A stretch of 64,000 nt of DNA from Buttiauxella sp. A111. Its GTDB lineage: Bacteria > Pseudomonadota > Gammaproteobacteria > Enterobacterales > Enterobacteriaceae. The notes beneath the pieces are model-generated. The model was not told where the DNA came from and made no database searches. It saw only the letters and a program-made list of their open reading frames with translations. The translations under genes and the position numbers were made by a program. This document shows, in pieces, positions 1 through 64,000 of this stretch. The stretch covers positions 930,001 through 994,000 of the forward strand of contig NZ_BJFN01000001.1 of assembly GCF_014189855.1 (NCBI RefSeq), read 5' to 3'. Each line of letters starts with the position of its first letter. The first letter of the stretch is position 1.

Positions 1-2
1 TT

Positions 3-1097
3 GAAGTGTGGGATGGTGAAGCGCGCTGCCACGGTTTTGGCGAAGAGATTGCCATTAAAAATATCCGCCCGGTGATGCCGCTGCTGATGATGCGTGCCTC
101 GCTCGAAGCCCAGCAGACCTTTGCGCCAGAAAAACGGCCGTATCTGATTTCTCGTTCCGGTTGCGCCGGGATGCAGCGTTATGTGCAGACCTGGAGCGGC
201 GATAACCGTACCAACTGGAATACTCTGCGCTACAACACTCGCATGGGCGTGGGCATGAGCTTATCTGGTTTGTATAACGTGGGGCACGATGTCGGCGGTT
301 TCTCTGGCGATAAACCGGATGCCGAACTGTTTGTGCGCTGGGTACAAAACGGCGTGATGCATCCGCGTTTCACTATCCATTCATGGAACGACGATCAGAC
401 GGTGAATGAACCGTGGATGTACGCAAGTGTGACTCCCGCCATTCGCAGCGCGATTGAAACGCGCTATCGCCTGCTGCCGTATTTCTACACTCTGTTGTGG
501 CAGGCGCATGCGGATGATGAACCGATGCTGCGCTCCACTTTCCTCGACCATGAGCACGACGAAAAAACGTTCGAGGAGTGCGACGACTTCATGCTGGGCC
601 GCGATTTGCTGGTCGCAAGTGTGGTCGAAGAGGGTCAACGTCAGCGTGAAGTGTGGCTGCCTGAAAACGGCGCGGGTTGGTACGACTACTACACCGGCCA
701 ATGGTATAGCGGCGGCCAGACGATTGTGGTTGATGCGCCACTGGAGCGCTTGCCGCTACTGGTACGCGCAGGTGCAGCCCTGCCGCACAGTGCTCGCATT
801 ACGCATGTGGATGCAAAAGCGGATAGTGTGCGCGAGCTGAAGGTGTATCCGCTGCAAGGAACTGGCGTTTCACACGGTAGCCTGTTTGAAGATGACGGCG
901 AATCATGGGGATACCAGCAAGGCAATGCGCTGTGGCTAAACTGGGAAATTCGCTGCACGGCGGATGAGATTCAGGTGGTGTTTAGCCGTAAAGGTGATTA
1001 TCTACCGGCCTGGAAAGAGATGAAGTTGACGCTGCCTGCAGGGGAGAAACGCCGTTTGGTCGTTGATGGGAAAGAGCAGGATTGCTTCGTGCTGTAG
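3..1097 (+). CDS. Alpha-glucosidase-type glycoside hydrolase, GH31 family (5' end outside window)
   Basis: Partial gene: the reading frame is open from the first complete codon at base 3 and ends with TAG at 1095-1097. About 364 residues of C-terminal sequence remain. Near residues 50-110 the fragment shows the GH31 pattern RSGCAGMQRYVQTWSGDN, in which the Asp of SGDN is the expected acid/base, then GHDVGGFSGD and HPRFTIHSW. The nucleophile region should lie just upstream of base 1. GH31 enzymes hydrolyse or transfer alpha-linked glucosyl or xylosyl groups. The exact substrate cannot be read from the fragment. No signal peptide can be judged. It is convergent with ybiT across a palindromic repeat. 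Confidence 0.85.
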   Translation, partial: EVWDGEARCHGFGEEIAIKNIRPVMPLLMMRASLEAQQTFAPEKRPYLISRSGCAGMQRYVQTWSGDNRTNWNTLRYNTRMGVGMSLSGLYNVGHDVGGFSGDKPDAELFVRWVQNGVMHPRFTIHSWNDDQTVNEPWMYASVTPAIRSAIETRYRLLPYFYTLLWQAHADDEPMLRSTFLDHEHDEKTFEECDDFMLGRDLLVASVVEEGQRQREVWLPENGAGWYDYYTGQWYSGGQTIVVDAPLERLPLLVRAGAALPHSARITHVDAKADSVRELKVYPLQGTGVSHGSLFEDDGESWGYQQGNALWLNWEIRCTADEIQVVFSRKGDYLPAWKEMKLTLPAGEKRRLVVDGKEQDCFVL

Positions 1098-1107
1098 TCA
1101 ATGTTTT

Positions 1108-1185
1108 GCCCTCACCCTCTCCCCCAGGAGAGGGGATCGACGGTTTTCTCCCTCTCCCTTGAGGGAGAGGGCCGGGGTGAGGGGC
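1108..1185. repeat. GC-rich palindromic intergenic repeat, copy 1
   Basis: An imperfect long inverted repeat. The left arm begins CCCTCACCCTCTCCC and the right arm ends GGGCCGGGGTGAGGGG, with an inner hairpin of CTCTCC/GGAGAG type. It fills the gap between the convergent GH31 gene and ybiT. A second copy with almost the same arms is at 16631-16714. It probably acts as a transcription-end or mRNA-stabilising hairpin, which is inferred from position. This repeat type is common between genes of Enterobacter and Klebsiella relatives. Confidence 0.75.
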
Positions 1186-1195
1186 TTTCTAAAAC

Positions 1196-2791
1196 TTAAC
1201 CGTCAATGCCTTTACTACGCAGGTAATCTTCATACCCACCGGTAAAGTCAATCACGCGCTCAGGCGTAATCTCAATCACACGCGTAGCCAGCGAGCTCAC
1301 AAATTCACGGTCATGAGAAACGAAGATCAACGTACCAGGGTACATTTCCAGCGCCATGTTCAGCGACTCGATAGATTCCATATCCAGGTGGTTTGTTGGT
1401 TCATCCATGACCAGAACGTTTGGACGCTCCATCATTAACTTACCAAACAACATACGGCCCTTTTCACCACCGGACAGCACCTTCGCAGGCTTTTTAATAT
1501 CGTCCTGGCTGAACAGCAAACGACCCAGGATGCTGCGCACCGCTTGCTCGTCGTCACCTTCTTGCATCCACTGGCTCATCCAGTCGAACACGGTCAGATT
1601 GTTTTCAAACTCGTACTCGTGATCCTGCGCGTAGTAACCGATCTGTACGTTCTCAGACCATTTCACCGTACCAGCATCTGGAGTATGTTCGCCCACCAAC
1701 GTTTTAAGCAGGGTAGATTTACCCACGCCGTTCGTCCCGAGGATAGCGAGTTTTTCACCCACTTCCAGCAGCATGTTGACGCCTTTGAACAGCGGGCCGT
1801 CATCAAAACCTTTCGCCAGCCCTTCAACTTCCAGAGCATTACGGAACAGTTTCTTGTCTTGCTCGAAGCGAATGAACGGGTTCTGACGGCTTGAAGCTTT
1901 CACTTCATCAAGCTTGATTTTATCAATCTGACGAGCACGAGAAGTTGCCTGGCGAGATTTCGATGCGTTGGCGCTAAAGCGGCTAACGAAGGATTGCAGG
2001 TCAGCAATCTGCGCTTTTTTCTTCGCGTTGTCAGACAACAGACGCTCACGAGCCTGAGTCGCAGCCGTCATGTATTCATCGTAGTTACCCGGATACACGC
2101 GCAGTTCACCGTAGTCCAGATCCGCCATGTGCGTACAAACCATGTTCAGGAAGTGACGGTCGTGCGAGATGATGATCATGGTGCTGTTGCGCTCGTTGAG
2201 CACAGTTTCCAGCCAACGGATGGTGTCGATGTCCAGGTTGTTCGTCGGTTCATCGAGCAGCAGAATATCAGGGTTTGAGAACAGCGCCTGCGCCAGCAAT
2301 ACGCGGAGTTTCCAGCCTGGAGCAACTTCGCTCATCGGGCCGTAATGCTGTTCTACAGGAATGCCGACGCCTAAGAGCAGTTCGCCCGCACGTGCTTCAG
2401 CGGTATAACCATCCATTTCGCCGTACAGAACTTCCAGATCAGCAACTTTGTAGCCATCTTCTTCGCTCATCTCTGGCAGCGCATAAATACGGTCGCGCTC
2501 TTCTTTCACTTCCCAGAGTTCTGCGTGGCCCATGATCACCGTGTCGAGTACGGTGAATTTTTCAAAGGCGAACTGATCCTGGCGCAGTTTACCGATGCGC
2601 TCGTTCGGATCGAGCGATACGTTGCCAAGCGTTGGCTCTAAATCGCCACCGAGGATCTTCATAAAGGTAGACTTGCCGCTACCGTTGGCGCCGATCAAGC
2701 CGTAACGGTTGCCGCCGCCAAATTTGACAGAAATATTTTCAAACAGCGGCTTACTGCCGAACTGCATTGTGACGTTACTGGAAACTAGCAC
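1196..2791 (-). CDS. ybiT: ABC-F family ATPase YbiT
   Basis: 531 residues, almost identical to E. coli YbiT (530 aa). It has two ATP-binding cassettes and no membrane domain, the hallmark of ABC-F translation factors. Domain 1 has Walker [10 protein letters not shown] at residues 34-42 and Walker [13 protein letters not shown] near 176-187. Domain 2 has GTNGVGKST at 352-360, signature LSGGEKGR near 439-446 and [10 protein letters not shown] near 461-470. The basic inter-domain linker (about 245-310) corresponds to the P-site tRNA interaction motif of the family. ABC-F proteins bind the ribosomal E site and relieve stalled translation; the specific trigger for YbiT is not visible here. It is divergent from ldtB, as in E. 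coli. Confidence 0.96.
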
Positions 2792-2931
2792 AGAGATGTC
2801 CTGGTAAAAGAATTATTTAAGATGTGAGATCGGGCACATTATGCCATAACTCAACGTGCAGATCGCTCTGCTTATGCATTGGTCACAAAATAATCAACGC
2901 GGAAAAAAATGTGATTTAATCCACATCTGAT

Positions 2932-2960
2932 TTCCCAGGTCGAGCGAATGCACATATAAT
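2932..2960 (+). promoter_or_regulatory. Candidate sigma-70 promoter of ldtB
   Basis: A perfect TATAAT lies at 2955-2960 with TTCCCA (4 of 6 to TTGACA) at 2932-2937 and a 17 bp spacer. It lies about 65 bp upstream of the chosen ldtB start, in the divergent ybiT-ldtB gap. Read from sequence only. Confidence 0.5.
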
Positions 2961-3024
2961 GCGCGGCTAAACCGCTCCGTTTCTTCACTAACTAGCCTGC
3001 ATGGCCATAAATACTTCGCATACC

Positions 3025-3945
3025 ATGAATATGAAACTACGCACTATTTTACTGGCATTTGTGGCTGTCGTGTCTTTTAGCAAAACAGCTTCTGCCGTGA
3101 CCTATCCTCTGCCTACTGATGGCAGCCGCTTGATTGGTCAAAACCAGGTTGTCACCATTCCTGAAGGTAGCACCGCACCGCTGGAAGAATTCGCCGCACG
3201 TTACCAGATGGGCCTTTCCAACATGTTGGAAGCCAACCCTGGGGTTGACCCGTACTTGCCAAAAGCGGGCACTATCCTGAACATTCCTCAGCAGTTGATT
3301 CTGCCGGACACCGTTCATGAAGGTATTGTCATCAACAGTGCTGAGATGCGTCTCTACTATTACCCTGCTGGCACCAACACGGTTATCGTGCTGCCAATCG
3401 GTATCGGCCAGTTGGGTAAAGACACCCCAATGAACTGGACGACAAAAGTAGAACGTAAGAAAGCAGGCCCAACCTGGACGCCAACGGCGAAAATGCATGC
3501 GGAATATGTTGCTGCCGGTACGCCACTGCCAGCCGTTGTTCCAGCAGGCCCAGACAACCCTATGGGTCTGTATGCGCTGTATATTGGTCGTCTGTACGCG
3601 ATTCACGGCACCAATGCGAACTTTGGTATCGGCCTGCGCGTGAGCCACGGTTGTGTGCGTCTGCGTAACGAAGACATTAAGTTCCTGTTCGAAAAAGTGC
3701 CGGTCGGTACTCGTGTTCAGTTCATCAACGAACCGGTTAAAGCCACCGTTGAGCCAGATGGTACGCGCTACATCGAAGTGCATAACCCACTGTCTACGAC
3801 CGAAGCGCAGTTTAACTCTCGTGAAATTGTTCCGATCACGCTGAAAAACAACGTGACAGCAATCACTGCTCAGCCAGACGTTGACAGCACCGTATTGGAT
3901 CAAGCTATTCAGAGCCGTTCCGGTATGCCGGTACGCCTGAACTAA
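3025..3945 (+). CDS. ldtB: L,D-transpeptidase LdtB (YbiS), Braun lipoprotein attachment
   Basis: Periplasmic enzyme that links the C-terminal lysine of Lpp to meso-diaminopimelate of peptidoglycan. From ATG 3025 the product is 306 aa, the same as E. coli YbiS, and begins [10 protein letters not shown] with a signal peptide cleaved after ASA (residue 24). An in-frame ATG at 3001 would add eight residues that E. coli lacks. A LysM-like segment covers about 36-90. The YkuD domain carries the motif [10 protein letters not shown] then SHGCVRL, with catalytic Cys210 and His208. A terminator follows at once. Confidence 0.95.
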
Positions 3946-3966
3946 GCGAAGATTATCCTTTTGAAA

Positions 3967-3990
3967 AGCGGCCCTCGGGCCGCTTTTTTT
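3967..3990 (+). terminator. Rho-independent terminator of ldtB
   Basis: A GCGGCCC/GGGCCGC hairpin followed by a run of seven T, 22 bases after the ldtB stop codon. Confidence 0.9.
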
Positions 3991-4032
3991 ATACCTGTAA
4001 AATGCAGTGCTGTGATATTGCCCAAAGCTTTC

Positions 4033-4093
4033 TGGAACGTTCCAATCTGGAATGTTTGGTATGCTAATAATTCATGATGTGACCGGTAGCACA
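4033..4093 (+). promoter_or_regulatory. yohJ control region: palindrome and CRP-like site
   Basis: TGGAACGTTCCA at 4033-4044 is a perfect 12 bp palindrome, followed by a further TGGAA. An extended -10 (TGG then TATGCT, 4057-4065) lies just downstream, so a protein on the palindrome would cover the -35 zone. A CRP-like site TGTGA-N6-GCACA (9 of 10 consensus positions) lies at 4078-4093, before another -10-like TATGAT at 4110-4115. The regulator of the palindrome is unknown. No evidence beyond sequence. Confidence 0.45.
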
Positions 4094-4142
4094 TTTTTGA
4101 GTTTAATTGTATGATGAATGCGTTTCCTAAAAGGTAATCACT

Positions 4143-4544
4143 ATGCGTAACTCATTTACCGCAATATGGCAGTACCTGCGGGCATTTATCTTAATTTACA
4201 TATGCTTATATGCAGGCATTGCTATTTCATCACTGCTTCCTATTACTATTCCCGGCAGTATTATTGGCATGCTAATTCTGTTTATTTTGCTATCACTGCA
4301 AATCGTCCCTGCCAAATGGGTTAAGCCCGGTTGTCAGTTATTGATTCGTAATATGGCGCTGTTGTTTGTGCCGATTGGCGTAGGCGTAATGCAATATGTC
4401 GATGTGATAAAGCAGCAATTTGGCCCTGTGGTCGTGTCATGTTTAATCAGTACGTTGGTGGTGTTAGTGGTCGTGAGTTGGTGTTCCCATTTAATTCATG
4501 GCGAACGTAAAGTAGTGGGTGAATGCGAGAGTGATAAAAAATGA
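4143..4544 (+). CDS. yohJ: CidA/LrgA family holin-like inner-membrane protein YohJ
   Basis: 133 aa, four predicted hydrophobic segments, LrgA/CidA family (UPF0299). It matches E. coli YohJ (132 aa) in length and sequence, including the [14 protein letters not shown] stretch. It forms a translationally coupled pair with yohK: the two genes overlap by four bases. In Gram-positive bacteria CidA/LrgA and CidB/LrgB pairs act in murein-hydrolase control and pyruvate transport. The enterobacterial pair is commonly placed in the same export/holin-like group without a settled function. Confidence 0.93.
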
Positions 4545-5236
4545 TGCATCATATTTGGTGGTCTTTACCCTTAACACTGGTGACTTTTTTCCTCGCCCGC
4601 CAGGTCGCTGTACATTATAAATCGCCGATCCTGAATCCGCTTCTGATATCCATGATTGTGATAATTCCAATCCTGGTATTCACCCGTACGCCTTACGAAC
4701 ATTATTTCGAAGGCAGTAAAATATTGAATGACTTGCTGCAACCCGCGGTTGTTGCTCTCGCCTTCCCGCTTTACGAACAGCTTCATCAGATCCGCGCACG
4801 TTGGAAATCAATTATCACTATCTGCTTTATTGGCAGCATAGTGGCGATGATTACCGGTACTTCTGTGGCACTGCTGATGGGCGCAACCCCACAAATTGCC
4901 GCATCAATCCTGCCTAAATCAGTCACAACACCAATTGCCATGGCCGTCGGCGGCAGCATTGGCGGTATTCCGGCAATTAGCGCGGTTTGCGTGATCTTCG
5001 TCGGTATTCTGGGTGCCGTGTTTGGTCATACGTTGTTAAATCTGATGCGTATTACAACTAAATCGTCGCGAGGATTAGCGATGGGGGCTGCTTCCCACGC
5101 CCTGGGCACCGCTCGTTGCGCGGAAGTGGATTTCCAGGAAGGTGCGTTTAGCTCATTGGCACTTGTGATTTGCGGCATCATCACGTCACTGATTGCCCCG
5201 TTCCTGTTCCCTGTTATTTTGTCGGTTGTAGGTTAA
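4541..5236 (+). CDS. yohK: CidB/LrgB family membrane protein YohK
   Basis: 231 aa polytopic membrane protein, same length as E. coli YohK. The conserved LrgB block [18 protein letters not shown] lies near residues 126-143, followed by [10 protein letters not shown], the family signature. The start codon overlaps the yohJ stop region (ATGA-type coupling), so the two are expected in a 1:1 complex. In E. coli K-12 the next gene is also cdd, so local order is conserved from here rightward. Confidence 0.93.
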
Positions 5237-5290
5237 AACTTGCGAGAGATCGCGCATTTTCATTCTTTATTTCATATGTTGCATTTGTAA

Positions 5291-5333
5291 TTAGATAAAG
5301 ATCACATATAAAGCCTATACAGACCCGTAAACT
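5291..5333 (+). promoter_or_regulatory. cdd promoter with class II CRP site
   Basis: A CRP half-site pair TTAGA-N6-TCACA lies at 5291-5306. A -10-like TAAACT lies at 5328-5333, giving an implied start near 5340 and placing the CRP centre at about -41.5. E. coli cdd is CRP-activated and CytR-repressed, which fits. CytR half-sites were not resolved. Confidence 0.55.
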
Positions 5334-5379
5334 GTCGATCAATAAAGACAGCTCAATTACTTGTTATGAGGCTCGATCA

Positions 5380-6264
5380 ATGCGCTCACGTTTTCAGGCA
5401 GCTCTCGCACAACTCCCGGCTTCACTGCAAGCCGCACTGCAACCTTTGCTTACTGATGCTCATTTCCCGGCAATGTTTAGTGCTTCAGAAGTCGAATCAC
5501 TGAAAGCTCAGACCGGGCTGGATGACGATGCATTGGCTTTTGCATTATTGCCACTCGCCGCTTCATGTGCCCGTGCTGATTTATCAAAGTTCTACGTGGG
5601 CGCCGTTGCTCGCGGTGTAAGCGGTAATCTTTATTTTGGTGGCAATATGGAGTTTCCGGGCACCACCATGCAGCAGACCGTTCATGCCGAGCAGAGCGCA
5701 ATTACTCACGCGTGGATGCGCGGTGAAAAAGCACTTTCCGCCATTACCGTTAACTACACGCCGTGTGGCCACTGCCGCCAGTTTATGAATGAACTGAATA
5801 GCGGCGTGACACTGCGCATTAATTTGCCAGGCCGTAATCCTGCCACCCTCGGCGATTATCTGCCTGATGCATTTGGCCCACGTGATTTAGAAATCAAAAC
5901 CCTGTTACTTGATGAAATGGATCATGGCTTTGCATCGCAAGGCGATGAATTGAGCCAGGCAGCCATTGCGGCAGCAAACCGTAGCCATGCGCCGTACAGC
6001 AATGCACCATCAGGTGTTGCGCTGGAAATGCGTGACGGAACGATTTTCAAAGGCAGCTATGCAGAAAATGCGGCATTCAACCCCTCCCTGCCGCCACTAC
6101 AAGCAGCGCTTAATCTGTTAAGTCTGTCGGGTTACGACTATAACGATATTCAGCGTGCCATCCTTGCTGAAAAAGCTGAAGCACCACTGACACAGTGGGA
6201 TGCCACCGCTGCCACGCTCAAAGCGCTGGGCTGCATGAATTTCGATCGTACACTGCTAAATTAA
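5380..6264 (+). CDS. cdd: Cytidine deaminase
   Basis: 294 aa, same length as the E. coli enzyme. It hydrolytically deaminates cytidine and deoxycytidine to uridine and deoxyuridine in pyrimidine salvage. The zinc site is intact: HAE at 102-104 with catalytic Glu104, and the PCGHC motif supplying Cys129 and Cys132. The second, non-catalytic repeat of the two-domain fold follows from about residue 190. The start ATG 5380 has a GAGG ribosome-binding site eight bases upstream. Confidence 0.97.
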
Positions 6265-6269
6265 TAAGT

Positions 6270-6299
6270 GCGTTGCGGGCGCGAAACCGCCCGCAACGC
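6270..6299 (+). terminator. Perfect 11 bp hairpin after cdd
   Basis: GCGTTGCGGGC (6270-6280) pairs with GCCCGCAACGC (6289-6299). There is no T-tract, so it may stabilise or end the cdd mRNA with help from the adjoining ERIC element. It lies six bases after the stop codon. Confidence 0.55.
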
Positions 6300-6301
6300 T
6301 G

Positions 6302-6430
6302 GTATACCCAATGGATTTCGAGTTGCAGGAAGGCGGCAAGTGAAAGAGTCCCAATGAGCTTACTTGAGTAAGTGATTTGGGCGATTGAACGCAGCCAACG
6401 CACATGCAGCTTGAAAGACGACGGGTATAC
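6302..6430. repeat. ERIC element 1
   Basis: Enterobacterial repetitive intergenic consensus. Terminal inverted repeat GTATACCC/GGGTATAC, central GAGCTTACTTGAGTAAGTGA and the conserved GCAGCCAACGCA segment. It lies between cdd and sanA, 129 bp long. Confidence 0.93.
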
Positions 6431-6453
6431 TCTTGCTCTTCACCACCAGGTAA

Positions 6454-7218
<765 letters not shown>

Positions 7219-7220
7219 AA

Positions 7221-7242
7221 AAGCCTTCCAGATCGGAAGGCT
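7221..7242 (-). terminator. Terminator shared by sanA and the mgl operon
   Basis: The hairpin AGCCTTCC/GGAAGGCT has a run of A on its left side, which reads as a T-run for leftward transcription. This makes it a good rho-independent terminator for mglBAC after the ERIC in the mgl 3' untranslated region. It may also slow rightward transcription from sanA. Confidence 0.75.
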
Positions 7243-7250
7243 ATCAATCT

Positions 7251-7375
7251 ATACCCAAAATAATTCGAGTTGCAGGCAGGCGGCAAACTCAGGAATCCCC
7301 AGGAGCTTACTTGAGTAAGTGACTGGGGTGAGTGAGTGCAGCCAACGCACATGCAACTTGAAGTATGAAGGGTAT
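7251..7375. repeat. ERIC element 2, abutting the mglC stop codon
   Basis: Full-length ERIC with terminal ATACCC/GGGTAT, the GGAGCTTACTTGAGTAAGTG centre and GCAGCCAACGCACATGCAAC. Its last base (7375) is also the last base of the mglC stop codon, so the element forms the mgl mRNA 3' untranslated region. Confidence 0.93.
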
Positions 7376-8385
7376 TACTTCTTACGCGCGTATTTCAGTG
7401 AATCCAGTGCCACCGCGAAGATAATAATCGCACCCTTAATAATGTACTGCCAGTAAGGGTTCACGCCGATATACGTCAGGCCGTAGTTGATTACGGTGAA
7501 GATGATAACACCGGTCACCACACCCACTACCGTACCCACACCGCCGCTGAATGACACGCCGCCAACTACGCACGCTGCAATCGCATCCAGTTCGTACATG
7601 AAGCCAAGGTTGTTGGTTGCAGAACCGATACGTCCTGCTTCCAACATCCCGCCGAAGGCGTAGAACACACCAGACAGCGCATAAATCATGATCAAGTTCA
7701 GTGCGACGTTAACACCAGAAACTTTAGCCGCTTCAGGGTTACCACCGATGGCAAAGATGTTCTTACCAAAGCGCGTTTTGTTCCACAGGACCCAAACAAA
7801 GCCAATCGCAATCAACGCGTAGAACGTAATGTACGAAAGCTTAAAGTTACCCATCTTGATAAAGCCCTGGGTAAAGGTCGAGAACCCGCTATCGAACCCC
7901 GCAATTGGCGATGCGCCAACAAAGTCGTAGTACAGGGAGTTGATACCGTAAACGATGATCATCGTACCCAATGTGGTGATAAACGGCGTCACGTTCAGGT
8001 ATGCGATGATAATGCCGTTAACCAGACCAATGATTGCGCCGATAGCACACACGATCAGGATAACCAACGGAATTGGCATGGTTTGCATGTCAGGGAAAAC
8101 TTTGTTCACGTTTTCCATCGACTGCAAGAAGGTCGCAGAAACAACCGCGGCCAGGCCAACCTGACGACCTGCTGAAAGGTCAGTACCCTGAGTCACAATC
8201 AGCCCTGCCACACCCAGTGCAATAATGATACGCACCGAAGATTGAGTCAGGATGTTACTTAAGTTCATTAAGCTTAAAAACGTTGGATCCTGGAAAATAA
8301 TAATCGCCAGTAGCACCAGCAATACGACATAAATGCCGCCTTCTTTCAGATAAGTTAGAAAACTTTTCTTATTTAACGCACTCAT
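7375..8385 (-). CDS. mglC: Methyl-galactoside ABC transporter permease MglC
   Basis: 336 aa from ATG 8385, the E. coli length, starting MSALNKKSFLTYLKEGG. An upstream in-frame start at 8424 lies inside mglA and is not supported, whereas an AGGGG ribosome-binding site precedes 8385. Polytopic RbsC/XylH-family permease with about ten hydrophobic segments and the VTQGTDLSAGRQVGLA motif. It imports D-galactose, methyl-galactoside and glucose with MglA and MglB. Last gene of mglBAC. Confidence 0.96.
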   Translation of the reverse strand: MSALNKKSFLTYLKEGGIYVVLLVLLAIIIFQDPTFLSLMNLSNILTQSSVRIIIALGVAGLIVTQGTDLSAGRQVGLAAVVSATFLQSMENVNKVFPDMQTMPIPLVILIVCAIGAIIGLVNGIIIAYLNVTPFITTLGTMIIVYGINSLYYDFVGASPIAGFDSGFSTFTQGFIKMGNFKLSYITFYALIAIGFVWVLWNKTRFGKNIFAIGGNPEAAKVSGVNVALNLIMIYALSGVFYAFGGMLEAGRIGSATNNLGFMYELDAIAACVVGGVSFSGGVGTVVGVVTGVIIFTVINYGLTYIGVNPYWQYIIKGAIIIFAVALDSLKYARKK

Positions 8386-8404
8386 TTTAATAGCCCCTAA
8401 ATTA

Positions 8405-9925
8405 TCAAAGGTGCACAGACGCAAGACGTAATATTTCGTTCTGCGTGGTTGTTTTAGTGTCTACAATTCCGGCAACGAGACCATTACTCATTACCAGGAT
8501 ACGATCTGTAATCCCTAACAACTCTGGCATTTCGGACGAAATAATAATGATTCCTTTCCCTTTTTTGGCCAGTTCAGCAATGAGCTGATAAATTTCAAAT
8601 TTAGCCCCAACATCAATCCCACGAGTTGGCTCATCTAACATTAAAATTTCTGGCTGGGTTAATAACCAACGGCCGATAATCACTTTCTGTTGGTTACCAC
8701 CTGACAGTGAACCAATTGCAGTGCGGTGACCGGGTGTTTTGACACGCATTGAGTCGATTACCCATTGGGTATCGCTTTTCATGCGCGAATTATCCAGCAA
8801 GCCAACTTTGTTTTTATAATTGCGAATATTAGAAATCAGCGAGTTAAAGCCAATATCGAGGTACGCGTAAATACCGGTGGAACGACGTTCTTCAGTAACT
8901 AACGCAAAACCGTGGTTAATAGCTTCATTCGCGGTATGGTTATTAATTTTTTTGCCGTGCAGCGTAATAGTACCGTCTGACTTTTCGCGGATACCAAAAA
9001 GTGTTTCAACAATATCAGTACGTTTTGCACCGACCAGACCGGCAATTCCGAGAATTTCCCCTTTATGCAAATCAAAGGAAACATCGCGAATCGATGGCTG
9101 ACGCAAAGAGGTGAGATTACGAACTTCCATAATCACTTCACCCGGCACGTTTTCTTTTGTCGGGAAGCGCTGGTTCAACGAGCGGCCAACCATCATGGAG
9201 ATGATCTTATCCATATCCAGCCCTTCTAATGGCTGGGTGGCAATCCACTGTCCGTCACGTAAAATAGTAATTTCATCACACAGTTGGAAGATTTCTTCCA
9301 TTTTGTGAGAGATATAAACGATACCGCAGCCACGTTCTTTTAATTTACGAATGATTTTGAAAAGGTGGTTAACTTCCTTTTCTGTCAGCGAGGATGTTGG
9401 TTCATCCATGATGACAATTTTGGCATTGTAAGAAAACGCTTTAGCAATCTCGATCATCTGCATTTGCGAAACTGACAGCGTGCCAACGCGGGCGCGCGGA
9501 TCAATATCAATATCCAGTTCATCGAAAATATGTTTGGTATCGCGGTACATTTTGTCCTGGTCGACAAAGACACCTTTGGTAGGGTAACGACCCAACCACA
9601 TGTTATCCATTACGGTACGTTGTAAAACCAGGTTTAATTCCTGGTGCACCATAGAAATACCGTTTTCCAGCGCTTCTTTGGTGCTGGAGAAGTTAACTTC
9701 ATTTCCCTGAAAAAGGATGCTGCCGGAATCTTTGCTGTAGATCCCAAATAGACATTTTAATAATGTTGATTTACCTGCACCGTTCTCTCCCATTAATGCG
9801 TGAATGGAGTGAGGACGGACTTTTAAATTAACATTATCCAGTGCCTTAACGCCGGGGAATGATTTATTAATGTTGGTCATTTCCAACAAATATTCCGACG
9901 ACGAATTTATAGTATTGTCGACCAT
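8405..9925 (-). CDS. mglA: Galactose/methyl-galactoside ABC transporter ATPase MglA
   Basis: 506 aa from ATG 9925, as in E. coli. Two fused nucleotide-binding domains of the sugar-importer type. Domain 1 has canonical Walker [10 protein letters not shown] at residues 46-54 and Walker [12 protein letters not shown]. Domain 2 has the degenerate GLVGAKRT in place of Walker A but keeps LSGGNQQKV and [11 protein letters not shown], typical of this family. The frame is open upstream to 9991, but that would read through the intercistronic hairpin. mglC begins about 20 bases beyond the stop. Confidence 0.96.
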
Positions 9926-9960
9926 AGTTATACCTATGTCACTGAGTATCAGGCCCAAAT

Positions 9961-9981
9961 CCGGGCGCATAACGCGCCCGG
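9961..9981 (-). promoter_or_regulatory. Intercistronic hairpin between mglB and mglA
   Basis: A perfect 8 bp stem CCGGGCGC/GCGCCCGG with a five-base loop in the 75 bp mglB-mglA gap. A stable structure here is expected to protect the mglB message or damp read-through, giving more binding protein than ATPase. This role is inferred from position. Confidence 0.7.
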
Positions 9982-10000
9982 TGTAAACCAACTACATTAC

Positions 10001-10999
10001 TTATTTACCAGTAAATTCAGCCAGGTTGCTCTGATCAACACCGACATAAGGGATGCGAACGATTTTGTTATCGATCTTCCACTTAGTGCCTTCAGCGGCA
10101 GGCTTACCATCGGCCAGGTTTTTAGCCAGATCGAAGGTTGCTTTAGCCTGGTTGTTAGCATCGTTCAGAACGGTACCGGCCATTGCGCCAGATTTAACCA
10201 GCGCCAGAGCTTCTGGCAGGGCATCTACGCCAAATACTGGGATAGAAGATTTGTTGTGCGCTTTCAGCGCTTCAACTGCACCCATTGCCATCGCATCGTT
10301 GTTGGCGATGACCACTTCGATTTTGTTCGCGTTCGGGCCAGACAGCCATGCGTCCATCTTATCTTTTGCCTGAGCGGTGTCCCACATTGCGGTGTCTAAC
10401 TGCAGCTGTTGGGTTTTCAGGCCTTTGGTATTCAGCTCTTTAATAACATAGGTCGTACGTGCTTCAGCATCCGGGTGGCCTGGTTCGCCTTTCAGCAGAA
10501 CGAATTGAATCTGACCATCTTTGTTCAGATCCCATGCTGGGTTAGCCGCCCAATGTTTAGCAATCAGGTCACCCTGAATGATGCCTGATTCTTTAGAATC
10601 AGTACCTACGTAGTAAGCTTTGTCGTAGCTATCCAGCGCTTTACGAGAAGGTTCTTTGTTGTAGAACACGATTGGAATGTTCTGGCCGCGTGCTTTTTCG
10701 ATAACCGTACCCGCTGCAGCTGGGTCAACCAGGTTGATTGCCAGCGCTTTAACGCCTTTTGCCAACAGCACGTCAATCTGATCGTTCTGCTTGGACTGGT
10801 CGTTCTGGGAGTCGTTCATCAGCAGTTCTACGTTCGGTGAAGCTTTTGCGTCTTTCTCAATCGCTTTGCGAACTACTGACATGAAGTTATCGTCGTATTT
10901 GTAAATGGTCACACCAATACGGGTATCAGCTGCATGAGCGGCTGCACCAAACAACATGCAAGACATAACGGCGGACAGGGTCAAAACCTTCTTATTCAT
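10001..10999 (-). CDS. mglB: Periplasmic D-galactose/D-glucose-binding protein MglB
   Basis: 332 aa precursor, the E. coli length. Signal peptide with cleavage after AHA (residue 23), mature start ADTRIGVT. The calcium-binding loop DLNKDGQIQ is present near residues 157-165. It delivers galactose or glucose to MglAC and, in E. coli, to the Trg chemoreceptor. First gene of the operon, with a GGAG ribosome-binding site. The upstream region carries CRP and GalS/GalR operator sites. Confidence 0.97.
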
Positions 11000-11215
11000 G
11001 GTATCTCCGGTTTTTTGCAGGGTAGTTCAAGGGGTATTCAGGCAGGCAGCGCTGTTATAAAAACGTTACTGAATGCCGAAAATTTTCTATATTAAAAAAA
11101 CTCTTCCGTGTTCGGTAACGATCCATAACTGCTTTTATTGATAGTTTTTGCTGAACACCTATAGATAAACCGATTAATCACCGTTACATATAGTTTCAGC
11201 TGATAAAACGCTGAC

Positions 11216-11275
11216 ATCATAGTCATCGTAATGTTAATTAACTGTGAATTTACTCACAAATTGAAACCGGTTACA
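11216..11275 (-). promoter_or_regulatory. mglBAC promoter: GalS/GalR operator, CRP site and -10
   Basis: On the leftward strand the order is: operator at 11262-11275 (TGAAACCGGTTACA, one mismatch to the TGTAANCGNTTACA gal half-palindromes), a perfect CRP site TGTGA-N6-TCACA at 11243-11258, and -10 TATGAT at 11221-11216. The implied start near 11209 puts CRP at about -41 (class II). This agrees with known control of E. coli mgl by GalS and CRP. Confidence 0.85.
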
Positions 11276-11288
11276 TCAAAGACTTTGT

Positions 11289-12311
11289 TCAGAGAGTGAT
11301 CGGTGCCGCAATTTGCCGTGGAGCCACTGAATGGCGACGGACTAAAGTCGGCATAAAACAGTGTGTTGCACCATTATCGAGCGTTCCTGCTGCGCCCTGT
11401 AACGCCAGTTCGGTCGCCAGTCGAGCCATTGAAACAATGGGGTAACGCACCGTGGTGAGTTGCGGATCGGTGTAACGCGCGATAGGAATGTCATCAAAAC
11501 CAATCACTGAAACATGATGCGGCACGATAATTCCGTTGTCTTTCAAGGCGGTCAATGCGCCAGCAGCCATGCTGTCGTTGTAAGCAAACACCGCACTGAG
11601 TTGCAGGTTACGGCCCAGTAATTCCACCATTGCCGCTTCACCACCCTGCATATCCGGCGAGCCCACGCCCACCCAGCTTTCTGGCGGCGTAATCCCCTGC
11701 TCCGTCATGCCGCGCATCCACCCTTCCCGGCGCTGTGCGTTATCTTCAATCGCGTGGCTGGACGCCAGATAACCAATGCGTTGATGACCTTGATTAAACA
11801 GCATTCGTGTTGCCATCAACGCACCGCTGACATTATCGAGCCCCACGCATCTGTGCTCGTAGCCCGGAACAATGCGGTTAACCAATACCATGCCTGGAAT
11901 GTGATCGAGGAACTCACCTAACTCTTGATCGCTAAGTGCTTTAGCATGAACAATCAATGCGTTACAGCGTTGACGAATCAACACCTCAATGGCATGACGC
12001 TCTTTTTCTTCCTGGTGATAACTGTTGCCGATGAGCACATATTTGTTGTGTTGCTGCGCCACAACATCCACCGCTTTAACCAGTGCGCCAAAGAACGGGT
12101 CAGACACATCCATAACCACGACGCCGATGGTGTCGCTGACCTGCGTTGCTAACGCCTGGGCGTTGGCGTTTGGCCGATATCCCAGTTGCGACACCGCCTG
12201 CATGACATTTTCACGGGTGTCTGCACTGACGAGCGCGCTGTTATTAAGTACACGGGAAACGGTCGCCACTGAGACACCGGCGATGCGGGCAACGTCACGA
12301 ATGGTGATCAT
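11289..12311 (-). CDS. galS: LacI-family repressor GalS (mgl isorepressor)
   Basis: 340 aa from ATG 12311 (E. coli 346). An in-frame GTG nine bases upstream would add three residues. N-terminal helix-turn-helix [22 protein letters not shown] at 2-23, then a periplasmic-binding-protein-like effector domain with [20 protein letters not shown] near 270. It represses mglBAC and itself, with D-galactose or D-fucose as inducer. It lies directly upstream of mglB in the same direction, and matching operators stand before both genes. Confidence 0.95.
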
Positions 12312-12401
12312 TTTTTTCACCAGTCGAAAGAGGAGTTAGTCTCATGAATACACCCTGTATTTGGCTAGGTGAGTATTCTGGCAGCGACTCAGGAATGACT
12401 A

Positions 12402-12435
12402 CGTGAGGATGATCACATCAATGAAAACGGTTACA
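12402..12435 (-). promoter_or_regulatory. galS promoter: CRP site and gal operator
   Basis: CRP site CGTGA-N6-TCACA (9 of 10) at 12402-12417 and operator TGAAAACGGTTACA at 12422-12435 (one mismatch in fixed positions). The order and spacing are the same as in the mgl promoter, which supports GalS autoregulation. Confidence 0.75.
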
Positions 12436-12466
12436 TACAATTCGTTAACGTTTGTGATGTATATCA

Positions 12467-13624
12467 TTATCTTGCTGGATGCTTCAGGGAGACCCCGGCA
12501 GCGCGGGCGGTTAGCTGTCGCCACAGCCACTCAACCGGCCCCTGACGGAAGTAACGCAACCACAGAAGAGAGAACAGAATATTCATCGCCCAGACGAACG
12601 GTACAAACGCCAACAGGGAGAGGCGGTCAAACTTCATGTACCCATTCATATGGAAGAAGAAAGTGGTGCATATCAGTGTTTGCAGCAGGTAATTCGACAG
12701 TGCCATGCGCCCAACATGTGCCACCGCGTTGACGACGCGCAAGCGCGAAAGCTGCGGCCAATAACCAAATGCCAGCGCGGCATAACCGATTGTTTGAAAC
12801 GGCGCACTCAATTCACGCGGTGCCTGCAACAAGAAAGCGCACCAGCGATACGTCCAGCCGAGGTGCCACTGGGCGTAAATAGCCGGAATGTTGATTAACA
12901 TACCGACGATGATGAGCCACAAACCAGTGCGGCGGTAATGATGCAAACTGAACGTCCCGCGCAACCAGCCGCTACGCATTAATGACGCACCCAGCAGCAT
13001 CATCCCGGCCAGTTGCCAGCCATATTGTGCGCCTAGCGCCACCAAATTCGAGGAGAGCAAGTCAATGCGATTACTGATGGCTTCGCTGCCACCATTGAGT
13101 TTCCACCATTGCTCATACTGCAAGTTAGCCGCATCAGGAACCCACGAACGGTTTGGCGCGTCCCCGGAGATAAAGCCCAGCAACAGCAGCACACCAATGC
13201 CGGTGAGATACAACAAAACGCCAGTGTTAAACAGCGAACGAATGCCCGGTGCGTCACGAATCAAGCGCCAACACACCAGTCCTACCAGCCCGTAGGCCAG
13301 CAATATATCGCCTTCCCACAAGAAGATAGCGTGTATGAAACCGAGCAGGACTAATAGCGTCAGACGTGACTGGATCCAGCGTTTGCCACGATATAACAAC
13401 ATCTGTAGGCCGGCGCCAAATAATAGAGCGAATAAGGTGAGGAATTTAACCTGAGCGAAGAGATCCAGAATGGCCCATGTCCAGGCGTCGCTGTCGGTAA
13501 TCGTACCGGACCATGCGGGATTAAGATACGCCGCCTTCGGTAAACCGAAGGCCACGATATTAAGCAGCAGAATGCCGAGAATAGCGACGCCACGGACAAA
13601 ATCCAGCGTAACGTTTCTCTCCAT
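12467..13624 (-). CDS. yeiB: DUF418 membrane protein YeiB
   Basis: 385 aa, the same length as E. coli YeiB. Multi-spanning inner-membrane protein with an acyltransferase-3-like N-terminal domain (DVRG-type start, here LDFVRGVAILGILLLN) and a C-terminal DUF418 region ending WLRYFRQGPVEWLWRQLT. Function is unproven; related proteins are suspected to move acyl or other small groups across the membrane. It lies between folE and galS as in E. coli, 20 bases downstream of folE, so the two may be co-transcribed. Confidence 0.92.
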   Translation of the reverse strand: MERNVTLDFVRGVAILGILLLNIVAFGLPKAAYLNPAWSGTITDSDAWTWAILDLFAQVKFLTLFALLFGAGLQMLLYRGKRWIQSRLTLLVLLGFIHAIFLWEGDILLAYGLVGLVCWRLIRDAPGIRSLFNTGVLLYLTGIGVLLLLGFISGDAPNRSWVPDAANLQYEQWWKLNGGSEAISNRIDLLSSNLVALGAQYGWQLAGMMLLGASLMRSGWLRGTFSLHHYRRTGLWLIIVGMLINIPAIYAQWHLGWTYRWCAFLLQAPRELSAPFQTIGYAALAFGYWPQLSRLRVVNAVAHVGRMALSNYLLQTLICTTFFFHMNGYMKFDRLSLLAFVPFVWAMNILFSLLWLRYFRQGPVEWLWRQLTARAAGVSLKHPAR

Positions 13625-13643
13625 ACACCCTGCCTAATTAATG

Positions 13644-14309
13644 TTAGTTATGACGCACAGCGCGCAGAAATTCCTGACGTGTATTCTGGCTGGATTTGAA
13701 CAATCCGCCTAACGATGTGGTGGTTGTCGCACTGGTTGCATCCTGCACGCCACGGGCTTTCACACAATAATGGACCGCATCAATAGATACCGCCACATTG
13801 TTGGTGCCAAGCAATGTTTGCAGAGCAATCAGGATTTGCTGAGTTAAGCGCTCCTGAACCTGCGGACGCTGTGCAAAGAATTGCACAATGCGGTTAATTT
13901 TCGACAGACCAATCACGGTGTCTTTCGGAAGGTAAGAAACCGTCGCCTTACCGTCGATAGTCACGAAATGGTGTTCGCAGGTACTGGTGAGCGTAATGTT
14001 ACGCACAGTGACCATTTCATCGACCTTCATCTTATTTTCGATGACGGTGATTTTCGGGAAATTGGCATAATCGAGGCCAGAGAAAATCTCATCGACATAC
14101 ATTTTGGCAATGCGATGCGGTGTTTCCATCAAGCTGTCGTCGCTTAAATCAAGATTCAGCAACTGCATGATTTCCGTCATATGCTCGGCAATCTGACGTT
14201 TGCGGGTTTCGTTATCCAGTTCACGCAATTGCGGACGCAGCGGGGTTTCCAGGCCGCGTGCAACTAATGCTTCGTGAACCAATGCGGCTTCTGGACTTAA
14301 TGATGGCAT
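13644..14309 (-). CDS. folE: GTP cyclohydrolase I
   Basis: 221 aa from ATG 14309 (E. coli 222), with an AGGAG ribosome-binding site; a frame extension to 14357 is not supported. It converts GTP to 7,8-dihydroneopterin triphosphate, the first step of folate synthesis. Zinc ligands are in TSTCEHHF (near residues 108-115) and the later Cys of [11 protein letters not shown]. The conserved [13 protein letters not shown] tail is present. It is the type IA enzyme. Confidence 0.97.
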
Positions 14310-14437
14310 ACTATTTTCTCCTGCAGGTGTGGCTGACCTCGGCCCTACGTGGGGCAAAGTGTACGCTCATTGTGCGTGAGCGCGGTCGCATAATCCAGTA
14401 GTGCGAACGATAATTATTGAAATCGTCGAAAGCTTAA

Positions 14438-15604
14438 TTATTTACGCCAAACCAAACCGCCGCCGATCAATAATGCAAATCCGGCGATGTATAATGCGGG
14501 CTCGAGTTGACCGGTTAGCGACGTGGATATCGCCGATAACATCGGCCCGACTAATTGCCCCATCGCGTATCCGGTGGTCAATAATCCCGCCATGTAACGA
14601 GTATGCTGCGGAGCCAGTTCACGGCCATATTGTAACGACAGTTGCACTGCACATAAGAACCCGCCCCCAACCAGCAACGACCCCAGAACCAGCCCTGTCA
14701 TACCCGGGATCATTTCTGAGGCAAACACGCCGAGCGCCTGTAACCAGAGCACCAACGCCAGCCGCTGATTGCTTTGCAGCCAGCGACGTGCGGCAATTCC
14801 AAGTAAAATGCCACACACCGCCGCCCCACCAAATATTGGCCAGACGAATTGTGCAAATGCGCTACCGGGAAAACGGACGCTGGCCATCTGCGATAAAAAC
14901 GTTGCGGGCAGAATATACCCAAATCCGGCCAGGCTGTAGCTCCAGACCAGGCGTTTGAGCGGCACCGTTAAGACTAACGGCTCAGGTGCCGTTTCTGGTC
15001 GATGCAACTCCCCTTTTCGCGGCAAGTTGCGGGCAATCAACACAATGAAAAACAGCGCCAGAAAACCGTAGACCAGCCAGGCAAGGCTTGCGGATAAACC
15101 GTAACTGTGAATCGCAACCGCCAACAAACCACTGATAAATATTCCGGCACCCGGGCCTGCAAAGACCGCAGCGCTTAATCCGGGTTTGCCTAAATGAGCC
15201 AGTTGCTCGTTGCTCCAGGCGGCAATTAATACCATCGCCCAGCCGCTTGCTGCGCCAATCAGAAAACGAATCAGTGCGTGCCACAATGCCGCATCCACGG
15301 TGGCAGACAGTAGCGTCAATATCACCGCGCCCCAAACACCGAGCATTAAACGTAACTCGACACGCCGATGCGCACGCATGGCATCCCACGCCCCCACCAG
15401 ATAACCGAGGTAGTTAATTGCCGCGACCAAACCCGCACTGGTTAGGGTCAGTTGCCCCTCCGCAATCATCAGCGGGACTTGTGGCGTAAACGCAAAACGG
15501 CCAATGCCCATTGCGACGACCAACACCAGAAATCCCGTCAATGCGATACGTGCCGCCACGCAACCCCCAATTGTTACGATTTCGTTGCCAGCATGATGCC
15601 GCAT
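14438..15604 (-). CDS. YbfB/YjiJ family MFS transporter
   Basis: 388 aa from ATG 15604, about 12 hydrophobic segments. The N-terminal signature GIGRFAFTPQVPLMI and the NYLGYLVGAWDA segment mark the YbfB/YjiJ subfamily of the major facilitator superfamily. The substrate is unknown. The ATG has no clear ribosome-binding site. An in-frame GTG at 15559, preceded by GGGGG about six bases upstream, would start the protein just before the first membrane segment (373 aa) and may be the true start. E. coli has no gene here between folE and yeiG, so this is an accessory insertion. Confidence 0.85.
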   Translation of the reverse strand: MRHHAGNEIVTIGGCVAARIALTGFLVLVVAMGIGRFAFTPQVPLMIAEGQLTLTSAGLVAAINYLGYLVGAWDAMRAHRRVELRLMLGVWGAVILTLLSATVDAALWHALIRFLIGAASGWAMVLIAAWSNEQLAHLGKPGLSAAVFAGPGAGIFISGLLAVAIHSYGLSASLAWLVYGFLALFFIVLIARNLPRKGELHRPETAPEPLVLTVPLKRLVWSYSLAGFGYILPATFLSQMASVRFPGSAFAQFVWPIFGGAAVCGILLGIAARRWLQSNQRLALVLWLQALGVFASEMIPGMTGLVLGSLLVGGGFLCAVQLSLQYGRELAPQHTRYMAGLLTTGYAMGQLVGPMLSAISTSLTGQLEPALYIAGFALLIGGGLVWRK

Positions 15605-15650
15605 GGCTAGACTGAGGAGAAGTGAAACTTGTTCATTGATATTGAGTATT

Positions 15651-15773
15651 TACCCAAAATAATTCGAGTTGCGGGAAGGCGGCAAGTGAACGAATCCCCG
15701 GGAGCTTACTAAAGTAAGTGACTGGGGTGACTGAACGCAGCCAACGCGCATGCAGCTTGAAGTATGAAGGGTA
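15651..15773. repeat. ERIC element 3
   Basis: ERIC with ACCC/GGGT ends, GGGAGCTTACTAAAGTAAGTG centre and GCAGCCAACGCGCATGCAGC. It fills the divergent gap between the MFS gene and yeiG, ending 18 bases before the yeiG start, so the yeiG ribosome-binding region begins right after it. Confidence 0.93.
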
Positions 15774-15791
15774 TAAATAAGGAACCTCTGG

Positions 15792-16622
15792 ATGGAACTT
15801 CTAGAAGAACACCGCTGTTTCGAAGGCTGGCAGCAGCGCTGGCGCCATGATTCCACAGTGCTGAAATGCCCGATGACGTTCAGTATTTTTCTGCCAACGC
15901 CACGCACCACTCCTCCACCGGTTCTGTACTGGCTCTCCGGTTTAACCTGTAACGATGAAAACTTCACCACCAAAGCGGGCGCACAGCGTGTTGCTTCAGA
16001 ACTGGGTATTGTGCTGGTCATGCCGGATACCAGTCCACGCGGTAAGAACGTGCCAAATAATGAAAGTTACGATCTCGGCCAGGGTGCAGGTTTTTACCTG
16101 AATGCGACCGAGCAGCCCTGGGCTGACCATTTCCGCATGTACGACTATGTTAACGATGAACTGCCTGCGTTGATTGCCGATAATTTTAGCATCAGCAAGA
16201 AAGCCTCTATTTTCGGCCATTCGATGGGGGGGCATGGCGCATTGAGCATCGCGTTAAAAAACCCAGGACGTTATTGTTCCGTGTCTGCCTTTGCACCTAT
16301 TGTGAATCCAACCCGCGTGCCGTGGGGGCAAAAGGCTTTTGCCGCTTATTTAGGTGAGAACGAAGAGAAATGGCGCGAGTGGGATAGCTGCTGTTTACTG
16401 ATGCAGGCCGATAGCGCACAGGCGATTCCCGTGCTGATTGATCAAGGCGATGCCGATCAATTCCTCGCGGATCAACTGCAACCTGCGCAATTTGCTGAAG
16501 TTGCGCGCCAGAAAAACTGGCCGTTAACGTTGCGCGTGCAGCCTGGTTACGATCACAGTTATTACTTCATATCTTCATTTGTTGAAGATCATTTGCGATT
16601 CCATGCGGAGCATTTGGCTTAG
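15792..16622 (+). CDS. yeiG: S-formylglutathione hydrolase YeiG
   Basis: 276 aa (E. coli YeiG 278). Esterase D-type alpha/beta hydrolase that splits S-formylglutathione to formate and glutathione, the last step of glutathione-dependent formaldehyde removal. Nucleophile Ser144 lies in GHSMGGHGA, the acid in [10 protein letters not shown] and the base in PGYDHSYYF. The N-terminus [17 protein letters not shown] matches E. coli. It has no frmA partner next to it here. Confidence 0.94.
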
Positions 16623-16630
16623 CTGATTTT

Positions 16631-16714
16631 GCCCTCACCCTAGCCCTCTCCCAAGGGGAGAGGGGATAGCCCGGTGTTCTCCCTCTCCCCTTGGGAGAGG
16701 GTCGGGGTGAGGGG
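16631..16714. repeat. GC-rich palindromic intergenic repeat, copy 2
   Basis: A long inverted repeat with arms GCCCTCACCCTAGCCCTCTC and GAGAGGGTCGGGGTGAGGGG and an inner CTCTCC hairpin. Closely related to the copy at 1108-1185. It lies between convergent yeiG and cirA and probably serves as a two-way transcription end. Confidence 0.75.
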
Positions 16715-16719
16715 AAAAA

Positions 16720-18690
16720 CTAGAACGAGTAATCCACCGCCATAAAGTAACGACGGCCATCTTCGTTATAACTGTAATCATCACGACTCAAATCTTTGTC
16801 GCCCAGATTCAGCACACCAGCACGTAATTTGACACTTTTCGTCGCCTTCCACGCAGCACCGGTATTCCACACCACATAACCGCCAGGCGTTGCTGCACCG
16901 TCGGTTGTTGCACGCTGCTCGCCGGTATAGTTCGCGGAAACATAGAATGACCAGTCATCCAGTGGAGCCCAATCCACTGTACCGTTTGCAGTATGGAATG
17001 GCAGCGAAGCCAGAGGCTTATTGCCACCGCCACTCAAATCACGACCATCGTTATAGGTGTAGTTCAGCGTCAATTTCCATTGATCGTTGAACGGAACTTT
17101 CACCTCGGTTTCGACACCGCGTACGCGTGCTTTGTTGACGTTGTAGTATTTGAAGATCGGGCGTCCTGCGCTATCAAAACCAACGAAGTTAGGATAAGAC
17201 GGTGCCTGAGTACGACTTGATGTCCGGTTAATATCGATCATATCGTCGAGATTATTCTGGAAGGTCGTGATACTGCCTGACACCCCATCCAGCAAGCCTT
17301 CATCACCTGCGTAATACAAACCCAGCTCGAAGCTTTCACTGGTTTCCGGTTTTAGATCGGGGCTACCGACAATCTTACAAGAGCCACGGCAAGAGTTGCT
17401 GGTCCAGTCCGGGCTAAGTTGCAGCAACGATGGCGCTTTAAATGCCGTTGCCCAACCGCCTTTCATGGTGATGGTATCGGTCGCGCTGTACACCAGATAG
17501 GCACGTGGGCTCCAGTGATCGCCATAAGTCTCGTGGTCATCCATACGCACGCCGGTGGTCAACGCGAGCGGTTCGAAAATCCGCCATTCATCTTCCAGGA
17601 ACAGGGCGTACTGGCTGGCCGATGTTTCGGTGCTATTGCTGCCGGTGAGGTTAACTGGGTCAGTTAACTTATCGTGACGCCATTCACCGCCAAAGGTCAG
17701 CAACTGGTTAATGTCGCCTAAAGGCAGAACCAGTTTGCCGTCGAGGCTGTTGTTGCGCGAGGTGATCGGTGAACTGTTTCCTGGATTAAGGTTATCAATC
17801 TTGTCGCCATAGAAACGCAGTTCGGTATTGCCGTAACCCCAACGCCCATTATGGGAAATCGAGTAATCCTGGCGCTCCATGCGGTTTTTGTTCAGGGAAT
17901 CTGAATCCCTGTCCTGGCGGTCAAATCCATAACCAAAGCTCATGTCCTGGTTTTCAGTCGGCGTCAGGGCAAATTCAGCACTGCCGCTGCGCGTAGTGAA
18001 ACCTTCAATACGCGGCGTCTCGCCCGTAGCACTGGTGCTGGACGGCTCTTGCTTATCTTTCTCGCGCTTACCAAGGTTGCCGTAAACTTTGACCCCAAGG
18101 AGATCATCAATGATTGGGCCGCTGGCAAAGAAGTTGCTGTTATAAGAATCACCGCGATCGCGGTCTTCCTGAATAGTGGTATCCGCCGTCACGGTGCCGT
18201 GCCAGGCCTTACCGACTTTGCGCGTAATGATGTTTACCACGCCGCCTAATGCATCTGAACCGTATAACGATGACATCGGCCCACGCACCACTTCGATACG
18301 TTCAATCGCATCAACCGGGATCCAGTTAAGGTCAAAATCATTGTGACGGAATACGGCGTTACGCGAGTTCACACGCTTGCCATCAACCAAAATCAGCGTG
18401 TAGCTACTGTCCAGACCACGAATACTGACGCCCTGACGGTTATCCCCTTCATTGGTCAGTTGCACACCCGGGACTTCCTGCAAGACATCTTTCAGGTTCT
18501 GGATAGGCTTTTTCTTCAGATCTTCTTGAGTAATCACGCTAATACTGGCTGGGGCATCTTTGAGGTTTTGCTCGGTAGCAGACGCAGTAACCACCATAGT
18601 GTCTTCACGTTCTTCGGCAATGACCGGAAACGCAACTGTGATTATTGACGCGCAAAGTCCTCCCCGGACGATGGGATTCAACCTTAACAT
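16720..18690 (-). CDS. cirA: TonB-dependent catecholate siderophore receptor CirA
   Basis: 656 aa from ATG 18690 (E. coli 663), preceded by GGAGAAAGGA; the frame is open upstream to 18726 without support. Signal peptide ends near residue 25 (VIA). The TonB box EDTMVVTA follows at about 29-36, then the plug domain with QEVPGVQLT and IRGLDSSYT, and a 22-strand barrel ending in FMAVDYSF with terminal Phe. It takes up iron chelated by dihydroxybenzoate-type siderophores; in E. coli it is also the colicin I receptor. A Fur box lies upstream. Confidence 0.96.
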
Positions 18691-18837
18691 TCCTTTCTCC
18701 ATGAGGTGAATAGCAAACTTTAACAATGGACTACGCTCACATTCCTTGATGCGTCTCAGGCTACTTTGGCCACAGACGGCAGGCTTAACTCATCGACATC
18801 CAGCCGAGGAAAAGCGTGGCGACACCATAAATTAAAC

Positions 18838-18856
18838 GAGAATGGTTATCAATCAA
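18838..18856 (-). promoter_or_regulatory. Fur box of cirA
   Basis: GAGAATGGTTATCAATCAA matches 13 of 19 positions of the Fur consensus, about 150 bp upstream of the cirA start. Iron repression through Fur is well established for E. coli cirA. Confidence 0.7.
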
Positions 18857-18930
18857 ATTGTTAAATTTTGTAATGTATCGCGTGGAGTTGTAACCGGGGA
18901 ATTTTGCTGAGGTTTGATGTTGCAAGAATC

Positions 18931-18968
18931 AGCCCTCATCCATTTTTCACCTGGTTTGGATGAGGGCT
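18931..18968 (-). terminator. Hairpin at the end of the yia operon
   Basis: An 11 bp perfect stem AGCCCTCATCC/GGATGAGGGCT with a 16-base loop, starting eight bases beyond the yiaS stop. There is no strong T-run, so it may end or stabilise the operon message. Confidence 0.6.
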
Positions 18969-18976
18969 TGTGATTG

Positions 18977-19672
18977 TTACTGACCGTAATAGGCGCTTTT
19001 ACCGTGTTTGCGTAAATAGTGTTTATCGAGCAATTGCGGCTGCATATCACCCAATTGTGGGGTTAATTGCGTGGAAAACAGCCCCATGTAGGCGCACTCT
19101 TCCAGAACCACCGCGTTATGCACCGCATCTGCAGCGTCTTTCCCCCAGGCAAACGGGCCGTGGGCATTGACCAGCACCGCTGGAACTTGCAACGGGTCGA
19201 TATCCCGCTCAATAAACGTCTGAATAATCACTTCGCCTGTCTGATGCTCATATTCTCCGGCAATTTCTTCCTGCGTCATCAAGCGCGTACAGGGGATCGT
19301 GCCATAGAAATAGTCCGCATGTGTGGTGCCCCAGGCCGGTAAATCACGCCCGGCCTGAGCCCAAATAGTGGCATGACGTGAATGGGTGTGAACAATGCCG
19401 CCGATGCCCGGGAAACGGCGGTATAGCGCGAGATGCGTTGCGGTATCCGATGACGGTTTTTTGCAGCCTTCCACCACCGCACCGCTTTGCAAATCCACCA
19501 CGACCATATCCTCGGCGCGCATTCCGTCGTATTCCACGCCCGATGGCTTAATCACCACCAAACCCTGTTCGCGGTCGATAGCGCTGACATTCCCCCAGGT
19601 AAACGTCACCAAATGATGGGCAGGCAGGGCAAGATTAGCCTCCAACACCTGCTGCTTTAATTGCTCTAACAT
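18977..19672 (-). CDS. sgbE: L-ribulose-5-phosphate 4-epimerase YiaS (SgbE)
   Basis: 231 aa, the same length as E. coli SgbE; class II aldolase/AraD family. It converts L-ribulose 5-phosphate to D-xylulose 5-phosphate, which enters the pentose phosphate pathway. Zinc ligands are in VHTHSRHAT (two His) and NAHGPFAWG. Other visible family segments are PSGVEYDGM and [17 protein letters not shown]. It is last in the operon and overlaps the upstream yiaR by seven bases. Confidence 0.95.
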
Positions 19673-20526
19673 ACGAATCCCCCTTCCTGCATGCGCTCTT
19701 CAATCCAGCGCCGCGCCTGAATGATCTCCAGCACGGGCTCTTTCGCTTTCTCCGTCCACATTTCCACCAGAAATGCCCCACGATAATTGAGCTGCTTTAA
19801 TGTGCGGAACACGCCAACGAAATCGACGCAACCCTCGCCAAAGGGCACATCGCGAAATTGCCCTGCGCTGGTTGCTGTGACTAACTGAGTATCTTTGAGA
19901 TGAATGGCCGCGATACGGTCAATGCCAAGAGTAAGCTCTGCCGACACGTCATTGCCCCAGGCGCTGAGATTGCCGACATCGGGATAAACGCTGAACCAAG
20001 GCGACGAAAGCAGGTTGTCCCACTTTTTCCATTTGGTTATCGAATTCATAAATTCGGTATCCATAATTTCGACCGCCAGCATCACTTGCGCACCTGCCGC
20101 CTGTTCTACCGCCCACGCCAGCCCTTCAGCAAAACGTTGCTGTGTACCCTCGTCACGCTCTTCGTAATAGACGTCGTAACCTGCGAGCTGAATGGTGCGG
20201 ATCCCTAAATCACGGGCCAGCTTAATTGCTTTGCTCATCACCTCGCGGGCTCGCTCGCGCACAGTTTCATCGTGGCTGCCAAACGGGAAGCGACGGTGTG
20301 CTGAAAGGCACATCGACGGAATAGTGACGCCACTTTCCAGCATCGCTTCCACTAACGAAGCGCGTTGGGTGGTGCTCCACTCCAGACGTGCAAGGCGTTC
20401 GTCAGTTTCGTCGAGCGACATTTCGACAAAATCAAAACCACAGCTTTTTGCCAGCGCCAGACGTTCCGGCCAGGAGAGGTGTTTCGGCAGAGCTTTTTCG
20501 TAGATACCTAATGGATGGACTCTCAT
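19666..20526 (-). CDS. sgbU: L-ribulose-5-phosphate 3-epimerase (L-xylulose-5-phosphate 3-epimerase) YiaR (SgbU)
   Basis: 286 aa TIM-barrel of the UlaE/SgbU group. It interconverts L-xylulose 5-phosphate and L-ribulose 5-phosphate. Metal-binding acidic residues fall in [29 protein letters not shown] and FLVEMWTE. The N-terminus [20 protein letters not shown] is typical of the group. It starts two bases after the yiaQ stop. Confidence 0.94.
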
Positions 20527-20528
20527 CG

Positions 20529-21182
20529 TTATGCCCCCCAGATGTCACGAATTTGCGTCTGGAAATCTTGTGCCACATGCTGCGGATTTGCAGCACCTGA
20601 CAGTGCGCGTCCAGCGATAAACGCTTTCACTTTGATATCGCGGAACAGCGGTAGATCCTGCGGTGTGATGCCGCCGGTAATCGAGAGTTCAAGCCCAATA
20701 TCCGACAGAGTTTTCATGCGCGCTAAATCGGCTTCACCCCAGGTTTGCCCACTGGCTTGTGCATCACGCCCTCGGTGGTAAATTGCCTGGCGGATCCCGG
20801 CTTTATGCCAGGCGCGGGCGTCGTCAAAAGTCCAGTTGCCAAACAACTCAATCTGGATCTCCCCTCCCCGATCCATTGCTACCTGATGTGCTTTTTCAAC
20901 CGTAGCCAGCGGCGCGGCACAGATGACCGTCATCCAGTTGGCACCCGCATCAAACGCTTGTTTGGCCAGCGTTTCTCCCGCATCAGCCACTTTCCAGTCG
21001 GCGACGATAATTTTATGTGGGCAGAGTTTTCGTAGCTGGCGCACCGCTTCCAGGCCTTCGGTCAAACACAAGAGCGTTCCCGCTTCGATAATATCGACGC
21101 TATCGCGCAACAACAGGGCGTCGCTCAATGCGGGTGGGAGCTCGGTGTAGTCAAGAGCAAGCTGTAACAAAGGACGGCTCAT
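20529..21182 (-). CDS. sgbH: 3-keto-L-gulonate-6-phosphate decarboxylase YiaQ (SgbH)
   Basis: 217 aa (E. coli SgbH 220). Member of the orotidine-5'-phosphate decarboxylase suprafamily that decarboxylates 3-keto-L-gulonate 6-phosphate to L-xylulose 5-phosphate. The active-site set is intact: Asp11 in LALDYTEL, Glu33 in IIEAGT, the DxKxxD motif in ADWKVADAG, and the His/Arg pair in IYHRGRDAQ. Its start overlaps the upstream kinase stop in an ATGA-type junction. Confidence 0.95.
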   Translation of the reverse strand: MSRPLLQLALDYTELPPALSDALLLRDSVDIIEAGTLLCLTEGLEAVRQLRKLCPHKIIVADWKVADAGETLAKQAFDAGANWMTVICAAPLATVEKAHQVAMDRGGEIQIELFGNWTFDDARAWHKAGIRQAIYHRGRDAQASGQTWGEADLARMKTLSDIGLELSITGGITPQDLPLFRDIKVKAFIAGRALSGAANPQHVAQDFQTQIRDIWGA

Positions 21183-22696
21183 AATGTGGATTCCTTGAGG
21201 GGTTTAAGCGATGCGCAGCGAGCGTGGTAGCTCTGCAACGATTCAACAAGTAATTGGTATTTTTGGTATTTTTCCTGGTAAGCCAGCCAGGCTGCAGGAT
21301 CGGGTTGGATAACGCGCGTAGCGTGAGTGAGTTGCTGCTGCGCCTGCGCAAAACTGGCGAACTCCCCCGTACCGACCAACGCGGCCAGTGCCGCCCCCAG
21401 ACAACCGGTTTCTTCAACCTGCGGCAGCTCTACGGGCAGGCCGCTGACATCCGCCAGCATTTGCATCCAGACGTCAGAATGTGCCGGGCCGCCGGTCACG
21501 CGCAGCGTTTTGGCAGTCTGAAAACGTTCACGCATCCGGTTGAGGTGCGTCATATGGCTGAACACCACGCCTTCATACACCGCCTGAAGCAAATGCCCGC
21601 GATGGTGCGCGGACTGCAAACCATAAAAACCGCTGGTCATCTCGAGCCCTGCGTTGCTGCCATACAAAAAGGGAAGAAACATCACGGCGCTACCCGCTTT
21701 GGGGAGAGCTGCAACCGCACTGTTGATTTCGTCAAAACTCAGACTTCCACACTGCGCGGTCAGCCATTCGAGGTTGGCTGACGATGTTGGGCTGGCTTCG
21801 TGAACAATAAACTGGCCGGGGGAGACAAAACGCCCATAAACATGAGGATGGGATTCTTGCTGGCTTATGCCATTGGCAATACCGCTGGTGACCGCCCAGG
21901 TTCCCATTACTGCGTTAAGTGCGGTTTCATCATGCAGACCGGCACAAAGTGCGGTAGAAACCACATCGAACAAGCCGCCAACAACGGGAGTCCCCGCCGC
22001 CAGACCGGTTAAGGCGGCAACATCCGATGTGATTTCCCCGCAAAGTTGACTCGACCCCACCACTGGCGGTAGCGCCGGAAAAACTTCATCAATATCCAAC
22101 CATGACAGGAGCTGCGGGTCATATTCTCCCGTGTTCATGTTGTAGAAATTGGACTCGGAAATATTGCTCTCTTCACATCCCTTCACGCCCGTCAGGCACC
22201 AGCGCAGATAGTCATGGGCCATCATCACGGTGCCAATTTGTTGATAACGCTCCGGTTGATGCTGTTTTATCCAGCGCAGCAACGAAACGGGATGCCCTGT
22301 CCACAGCGTCTGACGTGTGTGTGGGTAAAGCTGTTCAGGAATACGATCCCGCTGCCAGTCGCTGACGATATTCAGCGCCCGACGATCGGAGGAAAGCATC
22401 GCATACCCTAACGGACGATCATTTTTATCAAGCAAAAACAGCCCCTTACCCTGAGCCGAAATGCCAATACCTTTGATCTGTTCGCCACCGATCCCACAGC
22501 GCTTGAGCAATGTGGCAATCGTGTCGGCACAACATTGCCACAGCGCGTGCATATCGCGTTCTGCCCAGCCGGGTTGCTCGCAGAGAGTCGCTAAAGCCTG
22601 ACGATGGATGGCATATTCCCGGCCCTGCTGGTCGTACAACCCTGCTTTGAGATAGGTTCCTCCGCAGTCGATGCCCAGCCAGAATAGTTGTTTCAT
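21179..22696 (-). CDS. lyxK: L-xylulose/3-keto-L-gulonate kinase LyxK (YiaP)
   Basis: 505 aa from ATG 22696 (E. coli LyxK 498). The frame extends to 22795 but would run through a long hairpin, and an AAGAG-type ribosome-binding site precedes 22696. FGGY carbohydrate kinase: N-terminal phosphate loop GIDCGGTYLKAGLYD (residues 9-23), then GISAQGKGL and C-terminal VTGGPAHSDVWMQMLADV. In the yia pathway the enzyme phosphorylates 3-keto-L-gulonate (E. coli LyxK also uses L-xylulose). It stands between the permease gene and the decarboxylase. Confidence 0.93.
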   Translation of the reverse strand: MKQLFWLGIDCGGTYLKAGLYDQQGREYAIHRQALATLCEQPGWAERDMHALWQCCADTIATLLKRCGIGGEQIKGIGISAQGKGLFLLDKNDRPLGYAMLSSDRRALNIVSDWQRDRIPEQLYPHTRQTLWTGHPVSLLRWIKQHQPERYQQIGTVMMAHDYLRWCLTGVKGCEESNISESNFYNMNTGEYDPQLLSWLDIDEVFPALPPVVGSSQLCGEITSDVAALTGLAAGTPVVGGLFDVVSTALCAGLHDETALNAVMGTWAVTSGIANGISQQESHPHVYGRFVSPGQFIVHEASPTSSANLEWLTAQCGSLSFDEINSAVAALPKAGSAVMFLPFLYGSNAGLEMTSGFYGLQSAHHRGHLLQAVYEGVVFSHMTHLNRMRERFQTAKTLRVTGGPAHSDVWMQMLADVSGLPVELPQVEETGCLGAALAALVGTGEFASFAQAQQQLTHATRVIQPDPAAWLAYQEKYQKYQLLVESLQSYHARCASLKPLKESTL

Positions 22697-22730
22697 TGTT
22701 TTTCTCTTTTCAGTACAAACCTGCTGGTGG

Positions 22731-22795
22731 ATGACGCTAACGCTTATTCCCTGACAAGAACGACCCCATTCCCGGTCAGATAAGCGAAGCGTCAT
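22731..22795 (-). promoter_or_regulatory. Long intercistronic hairpin between permease gene and lyxK
   Basis: Nested inverted repeats: ATGACGCT (22731-22738) with AGCGTCAT (22788-22795), CGCTTA (22741-22746) with TAAGCG (22781-22786), and CTGAC with GTCAG inside. Together they form one extended imperfect stem inside the operon. Possible role in RNA processing or segmental stability; inferred. Confidence 0.7.
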
Positions 22796-22806
22796 CAGAT
22801 AAAAAC

Positions 22807-24135
22807 TCAGTGTGCGGTGCGGGTTAGCGGTGCATCAGGTTCAGCCAGGTTAATGCTGTTCGGAGCATCACATTTCGCAGGCAACAACAGCGCCAGCAGC
22901 GAAGCTATCGCCAGTGAAATCGCCAGGCAGTAAACACCCGCATCTTTGCTGTAGAAGGTAATCAATACACCAACGGCATAAGGCCCACAGAACCCACCGA
23001 GATTACCCAGCGCGTTGATTACGCCTCGCGCACCACCGGCCATTTCTGCGCTAAACAGACGAGCCGGGATCGTCCAGAACACCCCAGCAGCAGACTGTAA
23101 GAACACACCGCAGCCGACCAGCGCCGCATAGGAGAGCCAAATGTGTTCTTTGAGCACAACAGACATGAACATGCACAGTGCGAAGCCCATCAGCGGCAGC
23201 GCGACAAACAGTTTGCGTTTACCGGTACGGTCAGAAAGTGAGGAGAACAGGAACATGCCGCCCATCGCTCCGACATACGGCAGAATGGCTAACATCCCCA
23301 CCTGCCCCATGGTGCTATGGGTTAACTCTTTGAGAATGGTCGGCAACCACAGGGTGTAGCCGTAAATCCCGGTCTGATAGAAGAAATTGAGTGCGATGAG
23401 TTGCCACATGGTTCTGTCTGAAAGCACGGTACGTAACGAAGCATTTTTGACGGCGGTCGTGGCGAGTTGTTTTTGCTCAGCACTGAGCGTGGCAATCAGC
23501 CATTTTTTCTCTCTTTCATCTATCCAGCGTGCCTCTTGTGGGCGGTCACAGACCGTCAACGACCACAGCACTAATACGACAGCTGAAAGCAAACCTTCGA
23601 TAATGAACAGCCAGCGCCAGTCCATTGCCGAGATAATCCAGCCGGAAAGCGGTGCAGTGATAATCCCGGCGATCGGCACAAACATGATAACAATGGCATT
23701 AGCACGCCCACGTTCAGCGTCCGGGAACCAGTTGCTGATCATTGTCAGCACCACAGGCAACATCCCCCCTTCAGCAACACCTAACGCGAAGCGTAAAAAC
23801 AACAACTGGTACTGGTTTGTAATTAATCCTGTAAGAATCGAAATAATGACCCAGGCCACCAGCGACCAGCCAATAAATTTTTTGCCGCTACCGTGAACGG
23901 CAATTTTCCCGCCGGGCACCTGCAAAAATAAATAACCGATGAAAAAGATACCGCCAGCAAGCCCCGCCATAGTGGCAGAAATACCTAAATCACTGTCCAT
24001 TCCTCCCGGCATAGCAAAGGCAATATTCACCCTGTCCATGTAAGAAATAATACAAGTGATTAAGATTGGCGGAATAATCCTTAGCCAACGCTGGCGCGGG
24101 ATGTCATTTTTTTGGGTAACAGAGTGAGTATTCAT
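22807..24135 (-). CDS. MFS permease (anion:cation symporter type) of the yia operon
   Basis: 442 aa, 12 predicted membrane segments. The N-terminal YMDRVNIAFAMPGG resembles the anion:cation symporter group of MFS carriers, which carry sugar acids such as galactonate and glucarate. Loop 4-5 carries FLRFALGVAEGGMLPVVLTM. It replaces the TRAP transporter genes yiaMNO of E. coli K-12, so it most likely imports 2,3-diketo-L-gulonate or a related ascorbate product. Klebsiella yia operons have two extra genes named yiaX1 and yiaX2 at this place; I cannot say from memory which name fits which gene. Confidence 0.88.
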   Translation of the reverse strand: MNTHSVTQKNDIPRQRWLRIIPPILITCIISYMDRVNIAFAMPGGMDSDLGISATMAGLAGGIFFIGYLFLQVPGGKIAVHGSGKKFIGWSLVAWVIISILTGLITNQYQLLFLRFALGVAEGGMLPVVLTMISNWFPDAERGRANAIVIMFVPIAGIITAPLSGWIISAMDWRWLFIIEGLLSAVVLVLWSLTVCDRPQEARWIDEREKKWLIATLSAEQKQLATTAVKNASLRTVLSDRTMWQLIALNFFYQTGIYGYTLWLPTILKELTHSTMGQVGMLAILPYVGAMGGMFLFSSLSDRTGKRKLFVALPLMGFALCMFMSVVLKEHIWLSYAALVGCGVFLQSAAGVFWTIPARLFSAEMAGGARGVINALGNLGGFCGPYAVGVLITFYSKDAGVYCLAISLAIASLLALLLPAKCDAPNSINLAEPDAPLTRTAH

Positions 24136-24227
24136 AATTTATTCTCGATTAAAATAAACAGAACCTGGCACGCCTTTCCATATAGGAAAAGAATGTTTTT
24201 TACATCTGCGAATAATGACTTTTATTA

Positions 24228-25193
24228 TTATGTTAACGTGCTATTTAATGCAGAACGCAATGCCGCGACACCATCTTTTAAAATAGCTACACGGTGTTCC
24301 ACAGAAGCAATTGGATTTATTTCCAGTAGTTTAATGCCGATAAAACTCAACGATGCAGGCGAAATATCTTTCAGCATTTCTCTGGCACGTTCCACTGTTA
24401 ATAGACTTTCAATGCAACCCGCTTCGCTGCCATTAAATGGGGCGAAAGGGGCATGCGAATCCTGCCATTCACCGTACTCACCACGAGGTGCAGTGCCTGA
24501 AAACATCAGTGCGGAAAGCTTCCCGGCTTGCTGGCACTGTTTTGCGTGTGCCAGTGGAAGTGTTGTGTTGCGGCCTTCAATGGCGGAGCGGGCCCAGTTG
24601 ATGCACATTCCCACATTTCGGTCAGTGATTGCTTTGAGCTCTTCTTCCAGCGGGAGAAAACCCTTGCGTGCTGCTGGTTGTGTCATGGCATCGCAATGTT
24701 CAACAACCAATTCGCACGACCAGTCCCAACTTTGTAGTTCAGCAAGCGATCGAGCGAAACACTCAGCCATAGACGAAACATCGGTTTCCCCCGCCAGCGG
24801 CGCGGCCTGCAATTCCAGTGCGATCACCTTTTGTTTACCGAAGCGATCGTTAGTACGGTTAATTTTTTCCCATATATGGCGATAGTAATCCACACAACTT
24901 TTACGCTGTGCTTCATCGCTCGATGCCAGGCCAAATCCGCCATTTGCACCGCGTCGCCGCATCGTTTCCATAATGGCGGTAACGACGATTTGCCAGTCAT
25001 CCGGCGTATGTTTAAACAGATATTCATCGCCATAAGGGTGTAAATTCTCAAGGCAAGGTTGCTCAAGACCGCGAATCCCTGGGACATCCGCTAATCTGCG
25101 CCAGAATAGCGTTTCTTGTTCTTCTCCTTGTTGATGAAACGAAGGTGCGCAAGGATACGCGCCAATAATAAAACCGGCGTTGTTCTCTTTCAT
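24228..25193 (-). CDS. DUF4862-like protein of the yia operon (possible TIM-barrel sugar enzyme)
   Basis: 321 aa, soluble, no signal peptide or membrane segment. I recognise the [19 protein letters not shown] start as DUF4862, a family of unknown function found in Klebsiella and Enterobacter yia operons. Alternating beta/alpha pattern and acidic/His clusters ([31 protein letters not shown]) suggest a xylose-isomerase-like TIM barrel, but no proven active site can be named. It lies 92 bp upstream of the permease gene and is bracketed with it by two hairpins. Likely job: an epimerase, isomerase or lactonase acting on ascorbate breakdown products (inference). Confidence 0.75.
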
Positions 25194-25227
25194 TGTGTGT
25201 CCTTTATCCTTTTGATATACAGAGCAA

Positions 25228-25291
25228 CTTCTATATGCAGCCAGGTGGCAATCAGATGAATGAGAGCAGCCAATACCCCTGCATATAGAAG
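25228..25291 (-). promoter_or_regulatory. Intercistronic hairpin with perfect 13 bp stem after yiaL
   Basis: CTTCTATATGCAG (25228-25240) pairs with CTGCATATAGAAG (25279-25291), loop 38 bases, in the 112 bp gap between yiaL and the DUF4862 gene. No T-run follows, so it is more likely a processing or attenuation structure than a full terminator. Confidence 0.75.
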
Positions 25292-25305
25292 AGCGATGTG
25301 TATAT

Positions 25306-25785
<480 letters not shown>

Positions 25786-26784
25786 CTATAGCGCCTGAAT
25801 TCTTGCCCATACGCTGTCGTCAATGGTGATACCATTTTTGCGGTTTTCAGCCAGCAACCGGGTAAACTCATGGCCTGGCAGGCGCACCGCTTCGTCGGGA
25901 TTTGCACGTTCAGCGCTAACGACATAATCAACAATGCGCTGCAATTTGGCGTCTCGTGTTGGACCGTCGATGAGCTTATCAACTTCAATGGCAATAAAGA
26001 CCTGCGAGATGCCGTACTCATCGCTATTATCTTCCGTGACTTCAGCCACGGATGCGCCGTTAGAAAGCAGCGTCGCAATCATATCCAACACAATCGACAA
26101 CCCTGATCCTTTCCAGTATCCCATTGGCAAGATACGTCGGTTTTTCTCAACAATACCCGGCTCACGCGTGAGATTGCCTTCATCATCAAAGCCGCCATCG
26201 ACCGGAAGCTGACGCCCCGCCAGACGGTTCACTTCAAGCATTCCGTAGGAGAACATCGACATCGACATATCAACCATAGTGATAGGTTTGCCTGGAATGG
26301 CCACAATCAACGGGTTCGTCCCGATGCGACACTCTTTGGCACCCCACGGTGGCATCACCGCAATCGAGTTAGTCCAGCAAATACCGATGTAGCCCTGCTC
26401 TGCCGCCTGCCAACCGTAGCTTCCGCCACGCATCCAGTGGTTCGCATTACGCAGCGCCACAAGGCCAATGCCATGATCCGAAGCCAGCGAAATCGCGCGA
26501 TCCATCATCTTTTTCGCGGTCAGGTTGCCGATTGAACGATGAGCATCCCACTGCTCAATTGCGCCCAGGCGAGTGACGCACGTTGGTTGGGCATCCGGAA
26601 TAATGTCGCCCGCTTCCAGTTGCTGGATGAATCGAGGGAAACGGTTTACGCCATGTGAATACACGCCAGATTCGGTTGTTTGGGCAAACATCTGTGCGCA
26701 GTCACTCGCCGTTTCTGCGGCTACGCCACGTGCAAGCAATACTCTTTCGAACTCTTTCTTCAACTGCTCAAAGGTCACTTTCAT
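25786..26784 (-). CDS. dlgD: 2,3-diketo-L-gulonate reductase YiaK (DlgD)
   Basis: 332 aa, the same length as E. coli DlgD. NAD-dependent reductase of the malate/L-lactate dehydrogenase type-2 family that reduces 2,3-diketo-L-gulonate to 3-keto-L-gulonate. Catalytic His44 lies in [13 protein letters not shown]. The substrate and cofactor segments [14 protein letters not shown] and [13 protein letters not shown] are conserved. First gene of the operon, divergent from yiaJ. Confidence 0.96.
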
Positions 26785-26800
26785 GCCTGACTCCTGGTTT

Positions 26801-26967
26801 ACTCACGGGTGACGTGAGTGAATTTAGAACCTTAAATTTCACTATGCGAAATCTGATTTCAAAAATATACAGTTCAATTTTTAACAAGTCAAAGCATGAG
26901 CATTTTTTAAAAATCATTTAAATCAATGTGTTAATATTTGTCTGTTGAGATCGTGAACTAAGCCACA
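26801..26967. promoter_or_regulatory. yiaK-yiaJ divergent control region
   Basis: Three signals lie here. ACTCACG/CGTGAGT (26801-26819) is a perfect 7 bp inverted repeat just before yiaK. ATTTC-N7-GAAAT (26836-26852) is an operator candidate for the IclR-type YiaJ. CGTGA-N6-CCACA (26952-26967) is a CRP-like site with 8 of 10 matches. YiaJ repression and CRP activation of the yia operon are established in E. coli; assigning these sites is inference. Confidence 0.5.
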
Positions 26968-27012
26968 CTTTGCGCTACCATCAGAGCGCGGTGACATTTA
27001 GGGAAATGAGAG

Positions 27013-27822
27013 ATGAGCGATAAAGAAAGTGATGTGACCAAAGAAAAGGACAGACCGGCTGGCAGCCAGAGTTTATTCCGAGGGCTGCAGCTCATTGAGA
27101 TCCTCAGTAATTACCCCAACGGTTGCCCGCTGGCGCATTTATCTGAGTTGGCAGAATTGAATAAAAGTACCGTGCACCGCCTGTTACAGGGGTTACAGTC
27201 CTGCGGATACGTGACACCAGCGCCCGCAGCGGGGAGCTATCGCCTGACGACCAAGTTTATCTCGGTTGGGCAAAAAGCACTTTCGTCGTTAAATATCATT
27301 CACGTCGCAGCTCCGCATCTGGAAACGCTGAATATCGTCACCGGCGAGACGGTAAACTTTTCCAGTCGCGAAGACGATCATGCCATTCTGATCTATAAGC
27401 TCGAGCCCACCACGGGAATGCTGCGTACCAGAGCCTATATCGGCCAGCATATGCCGCTGTACTGCTCGGCAATGGGGAAAATTTATATGGCCTTTGGCCA
27501 CCCAGAGTATGTCGAGCAATACTGGGAGAGCCATCAGCAGGAGATCCAGCCTTTAACCCGCAATACCATCACCAACGTTGAGCAGATGTATCAGGAGTTA
27601 GAGCAGATCCGCGAGCAGAAAATGGCGATGGATCGGGAAGAGAACGAGTTGGGCGTTTCATGTATTGCGGTGCCGGTGTTTGATATTCACCATCGCGTGA
27701 GTTATTCGATTTCGATTTCGCTTTCAACGGCCAAGTTGCGCCAGGTGGGAGAGAAGAAGTTGTTGAAGCCGTTACAGGAAACCGCTGCCGCTATTTCGCG
27801 GGAATTGGGATTGAACGGTTAA
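27013..27822 (+). CDS. yiaJ: IclR-family repressor YiaJ (PlaR)
   Basis: 269 aa (E. coli YiaJ 282). N-terminal winged helix-turn-helix, about residues 20-75, with LAELNKSTVHRLLQGLQSCGYV, then the IclR effector domain with YIGQHMPLYCSAMGKIYMA and NELGVSCIAVPVFD. It represses yiaK-S; in Klebsiella the reported inducer is L-ascorbate 6-phosphate, formed by the Ula PTS. No ula PTS is in this window, so induction would need a distant locus. A shared terminator separates it from convergent lysP. Confidence 0.94.
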   Translation: MSDKESDVTKEKDRPAGSQSLFRGLQLIEILSNYPNGCPLAHLSELAELNKSTVHRLLQGLQSCGYVTPAPAAGSYRLTTKFISVGQKALSSLNIIHVAAPHLETLNIVTGETVNFSSREDDHAILIYKLEPTTGMLRTRAYIGQHMPLYCSAMGKIYMAFGHPEYVEQYWESHQQEIQPLTRNTITNVEQMYQELEQIREQKMAMDREENELGVSCIAVPVFDIHHRVSYSISISLSTAKLRQVGEKKLLKPLQETAAAISRELGLNG

Positions 27823-27850
27823 TGTGCGGTCATCAGGACGAGGCATAACA

Positions 27851-27882
27851 ATAAAAAAAGGGCGCGATAATCGCGCCCTTTT
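27851..27882. terminator. Bidirectional terminator between yiaJ and lysP
   Basis: AGGGCGCGA/TCGCGCCCT hairpin with a seven-A run on the left and TTTT on the right, placed between convergent genes. Confidence 0.88.
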
Positions 27883-27887
27883 CAATC

Positions 27888-29357
27888 TTACTTTTTAAAC
27901 GTTTTTGGGAACGTCATTTCGCTGTATTTCACGAAACGAGAACCTTTAGTTATCTTGTAGCCGAACCAAATCGCCAGGAACAATGGAATACCGATGTAGG
28001 TTGCGGTTACGCCAGCCCAGTCAATTCTATCGGCCAGGAAGGCTTCGTAGTTCTGACCCAGTGTGATAATCAGGCACAGAATGAAGGCAAAGATTGGGCC
28101 CACAGGGAAGAAGCCTGAAACGTACGGCAAATCGTTGAGATCAAGCCCTTGTTTCACATAGCCACGACGGAAGCGGTAGTGGCTAATCGCAATACCTAAC
28201 CACGCGATGAAGCCCGTCATACCGGAGGTGTTCAGCAGCCACAGGTAAACGGTCTGGTTGCCATACATCGATGTAAGGAAGCACAAACCCGCAACGACTG
28301 TTGTCGCGATCAGCGCATAACGCGGCACGCCGCCCACAGACAGCTTAGAGAAAATGCGTGGCGCTTTGCCATCACAGGCCAGGGTGTAAAGCATACGCGT
28401 TGATGCGTACATCCCGGAGTTACCCGCAGACAGTACCGCAGTCAGGATTACGGCGTTCATGACAGCCGCTGCAGACAGTAAACCTGCGTGCTCAAATACC
28501 AGGGTGAACGGGCTTACGCCGATGTCTTTCACATCATTACGCAGCAAGCTCGGATCGGTATACGGAATGATCAGGCTGATAATCAGAATCGCGAACACAT
28601 AGAACAGCAGGATACGCCAGAACACCTGACGCACAGCACGTGGAATGTTCTTACCTGGATCTTCCGATTCACCCGCAGCGACACCGATAAGCTCAGTCCC
28701 CTGGAAGGAGAAGCCGACTATCATCGCCACGCCTATCATGGCGGAGAATCCACCAGCGAAGGGTGCATCACCAATCGTCCAGTTGCTCCAGCCCGCAGGT
28801 TGCGCACCTTTGAAGATACCCATAATCATCATCACGCCGACAATGATAAAGATGATAACCGTCGTCACTTTAATCAGTGAGAACCAGTATTCTGCTTCAC
28901 CAAAGCCTTTAACGGAGATGTAGTTCAGCAGGAACATGATGCCGAGGAACAACGCACTCCAGATCCAGCCTGGGGTATCAGGGAACCAGTAGTTCATCAC
29001 CAACTGTGCGGCGACCAGGTCAACTGCGATAGTGACCGCCCAGTTGTACCAGTAGTTCCAGCCCAGCGCGAAGCCAAAGCCTTCTTCAACGTATTGTTGC
29101 CCGTAGGTGGCAAAAGAACCAGAAACCGGCATGTATGCCGCAAGCTCACCCAGGCTTGTCATCAGGAAGTACACCATCAGACCAATCAGCATATAGGAGA
29201 GTAGCGCACCGCCAGGGCCCGCCTGAGAAATGGTTGCACCAGAGGCAACAAATAGCCCGGTTCCGATGGATCCGCCAATGGCGATCATCGTTAGGTGGCG
29301 CGCTTTTAGCTCACGTCGTAAGCCAGGCGCTTGTGTTGTTTTATCTTGAGAAACCAT
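27888..29357 (-). CDS. lysP: Lysine-specific permease LysP
   Basis: 489 aa from ATG 29357, identical in length to E. coli LysP; a frame extension to 29378 is not supported. Amino acid-polyamine-organocation family with 12 membrane segments. The first helix carries GGSIGTGLFVASG. It imports L-lysine with protons and in E. coli also acts as co-sensor for CadC. Ends 61 bases from the yiaJ stop. In E. coli it directly follows cirA. Confidence 0.96.
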   Translation of the reverse strand: MVSQDKTTQAPGLRRELKARHLTMIAIGGSIGTGLFVASGATISQAGPGGALLSYMLIGLMVYFLMTSLGELAAYMPVSGSFATYGQQYVEEGFGFALGWNYWYNWAVTIAVDLVAAQLVMNYWFPDTPGWIWSALFLGIMFLLNYISVKGFGEAEYWFSLIKVTTVIIFIIVGVMMIMGIFKGAQPAGWSNWTIGDAPFAGGFSAMIGVAMIVGFSFQGTELIGVAAGESEDPGKNIPRAVRQVFWRILLFYVFAILIISLIIPYTDPSLLRNDVKDIGVSPFTLVFEHAGLLSAAAVMNAVILTAVLSAGNSGMYASTRMLYTLACDGKAPRIFSKLSVGGVPRYALIATTVVAGLCFLTSMYGNQTVYLWLLNTSGMTGFIAWLGIAISHYRFRRGYVKQGLDLNDLPYVSGFFPVGPIFAFILCLIITLGQNYEAFLADRIDWAGVTATYIGIPLFLAIWFGYKITKGSRFVKYSEMTFPKTFKK

Positions 29358-29561
29358 AGAAAATTGCGGTCCTTCCAAAAAATGAGGCGAGATTGTAGCA
29401 AAACAGTCTTATACATATAGTAGAAATACGAAAATATAAGAGAGCTTCATGATCGGGGAAGAATTATAAGTAAGGCACTTATGATAGGGGGAGCTGGCGG
29501 GAGTGGGTAAATCTGCCGTGATGTGCGGGAATCCTTTCCCCACGCGGTCTGGTAGGATCTG

Positions 29562-30671
29562 CTACTTAAAATCCACCTTCATTAATTCAGGGATACTGAA
29601 ATCGCGGGTCGTCTCTACACAGCGACTAATGTAGTCAACAAAACGCGGCGGCGGCGACATGCCTAAATCCAGCAGTTTTTTATTGGAAAAACGCACATTT
29701 AGCATGGAGAATTCACCGTACAAACGCATCGCTCTTAGCATCAGGCGCTCGTTGCACGGGCCATAAATCTCTTTGAAATTTCTACGATTTCTTACCAACT
29801 CGCTGTAATCAACCTGCTGATAAGTTGCATAAATAGGGTTTTGATTCAATGCAGATGCCATCGCTCGGTCTATTTCAACAAACTGGGTACTCCCGGCGTC
29901 TCCAGCGGAAATGTGGTAGACCTTTTCGGTCAGTTCAGAACGCCTGGCGAGTAGCAGAAGAGCTTCAGCGCAATAATCGACCGGAATAACATCAATCTTA
30001 TCTTCCATCGAGCACATGAATTTCCCGAGCATTAACGCCATTCGGAAGACCCAAAAAATACTGCTCGACGGGCGACACCCTTCTTCGCTGTGTCCGACGA
30101 CAATCGATGGGCGTGCAATCACCAATGGCAGCTGCGGGCAGTGTTCCATCATTAATTGCTCAATGGTGGATTTAGACCAGGTGTATTGAACTAAATGTTC
30201 TTCTTCCGGTTTGCGCGCCATGCTCTCAGTGACTAAGGTTCCAGCTTCTGGCACGCACGACATGGCGGTTCCCACATGCACAAAACGCACTAAACCAGAA
30301 ACATCAGCCATACGTTTTACAAACTTCAGTGTCCCTTCAACATTCACTTTCCAGATTAACGCATTATCACCAAATGACGCGACGGCGGCGGAGTTAATCA
30401 CATGCGTCACAGAGGAAAGTCTTTCGTCATTCAAAAAGTTTTCTGAATAAGCCAGATCTCCCAGTAATATATTATTTTCATTAATTTTAGAGAGTAATGC
30501 TTCACTACAACCAAAGTTAGCCAGATTATTTTTGATTCGAGCGACACCTTCATTAGCGCTGTCTGCTCTTACTAACAGCAGAATTGATTCAATAGAGGTA
30601 TCAGAAAGCGCCCGCGCTAACACAGCACCGCCCAGAAAGCCTGTTGCACCGGTAATCAGTAGTTTGCTCAT
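29562..30671 (-). CDS. NAD-binding SDR protein, fatty acyl-CoA / thioester reductase-like
   Basis: 369 aa, not in E. coli. Extended SDR with Rossmann motif TGATGFLG at residues 7-14, VINSAAVASFGD near 89-100, HVGTA at 130-134 and the catalytic pair Tyr161/Lys165 in YTWSK followed by STIEQL. This arrangement, with RPSIVVGHSEEG after it, is that of the 'male sterility'/NAD_binding_4 group (fatty acyl-CoA reductases, carboxylic acid reductase R domains). No carrier protein, adenylation domain or membrane anchor is visible. It stands alone between lysP and yeiE with an AT-rich upstream region and visibly lower G+C than its neighbours, which suggests acquisition. Substrate unknown. Confidence 0.82.
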   Translation of the reverse strand: MSKLLITGATGFLGGAVLARALSDTSIESILLLVRADSANEGVARIKNNLANFGCSEALLSKINENNILLGDLAYSENFLNDERLSSVTHVINSAAVASFGDNALIWKVNVEGTLKFVKRMADVSGLVRFVHVGTAMSCVPEAGTLVTESMARKPEEEHLVQYTWSKSTIEQLMMEHCPQLPLVIARPSIVVGHSEEGCRPSSSIFWVFRMALMLGKFMCSMEDKIDVIPVDYCAEALLLLARRSELTEKVYHISAGDAGSTQFVEIDRAMASALNQNPIYATYQQVDYSELVRNRRNFKEIYGPCNERLMLRAMRLYGEFSMLNVRFSNKKLLDLGMSPPPRFVDYISRCVETTRDFSIPELMKVDFK

Positions 30672-31023
30672 TAGAAATACTCTGAATTTAAAAATGCCAT
30701 ATTAAGGGGCGATTTTTAAACACCGCGTCAATAAACCGGACAGAAAAAAGAAATGATGATTATTATTTGAAGTTAATTACATTTCGCAAAAATAATAGAA
30801 AAATAAATTAACATCCGTTTAGAGACGGTGTATTGAGTTTATTTATCATTAATACTATGCGTAACCCAATGGGCAACATTAAATTAACGAATTAAATATA
30901 ATGTCTTCCCGATTATTAAATTCGTTGTTCGACAGCCAGGCGTTGATACGGCCTGAAGGGAGTCAATCACGTCTGGAAACCCAGCACCACTGCTGCGTGT
31001 TGGGCTTCCTGCAAACATGGGCC
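30672..31023. other. AT-rich intergenic region upstream of the SDR gene
   Basis: 352 bp without a gene. The left 230 bp is very AT-rich and should hold the leftward SDR promoter; TATATT-like -10 candidates lie near 30895-30900 on the minus strand, without a convincing -35. The right end, about 30979-31005, has a CCCAGCAC/GTGTTGGG hairpin that could end yeiE transcription. No RNA gene was recognised. Confidence 0.6.
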
Positions 31024-31890
31024 TTACTCGTCGCAATATTTTAAAAAGCGCTGTAATGCGTTCGAAATATGCTTCTGGCGATGATGAATGCGGTACAGAG
31101 TCCTCACCAGTCGCGGCAATGGCACAGGCACTTCCACCAGCGACCCCGCTTCTAACTGTTCTTCAATCACGCGACGTGACAAGCAGCTAATGCCCAGACC
31201 ATGACGCACTGCGTGTTTAATCGCTTCCGAATTACCTAACTCCATGCAGAGCTGGAACTGCGGCAAATGCGAAAGCAGCAAGTAATCAACAATTTCACGG
31301 GTACCAGAGCCTTTTTCACGCAGGATCCACGGTTGTTCTGCCAGGATTTCCAGGGTAATCGGCTGTTGCAAGAAAGGTGCGCTGGGCGGTGCAAAGACAA
31401 CCAGCTCGTCTTCAAGCCAGGGTTCTGTGACCAATTCGGTCATATGGCTTGGCCCTTCAATCAAGCCGATATCGACACGGAAATCCGCCACCGCGTTTAT
31501 CACATCCTGACTATTGCCGACGCTCATTTCCAGGGGGAGTGTCGGGAAATCGCGGCGATAATGGGCAATCATTTCCGGCAGAATATAGTTACCAATGGTG
31601 CTACTGGCGAAAACACGAATGGCGCCGTTATCTTCTTTAAAAAGCTGTTCGACTTCCGCAGCCTGTTCCAGCAAACCCACGACGCGTGGATATAACAAGC
31701 GGCCATGTTCGTTGACCACCAGTCGCTTACCGACGCGGTCGAACAACTGCACCCCCAATTGCCCTTCGAGATCGGACAGTGCGGCACTCACCGCTGATTG
31801 CGACAGCGACAGCATTTGGGATGCCTGGGTAGTGGAGCCGCTTTTGAGGACTTCGGCAAAAACTTCAAGCTGCCGCAGTGTGATATGCAT
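31024..31890 (-). CDS. yeiE: LysR-type regulator YeiE
   Basis: 288 aa (E. coli YeiE 293). N-terminal helix-turn-helix [20 protein letters not shown] with [17 protein letters not shown] (residues 5-45), then a CysB-like co-inducer domain with [15 protein letters not shown]. LysR activators usually control a divergent gene; here that is yeiH, as in E. coli. YeiE homologues have been linked to sulfite response and iron in enterobacteria; the effector is not visible in the sequence. Confidence 0.93.
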
Positions 31891-31918
31891 GGTGGTTACG
31901 CCTTAACACTTATTCAGA

Positions 31919-31940
31919 TTGGTTATAAATATATAATCAA
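31919..31940. promoter_or_regulatory. Inverted repeat between yeiE and yeiH
   Basis: TTGGTTAT (31919-31926) and ATAATCAA (31933-31940) form a 7-of-8 inverted repeat with a six-base spacer, in the 104 bp divergent gap. The size fits a LysR-type site for YeiE. Inference only. Confidence 0.5.
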
Positions 31941-31994
31941 TTTTATTTTTAAACCAGCAGACCCTACACTTTCGCCAACACAAAGGAGAAGGTT

Positions 31995-33044
31995 ATGGCT
32001 ACGTTATCAATTCCCACTCATCGACATTCATTGTGGCATTTTCTGCCTGGCCTTGCGCTGGCAGGGAGCATTACTGCACTGGCTCTGTGGTTGGGTAACA
32101 TTCCTTCCGTTGCCGGCCTTGGACTGGGAGCATTGACGCTCGCCATTCTGTGCGGGATGGTCATCGGCAATACGCTGTACCCGAAAATCTGGCAGCACTG
32201 TGATGGCGGCGTGCTGTTTGCCAAGCAACACTTATTGCGTCTTGGCATTATTCTTTATGGCTTTCGACTGACGTTTTCGCAAATTGCAGATGTCGGTGTC
32301 AGCGGCGTCATTATCGACATTCTGACATTAAGCAGCACCTTTGCCCTCGCCTGCTGGCTGGGTCAAAAAGTATTTGGTCTGGATAAACAGACCAGTTGGT
32401 TAATTGGTGCGGGTAGCAGTATTTGTGGTGCCGCGGCGATTCTGGCGACGGAACCGGTTGTCAAAGCTGAAGCCAGCAAAGTGACCGTGGCCGTCGCAAC
32501 GGTAGTGATTTTCGGTACGCTGGCTATCTTCATTTATCCGATGATGTATCCGTATGTCGCGCAGTGGTTCACGCCGGAAACGTTTGGGATTTATACCGGT
32601 TCGACCATGCATGAAGTGGCGCAAGTCGTGGCTGCTGGGCATGCCATTAGCCCTGAGACTGAAAATGCTGCGGTGATTGCGAAAATGCTGCGCGTCATGA
32701 TGCTGGCACCGTTCCTGATTTTCCTGGCAGCGCGCGTTAAACAGATGGCTCCTGCAGGTCAGGCACAGAAAAGTAAAATTACGATTCCATGGTTTGCAGT
32801 GCTGTTCATTGTTGTGGCGATGTTTAACTCATTGCACCTGCTGCCAACCTGGGCGGTTAATGGCCTGATAACCCTGGATACTTTCATGCTAGCCATGGCG
32901 ATGGCGGCGCTGGGTTTAACGACTCACATCAGCGCGCTGAAAAAAGCCGGTGTGCGTCCACTGTTGATGGCTCTGGTGCTGTTTATCTGGCTTATCGTCG
33001 GTGGTGGCGCGATTAACCTCGGCATACATCATTTAATGGCCTGA
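31995..33044 (+). CDS. yeiH: UPF0324 family membrane protein YeiH
   Basis: 349 aa, the E. coli length, preceded by AAGGAGAAGG. About 10 hydrophobic segments; conserved family segments GAGSSICGAAAILATEPV and GSTMHEVAQVVAAGHA. A putative anion exporter (sulfite has been suggested because of its link to YeiE); not proven. A hairpin separates it from nfo. Confidence 0.93.
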   Translation: MATLSIPTHRHSLWHFLPGLALAGSITALALWLGNIPSVAGLGLGALTLAILCGMVIGNTLYPKIWQHCDGGVLFAKQHLLRLGIILYGFRLTFSQIADVGVSGVIIDILTLSSTFALACWLGQKVFGLDKQTSWLIGAGSSICGAAAILATEPVVKAEASKVTVAVATVVIFGTLAIFIYPMMYPYVAQWFTPETFGIYTGSTMHEVAQVVAAGHAISPETENAAVIAKMLRVMMLAPFLIFLAARVKQMAPAGQAQKSKITIPWFAVLFIVVAMFNSLHLLPTWAVNGLITLDTFMLAMAMAALGLTTHISALKKAGVRPLLMALVLFIWLIVGGGAINLGIHHLMA

Positions 33045-33056
33045 TATTTACTGTCT

Positions 33057-33092
33057 AACCCGCTATCATTGACGGTTTCCCGGTAGCGGGTT
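33057..33092 (+). terminator. Hairpin between yeiH and nfo
   Basis: Perfect 9 bp stem AACCCGCTA/TAGCGGGTT. It has no T-run and lies 13 bases after yeiH, directly before the nfo ribosome-binding site. Confidence 0.55.
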
Positions 33093-33109
33093 ACGACAGG
33101 AGAAGAATG

Positions 33110-33967
33110 ATGAAGTTTATTGGCGCACACGTCAGTGCCGCTGGTGGTCTGGAAAATGCTGCGATTCGCGCGCATGAGCTTGAAGCCACTGCTTTTGCCC
33201 TGTTCACCAAAAACCAACGCCAGTGGCGCGCCGCGCCGCTGAGTGAAGAAGTTATCAGTCAATTCAAACGTGCCTGTGAAAAGTACAATTACGGTCCAGG
33301 CCAAATCCTTCCACACGATAGCTACCTGATTAACCTCGGCCATCCCGTCGAAGAAGCGCTGGAAAAATCCCGCGAAGCCTTTATTGATGAGCTGGAACGC
33401 TGCATGAAGCTGGGTCTGTCCCTGCTGAACTTCCATCCTGGCAGCCACCTGATGCAAATCCCTGAAGAAGAGTGCCTGGCGCGTATCGCGCAGTCGATAA
33501 ACATTGCACTGGATAAGACTGAAGGCGTGACGGCGGTGATTGAAAACACTGCGGGCCAGGGCAGTAATCTCGGTTTCCGCTTTGAGCATTTGGCAGCGAT
33601 CATTGAGGGCGTAGAAGATAAATCTCGCGTCGGCGTTTGTATCGATACCTGCCACGCCTTTGCAGCGGGATACGATCTACGTACTGAAGCCGATTGCGAA
33701 AAAACCTTTGCTGAATTCGACCGTATTGTTGGATTTAAATATTTGCGCGGTATGCACCTGAATGACGCGAAAAGTGCCTTTGGGAGTCGTGTCGACCGCC
33801 ATAACAGCCTGGGTGAAGGCAATATCGGCCATACGCCGTTTGCCTGGATCATGCGCGATAGTCGCTTTGACGGGATCCCAATGATTCTGGAAACGACTAA
33901 CCCGGATATTTGGGCCGAAGAGATTGCCTGGCTAAAAGCTCAGCAACATGAAGAAGCCACGGCTTAA
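33110..33967 (+). CDS. nfo: Endonuclease IV
   Basis: 285 aa from ATG 33110, the E. coli length; the ATG at 33107 is too close to the AGGAGAAG ribosome-binding site. Zinc-dependent AP endonuclease that cuts 5' to abasic sites and removes 3'-blocking groups in base excision repair. All three-zinc ligands are visible in [39 protein letters not shown] and ILET. In E. coli nfo belongs to the SoxRS regulon; no sox box was identified here. The E. coli block yeiI-nupX-rihB-yeiL-psu that follows nfo is missing. Confidence 0.97.
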
Positions 33968-33973
33968 ACAAAA

Positions 33974-34003
33974 AAAAGCTCCCTGCAATGCAGGGAGCTT
34001 AGC
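33974..34003. terminator. Bidirectional terminator between nfo and fruA
   Basis: AGCTCCCTGCA/TGCAGGGAGCT perfect 11 bp stem preceded by a run of A, giving a T-tract for leftward fruBKA transcription. Confidence 0.88.
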
Positions 34004-34017
34004 GAATGACCGATAAA

Positions 34018-35709
34018 TTATGCAGTTTTAACCGCTAACTCTGTCTCCGGACGCTTCAGGAAGGCATAAGACAGACCCGCCAGCAACGTACCCGCCACAA
34101 TCGCAATCAGGTAACCCACAACCGGGGTAATCGCACCTGGGATCAGCAGAACAAACAGACCGCCATGCGGAGCCATCAGTTTTGCGCCTACCGCCATCGA
34201 GATTGCGCCAGTTACCGCTCCGCCTACGATACAGCACGGCAGTACACGCATCGGGTCACGGGCAGCGAACGGGATTGCCCCTTCGGTGATAAAGCACAGA
34301 CCCAGAACCATCGCCGCTTTACCGCCCTCTTGCTGCGCCTTGTCGAATTTACGACGCGCGACAAATGTTGCCAGGCCCATGGCTAACGGTGGAACCATCC
34401 CTGCGGCCATAATCGCGGCCATAGGTGCGTAGGTTTGGGTACTCAGCAGACCGACACCAAATGCGTAAGCTGCTTTGTTCACTGGGCCACCCATGTCGGT
34501 ACACATCATGCCGCCAAGAATTGCACCCAGCAGTACCGCATTCGCGGTGCCCATAGTTTGCAGCCAGTGAGTCAAACCTTCGAGGATTTTCGCAACCGGC
34601 GTACCAATCAGGTAAATCATCGCCAGGCCAACAATCAGGCTTGAGAACAGCGGGATGATCAGAATTGGCTTCAACGCTTCCATACTGGCTGGCAGTTTCA
34701 GCTTAGTGCTAATCAGCTTCGCGATGTAACCTGCGAGGAAGCCCGCAATAATACCGCCGATAAAACCAGATCCGGTGCTAACGGCTAACATGCCGCCGAT
34801 AAGACCAGGAGTTAAGCCAGGACGGTCTGCTATGGAAAACGCAATGTAACCCGCAAGAACTGGCACCATCAACGCAAAGGCCGAACCGCCACCGATTTGC
34901 ATCAGTGCTGCTGCCAGCGTGCCGGGTTCTTTAAACGCTTCAATACCGAAAGCAAATGACAGTGCGATACACAAGCCGCCCGCAACAACCATCGGCAGCA
35001 TGTATGAAACACCGGTTAACAGGTGACGATAAGCACCCGCCGCCTCTTTCTTGCCTTCTTTAGCGTTCGAAGCACTCTGGGCGTTCGCAACGAAAGGCGT
35101 TGCTTCAACGACCGCTTTATCCAGCTCTTGTGCGGTTTTCTTCAGCGCCAAACCTGTTGAAGTGCGGTACATCGGCTTACCAGCAAATTTAGCCAGATCC
35201 ACTTCGATATCCGCAGCGACAATCACTAAATCAGCTTCAGCCACTTCTTCTGGTGTAATCGCATTACCCGCACCAACTGAACCACGTGTTTCGACTTTTA
35301 CCCACCAGCCACGTTTTTTAGCTTCGGTTTCAATCGCTTCAGCCGCCATAAAGGTATGCGCGACACCTGTCGGACACGCTGTCACCGCAACGACGCGTTT
35401 TGGACCTTTAGCTGCAGCCACTGGCGCTATATTTACCGGTGCCTTGTAAGGTTTGGCTTTGCTTTTTGCTTCACTTAAAAACAGTTCTGGATGTTGTACC
35501 GCACGGTCGATATCACCGAGGAATACATTTTTGCCATTCAGCGAGTTATCAGCAGGAATCGCGGTACCCACCACAATCGCCATGTCAGCTTCGTTCGGAT
35601 TGTCGATAATCTGCAAGTGCGCTTTCTGCGCCGCGGAGCCGAGCAACGTTTTCGCAAGGTATGCGCGAGCTTGCCCCAGACCAGGTTCGATAATCAGCAG
35701 CGTTTTCAT
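34018..35709 (-). CDS. fruA: PTS fructose-specific EIIBC component FruA
   Basis: 563 aa, the E. coli length. Domain order is IIB' (1-100), IIB with phosphocysteine Cys112 in TACPTGVAHTFMAAEAIE, then a IIC membrane domain from about residue 225. It brings fructose into the cell as fructose 1-phosphate, taking phosphate from FruB. Last gene of fruBKA; the start follows fruK by 16 bases. Confidence 0.97.
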   Translation of the reverse strand: MKTLLIIEPGLGQARAYLAKTLLGSAAQKAHLQIIDNPNEADMAIVVGTAIPADNSLNGKNVFLGDIDRAVQHPELFLSEAKSKAKPYKAPVNIAPVAAAKGPKRVVAVTACPTGVAHTFMAAEAIETEAKKRGWWVKVETRGSVGAGNAITPEEVAEADLVIVAADIEVDLAKFAGKPMYRTSTGLALKKTAQELDKAVVEATPFVANAQSASNAKEGKKEAAGAYRHLLTGVSYMLPMVVAGGLCIALSFAFGIEAFKEPGTLAAALMQIGGGSAFALMVPVLAGYIAFSIADRPGLTPGLIGGMLAVSTGSGFIGGIIAGFLAGYIAKLISTKLKLPASMEALKPILIIPLFSSLIVGLAMIYLIGTPVAKILEGLTHWLQTMGTANAVLLGAILGGMMCTDMGGPVNKAAYAFGVGLLSTQTYAPMAAIMAAGMVPPLAMGLATFVARRKFDKAQQEGGKAAMVLGLCFITEGAIPFAARDPMRVLPCCIVGGAVTGAISMAVGAKLMAPHGGLFVLLIPGAITPVVGYLIAIVAGTLLAGLSYAFLKRPETELAVKTA

Positions 35710-35725
35710 TGTTCCTCTCCTGCTG

Positions 35726-36664
35726 TCAGTTAAAAGGTTTCAGATCAACACGAGCCATCATGGCCGCCAGTTGAGTACGATCGGTGATACCGACGTTGCT
35801 CTGACTTACCGCCAGCGCCGCAACTGCCGTCGCCAGACGTAAAGTATGTTCACTGGATTCACGCATTAACAGGCCGTAGATAAGCCCACCCACCATGGAA
35901 TCCCCGGCACCGACGGTGCTGACGACTTCACACGTTGGCGGCTTCGCTATCCATTCACCGGAGGCGTTAACCCAAAGTGCGCCTTCGGCACCCAGAGAGA
36001 TAACTACATGAGCAATACCCTGTTCACGCAGCGCATGGGCGGCATCAATCACATCTTTCATATCCGGAAGCTTACGGCCAGCCCAAATTTCCAGCTCGCG
36101 GCGATTCGGTTTCACCAACCACGGCGCCGCTTTCAGACCCGCAACTAACGCTTCACGGCTGCTGTCGAAGATGATGCACGGGCACAGGCTACGTAGACGG
36201 GTCATCCAGTCGGTAAACGCTTCCGGGGAGACACCTGCCGGTAAGCTGCCACTGACGCAGACCATGTCAAACTGACCAAGCCAACTAAGTGAATCTGCAA
36301 CAAAACGATCCCAGTCCGACTGAGTCACTTCAAAACCGGAGAAATTCAGGTCGGTGACTTCACCGTCTTTTTCTGTCAGTTTTACGTTGATACGAGTACG
36401 GCCCTGTACAACCTGGAAGCGGTTGGCAATTCCCAACTCGCTGAACAGTTGCTGGAAGCCATCCTGGTTGTCTTTCCCAAGGAAGCCGCCAACAGTGACA
36501 TCGATACCGAGATCTTTCAGAACCTTAGCAACGTTAATGCCTTTACCAGCAGCGTGTAAGCCGGTGGTACGCACCAGATTAACTTCACCACGTTCAATTT
36601 CCGGTGTGTAACCGACCAGGTCGTACGCCGGGTTTAGCGTAATGGTTGCGACGCGACGACTCAT
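35726..36664 (-). CDS. fruK: 1-phosphofructokinase FruK
   Basis: 312 aa, the E. coli length; PfkB family. It phosphorylates fructose 1-phosphate to fructose 1,6-bisphosphate. Signatures: [19 protein letters not shown] near residues 35-53 and the C-terminal ATP site [18 protein letters not shown] with catalytic Asp. It overlaps the fruB stop by four bases, so translation is coupled. Confidence 0.97.
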
Positions 36665-37794
36665 GCTGCCCCCTCGCCCAGACCGGCTGCAACAGCTTCA
36701 CCAATCGCTTTCAGCGCAAGTTCAGCATCGTCGCCCTGTGCAGTAAAGCGCAGGTGGTGGCCTTTCTTCACGCCAAGTGCCACCACTTTCATCAAACTGC
36801 GTCCATTGGCAGGTTTGCCTGTGCCATCAAGGTTGGTCACGGTAATCTCACTATTAAATTGTTTGATGGTGTTCACCAGCACGGTGCCAGGACGAGCATG
36901 TAAACCGTGTTCATTACGAATCTGGAAATCTGCGCTCAGGCTGTTCTGCTCTGGTGCAACGTCGCTGGTCAGCATCGTCAGCAACGCGGGCGCATCCGCA
37001 TTCAGCAAGCGGTCAGCTGTATTGTTGATCAGCATGTCGCTCAGACGGTTAAGCACCTGTAATGGTTGATCGTCGGCCACTGCAACCGTCATCAAAAGCG
37101 ATACCGGTTGGCCTTCAGTTTCAAACGCGCTAACAGGACGGCTGATTGCCACAGCACTGGCAAGGTTGCCTTCAGTGCTGTCGTTTAGCCAAATACCCTG
37201 TCCTAAGTAAAGTGGTTTGTTGGAAATGACATTGCTTACAAACGCCGTGTTTGCCGCACCTGCCTGTTTGATGCGCCCGGCATTTAATGCCTGAAGCGTC
37301 ATCAGGTCGGTGGCAGTCACATCAAGTGCCAGTAATGAGTTGTCAAAAAGCAACGATGCAGACTGTTTTTCGCCCATCAGCAACGCACGGAGCTCTTCTG
37401 CTGAAGTTGCGTTTTTGAGTTGTTCAGCAACGTCGTCATCACTAAGCACATGCGTCAGCTGACGCAGTAAACCAAGGTGCTCGTCAGAGCTCGCGGCGAT
37501 GCCAATAGCAACATAGGCGGTTTGGCCTTCGCCCCACTCAATTCCCTGCGGAAACTGAAATACCTGAACACCCGTTTTCAGCACCAGATCGCGGGTATCG
37601 GTGGTGCCGTGTGGAATGGCAATACCATTACCCAGGTAAGTGGAAGTTTGCAGCTCGCGAGCCAGCATACCTTCCACGTAGCCAATGCTGACGTTGCCCG
37701 CTTGCGCGAGTGCTGCGGCAACCTGACGTATGGCTTCTTCTTTATTTCCGGCGCTCGCCCCCGGATGAATGTCCTGCACAGATAACTGGAACAT
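36661..37794 (-). CDS. fruB: PTS fructose-specific diphosphoryl transfer protein FruB (IIA-HPr)
   Basis: 377 aa (E. coli 376). N-terminal IIA domain with phosphohistidine His62 in NGIAIPHGT, a central M region, and a C-terminal FPr (HPr-like) domain with His299 in [10 protein letters not shown]. It accepts phosphate from Enzyme I and passes it to FruA. First gene of the operon; strong ribosome-binding site AGGAGAGGAG. Two Cra operators lie upstream. Confidence 0.97.
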
Positions 37795-37813
37795 GGGTCT
37801 CCTCTCCTGCTGA

Positions 37814-37895
37814 ATTGAAACGATTCAGCTGTAATGAGAAAAAATGCGCCATCCCACTCCTGAAACCAAATAAGACGACGCTGAAACGTTTCAAT
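37814..37895 (-). promoter_or_regulatory. Two Cra (FruR) operators of fruBKA
   Basis: ATTGAAACGATTCAGC at 37814-37829 and GCTGAAACGTTTCAAT at 37880-37895 both match the Cra palindrome GCTGAAACGTTTCAGC in 13-14 of 16 positions, centres 66 bp apart. E. coli fruB also has two Cra sites, relieved by fructose 1-phosphate. The rest of the 404 bp gap to setB shows no gene; the setB promoter lies somewhere in its right half. Confidence 0.88.
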
Positions 37896-38198
37896 TAGTG
37901 TGCATATTCATCATGATTCAGGCAAGACATGTTGATGTTTCGTTACTGAAATTTAGAGCTTCCGCACATTTCACTCAAACCAGGATGTAAAAGCTGAACG
38001 AGTTAAAGCGGATTCGTCTATTGAACCGTTTTCTCTTTTACTAAGTATGGCGGCAGTTTCATAAAAAGCTAAACGGCAGTTCCCCACTGTGATGGTGATC
38101 CGAAGGGGCTTTTCGTGCCGCCTTTGATTTGATCAACTGTTTATTTACTAACAAGGCGCGTAAACTCCGCGCGTTCATTGATTAGCGACGCCGAGAGC

Positions 38199-39380
38199 AT
38201 GCAAAACTCCCCCATAGCAGCAACCCGTAAGCCCCTTGATTTAACGTCTTCCGCCTTTTTGATTGTCGCTTTTCTAACCGGGATTGCAGGTGCATTACAA
38301 ACTCCAACGCTGAGCCTGTTTCTGACCGAAGAAGTTCATGTTCGTCCAGCAATGGTGGGTTTCTTTTTCACCGGCAGCGCAATTATTGGCATTGCTGTCA
38401 GCCAGTTTCTTGCGGGCCGCTCTGACCGGAAAGGCGATCGGAAAGCACTCATTTTTGTCTGCTGCTTATTAGGCGCGCTCGCTTGCGTGCTATTTGCCTG
38501 GAACCGTAACTATTTTGTGTTGCTGTTCGTCGGGGTTTTTCTCAGCAGTTTTGGCTCAACCGCTAACCCGCAAATGTTTGCCCTGGCGCGTGAACACGCC
38601 GACCGTACCGGTCGCGAGGCCGTCATGTTCAGCTCGATTCTGCGTGCGCAGGTATCGCTTGCCTGGGTGATTGGCCCACCTATCGCTTACGCCCTTGCGT
38701 TAGGTTTTGGATTTACCACGATGTATCTTAGCGCCGCGCTGGCGTTTGTGGTTTGCAGTGTGATGGTACGGATGTTGTTACCATCGATGCGAAAAGAGGT
38801 GGTGACGAAAACAACCACCCTTGAGGCTCCCCGCCGTAATCGCCGTGACGCTCTGCTGTTGTTTGTCGCCTGCACCATGATGTGGGGCTGTAATAGTCTC
38901 TATATCATTAATATGCCGCTCTACATCATTCATGAATTACATCTGCCGGAGAAACTGGCGGGCGTGATGATGGGGACGGCTGCCGGCCTTGAGATCCCCA
39001 CCATGCTGATCGCCGGTTATTACGCCAAACGCTTCGGTAAGCGTTTCCTGATGCGTATTGCCGCAGTTGCGGGTCTGATGTTCTACATTGGGATGCTGAC
39101 GCTGCACAACGAAATCATGCTGCTGGGGTTACAACTGCTGAACGCGATTTTCATCGGTATTTTGGCGGGTATCGGCATGCTCTATTTTCAGGATTTAATG
39201 CCAGGCCAGGCGGGAGCGGCAACCACGCTATATACCAATACCACGCGTGTCGGCTGGATTATCGCGGGGTCGATGGCCGGTGTCGTGGCTGAAATCTGGA
39301 ATTACCACACCGTGTTTTATATCGCGTTAGGAATGATAGCCATCACCGCTTTTTGCATGGTGAAAATCAAAGACATCTAA
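38199..39380 (+). CDS. setB: Sugar efflux transporter SetB
   Basis: 393 aa from ATG 38199, the E. coli length, with GAGAG just upstream; a TTG at 38178 gives an unsupported extension. MFS with 12 segments; segments [20 protein letters not shown] and [19 protein letters not shown] match SetB. Set proteins export glucose, lactose or IPTG; in E. coli SetB has also been linked to chromosome segregation. It is divergent from fruBKA, and its last four bases overlap yeiW on the other strand. Confidence 0.95.
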
Positions 39381-39631
39381 GGGGCGGTCGCCGCTTCGAG
39401 ATAAATCAGGTAATCCATGGCTTGTTGGCGCGTCGTGCCACACATTTCACGCGAGGCTTGCAGGCTTGCACAGACCTTGGGTCTTAGCGGTGAAAGGAAG
39501 ATTTTACAACGCATGTCGGTACCAAGCTGAACGCATGACGTATTAGCCGGTTTGCCATTTGGCATGCCGGGGATTGGGCTGGATACGGAAGGCGCGGTGC
39601 AACATGCGCCGCAATCGGGACGACAGTCCAT
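39377..39631 (-). CDS. yeiW: Small cysteine-rich YkgJ-family protein YeiW (UPF0153)
   Basis: 84 aa from ATG 39631, same as E. coli YeiW. A longer open frame to 39718 runs into the ERIC element and is not supported. Cysteine cluster [10 protein letters not shown] at the N-terminus plus three later Cys (in TSCVQ, RCKIF and KVCAS) form the zinc/iron-binding signature of the YkgJ group. Function unknown. It overlaps the setB 3' end tail to tail by four bases. Confidence 0.88.
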
Positions 39632-39713
39632 CTGCAATGCTCCGGTGGGCTGACAAGGATCTGGACTGTAGCAGTAGCAACGCGGCTTTACTACGTTAAC
39701 TACATTACTCCAG

Positions 39714-39834
39714 CCCAAAATAATTCAGGTTGCATCGCGGCGGCAAGTGAACGCATCCCGATGAGCTTACTAAAGTAAGTGATTCGGGTAAGTGAACGCA
39801 GCCAACAAAGAGGCAGCTTGAAGTATGAAGGGTA
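39714..39834. repeat. ERIC element 4
   Basis: Ends CCC/GGGTA, centre GATGAGCTTACTAAAGTAAG, then GCAGCCAACAAAGAGGCAGC. It occupies the yeiW-yeiP divergent gap and is somewhat diverged from the other copies. Confidence 0.9.
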
Positions 39835-39916
39835 GCGAAATCTGCTTGCCTGAACAGCGCCCCGCGAGTAATTTGACGCAATATTTTCGCTCCTCAATTT
39901 TTTACAGGAAACATCG

Positions 39917-40489
39917 ATGGCAAGAGCTAACGAAGTCAAAAAAGGTATGGTACTGAATTACAACGGCAAGCTGCTGATTGTTAAAGATATTGATATTCAG
40001 GCACCCAGCGCACGTGGCGCAGCAACGCTTTACAAAATGCGTTTTTCTGATGTCCGTACTGGTCAGAAAGTTGAAGAGCGCTTCAAAGGCGACGATATCG
40101 TCGACACCATTACTCTGACCCGCCGTTACGTTGATTTCTCTTACATCGATGGCAACGAATACGTGTTCATGGATAAAGAAGATTACACCCCGTATATCTT
40201 CACCAAAGATCAGATTGAAGAAGAGCTGCAATTCATTCCTGAAGGTGGCATGCCTGACATGCAGGTCCTGACCTGGGATGGCCAATTGCTGGCGCTGGAA
40301 TTGCCACAGACTGTGGATTTAGAAATCATTGAAACCGCACCTGGCATCAAAGGCGCGTCAGCAAGCTCCCGCACCAAACCTGCAACCATGTCTACTGGGC
40401 TTGTGATTCAGGTTCCAGAATATATGGTTACGGGTGAGAAGATCCGTATTCATATCGCTGAAAAGCGTTCTATGGGTCGTGCAGACTAA
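39917..40489 (+). CDS. yeiP: Elongation factor P-like protein YeiP (EfpL)
   Basis: 190 aa, the E. coli length. Three EF-P-like domains (KOW-like N-terminal, OB, C-terminal). The tip loop of domain I reads [13 protein letters not shown], longer than in EF-P and lacking its modifiable lysine position, as is usual for the EfpL group. EF-P-type proteins bind between the P and E sites and relieve stalls at proline runs; EfpL has been reported to act on a wider set of stalling sequences. Followed by a strong terminator. Confidence 0.96.
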
Positions 40490-40508
40490 TCTGCCACTAA
40501 GAATGTAA

Positions 40509-40534
40509 AAACGCGCCGGAAGGCGCGTTTTTTT
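40509..40534 (+). terminator. Rho-independent terminator of yeiP
   Basis: AACGCGCC/GGCGCGTT hairpin followed by seven T. Confidence 0.9.
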
Positions 40535-40619
40535 ATGGTGTTTTACTGTTTAAGCAAACACACCGATCTGCGGTTAAGACGGGCTGCACAACGCTCGCCC
40601 ATCCAGCAATAACTTAACG

Positions 40620-41813
40620 TTACTTCAGCAAATCCGGGAATAACGTCTGCTTCAGAGCCAGTTCCACACCGCGAACTTCAGCCAGACCTTTCAGGCGACC
40701 AATCGCTGAATAACCTGGGTTGGTTTTCTTGTGCAGATCGTCAAGCATCTGGTGTCCGTGGTCCGGGCGCATTGGAATCGGACGCACATCCCCTCTGTTT
40801 TTACGACGCTGTTCTTCAGTCAGAATCGCTTTTACCACCGCAACCATGTTCACATCACCTTGCAGGTGCGCGCCTTCATGGAAGGTTTTCGGGTTTTCTT
40901 CGCGGCATGTTGCACGCAGATGGGTGAAGTGAATACGATCGCCAAAGGTTTCAATCATACGTACCAGGTCGTTGTCCGCGCGAACGCCATAAGAACCGGT
41001 ACACATAGTGAAGCCGTTATAAATGCTATCGACGGTTTCTTTCAGCCATTGCATATCTTCAATAGTCGATACGATGCGTGGCAGACCGAGGATAGGACGC
41101 GGTGGATCGTCCGGGTGAACCGCCAGACGCACACCGACTTCTTCCGCTACCGCAACAATCGCACGTAAGAAGTACGCCATGTTCTCGCGCAGTTGCTCTT
41201 TATTAATGCCGTCGTATTCAGCAAGGCGCGCACGGAACTGGTCCAGGGTGTAACCCTCTTCCGCGCCCGGCAAACCCGCGATGATATTGCGCGTCAGTTT
41301 TTCTTTTTGGGCATCTGACATGCTGTTGAAGTAGTCCAGCGCCTGACGCTGCTCTTCTTCGCTGTAATCTGCCTCAGCGCCTTTGCGCTTAAGGATGTGC
41401 AACTCAAATGCTGCAAAAGCAATCTGGTCAAAGCGCAACGCTTTTGAACCATCTGGCAATTCATACTCAAGATCGGTACGCGTCCAGTCCAGAATTGGCA
41501 TGAAGTTGTAGCACACGGTGTCGATGCCGCATTCTGCCAGGTTACGAATGCTTTGCTGGTAGTTTGCGATATGCTTATCGTATTCACCGGTGTGAGTTTT
41601 AATTTCTTCATGCACCGGAATACTTTCAACTACTGACCAGGTCAGTCCTTTCGCTGCCAACACGGCTTGACGCTCTTTAATGTCAGCAACTGGCCACACT
41701 TCACCATTTGGGATGTGATGCAAAGCAGTAACGACACCGGTCGCGCCCGCCTGACGCACATCATCCAGAGATACCGGGTCTTTTGGGCCGTACCAACGCC
41801 ATGTTTGTTCCAT
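40620..41813 (-). CDS. uxuA: Mannonate dehydratase UxuA
   Basis: 397 aa (E. coli 394). It dehydrates D-mannonate to 2-keto-3-deoxy-D-gluconate in hexuronate breakdown. TIM-barrel with metal/substrate segments [30 protein letters not shown], and the C-terminal [13 protein letters not shown]. Ribosome-binding site GAGGA. In E. coli uxuA heads uxuAB at 98 min; here it lies between yeiP and yeiQ, divergent from yeiQ, whose product is of the mannonate oxidoreductase family. Confidence 0.95.
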
Positions 41814-41830
41814 CGACAGTTCCTCAGTTA

Positions 41831-41846
41831 AGTTGTCATACCAATT
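41831..41846. promoter_or_regulatory. UxuR/ExuR-like operator
   Basis: AGTTGTCATACCAATT matches 13 of 16 positions of the AATTGGTATACCAATT operator. It lies 18 bases upstream of uxuA in the divergent uxuA-yeiQ gap. Half-sites ACCAATTT near 41949 and TTGGTTG near 41910 could bring yeiQ under the same control. Confidence 0.6.
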
Positions 41847-42021
41847 CTTTTTACCACATTGACTACTACCATACTGAATTCTTCTTTTCGGTCAAATTTT
41901 GCGGTTACATTGGTTGATCCAGCTCACATTAAATGGATAAAGACGGCACACCAATTTAATTTGCTGTCATATAACTTTAGACTGCGCAATGTTACTAATT
42001 CGTTAATCAGGATTTACATTT

Positions 42022-43485
42022 ATGAATACAATTGCTTCGGTCACGCTCCCTGCCGATGTTCAGCAACCACGCTATGATCGCCAGGCGTTAAAAACCCGCA
42101 TCGTCCATTTTGGCTTTGGGGCGTTTCACCGCGCGCACCAGGCATTGTTGACCGATCGGGTGCTCAATAAATTGGGGGGTGATTGGGGCATTTGTGAGAT
42201 AAGCCTGTTTAGCGGCGACAAGTTGATGAGCGCGTTGCGAGACCAGGACCACCTTTATACCGTGCTGGAAAAAGGTCGCGAGGGTAATCAGGCGATTGTT
42301 GTCGGTGCAGTTAACGAATGCCTGAATGCAAAACTCGATGGCCTTGATGCAATTATTGAGAAATTCTGCGAGCCGCAGGTGGCGATTGTTTCCCTGACCG
42401 TGACCGAAAAGGGTTATTGCATCGACCCCGCGACCGGAAAACTCGACAGCAATAACGAACGGATTATTCACGATCTACAGCATCCCACCGAGCCACATTC
42501 AGCGCCCGGTATTTTGGTGGAAGCCCTCAATCGCCGCCGCGAACGAGGATTACGCCACTTTACCGTGCTTTCGTGCGACAACATTCCTGACAACGGCCAT
42601 GTGGTACGCAATGCGGTAATTGGCATGGCAGAAACCCGCAGCCAGGAATTAGCCGACTGGATCCGAGAGCACGTGACCTTCCCAAGCACTATGGTTGACA
42701 GAATTGTCCCTGCTGCAACGCCAGAATCTTTACGCGAAATCACTGAAACGCTAGGCGTTGAGGATCCGTGTGCGATTTCAGGTGAACCGTTTATCCAATG
42801 GGTTATTGAAGATAACTTTGTTGCTGGCCGTCCGGCATGGGAAGAAGTGGGCGTTGAAATGGTCGACGACGTGATGCCGTGGGAACAGATGAAGCTGCGC
42901 ATGCTTAACGGTAGTCACTCCTTCCTCGCGTATCTCGGCTACCTCGCGGGCTATCAGCACGTCAATGATTGCATGGCTGATGAAAATTTCCGCCAGGCCG
43001 CGCATCGTTTAATGATGCACGAACAAGCGCCAACACTCCGCGTTGCGGGCGTTGATTTGCAGCGATATGCGCATAACTTACTTGAGCGTTTCGAAAACCC
43101 GGCGCTAAAACACCGTACCTGGCAAATCGCGATGGATGGTAGCCAGAAGCTGCCGCAGCGCATGTTGGAAAGTGTACGCTGGCACTTGCAACAAGGTGAT
43201 GAATGGCCATGCCTGGCATTGGGTATTGCCGGATGGATGCGCTATGTCAGCGGCACCGATGACGCTGGCAACGAGATTGATATTCGCGATCCGTTGGCCG
43301 GGAAGATAAAAGCGTTGGTTGAAGGCAGCGCTCCTGAAGAACGTGTTCACGCTTTGCTCAGCCTGCAAGAAATATTCGGTAGTGACCTTCCTGCTGATGA
43401 ACAATTTGTCGAAAACATCTGTGCCGCATGGAACGAATTATGTAGCAATGGCGCACGCGCAGCCGTCGCTAAACGGGTCGGTTAA
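42022..43485 (+). CDS. yeiQ: Mannitol dehydrogenase-family oxidoreductase YeiQ (probable D-fructuronate reductase)
   Basis: 487 aa (E. coli YeiQ 488). Long-chain polyol dehydrogenase: N-terminal Rossmann segment RIVHFGFGAFHRAHQALLTD (residues 28-47) and the C-terminal catalytic block LRMLNGSHSFLAYLGYLAGY with the family Lys-Leu-Arg-x-Leu-Asn pattern. UxuB-like enzymes reduce D-fructuronate to D-mannonate. Pairing with divergent uxuA and a shared UxuR-type operator supports that role here, where no uxuB is present. Confidence 0.9.
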   Translation: MNTIASVTLPADVQQPRYDRQALKTRIVHFGFGAFHRAHQALLTDRVLNKLGGDWGICEISLFSGDKLMSALRDQDHLYTVLEKGREGNQAIVVGAVNECLNAKLDGLDAIIEKFCEPQVAIVSLTVTEKGYCIDPATGKLDSNNERIIHDLQHPTEPHSAPGILVEALNRRRERGLRHFTVLSCDNIPDNGHVVRNAVIGMAETRSQELADWIREHVTFPSTMVDRIVPAATPESLREITETLGVEDPCAISGEPFIQWVIEDNFVAGRPAWEEVGVEMVDDVMPWEQMKLRMLNGSHSFLAYLGYLAGYQHVNDCMADENFRQAAHRLMMHEQAPTLRVAGVDLQRYAHNLLERFENPALKHRTWQIAMDGSQKLPQRMLESVRWHLQQGDEWPCLALGIAGWMRYVSGTDDAGNEIDIRDPLAGKIKALVEGSAPEERVHALLSLQEIFGSDLPADEQFVENICAAWNELCSNGARAAVAKRVG

Positions 43486-43616
43486 TTTAACAATCAATGC
43501 CTTTAAGCGTGCTTCACAAGGATGTGATGCCCACTCAGGCTTCCTTTTCTCGCAAATGTTGTTCAGGATTGTGATAATCAATCACGTAAGGTTCACTTAA
43601 CCTGTCCGGAGCGCCT

Positions 43617-44597
43617 GTGACTAAAACCAACCTCATTACCGGTTTTCTCGGTAGCGGAAAAACCACCACCATTTTACATTTGCTGGCCAATAAACCCGAG
43701 CATGAAAAATGGGCTGTGCTGGTCAATGAATTTGGTGAAGTCGGTATCGACGGCGCGTTATTAGCTGACAGTGGTGCATTATTGAAAGAAATCCCCGGTG
43801 GCTGTATGTGTTGTGTGAATGGGCTGCCGATGCAAGTTGGCCTGAACACGCTTCTGCGCCAGGGTAAACCCGACCGCTTGCTCATCGAACCTACCGGTCT
43901 GGGTCATCCTAAACAAATTCTCGACATGCTGACCGCCGAGGTTTACCAACCGTGGATAGAACTCAACGCCACGATTTGTTTGCTCGACCCGCGCCAGTTG
44001 CTTGATGAACGGGCTGTGAATAATGATAATTTCCGCGATCAGCTCGCCGCTGCCGATATTATCATTGCGAACAAAGAAGACCGTGCCAGCGATGAAAGCC
44101 GCCGTGCATTGGCCGAATGGCAACAGCGCGAAGCCGCGGGCCGTGAAATTATTCCCGCTCATAACGGCAACATCGACAGCAGTCTCCTCGATAAACCGCG
44201 TCAAAATCTACGCGAACTACCTTCCAGCCCCGATCATAATCATAGCCACGCCGTATCTAAGGGGCTTGCTGCATTAAGTCTGCCCGAGCATCAACGCTGG
44301 AGACGCAGCATTAATAGTGGCCAGGGTTATGTCGGTTGCGGCTGGATTTTTGATGCAGACACTGTCTTTGACACCGTTGGGATTCTGGAATGGGCCAGGC
44401 TTGCCCCAGTCGACCGCGTTAAAGGTGTCCTGCGTATTGCGGAAGGCTTAGTACGAGTTAATCGTCAGGGTCTTGATTTCCATATCGAAACACAAAACGT
44501 TGCGCCTCCAGATAGCCGTATTGAGTTGATCCATAGCGGTGAAGTTGACTGGAATACGTTGCAATCATCGTTGTTGAAGTTACGTTTAAGTTTGTAA
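43617..44597 (+). CDS. yeiR: COG0523-family GTPase YeiR (zinc-binding metallochaperone)
   Basis: 326 aa (E. coli 328), starting at GTG 43617 with CCGGAG upstream. G3E P-loop GTPase: Walker A GFLGSGKTT (9-17), metal-binding CxCC motif GGCMCCVN with Cys63, Cys65 and Cys66, base-specificity NKED, and a His-rich stretch DHNHSH near residue 206. E. coli YeiR binds zinc and hydrolyses GTP. A GTGAT-N5-ATCAC inverted repeat lies at 43571-43585 in its upstream region, but it is not a clear Zur site. Confidence 0.94.
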   Translation: MTKTNLITGFLGSGKTTTILHLLANKPEHEKWAVLVNEFGEVGIDGALLADSGALLKEIPGGCMCCVNGLPMQVGLNTLLRQGKPDRLLIEPTGLGHPKQILDMLTAEVYQPWIELNATICLLDPRQLLDERAVNNDNFRDQLAAADIIIANKEDRASDESRRALAEWQQREAAGREIIPAHNGNIDSSLLDKPRQNLRELPSSPDHNHSHAVSKGLAALSLPEHQRWRRSINSGQGYVGCGWIFDADTVFDTVGILEWARLAPVDRVKGVLRIAEGLVRVNRQGLDFHIETQNVAPPDSRIELIHSGEVDWNTLQSSLLKLRLSL

Positions 44598-44639
44598 GCC
44601 TACCCTTTCGCCCTTTGTTAAAAAATCTCGTGACATTGT

Positions 44640-45347
44640 ATGAATATTATTCGACTTCCTCTTATCCTGGTGCTGAACGCACTGGGATTTGCACTCTTTT
44701 TTAGCTGGTATCTGCCTTCAGGGCACGGCTATTGGTTCGTTATTGATTCCAACATCTTCAATTTCTTTAACCGTGAACTGGTTAAGAGCCATGCCTTCCT
44801 GGTACTTGTCGCTGTGACCAATAATCGGGTGTTTGATGGCATTTCGTTATTAGCGATGGGTTCGCTGTTTTTCTTCTACTGGCACAAAGAGCAAGCAACC
44901 GGTCGCCGCCGCATGGTTATCATGGGCATCGTGATGTTATTTTGCGCAATTATTATTAATCAACTCGGCCATCTGATTCCGGAATCTCACGTCAGCCCTA
45001 CGCTGTATTTCACCGATATTTATCGGGTCAGCGACCTGTTGCATTTTCCGACAAAGGATGCTTCTAAAGACAGCTTCCCTGGCGACCATGGATTAATGCT
45101 ACTGATTTACACCGGCTTCATGCTGCGATATTTCGGCAAAAAAGCGTTCGCCATTGCCGTTATTATTTTCCTGATTTTCATGATGCCGCGCATGATGATA
45201 GGCGCACATTGGTTTACTGATATTTTTGTCGGTTCACTATCTATTGCGCTTGTTTGCTTGCCATGGGTGCTTTTAACCCCAATAAGTGACGGGTTAATTA
45301 ACCTCCTGGACCGCTATTTACCTCAACTGCACAAAGCAAATGATTAA
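44640..45347 (+). CDS. lpxT: Kdo2-lipid A phosphotransferase LpxT (YeiU)
   Basis: 235 aa (E. coli 237). Inner-membrane PAP2-type enzyme that moves phosphate from undecaprenyl pyrophosphate to lipid A 1-phosphate, giving the 1-diphosphate form and recycling the lipid carrier. Six hydrophobic segments; phosphatase motifs KDSFPGDHG (near residues 140-148) and GAHWFTDIFVG (near 184-194). A terminator follows at 45373. Confidence 0.94.
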   Translation: MNIIRLPLILVLNALGFALFFSWYLPSGHGYWFVIDSNIFNFFNRELVKSHAFLVLVAVTNNRVFDGISLLAMGSLFFFYWHKEQATGRRRMVIMGIVMLFCAIIINQLGHLIPESHVSPTLYFTDIYRVSDLLHFPTKDASKDSFPGDHGLMLLIYTGFMLRYFGKKAFAIAVIIFLIFMMPRMMIGAHWFTDIFVGSLSIALVCLPWVLLTPISDGLINLLDRYLPQLHKAND

Positions 45348-45768
45348 CATCTGATAAACACGATTAAATTTTAATCATCAGAGAACGGAATGATCTCTGG
45401 TGATTTTTCATTTCCTCGCCAAAACCGCCTAATATTTAACCTTTCCGCTTCTCCAGACAAAAGAAGCATTTGCACATTTAAGCAGCAATTTCGATTAACA
45501 AATACGCAATATTTCTTATCATTCCTTAACATCACAATTTATTATAAAAAATCAGATAAAAGCTCTCGCCACGCCAGTGCTGATAGGGTACCCTCGAATA
45601 CGTTTTGTGCTTAAAGCCAAATCATTCGCAGTGTGAATAAATTTGTGCGTCATACCACAGTTTTGTGCATAAGCAATTGTTTCATGACGCTCAGGTAATT
45701 AGTCTCGTCACGTTGGCATTTTGTATAACGATATTTATCGTTAAGGACATCAAGGGATAACAAACATA
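45348..45768. other. lpxT-mepS intergenic region
   Basis: 421 bp without a gene. The first 65 bp hold the lpxT terminator. The remainder is AT-rich and should contain the mepS promoter and a leader. TATAAC at 45724-45729 is a possible -10, but no good -35 accompanies it. No small coding frame with a convincing ribosome-binding site was seen. Confidence 0.5.
45373..45411 (+). terminator. Rho-independent terminator of lpxT
   Basis: AATCATCAGAGA/TCTCTGGTGATT stem with five T after it, 26 bases downstream of the stop codon. Confidence 0.85.
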
Positions 45769-46335
45769 ATGGTCACATCTCAGCCTATTTTGAGATATAT
45801 CTTGCGGGTAATTCCCGCCGTTGCTGTGGCAGTGATGCTGTCAGCATGTAGTTCGACAAACACCGCAAATATGCATTCTGAGACGCATGCAGTCGGCAAT
45901 AAAGATGGTTTTTTACTGCAAGCTTCTCAGGATGAATTCGAAGAGATGGTCCGTAATGTAGATGTGAAATCACGTCTCATGGATCAATATGCAAGCTGGA
46001 AAGGCGTTCGTTATCGTCTTGGTGGCAGCAATAAAAGCGGTATTGATTGTTCTGCATTCGTGCAGCGTACATTCCGTGAACAATTTGGTTTAGAGTTGCC
46101 TCGTTCAACTTCTGAACAACAGGATTCAGGTAAATCGATTTCACGCAATAAATTACGTACTGGCGATTTAGTTCTGTTCCGCGCAGGTTCAACCGGTCGA
46201 CATGTTGGTATTTATATCGGCAATAATCAGTTTGTACATGCTTCCACCAGCAGTGGTGTGACGATTTCAAGCATGGACGAGCCGTACTGGAAGAAGCGCT
46301 ATAACGAAGCACGACGCGTACTGAGCCGCAGTTAA
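45769..46335 (+). CDS. mepS: Murein DD-endopeptidase MepS (Spr), lipoprotein
   Basis: 188 aa, the E. coli length. Lipobox MLSAC with lipidated Cys27, so it sits in the outer membrane. NlpC/P60 domain with catalytic Cys94 in GIDCSAFVQ, His145 in GRHVGIYIG and His157 in FVHASTS. It cuts 4-3 crosslinks of peptidoglycan to allow wall growth and is degraded by Prc/NlpI in E. coli. Two hairpins follow the gene. Confidence 0.97.
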
Positions 46336-46343
46336 TGCGGTTC

Positions 46344-46425
46344 TTGCAAACAGTTACTCCCTTGGCTGTTTGCAAGACAACACTTCGACGAGACAAGAAA
46401 CGCTGTTTATACAGCGTTTTTTTAT
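46344..46425 (+). terminator. Tandem hairpins downstream of mepS
   Basis: Hairpin 1 is a perfect 10 bp stem TTGCAAACAG/CTGTTTGCAA (46344-46375) without a T-run. Hairpin 2 is AAACGCTGT/ACAGCGTTT (46398-46419) followed by seven T, a standard terminator. The first may protect the mepS mRNA 3' end. Confidence 0.85.
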
Positions 46426-46578
46426 TGCCTGAATTTCATTGAGTGCAATAAATAAACGATTCCACAATGATTATAACTTTCGTTCGAAACTTTATGACTC
46501 AATGGTAGTTTTTGCGTTATAGTCCAAAAAAATACAAATAAACAATAAGTCTCTTGCGCCTGCAGGAACCCGTTATCC

Positions 46579-48165
46579 ATGTTTTCTAAAAATATATTTT
46601 CACGTTACTTTACCTCAGTCCGGCAAATAACCACCTTCAGTATTTTGGCGGGCATCCTTGCCGCGCTACTGATTAGTGGTATGACCAGCCTGACATTGCA
46701 CAGTAAGCGTGAGACGGGTTATGACACACTCACTGATGACGTACGCAATTATCTCAATGCCTTTTTCGATGAACTTGAGTCCACCGCCACCAGCATTCAA
46801 CCGTTAACTCTCTCTGATTGCCATCAAGTCTCAAGTGAACTGACTTCGCGCGCTGCCTTTAATGCCAATATCCGCGCCTTTGTATTAGTCCGTAACGATG
46901 AAGCCTACTGTTCATCGGCGACCGGAAGCATGTTGATGGGCATGGACCAGTTGGTGCCTGATATCAACATCAATGAAAATATCGACCTGACTATTATGCA
47001 AGGCACGCCGATGGTGCCAGGCAAGCCGACTATTGCCGCGTGGTTTAAAAATCCCGTAATGGAAGGCCGGGGTGTTTTCGCCACCCTGAATGTCAATCTC
47101 ACCCCCTATTTATTATTCACCACACGCCAGAATGATCGGGTGTCGATGGCCATTATCGCGGGCGATAAAGCGCTAACAACGATATCCAACAGCGTGATGA
47201 ATGTGTCAGAGCTCCCCACTCACCCTACTCGCGTCATCTCTATTCCGGGTTATCCCATTAAGATAGAGCTGTACGGTGAAACCTGGCCTGTGGAAGACAT
47301 TCAAATTTCCATTCTTACAGGTTTAGTTTTCGGCATTCTCTGCGGGGCATTGTGCGCCTATTTTTTGACGGTACGCTTACGCTCAGGCAAAGAGATCCTG
47401 ACCGGTATTAAACGCGGGCAGTTCTATGTGGTGTATCAACCGGTAGTGAATGCCAAAGAGCTAAAAATGTCTGGTGTCGAAGTGTTGATGCGTTGGAATC
47501 ATCCTATTGCAGGCCCTATTCCTCCGGATGCGTTTATCGCCTTTGCAGAAGCCCAGCAATTGATTGTTCCCCTCACCCGCCACTTGTTTGAACTGATTGC
47601 GCGTGATGCCAAAAAGCTCCAGCATGTTTTACCGCCAGGTGCACGACTTGGTGTTAACCTGGCGCCCAGCCATTTGCACTCCCCAACTTTCAAAGAAGAT
47701 ATTCAAGCTTTTGCCACCTCGTTGTCGCCCCATCATTTCCAACTCATTTTTGAAATTACCGAACGCGATATGATTAAGGAAAACGAAGCCAGCTGCCTGT
47801 TTTCCTGGATGCACGAGCAAGGGTATGAAATTGCTGTCGATGATTTTGGTACCGGGCACAGTGCGCTTATCTATCTCGAACGCTTTAAGCTGGACTATCT
47901 CAAGATTGATCGTGGCTTTGTTAACTCGATTGGCTTTGAGACAGTCACCTCTCCGGTGCTCGATGCCGTGCTTACGCTGGCACGCAAACTCAGCATGACC
48001 ACCGTTGCGGAAGGCGTTGAAACCCGCGAGCAAGCCAAATGGTTGATTGACCAGGGCGTGAATTATTTACAGGGTTACTATTTCGCCCGCCCTCTTACTC
48101 TTGTGCAATTGCAGGAATGGGAAAACCAGCAAAAAGATTACGATGAGTTGGTTATCCGCCGTTAA
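46579..48165 (+). CDS. pdeN: CSS-motif cyclic-di-GMP phosphodiesterase PdeN (Rtn)
   Basis: 528 aa (E. coli 518). Two membrane segments (about 17-38 and 243-265) enclose a periplasmic CSS-motif domain with CSS at residues 111-113 and a further Cys81, which can form a redox-sensitive disulfide. The cytoplasmic EAL domain has EVLMRW at 301-306 (Val in place of the Ala of EAL), NLAPSHL, FEITERD, AVDDFGTGHS, LKIDRGFV, TVAEGVET and QGYYFARP. The acidic and Lys catalytic residues all appear present, so it should be active in lowering c-di-GMP. Confidence 0.94.
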   Translation: MFSKNIFSRYFTSVRQITTFSILAGILAALLISGMTSLTLHSKRETGYDTLTDDVRNYLNAFFDELESTATSIQPLTLSDCHQVSSELTSRAAFNANIRAFVLVRNDEAYCSSATGSMLMGMDQLVPDININENIDLTIMQGTPMVPGKPTIAAWFKNPVMEGRGVFATLNVNLTPYLLFTTRQNDRVSMAIIAGDKALTTISNSVMNVSELPTHPTRVISIPGYPIKIELYGETWPVEDIQISILTGLVFGILCGALCAYFLTVRLRSGKEILTGIKRGQFYVVYQPVVNAKELKMSGVEVLMRWNHPIAGPIPPDAFIAFAEAQQLIVPLTRHLFELIARDAKKLQHVLPPGARLGVNLAPSHLHSPTFKEDIQAFATSLSPHHFQLIFEITERDMIKENEASCLFSWMHEQGYEIAVDDFGTGHSALIYLERFKLDYLKIDRGFVNSIGFETVTSPVLDAVLTLARKLSMTTVAEGVETREQAKWLIDQGVNYLQGYYFARPLTLVQLQEWENQQKDYDELVIRR

Positions 48166-48193
48166 TTTCTCTGTCTGACAACCAATATCCACT

Positions 48194-48219
48194 GCCTGCA
48201 AAGATGCAGCTTGAAGTAT
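48194..48219. repeat. Probable ERIC remnant
   Basis: GCAAAGATGCAGCTTGAAGT matches the right end of the ERIC elements in this window (compare 39810-39826). No left half is present. Located 28 bases after pdeN. Confidence 0.5.
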
Positions 48220-48344
48220 CACGTGCTTAACTTATGATTTACCATCATGACGTTATAATGCGGTGGTACATTACCTGGATATTGATATTGTTTCGGGATG
48301 AAACAATAAGGTAATCTCCTCCCTGACAAGGAATGACCTATACG

Positions 48345-50153
48345 ATGTTTTCCCGCACCCTCGCCCTACTGAGCCTTTGCCTGATTGCTGCGTCAAGTCA
48401 GGCTGAAAACATCAAGGAAAGTTATTCCTTTGCCGTTTTAGGTGAACCTAAATACGCCGTCAACTTCACGCAGTTTGATTACGTCAACCCTGCAGCACCA
48501 AAGGGTGGGAACATCACCCTGTCGGCGATTGGCACCTTTGATAACTTCAACCGTTATGCGCTACGTGGCAATCCCGGTGTACGTACCGAAGCATTGTATG
48601 ACACGCTTTTTACCACCTCAGATGATGAGCCTGGCAGCTATTACCCACTGATCGGCGAAATGGCGCGCTATCCTGCCAATTTTGCCTGGGCTGAAATCGA
48701 AATTAATCCGCGTGCCCGTTTTCATGATGGGGCGCCCATCAAAGCCAGTGATGTCGCTTTCACTTTTAATAAATTCATGACTGAAGGTGTGCCGCAGTTT
48801 CGCCTGGTTTATAAAGGTGCAAAGGTGCGAAGCATCTCGCCTTTAACGGTACGTATCGAACTGGCGGAACCCAGTAAAGAACGGATGTTAGGGTTATTCT
48901 CGCTTCCGGTATTTCCTGAAAAATTCTGGAAAGATCATAAGCTCAGCGACCCACTGTCTGCACCTCCTCCAGCCAGCGGCCCGTATAAAATAACGGCATG
49001 GCGCATGGGGCAATATATTACTTACACCCGTGTCAGTGAATATTGGGCCGCCAATTTACCGGTAAACCGTGGCCGCTGGAATTTTGATTCTATCCGTTAC
49101 GATTACTATCTCGATGACAATGTCGCTTTTGAAGCCTTTAAGGCTGGTGCCTACGATTATCGTCTCGAAGTCAGCGCAAAGAACTGGGCGACGCGTTATA
49201 CCGGAAAGAACTTTTCGAATCGTTTTATTGTAAAAGAAGAGCAGCCCAACGATGCCGCTCAGGACACACGCTGGCTGGCGTTTAACATCCAGCGTCCCAT
49301 CTTTGAAGACCGAAAAGTACGTGAAGCAATTGGCCTGGCGTTCGATTTTGAATGGATGAACAAAGCGCTGTTTTATGGCGCATACAATCGGGCGAACAGT
49401 TATTTCCAGAACACGGAATATGCCGCGCGGGATTATCCAAATGCTGATGAGCTGACAATCCTTGCCCCCATGAAGAAAGATTTACCGCCAGAGGTATTTA
49501 CCACTATCTACAACCCACCAAAATCGCGCGGGGATGGGTTTGACCGCAACAATCTGCTCAAAGCCCTGAACTTGTTGAAAGATGCGGGGTGGGAACTAAA
49601 AGACCAAAAACTCGTCAATGTTAAAACAGGTAAACCGTTGAGTTTCGAGTTGTTGATTGGCTCCACCGGCAACACACAGTGGGTTTTACCGTTCCAGCAT
49701 AATTTGCAACGACTGGGTATCACGATGGAGGTTCGTCAGGTGGATAACTCGCAGCTTACCAACCGCCTGCGTTCCCGCGACTATGACATGATGCCAACAC
49801 TGTACAGCGCCATGCCTTATCCCAGTGCGGATGTGCAAATTTCGTGGGCTTCGGAATACGTCGACTCGACTTACAATGCACCGGGAGTGAAAAGCCCGGT
49901 GGTCGATAAACTGATTTCTCAGATTGTGGCTCATCAGGGTGACAAACAAAAACTGCTACCACTGGGGCGCGCGCTAGACCGGGTACTGACATGGAATAAT
50001 TACATGATTCCGATGTGGTACATGGCAGCAGACCGCTTCGCCTGGTGGAGTAAATTCTCTAAACCGGCCATTCATCCGTTATACACCACAGGCTTTGACA
50101 CCTGGTGGTATGACGTTAACAAAGCCGCTCAATTACCGGCAAACCGGCGTTAA
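48345..50153 (+). CDS. yejA: Peptide ABC transporter substrate-binding protein YejA
   Basis: 602 aa from ATG 48345 (E. coli 604). The in-frame ATG at 48333 overlaps its own AAGGA, so 48345 is preferred, though 12 bases is long spacing. Signal peptide ends at SQA (about residue 20). Family 5 oligopeptide-binding protein with [15 protein letters not shown] and [13 protein letters not shown] segments. In E. coli YejABEF imports microcin C. A TATAAT at 48254-48259 may be the operon -10. Confidence 0.92.
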
Positions 50154-50161
50154 GGGTATCT

Positions 50162-51259
50162 ATGGGAAGCTATCTGTTACGTCGTTTGCTGCTGATAATC
50201 CCGACACTGTGGGCAATTATCACCATCAATTTTTTCATCGTACAGATTGCACCTGGTGGCCCTGTAGATCAGGCGATCGCGGCGATTCAATTTGGCCACG
50301 GCGCAGGAGTCCCCGGTTTAACGACGGATTCTATGGGAAGCGGTCATGCCCGAGTCGGTGTCGGAAATGTTGGCGACAGCCAGTACCGCGGCGCTCGTGG
50401 CCTTGACCCGGAAGTCATTGCCGAAATTACTCACCGCTACGGTTTCGATAAACCGATTCATGAACGCTATTTCAAAATGCTCGGGGATTATCTACGTTTT
50501 GATTTTGGCAACAGCCTGTTCCGCAGCGCTTCCGTTCTGCATCTGATTAAAGACAGCTTGCCGGTGTCTATCTCAATTGGTTTGTGGAGCACCTTAATTA
50601 TCTACATGGTGTCGATCCCGCTCGGAATCCGAAAAGCCGTCAGCAATGGCAGTGCTTTTGATGTCTGGAGCAGCACGTTTATTATCATCGGCTACGCGAT
50701 CCCTGCATTCTTGTTCGCTATCTTGCTGATTGTGTTGTTTGCTGGCGGCAGTTATCTGGACTGGTTCCCGCTGCGTGGCCTGGTATCAACGAATTTCGAT
50801 ACCCTGCCGTGGTACGGCAAAATCATGGATTATCTCTGGCACATTACATTACCGGTGCTGGCGACCGTGGTCGGGGGCTTTGCGACCTTGACGATGTTGA
50901 CCAAAAACTCGTTTCTGGATGAAATTCGCAAGCAATACGTGGTCACTGCGCGAGCCAAAGGGTTGGATGAAAGTAAAATTCTCTATCGCCATGTATTCCG
51001 CAACGCAATGCTGTTAGTGATTGCCGGTTTTCCTGCCACGTTCATCAGTATGTTTTTTACCGGCTCGTTGCTTATCGAAGTGATGTTTTCGCTAAACGGA
51101 CTGGGCTTGCTGGGATATGACTCGACCCTTTCTCGCGACTATCCGGTGATGTTTGGGACCTTGTACATTTTCACCCTGATTGGCTTGCTGCTGAATATTC
51201 TGAGCGACATTACTTATACGCTGGTTGATCCACGTATTGATTTCGAGGGCCGTGGATGA
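50162..51259 (+). CDS. yejB: Peptide ABC transporter permease YejB
   Basis: 365 aa (E. coli 364). DppB/OppB-type permease with six membrane segments; EAA-loop region [20 protein letters not shown] near residues 262-281. A long periplasmic insert after the first segment includes [25 protein letters not shown] ribosome-binding site eight bases after yejA. The stop overlaps the yejE start by four bases. Confidence 0.95.
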
Positions 51260-52281
51260 GCCATTTAAGTCCTGTTAATCAAGCCCGCTGGGCACGGTTT
51301 CGGCATAATAAGCGCGGCTATTGGTCGTTGTGGGTTTTCGCCATTCTTTTTTTACTCACTCTGGGTTCAGAACTGATTGCGAATGATCGCCCGTTGGTCG
51401 TGCATTATCAGGAACGTCTCTATTTTCCGTTTATTGCCAATTACAGCGAAAGTGATTTTGGTGGCCCTCTGGCGACACCTGCGGATTATCAGGATCCCTG
51501 GCTTGCAGAACGCCTGAACCAAAAAGGATGGGTGGTGTGGGCACCGATCCGCTTTGGCTACAATGCGATTAACTTTGCCACCACTGTCCCCTTCCCTTCC
51601 CCCCCGAGCAGTCAAAACTGGCTTGGGACTGATGCCAACGGCGGCGATGTGCTGGCGCGGATTTTGTATGGCACGCGTATTTCCATTCTGTTCGGCCTGA
51701 TGTTGACGATTTTATCCAGCGTCATTGGAATACTGGCTGGCGCAGTACAAGGTTATTACGGCGGACGAGTGGATTTGTGGGGCCAGCGATTTATTGAAGT
51801 GTGGTCGGGGATGCCGACACTCTTCCTCATCATTCTGCTTTCAAGCGTCATCCAGCCGAATTTCTGGTGGCTACTCGGTATTACGGTTCTGTTTGGCTGG
51901 ATGGGTCTGGTCGGTGTGGTGCGCGCTGAGTTTTTGCGTACCCGCAACTTCGATTACATTCGGGCAGCCCAGGCGATGGGCGTGAGTGACGGATCGATAA
52001 TTATCCGCCATATGCTACCCAACGCCATGGTCGCTACGCTGACATTTTTGCCATTTATCCTTTGCGGTTCGATTACCACCCTCACCTCGCTGGATTTCCT
52101 CGGTTTCGGCTTACCGCTCGGCTCACCGTCACTGGGTGAACTGCTGTTGCAAGGCAAAAATAATCTTCAGGCTCCGTGGCTTGGCATCACCGCGTTCCTC
52201 TCGCTGGCCATCTTACTGACACTCCTCATTTTTATTGGTGAAGCCGTGCGCGACGCCTTCGACCCAAGCAAGGTGTACTGA
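51256..52281 (+). CDS. yejE: Peptide ABC transporter permease YejE
   Basis: 341 aa, the E. coli length. DppC/OppC-type permease; the EAA loop is [20 protein letters not shown] near residues 235-254. The large first periplasmic loop ([20 protein letters not shown]) is typical of YejE. Start coupled to yejB by ATGA overlap; the ATPase gene starts one base after its stop. Confidence 0.95.
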
Positions 52282-52282
52282 G

Positions 52283-53872
52283 ATGACAACTCCATTGCTG
52301 TCCATCAATCATCTGTCTGTCGCCTTCCGTAGCGGTAATATCGTCCGGCAAGTGGTGGACGATTTATCCCTTGAAGTGAATGCCGGTGAAACGCTGGCAT
52401 TAGTCGGGGAATCGGGTTCCGGGAAAAGCGTTACTGCGCTATCAGTGCTGCGTTTGTTGCCTGCTCCGCCGGTGATTTATCCGTCAGGGGAGATTTTTTT
52501 TAAAGGCCAGGAGCTGTTGCATGCGCCTGAGCGCACCCTGCGCAGCGTGCGTGGTAATAAAATTGCCATGATTTTTCAGGAACCGATGGTTTCGCTTAAT
52601 CCACTGCACAATATCGAAAAGCAGCTTTACGAAGTGTTATCGCTCCATCGGGGGATGCGCCGGGAAGCCGCTCGCGCTGAAATGCTGACCTGTCTTGATC
52701 GAGTCGGTGTTCGCAACGCGGCAAGCCGTTTAACTGACTTTCCGCATCAGCTTTCTGGGGGGGAACGCCAACGCGTGATGATTGCTATGGCGTTGCTGAC
52801 GCGCCCGGAATTACTGATTGCCGACGAGCCCACAACGGCACTGGATGTCACGGTTCAGGCGCAGATCCTGCAATTGCTGAAAGAACTCAAGCAAGAGCTG
52901 AATATGGGCCTGCTCTTTATCACTCATAACCTGAATATCGTCAAAAAGTTGGCTGATAACGTTGCCGTGATGCGTAACGGAAAGTGTGTTGAACAAAACT
53001 CGACGACCATATTGTTAGCGGCACCGCAGCACCCTTATACCCAACAATTGTTGGCAGCAGAACCAGTGGGGACTCCGCGCCCGGTCGATGAAACCAACAC
53101 GCCGCTATTAACGGTTCATGATTTACAGGTCGCTTTCCCGATTCGCCGCGGGCTGCTCAGGAAAACAGTCGGCTTTAACTATGGGATAAAAAATCTGAGT
53201 TTTGCGCTGCGTGCGGGTGAAAGCATCGGGTTGGTTGGAGAGTCAGGCTCCGGGAAAAGCACGACGGGACTTGCACTGTTACGCCTTATTCACTCCAGCG
53301 GAGAGATTTGGTTTGACGGTAAACCGTTGCACGACCTTAATCGCAAAAAACTGCTGCCGCTGCGCAACCGTATACAAGTGGTCTTCCAGGATCCCAATTC
53401 GTCGCTCAATCCGCGGCTTGATGTTTTGCAGATCATTGAAGAGGGTTTGCGCGTCCATCAGCCTGCGTTAAGTGCGGCTGAACGTGAGCAGAAAGTGATC
53501 GTCGCTATGCAAGAAGTGGGGTTAGATCCGCAAACAATGCACCGCTATCCGGCTGAATTTTCAGGCGGGCAAAGACAGCGCATCGCCATAGCCCGCGCAC
53601 TCATTTTGCAACCGGAATTGATTATTCTGGATGAGCCGACGTCATCTCTTGACCGTTCCGTGCAAGCGCAAATTCTGGCATTGCTGAAATCGTTACAAGA
53701 AAAGCATCAGCTGGCCTACATTTTTATCAGCCATGATCTGCGCGTGGTGAAGTCGTTGTGCCATCAGATTGTGGTACTGCGGCAGGGAGAAGTGGTCGAG
53801 CAAGGGGCATGTCAGCAGATTTTCGCTGCACCTCAGGCGGAATACACACGCCAGTTACTTGCGCTTGCCTGA
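52283..53872 (+). CDS. yejF: Peptide ABC transporter ATPase YejF (two fused ATPase domains)
   Basis: 529 aa from ATG 52283, the E. coli length; a longer frame from 52235 lies within yejE. Two complete cassettes, each with GESGSGKS (near residues 43 and 319). Signatures are LSGGERQRV and FSGGQRQRI, and Walker [13 protein letters not shown] and [12 protein letters not shown]. It equals a DppD-DppF fusion and powers uptake of oligopeptides and microcin C-type compounds through YejBE. Confidence 0.95.
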
Positions 53873-53888
53873 CACGCAGGTTTTACAG

Positions 53889-54233
53889 TTAAAAAGGATT
53901 CGCGCTGGAGAAAGACTCCGCGATGGCGACGCCAAAATTTTTCAGTCGGCACGTTGCGGCAAGTTCATCCTGGCGATTTACAAACAAGCACGGCTCGCCT
54001 TCACATTCCACAACAGAACAATCCACTTCAATATCTCGCAAGGCCAGGCTTAGCTTGTGCATCGTCGGCCATGCGGCATCGCTGGTGTCGCTCAGCAATT
54101 TTAGACCAATCAGGCAATTTTCAGCATTCGGCCCATTTTGCGGAATCGGTTCAACTCTGGACCCTGCAAAACCCGCCAGCCAACGATACCTGTGCGGTAA
54201 ACGATGAACGATGGAAAGTTGTAACGTATTCAC
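53889..54233 (-). CDS. yejG: Conserved protein YejG
   Basis: 114 aa, the E. coli length. It starts [24 protein letters not shown] and ends near the yejF stop on the opposite strand. Small soluble protein conserved in enterobacteria, no recognised catalytic motif; it keeps single Cys residues in [15 protein letters not shown] and ATCRL. Function unknown. Confidence 0.93.
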
Positions 54234-54582
54234 TATGGTATTCCCCTGGAAAAACTCAAAATATTTTCACAAACGATTTACATAAAGGTTAACACAATGT
54301 TGATTACTTGTGTGTAAACACAGTTGAAAACCGCTTACATCCGTTGTAATTATTTGTCTACCATTTCATTTTTAACGTTTTACTTTTGTGGTGCTGCACA
54401 CGTTTCGGCGCTATATGTAACGCTTTCTTCGATCTAACTCAACCTTTTTAACTACAAGAATATGACTTTTTGTTGTTGATGCGTTTACATTTGAGAAACA
54501 AATTGTAGGCATTCGAAGGGAATTTTCGTTGATTTAGATTAAAGAACGGGTATCTGGCGATACCCGTTTTTACACTTTAGGA
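54234..54582. other. yejG-bcr intergenic region
   Basis: 349 bp, AT-rich, no gene seen. It must hold the leftward yejG promoter in its left part. The right end holds the bcr terminator. Between them, about 54300-54540, runs sequence such as TTGTTGTTGATGCG with no hairpin or coding frame I can support; a small RNA cannot be excluded. Confidence 0.5.
54543..54573 (-). terminator. Terminator of bcr
   Basis: AACGGGTATC/GATACCCGTT perfect 10 bp stem, four-base loop. The flank on the left (TTAAAG) and the TTTT on the right make it better for rightward ends, but its place ten bases beyond the bcr stop marks it as the bcr 3' hairpin. Confidence 0.7.
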
Positions 54583-55782
54583 CTAATTAGTGGCGAGTCG
54601 GGGACGGCTGGCGTAGAGATAGAAAACGATCGAGCATGTTGCGCACACCGCAATCGACCAAATCATTGGCCACGCGGAGTTAAAGGTTGCGATAGATAAA
54701 AGCGCGCCGGTTAATGCACCGATACCAAAGCGGAACGTGCCCGCCAGCGAAGACGCCGTCCCTGCCATATGGGGAAATTCATCAAGAATGACCGCCATCG
54801 CATTTGACGACACCATCGACACACAGCCAACAAATACGGCCACTCCCAGCACCATTGACCAAAAACCTAACCCCAGTCCTGTGCTCACAACCAGCCAGAT
54901 TGCCATAGCAAATTGCACAAACAACCCAAAGCGGAACATCGCCAGTGGACCAAAGCGGCGCACGAAGCGGCTATTGATCAGTGTCATCACGATCAAAAAC
55001 ACGATGTTAAGCGCAAAGTAGTAACCAAAATGCTGCGGCGCGACGTGATTGAGCTCGATGTAAACAAATGGCCCGGCGCTCAAAAATGAGAACATCGCCG
55101 CAAAGCTAAAGCCACTCGCCAACATATAGCTCAGCACACGTTTGTGGCGGAACAGTGTTGCGAAGTTGCCTATCGTCGTGCGCAAATGAAACTTCTGCCG
55201 CCGTTCTACCGGTAGCGTTTCATGGATCAGGAAGAAAATCATCGCTGAGGCAAGCAGTGCTGCCAACGCCAGAATCCAAAAGATGGCATGCCAGCTAAAC
55301 CACACCAGCACCGCCCCACCGACCATGGGTGCCACCAGTGGCGCAATCGTCGTAATCAGCATGACAAACGACATCATGCGTGAAAACTCTTCTTTTGGAT
55401 AAATATCGCGCATCAAAGCGTTTATAACGACACTTGCGGCAGCCGCAGCAAGACCATGCAGGAAGCGCATCGCGATCAAATGATCAATCGTTTGTGAGAG
55501 TGCACAAGCAATCGCCGCCGCCGCAAAGACTAACGTACCTCCCAGCACAACCGGTTTACGGCCAATGCTGTCTGCCATCGGGCCATAAAAGAGCTGACCA
55601 ATAGCAAAGCCAAGAATATATGTACTTAGCGTCATTTGTGCGCTGCCTGCTGGCACGCCAAATTCCGAGGCGATGACCGGTAACGCTGGCAGGTACATAT
55701 CTATTGATAACGGCATCAACATGGCCAGCAGGCCAAGTATCACCACAATACCGATTGACGAGTTTTGCTTACTGCTCAACAC
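54583..55782 (-). CDS. bcr: Bicyclomycin/sulfonamide efflux MFS transporter Bcr
   Basis: 399 aa from GTG 55782, or 398 from TTG 55779; AGGAGG lies two and five bases upstream, and no ATG fits (E. coli 396). DHA1-type drug/proton antiporter with 12 segments. Motif A reads [16 protein letters not shown] near residues 67-82, and motif C-like [12 protein letters not shown]. In E. coli it exports bicyclomycin, sulfonamides and L-cysteine. The gene starts 12 bases after rsuA and is likely co-transcribed with it. Confidence 0.93.
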
Positions 55783-55794
55783 ATCCTCCTGGAA

Positions 55795-56502
55795 TCAACG
55801 CGGCGGTAAGCCTACGCTGGCAATTTCTTCTTCAGTTAATGGACGGTATTCACCCGGCGCGAGATCCGCATCCATGGCAATGGCGCCAATACGCTCACGA
55901 TGTAAACCCACCACATGGTTGCCCACTGCCGCGAACATGCGTTTTACCTGGTGATAACGCCCTTCGCTGATGGTCAGACGGACTTCCTGCGGGGTAATGA
56001 CTTCAAGTACCGCAGGCAGCGTCAGATCTTTTTCATTATGCAGTTGAACTCCAGCAGCGAATTGTTCTGCCGTGTCATCGGAGATCGGATTCTCAAGCGA
56101 CACTAAATAGGTTTTTTCGCAATGATGGCGCGGAGAAGTAATACGGTGTGACCATTGGCCATCATCGGTCATCAGCACAAGGCCTGTAGTGTCGATATCC
56201 AGACGCCCGGCAGCGTGCAATTTATGCGCCATCGGCTCATCCAGGAAATACAGCACGGTTGGATGATCCGGGTCTTCGGTGGAGCAAACATACCCCTGCG
56301 GCTTATTAAGCATAAAGTAGCGAGGGCCATTTTGCTGAGTCAACGAACGGCCATCAAACTCAACCTGATGTTCAGGGTTCAGTTTGAAAGAAGCGTCACG
56401 CACAACTTCACCATCAATGGTGACACGGCTCGCACGGATTTCACGGCCAGAAATAGCACGGCTCACGCCAAGCTGCTGAGAGATAAATTTATCGAGTCGC
56501 AT
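55795..56502 (-). CDS. rsuA: 16S rRNA pseudouridine(516) synthase RsuA
   Basis: 235 aa (E. coli 231). N-terminal S4 RNA-binding domain (residues 1-60) with [16 protein letters not shown], then a RluB/E/F-type catalytic domain with Asp102 in [16 protein letters not shown]. It converts U516 of 16S rRNA to pseudouridine during 30S assembly. Tail [19 protein letters not shown] is typical. Confidence 0.96.
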
Positions 56503-56690
56503 TAAAATATTGCCTGTTTCAAAGAGGTGCCAGCACGAAATAGCCGACAGGGCGTAAGCCCGTTTTCAAGTGGTAAAAATCGTTCGCCTGTTAATTAGTT
56601 TGCCAGTATAGCGGCAACAAAAACTCTCTCAAGGTAAAACGCTTACCATGGCATAATTGAACGCGTTATTTTTCTTCAGATTGAGTGACA

Positions 56691-58451
56691 ATGTCTTTTA
56701 CCTTACGCCCCTACCAACAAGAAGCTGTGGACGCCACCCTGCACTATTTCCGCAAACACACTACGCCTGCGGTCATTGTGTTGCCGACGGGTGCCGGAAA
56801 AAGCCTGGTGATTGCCGAACTCGCCCGAGTGGCTCGTGGGCGCGTACTGGTCCTGGCGCATGTCAAAGAGTTGGTCGCACAAAACCACGCTAAATATTGT
56901 GCGCTTGGACTGGAAGCCGACATTTTTGCAGCGGGTCTGCAACGCAAAGAGAGCCACGGCAAAGTGGTTTTTGGCAGTGTACAGTCGGTGGCGCGTAATC
57001 TGGAGCAGTTCCACGGTGAGTTTTCCTTACTGATTGTTGACGAATGCCACCGCATCGGCGACTCCGACGACAGCCAGTATCAGCAAATCCTTGCCCATTT
57101 ACGCACGGCAAATCCTAAGCTGCGTCTGCTAGGGCTAACCGCCACGCCTTATCGCCTTGGGAAAGGCTGGATTTACCATTTTCACTATCACGGCATGGTC
57201 CGGGGTAACGAAAATGCCCTGTTCCGTGACTGCATATATGAGCTCCCGCTGCGCTACATGATTAAGCACGGCTATTTAACGCCGCCCGAAAGGCTCGATA
57301 TGCCCGTCGTGCAGTACGATTTCAGCCGTTTGCAGGCGCAATCTAACGGCTTGTTCAGCGAAGCGGATCTTAATCGCGAGTTAAAACAGCAAAAGCGCAT
57401 AACGCCGCACATCATCAGTCAGATTGTTGAATTTGCGACCGACAGACGCGGCGTAATGATTTTTGCCTCGACGGTTGAACATGCCAAAGAAGTCACCGCT
57501 CTGCTGCCCGCAACCGATGCAGCACTGATTACCGCCGATACCCCAGGCCCTGCGCGCGATACATTAATAGAAGCATTTAAGAACCAGCAATTCCGTTTTC
57601 TGGTCAACGTTTCGGTGCTCACCACCGGTTTTGACGCTCCTCATGTCGATTTGATTGCTATTTTACGACCGACCGAGTCCGTGAGTCTGTATCAGCAAAT
57701 TGTGGGTCGTGGGTTGCGTCTGGCACCGGGGAAAAAAGATTGTTTGATTCTGGATTACGCGGGTAATCCTCATGATTTATTCACCCCTGAAGTCGGGGCA
57801 GCGAAAGGCAAAAGCGACAATGTGCCAGTGCAGGTATTCTGTCCATCCTGTGGTTTTGCCAACACGTTCTGGGGCAAAACCACCAGCGATGGCACATTGA
57901 TTGAACATTTTGGCCGCCGCTGCCAGGGGTGGTTTGAAGATGACGAAGGTACGCGTGAACAATGCGATTTCCGCTTCCGCTTTAAAAATTGCCCACAATG
58001 TAATGCTGAAAATGATATTGCTGCGCGCCGCTGCCACCAGTGCGACCAGGTTCTGGTCGATCCTGATGATATGTTGAAAGCCGCATTGAAATTAAAAGAT
58101 GCACTGGTGCTGCGCTGTGGTGGCATGACGCTGCAACATGGCGGTGATGACAAAGGCGAGTGGCTAAAGATTACCTACTTTGATGAAGATGGCGCGGATG
58201 TCAGCGAGCGATTCCGCCTGCAAACGCCCGCCCAGCGAATGGCGTTTGAACAGATCTTTATTCGGCCACACAGCCGTACCCCCGGCGTACCGCTACGCTG
58301 GATAAACGCCGCTGATGTCGTGGCACAACAGTCCGCTCTCCGTCATCCAGATTTTGTCGTTGCGCGTAAGAACGGCAACTTCTGGAACGTGCGGGAAAAG
58401 GTATTTGATTACGAAGGCCGCTTCCGCCGTGCGAATGAATTGCGCGGCTAA
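56691..58451 (+). CDS. radD: DNA repair helicase-like protein RadD (YejH)
   Basis: 586 aa from ATG 56691, the E. coli length; GTG 56685 would add two residues. Superfamily 2 protein: Q-region [13 protein letters not shown], Walker A LPTGAGKS (near 32-39), Walker B DECHRIGD, motif [12 protein letters not shown], motif [14 protein letters not shown]. Cysteine pairs CPSCG, C-Q-G-W...C and CPQC/CHQC near residues 387-462 form zinc sites. RadD stimulates RecA strand exchange and binds SSB in E. coli. Confidence 0.95.
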
Positions 58452-58464
58452 AGGTACTTTTCAT

Positions 58465-58493
58465 TGAAGCCTGGGGCAGATATGGCTATAATC
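58465..58493 (+). promoter_or_regulatory. rplY promoter
   Basis: TTGAAG (58465-58470), 17 bp spacer, perfect TATAAT (58488-58493). The implied start near 58500 gives a leader of about 78 bases with the hairpin CCTGTT/AACAGG (58529-58554) before the ribosome-binding site AGAGAGAAA. In E. coli L25 controls its own synthesis through its 5' leader; this hairpin is a candidate element. Confidence 0.75.
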
Positions 58494-58577
58494 CCGCCCG
58501 CTTTTGCATCCGCAAGGCAGATCACTTACCTGTTGCTGGGTCGCCTGTAACAGGATTATTTAAGAGAGAAACAGTTA

Positions 58578-58862
58578 ATGTTTACTATCAATGCAGTAGA
58601 ACGCAAAGAGCAGGGCAAGGGTGCGAGCCGCCGCCTGCGTGCAGCTAACAAATTCCCGGCAATCATCTATGGTGGTTCCGAAGCTGCGATCTCTATCGAA
58701 CTGGATCACGACAACGTAATGAACCTGCAAACTAAACCAGGTTTCTACGAAGAAGTTCTGACTCTGGTTGTAGACGGTAAAGAAGTTAAGGTTAAAGTTC
58801 AGGCTGTTCAGCGTCACCCGTTCAAGCCAAAACTGAGCCACATCGACTTCGTTCGCGCTTAA
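58578..58862 (+). CDS. rplY: 50S ribosomal protein L25
   Basis: 94 aa, the E. coli length, short (non-Ctc) form. Binds the loop E region of 5S rRNA. Starts [20 protein letters not shown], a basic RNA-contact region, and ends [15 protein letters not shown]. Single-gene unit with its own promoter and terminator. Its codon use is more biased than that of its neighbours, as expected for a highly expressed gene. Confidence 0.98.
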
Positions 58863-58878
58863 TCGCGAATTTAGCTCG

Positions 58879-58908
58879 AAAAAAAACCCGCCTCGGCGGG
58901 TTTTTTTA
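58879..58908. terminator. Bidirectional terminator between rplY and yejK
   Basis: AAACCCGCC/GGCGGGTTT hairpin with A-run left and seven T right; serves both convergent genes. Confidence 0.92.
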
Positions 58909-58911
58909 TGG

Positions 58912-59919
58912 TTACTTACCAGAGCTCCGGCGCTGCAACTGATCGCGCAGATTCGGCGGTGTGCCTTTAATGGTCAGCGTATCGGTCGCGGGATCCCAGA
59001 AAATGCGTTCGCCTAATAACATCGAATCAAAGTTAATCGTCAACCCACCGCCGCTACCGGCAAATTTGGTTAACTGACGCAACGTGCTACGGTCAGCCGG
59101 GAAACTCTCTTCCAGCTCATAGCCTTTATCAGCAGTGAACTGCTGGAAGTTTTTATCATCGACTGCCCACGGCAACTCATCCGCAAGTGAAGAAAGCTCG
59201 ATCTCTTCTCCCGCCTGGAGCTGCTCATTGCAATACGCATAAACCTGCTGACGTGCAGCCTGACGCTCGTTTTTATCCAGTTGCGCTTCGTTAGTGAAAT
59301 CATCTAACGCCTGCAACAGGCCCTTGTTTTGCGCTTTGGCGTTCAAACCTTCGCTGGCACCCAGGAAATCCATAAAGAAATCGGCAACTTTGCGCCCTAC
59401 TCGCCCTTTCAGGAAAGTCAGGTAACGAGTGGACTCAGGATTGGTTTCCCATTCGGTCAAATCAATACGCGCCACGATATCTGCGTGGTTGATGTCCAGA
59501 TAATGGGTGGAACTGATATCCAGCTCTTCGTTGACACGCATGCTGCTTAAATTATTCAGCACCGCCACCAGCAAATATTCCACGGCCAAATAACGGTATT
59601 GGCAAAACAGCACGATGCCGCCGTCAGCAAAAGGATACTTCGCCAGCTCATCACGTAAGCGACCCGTCGCAGCACGACTGAACGCCAGGAAATCCTCATC
59701 GCCTTTACGCTGCGAGCGCAACGCTTCTGCTAATTCACTCTCTTCGCTGAACAGACCATATGCTTTATTTTTTGCACTGTAGACGCGGTGCAATTCGGCC
59801 ATCATTTCTTCTACGGCGCCGTTCGTTGCCAACAGAGAATCGCGCAGCACAACTTCAAGTGTCTGTTCGCCGCGTTTGATCAACTGGTGTAAGGCAATCT
59901 GGTTGATATCCAGACTCAT
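58912..59919 (-). CDS. yejK: Nucleoid-associated protein YejK (NdpA)
   Basis: 335 aa, the E. coli length, NA37/YejK family. Starts [17 protein letters not shown] and has [20 protein letters not shown] and [17 protein letters not shown]. It co-purifies with the nucleoid and has been reported to interact with topoisomerases in E. coli; no enzymatic motif is visible. Divergent from yejLM across the expanded ERIC element. Confidence 0.95.
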
Positions 59920-59977
59920 GATAAACTCTCCTTTTAGACTCGGCGGTATTCAACCATTGCCAGAAGCCTTCTGCAAC

Positions 59978-60183
59978 ATCTCCATCCCCTAAATAATTTG
60001 AGGCTCAGGAAGGCGGCAATTGAGTAAATCCCGATGAGCTTACCTTAGTAAGTGATTCGGGTGACAAATCTGTCAGGAACAGATTTGAACGCTGCTTGCA
60101 GCGGCCCCGAAGGGGTGAGGCCCACGATGGGCCGAATAAGAGAGCAGCCAACGCACCTGTGACTCAAAGTATGACGGGGAGAT
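59978..60183. repeat. ERIC element 5 with a 75-78 bp internal insertion
   Basis: ERIC ends ATCTCC...CCCC / GGGGAGAT, left half GATGAGCTTACCTTAGTAAG and right half GAGCAGCCAACGCACC are all present but separated by about 76 extra bases (roughly 60065-60141). The insert is four tight hairpins in a row: CAAATCTGT/ACAGATTTG, CGCTGC/GCAGCG, CCCC/GGGG, GGCCCA/TGGGCC. Insertions of this size at a fixed ERIC position are known in enterobacteria. It fills most of the 335 bp yejK-yejL gap; the yejL promoter must lie in its last 70 bp or inside the repeat. Confidence 0.88.
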
Positions 60184-60254
60184 AAAAAAGCAGAAAAATC
60201 GCGCCTGCTACGGTAAGATAACGCCCTTTCCCGATTCTAATTGATTGTTAATTT

Positions 60255-60482
60255 ATGCCACAAATATCCCGTTATAGTGACGAACGCGTCGAAGAACTGT
60301 TGAGTGAACTGGCAAGCGTGCTGGAAAAGCACCAAACGCCAACCGATCTTTCCCTGATGGTACTGGGAAATATGGTCACCAACCTGATTAATACCAGCGT
60401 AGCTTCTGCTCAGCGCCGCTCGCTGGCTCGCTCTTTCGCTGAGGCGTTACAAGCCTCCGTGAGCGAAGACAAAGCTCATTAA
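60255..60482 (+). CDS. yejL: UPF0352 protein YejL
   Basis: 75 aa, the E. coli length. Small helical protein ([20 protein letters not shown]) of unknown function, always placed before yejM. No clear ribosome-binding site at ATG 60255. Its stop lies 19 bases before yejM, so the two share a message. Confidence 0.93.
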
Positions 60483-60501
60483 GGGATCGTAGTTACACGT
60501 T

Positions 60502-62265
60502 ATGGTGACTAACCGTCAGCGCTACCGCGAAAAAGTTTCCCAGATGGTCAGTTGGGGACATTGGTTCGCCCTGTTCAATATCCTGCTGGCAACGCTGCTG
60601 GGTAGCCGCTATCTGTTTGTCGCCGACTGGCCGACAACGCTCACGGGTCGTATTTATTCCTGGCTGACGGTTATCGGCCATTTCAGCTTTGTGGTTTTCG
60701 CCACGTATTTGCTGATCCTCTTCCCGCTGACGTTTGTTGTGATGTCACAACGTTTGATGCGTTTTGTCTCTGCAGCGCTTGCCACCGCAGGTATGACGCT
60801 GCTGCTTATCGACAGTGAAGTCTTTACTCGTTTCCATCTCCATCTTAATCCGATTGTCTGGGAACTGGTGATTAACCCAGACCAGAGTGAGATGGCGCGA
60901 GACTGGCAGCTGATGTTTATCAGCGTGCCGGTGATTTTACTGATTGAAATGCTGTTTGCGACCTGGAGTTGGCAGAAACTGCGCAGCCTCGGGCGTCGCA
61001 AGCACTATGCAAAACCGGTCGTCGTGCTGTTCTTTGTCGCCTTCTTCAGCAGCCACATTATGTATATCTGGGCAGATGCGAATTTCTATCGCCCGATTAC
61101 CATGCAGCGCGCGAACCTCCCACTTTCCTACCCGATGACGGCCCGCCGCTTCCTCGAAAAACATGGCCTGCTGGATGCGAAAGAGTACCAGCGCCGCCTC
61201 GTGGAACAGGGTAATCCTGAAGCCGTTTCGGTGCAGTATCCACTGAGTGACCTGCAATTCCGCGATATGGGAACGGGCAGTAATGTATTGCTGATTACTG
61301 TCGATGGTCTGAATGCCGAACATGCACAGAAAGATCTGCCGAACCTGAGCCAATTCGCGAGCAACAACATTAACTTCACGCAGCATATGAGCGCGGGTAA
61401 TGGTACTGATAACGGCATCTTTGGCCTGTTCTATGGTATTTCGCCGGCCTACATGGACGGTGTTTTATCCTCCCGCACCCCTGCGGCATTGATTACGGCA
61501 TTGAACCAGCAAGGCTATCAATTGGGGCTTTTTGCTTCCGATGGCTTCGATTCTTCAATGTATCGCCAGGCTTTGTTATCTGACTTCTCTTTGCCTTCCG
61601 CGCAAAGCCAGTCTGACGCACAAACGGCCTCACAATGGATTAACTGGCTGACGCAATACGCATCTGACGATAACCGCTGGTTCTCCTGGGTTGCCTTTAA
61701 TGGCACCAACATCACAGCAGACAGCAATCAGCAAGCCTTCACCCGTCGCTATACCCGTGCGGCAGGCAACGTTGATGAGCAAATTAAACGCGTGCTGGAT
61801 GCGTTGGAAGCTTCCGGGAAGCTCCAGAATACGGTGGTGATTATTACCGCTGGTCACGGTGTACCGCTGGGTAAAGAGCAGGATTCTTTCGCCTGGTCGC
61901 GCTCGCGTATTCAGGTGCCGCTGGTTATTCATTGGCCTGGCACTCCAGCGCAAAATATCGCAAAACTCACCGATCATCAGGATGTGATGACCACGTTGAT
62001 GCAACGTCTGCTGCACGTCAAAAACCCAGCGAATGAGTATTCACAGGGTGAAGACCTGTTTGCTGCAACTCGACGTAATAACTGGGTAGTGGGTGCAGAC
62101 AATAACAGCCTTGCGATTACTTTGCCGACCATGACGTTGGTGCTCGATAACAACGGCAACTATCGGATGTACGATTTGAAAGGCGAAACCATCAAAGAAA
62201 CCAAGCCACAGCTGGGTTTATTGCTGCAAGTCCTGACCGACGAGAAACGCTTCATCGCCAATTGA
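60502..62265 (+). CDS. yejM: Inner-membrane LPS-homeostasis protein YejM (PbgA/LapC)
   Basis: 587 aa (E. coli 586). Five N-terminal membrane helices (about residues 18-190), a short basic linker (RSLGRRKHYAK region belongs to a loop), then a periplasmic alkaline phosphatase/sulfatase-like domain from about residue 245, with LLITVDGLNAEH and FGLFYGISPAYMDG. It binds LPS and LapB and so controls FtsH degradation of LpxC; it is essential in E. coli. The metal-site residues of true sulfatases are only partly kept, as in all YejM. Confidence 0.96.
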   Translation: MVTNRQRYREKVSQMVSWGHWFALFNILLATLLGSRYLFVADWPTTLTGRIYSWLTVIGHFSFVVFATYLLILFPLTFVVMSQRLMRFVSAALATAGMTLLLIDSEVFTRFHLHLNPIVWELVINPDQSEMARDWQLMFISVPVILLIEMLFATWSWQKLRSLGRRKHYAKPVVVLFFVAFFSSHIMYIWADANFYRPITMQRANLPLSYPMTARRFLEKHGLLDAKEYQRRLVEQGNPEAVSVQYPLSDLQFRDMGTGSNVLLITVDGLNAEHAQKDLPNLSQFASNNINFTQHMSAGNGTDNGIFGLFYGISPAYMDGVLSSRTPAALITALNQQGYQLGLFASDGFDSSMYRQALLSDFSLPSAQSQSDAQTASQWINWLTQYASDDNRWFSWVAFNGTNITADSNQQAFTRRYTRAAGNVDEQIKRVLDALEASGKLQNTVVIITAGHGVPLGKEQDSFAWSRSRIQVPLVIHWPGTPAQNIAKLTDHQDVMTTLMQRLLHVKNPANEYSQGEDLFAATRRNNWVVGADNNSLAITLPTMTLVLDNNGNYRMYDLKGETIKETKPQLGLLLQVLTDEKRFIAN

Positions 62266-62339
62266 TTGTTTATTTATGAACCAGTTAGCAACGCATTATC
62301 TTGCAAACAATGGCAAAATAGGTACTATTATTTTTCAGT

Positions 62340-62416
62340 CGGCACGTAGCGCAGCCTGGTAGCGCATCGTCATGGGGTGGCGAGGGTCGAGAGTTCAAAT
62401 CTCTCCGTGCCGACCA
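62340..62416 (+). tRNA. proL: tRNA-Pro (anticodon GGG)
   Basis: 77 bases including encoded CCA. Acceptor arms CGGCACG/CGTGCCG, D-arm GCGCAGCCTGGTAGCGC, anticodon loop ATGGGGT with GGG at 62374-62376, T-arm GAGAG-TTCAAAT-CTCTC. It reads CCC and CCU codons. Same place after yejM as E. coli proL, followed by a terminator. tRNA 3' ends are common integration sites, and foreign-looking genes start 47 bases downstream. Confidence 0.96.
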
Positions 62417-62429
62417 AAAATACTTTAGA

Positions 62430-62456
62430 AAGCAGCCTGTTATGGCTGCTTTTTTT
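62430..62456 (+). terminator. Terminator of tRNA-Pro
   Basis: AGCAGCC/GGCTGCT hairpin followed by seven T. It lies between convergent proL and umuC and could serve both. Confidence 0.85.
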
Positions 62457-62462
62457 ATATCG

Positions 62463-63773
62463 CTAATTTTTCGAATGATGAAATTCTCCAGGCATATTCG
62501 CCAGCGACCCCACCATCAACAAATCTGAAAAACGGGTGGTATATCGTGGTGACAACATTTCCCTTTTCATCTGCCACGGTTGTTGGATGCCTTGCCCTGC
62601 AAAGTAAAGCGTCCCTTTTCCCCTTTTCTTATTAATGCCGTCCATCGCCTGCATTAGCGCCTCACTATTCAGTCGTGGCGAGTTCTCATCAAAGAGATTG
62701 AGTTGAGCCACACCCTGGCTAAAAAAGTCGCCGAGCATCACTCCGGCTTTTTGATAGTGGTGCCCATCTCTCCAGATAGCACACAGGCAACGCATTGCAG
62801 CGCTGATAATGTCTCGGGAGTCCTGCGTAGGTGTCAGGAGTTTCACCATTGCCTGGTTGCCATAGTAAGGCTCATTCACACAGAAAGGTGATGTTTTGAC
62901 GAATACGGAAATATGGCGGCAATACTGATGCTCAGCTCTAAGCTTTTCTGCGGCACGCACCGCGTAGCTGCAAACAGCCTGCCGCATGTTTTCATACTCT
63001 GTAAGACGCTCCCCAAATGAGCGAGAACAGATGATTTCCTGTTTCGTCGGCACAAACTCTTCAAATCCCAGACAAGATTCACCGCGCAGCTCACGCACCG
63101 TGCGTTCGAGCACCACGCTGAAGTGCTTACGTATAAAACGCGTATCAGTATCTGCAAGTTGCAGCGTGGTTTTGATCCCCATCGCATCAAGCTTTTTACT
63201 GATACGCCGACCAATACCCCACACTTCACTCACCGGGAAATAAGCCATCAGCTTGCGTTGTTTTTCGATGTTCGAAAGGTCAACCACACCGCCTGTTTGC
63301 TGCGGCCATTTTTTAGCGGCGTGATTAGCGAGCTTCGCTAACGTTTTGGTTTGTGCTACCCCGACTCCCACCGTTAAATGTGTTCGCAGCAAAAGAGTTG
63401 CGCAAATTTCCCGTCCTAAATCCTCCAGATTGCGGCAATGACGCACACCAGAAAAATCACAGAATGCTTCGTCAATAGAGTACTTCTCAACGCGAGGGCA
63501 TATTTCTTCCAGTGTTGTCATCACGCGGTGCGACATATCGGCGTACAGCTCGTAATTACTGCTGAAAGCGATAACGCCATGATGGCGGAAGAGATCTTTC
63601 TGCTTGAAGTAAGGGCCGCCCATTTTGACCCCACATCTCTTAGCCTCAGCATTGCAGGCGACCACGCATCCATCGTTGTTACTTAAAACGACCACCGGCC
63701 TACCTTTCAGGTCTGGCCTGAAAATGGTTTCGCAGCTGGCGTAAAATGAATTTACATCTACCAGGGCGAACAT
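62463..63773 (-). CDS. umuC: DNA polymerase V catalytic subunit UmuC
   Basis: 436 aa; E. coli UmuC is 422, and the extra residues form a 14-residue tail after SDLLMVG. Y-family lesion-bypass polymerase with catalytic Asp6 in [15 protein letters not shown] and the Asp-Glu pair in [13 protein letters not shown]. Also thumb/HhH segment [18 protein letters not shown] and beta-clamp motif QLNLFDE near residue 359. It works with cleaved UmuD' dimers and RecA in SOS mutagenesis. The start overlaps the umuD stop by 16 bases. Confidence 0.95.
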
Positions 63774-64000
63774 AACTGGCTCGTCGATTTCACGATGTAA
63801 GTGACCACACCAAATACCTCTAGCGCCTCATCAAGAGCAAGGGATATAGGTTTATAAGCACAATTGAGTGGCTTTAATTGAATGGTGGGTCTGGTTTGCA
63901 ATTGCCTGACGATGAATTCACCGTTAACTGGCGCAATCACAATATCGCCATGCGCTGCTGTTCTGGCACTGTCGACGACCAGTAAATCGCCATGACCAAT
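63758..64000 (-). CDS. umuD: UmuD, C-terminal part (5' end outside window)
   Basis: Partial gene: 80 C-terminal residues are visible, beginning [20 protein letters not shown]24/LexA-type peptidase fold of the Pol V accessory protein, which normally cuts itself with a Ser60/Lys97 pair. In the segment corresponding to E. coli EFTVKKLQ this protein reads EFIVRQLQ, so the expected lysine is arginine (codon AGG) and the next residue is Gln. Ser60 lies outside the window. The C-terminus [13 protein letters not shown] is also longer than in E. coli. The SOS box would lie beyond the right edge. Confidence 0.88.

Follow-up and report, generated by a model that had tools for sequence, protein, structure and literature searches.

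Two long hairpins bracket a pair of genes inside the yia operon, a sugar-acid operon, of Buttiauxella sp. A111. Are they scars of the event that placed these genes there, signals that act in the mRNA, or elements with histories of their own? In the window, i.e. the whole stretch of 64,000 nucleotides that was analysed, the operon occupies the minus strand in the order yiaK-yiaL-X1(DUF4862)-X2(MFS)-lyxK-sgbH-sgbU-sgbE, with yiaJ divergent, and X1 and X2 lie between yiaL and lyxK, the place held by yiaMNO in E. coli K-12. The preliminary description was right about this placement and about the hairpins themselves, which are real and lie at 25228-25291 (13-nt perfect arms) and 22730-22796, with folds that beat 200 of 200 shuffles. 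The features concerned are as follows.

27013-27822, plus strand: yiaJ/plaR, divergent gene for an IclR-family regulator, named from its position next to yiaK, the same as in K-12
25786-26784, minus strand: yiaK, Ldh_2 family dehydrogenase (PF02615)
25306-25773, minus strand: yiaL, YhcH/YjgK/YiaL family (PF04074)
25216-25304, minus strand: internally deleted ERIC element of 89 nt, between yiaL and X1
24228-25193, minus strand: X1 (yiaX1 type), DUF4862 protein (PF16154, E 8e-93)
22807-24135, minus strand: X2 (yiaX2 type), MFS permease (MFS_1, PF07690, E 3.2e-66)
22726-22799, minus strand: BIME of two inverted, diverged REP units (22774-22799 and 22726-22749), between X2 and lyxK
21179-22696, minus strand: lyxK/yiaP, FGGY kinase, in its 505-aa reading
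18977-21182, minus strand: sgbH, sgbU and sgbE, overlapping or 2 nt apart
18931-18968, minus strand: 12-bp perfect stem past sgbE

The open frame of lyxK extends to 22795, through the BIME (538 aa); the alignment with the B. gaviniae gene begins at residue 1 of the 505-aa version, for which reason the start was set at 22696. Elsewhere in the operon the junctions measure -7 to 12 nt, except for X1-X2 with 92 nt; this gap folds at -14.7 kcal/mol and falls below the strict hairpin criterion (z<=-3 and <=-12 kcal/mol). The earlier statement that no comparable hairpin stands at the other junctions is hence borne out, the stem at 18931-18968 lying past the operon, where it is perhaps an end-of-operon hairpin.

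The reading put forward here is that the two hairpins very probably derive from two independent mobile-repeat insertions, a shortened ERIC and an older REP pair, into an ordinary yiaKLX1X2-lyxK-sgbHUE operon, where they may influence mRNA decay. The suggested exchange scar is replaced by two known repeat families, themselves ordinary, well known and dispersed, and X1 and the transporter turn out to be modules of their own.

How ordinary is the operon? The order yiaKLX1X2-lyxK-sgbHUE was found in 25 of the 27 X1 loci fetched; these 25 come from Klebsiella, Citrobacter, Enterobacter, Lelliottia, Raoultella, Yokenella, Salmonella diarizonae, Pseudocitrobacter, Pluralibacter and Buttiauxella. Gene order and the repressor YiaJ are also those of the Klebsiella pneumoniae operon yiaKLX1X2PQRS (Campos et al. 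2008, as described in PMC4324149), and the repeats that the window carries in both gaps find no mention in the available part of PMC4324149. The parts of the literature that were searched, with the original Klebsiella operon paper outside their scope, do not describe repeats within this operon, and we do not claim that they are unreported. The E. coli K-12 operon yiaKLMNO-lyxK-sgbHUE, as far as the accessible portion of PMC6958661 describes it, has the same flanking genes and regulator, but, unlike the window, it encodes a TRAP transporter, lacks X1 and leaves a gap of 3 nt between yiaO and lyxK. Within Buttiauxella the operon is patchy: YiaK occurs at 95-100% identity in three of the 12 genomes searched (the window genome counted), two have a YiaK relative of 47-48% in a different gene order, and seven gave no match at E<=1e-40. 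Between the window and B. gaviniae (L026), X1 (78%) and YiaL (81%) are far less conserved than YiaK, X2, SgbU and SgbE (95-97%), SgbH (90%) and LyxK (87%). A comparison of X1 with solved structures gave no match at E<=0.1, and an Rfam search of 18900-27100 at E<=5 returned one chance match only (ceN33, 18.8 bits, where the gathering score is 75).

The upstream hairpin has perfect arms of 13 nt (25228-25240 and 25279-25291) around a loop of 38 nt. No other pair with arms >=13 and loop <=60 exists in 18900-27100, and when this region was simulated 200 times with a first-order Markov model, a pair of this kind arose in just 3 runs. Folded as minus-strand RNA, 25205-25306 reaches a predicted -32.1 kcal/mol (z -3.48), a stability equalled by none of 200 shuffles. 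The hairpin is the centre of the element at 25216-25304, which starts 1 nt past the yiaL stop codon and has terminal TATA (TATACAC...CTGTATA at 25304 and 25216), its ends pairing in the predicted fold. The hairpin does not reach the AAGGATAAAGGA region ahead of the X1 start. The terminal inverted repeats span about 26 nt and are imperfect outside the perfect 13-bp inner stem. These are traits of ERIC (also IRU or RU-1), a MITE-like element: TATA ends, inverted ends with TGCAG, a TTGGCTGC block, a GCC(A/G)CCT block, an intergenic site and many matches in the window genome are all common to both.

Its own genome identifies the element best. Eight matches at E<=0.001 were found there, itself included; the seven other copies share its left part, and six of them continue into full-length ERIC with the core CACTTACTT.AGTAAG (one base changed in L058), a core missing from the window copy and from another shortened copy, L059. 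Alignment with one of these copies (L054) scores 90.4, and a slightly different stretch of the element scores 88.4 against a best of 44.6 among 500 shuffles. The end-to-end alignment with the 127-nt ERIC of E. coli (reference from the available Table 1a of PMC2759123) skips about 38 nt of the centre and scores 45.6, the best of 1000 one-strand shuffles reaching 39.4; this match is weaker, since with both strands allowed the window gap, shuffled 500 times, reached the score once. Because the full-length core palindrome CACTTACT...AGTAAG is absent and the whole measures 89 nt, the element is filed only as an internally deleted ERIC copy. The family is abundant and dispersed in this genome, with 40 scored matches, all at E<=7.1e-33, out of 212 first-look candidates, two of them inside the window (15651-15775 and 7250-7375), and with 61 pattern matches against 7 for the reversed control at two mismatches. 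TA flanks the window copy on both sides; the B. gaviniae gap is too diverged for a comparison of target-site duplications.

The window copy also departs from its relatives in its stem. The arms CTTCTATATGCAG / CTGCATATAGAAG differ in step from, for example, CTTCAAGATGCAG / CTGCATCTTGAAG in other ERIC copies, i.e. both sides have changed together. The arms could be scored in 27 of 48 distinct rows (57 entries originally), those anchored on both sides, the other 21 being unscorable; with positions numbered outward from TGCA, 12 of 13 are paired in the window copy and its duplicate (L073), as against 4 to 11 in the other 25 copies, all of which thus have a less perfect stem.

When did the ERIC arrive? 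The yiaL-X1 gap measures 112 nt and contains the element in the window genome and in the conspecific genome G099, the only ones among the loci compared to carry it there. In B. gaviniae the gap is 19 nt without an ERIC, in 25 loci of other genera it is 11-25 nt, and none of the 26 other-genus loci, all of them X1-bearing, has an ERIC at this junction. The expectation that hairpins would always flank the two genes thus fails on the upstream side, the hairpin being absent from B. gaviniae and 26 other-genus loci that have X1; on the downstream side many relatives have repeats (see below). Most simply, the shortened ERIC would have inserted in the window species once this and B. gaviniae had diverged, stretching a gap of about 20 nt to 112 nt and keeping the X1 start region clear of the hairpin; loss in B. 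gaviniae rather than gain in the window species is possible. The yiaL-X1 gap of Pluralibacter (L016, 5885-6000) also holds an insert, 116 nt long with inverted ends GGCTATCT...AGATAGCC, which is neither ERIC (168 of 500 shuffles scored as high) nor REP.

The downstream hairpin has another origin. Both REP units fold into one long hairpin, 22730-22796, and minus-strand RNA of 22725-22800 has a predicted stability of -35.2 kcal/mol (z -5.75) that none of 200 shuffles equalled. One arm aligns with a REP of the same genome (L038), and the X2-lyxK gap scores 42 against the REP consensus strings, twice the best of 200 shuffles (21). A tight REP pattern had only two matches in the window genome, and looser ones were then used: the core GGATAAGCGnnnCGYCATCC at <=2 mismatches matches 13 times in the window genome (G000), 13 in G099, 56 in B. 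gaviniae (G008), 120 in G002, 107 in G010, 234 in G019 and 53 in G011, the reversed pattern serving as control and giving 0 to 2 matches across genomes (G002, G010 and G008 0, G000 1). REP cores are scarce in the window species (13) compared with the two congeners G010 and G002 (107 and 120). A stricter core has matches in 28 of 29 genomes, E. albertii being the sole exception and the window genome having two; its controls gave none except one match in G122.

At the same site B. gaviniae has an exact REP core (G008:C7:6165-6184) and the GTAG tag in both units, a tag missing from both units of the window. In most REP families, according to the available part of PMC3733652, more than 90% of the members keep this tag at one unit end. 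Because both tags are lost, the window element is called a decayed BIME, named by descent, and because REPs are also few in the window genome, the naming of its units leans on the B. gaviniae copy. Two inverted units like GGATAAGCG-n-GCGTCATCC, in an intergenic position, downstream of one gene of an operon, agree with the GTAG-tagged enterobacterial REP/BIME superfamily as the same portion of PMC3733652 presents it; the lost tags, an extra base in one unit and the few family matches left in the species set the window copy apart. Nor is the stem strictly kept, since one of its bases differs in G099 and the fold there is weaker (z -2.9 versus -4.9 in the window). The REP pair would be the older insertion; B. 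gaviniae shares it, and in the window it has lost its GTAG tags.

Could the hairpins nevertheless be paired scars of a single exchange in which X1-X2 replaced yiaMNO as one cassette? The location of X1 and X2 at the place of K-12 yiaMNO, and the presence of X2 in 25 of the 27 X1 loci, are what one would expect from such an event, but the hairpins belong to unrelated repeat families and so are not paired scars, and the ERIC, found in the window species alone, is refuted as a scar by the 19-nt gap of B. gaviniae. For the BIME, a scar should have a counterpart at the other cassette edge, yet no matching repeat stands there in relatives: among 29 yiaL-X1 gaps, 24 are shorter than 25 nt and the five longer ones contain no REP. 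Replacement as a unit, the second element of the original proposal, founders on loci in which X1 is followed by yiaMNO, namely in E. albertii (L012), Pseudocitrobacter vendiensis (L025) and E. coli SC477 (L156), the yiaM, N and O genes of L012 and L025 being named by order, length and by-eye comparison with annotated operons. X1 has a match in at least 1050 of 5426 complete E. coli genomes, SC477 being the one fetched, a lower bound because it comes from megablast. In K-12, X1 is missing between yiaL and yiaM, and the scattered short alignments obtained there gave no convincing remnant of it. The exchange-scar reading is not supported and we regard it as extremely improbable; instead, the transporter alternates between the MFS and TRAP types and X1 has been gained and lost independently, which makes them separate modules.

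Several observations accompany these comparisons. In E. coli, this textbook operon is polymorphic for the presence or absence of X1. In K-12 (NC_000913; L155, 6212-6328) the yiaL-yiaM gap is 117 nt long and contains a palindrome with a fold of -31 kcal/mol; an ERIC remnant considered there is unconvincing, 8 and 36 of 1000 shuffles scoring as high on the two strands. Homologues of X2 occur on plasmids in 917 records, and the 15 matches listed are 50.7-76.8% identical. On the Pantoea agglomerans plasmid NZ_CP143415.1 (166413-167705), the annotation at the match, an X2 relative of 75.9% identity, shows an FGGY-family kinase gene. In G037, a genome given as 49% complete, X1 matches in four pieces (L032, L034-L036), which may reflect a broken gene or poor sequence.

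If the two insertions are unrelated, why is the X2-lyxK junction occupied so often? Alignment to the REP consensus strings detects a REP sequence, scoring above all 200 shuffles, in 21 of 27 X2-lyxK gaps and in 2 of 27 X1-X2 gaps; the stricter core at <=1 mismatch is present in 14 of 27 and 1 of 27, respectively, and at no other junction, the window and G099 needing two mismatches at X2-lyxK to match it. Folds of <=-14 kcal/mol characterise 25 of 27 X2-lyxK gaps versus 5 of 27 X1-X2 gaps (that of the window among the five). Where the REP is missing, something else may stand in its place: L009 and L027 have a CCCTCACCC...GAGAGGG palindrome, L023 a shorter look-alike, CCCTCTCCC...GGGAGAGGG, and L007 and L016 GC-rich hairpins that fail the REP test. 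The CCCTCACCC...GAGAGGG family pattern is itself dispersed, with 262, 153 and 209 matches in the genomes of L009, L027 and L023, 198 in the window genome and none in the controls. In the four TRAP-type (yiaMNO) operons examined, by contrast, the yiaO-lyxK gap is 3 nt and repeat-free (4/4).

It is conceivable, although we consider it doubtful, that the junction is under selection and retains whatever repeat family is available, the hairpin setting the 3' boundary of the mRNA segment upstream of it. The contrast with X1-X2 in REPs, cores and folds, the non-REP palindromes of L009, L027 and L023 and the tight TRAP-type junctions are what such selection would leave behind. Against it, few of the other junctions have room for a repeat (the REP test needs a gap of >=25 nt, and the four remaining junctions are always below that), and X2-lyxK may just tolerate insertion; the loci are related, which means that the counts are not independent; and just 14 of 27 X2-lyxK gaps pass the strict hairpin criterion, among them that of the window but not those of G099 and B. 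gaviniae. Furthermore, the gap of L011 has 16 nt, below the test size, and no repeat, and L008 has a weak fold despite half a REP. The REP strings were partly taken from these same X2-lyxK gaps, yet the core is genome-wide in 28 of 29 genomes. A fuller version, in which a functional slot is refilled repeatedly, mostly by REP pairs or singles and in a few cases by unrelated CCCTCACCC...GAGAGGG palindromes, since the MFS-type operon, unlike the TRAP-type, would need a hairpin uncoupling transporter from kinase mRNA, seems to us unlikely; if true, selfish repeats would have been convergently recruited as an operon segment divider. With related loci, short alternative junctions and shared consensus strings, the counts offer limited proof, and the recurrence is modestly interesting. 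Repeats at one and the same operon junction in many relatives make a compact natural test of whether REP-type sequences are kept for mRNA control or merely tolerated.

What, then, might the hairpins do in the RNA? A role as intrinsic terminators or as attenuators within the operon would fit their stable folds, but neither full hairpin is followed by a T-run, the one site that a terminator scan lists here has 5 pairs and lies within the BIME, and the number of terminator-like sites in 18800-27100 does not exceed chance (12 versus 9.0 +/- 3.3), which leaves this reading very unlikely. Effects on mRNA decay, more so at the REP site than at the ERIC, are plausible by analogy, and an RNA role, the other half of what had been proposed for the hairpins, is in this ordinary sense possible. 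REP hairpins in mRNA form a ribonuclease barrier and can attenuate transcription or stall ribosomes, as stated in the available part of PMC12306157. In Yersinia, according to the accessible section of a review by Delihas (PMC2229807), co-transcribed ERICs make the upstream transcript less stable by way of an RNase E site, an effect that depends on orientation, and the excerpt of PMC10969869 places this site in the 3' inverted repeat. By extension, the BIME hairpin would shield the 3' end of the yiaK-L-X1-X2 part of the mRNA from 3'-5' decay, and the ERIC would be near neutral or would weakly alter decay at the yiaL end.

Three further observations concern repeats in and around these operons. 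In Enterobacter mori (L008) the X2 frame seems to enter the REP, and the repeat may encode the C-terminus of X2. REP-type repeats also lie in the X1-X2 gap of L015 and L019 (Salmonella diarizonae and Klebsiella indica). Finally, a dispersed CCCTCACCCYRRCCCTCTCCC palindrome family has members at 16632-16713 and 1163-1183 of the window and 198 matches in the window genome (G000), with none for the control.
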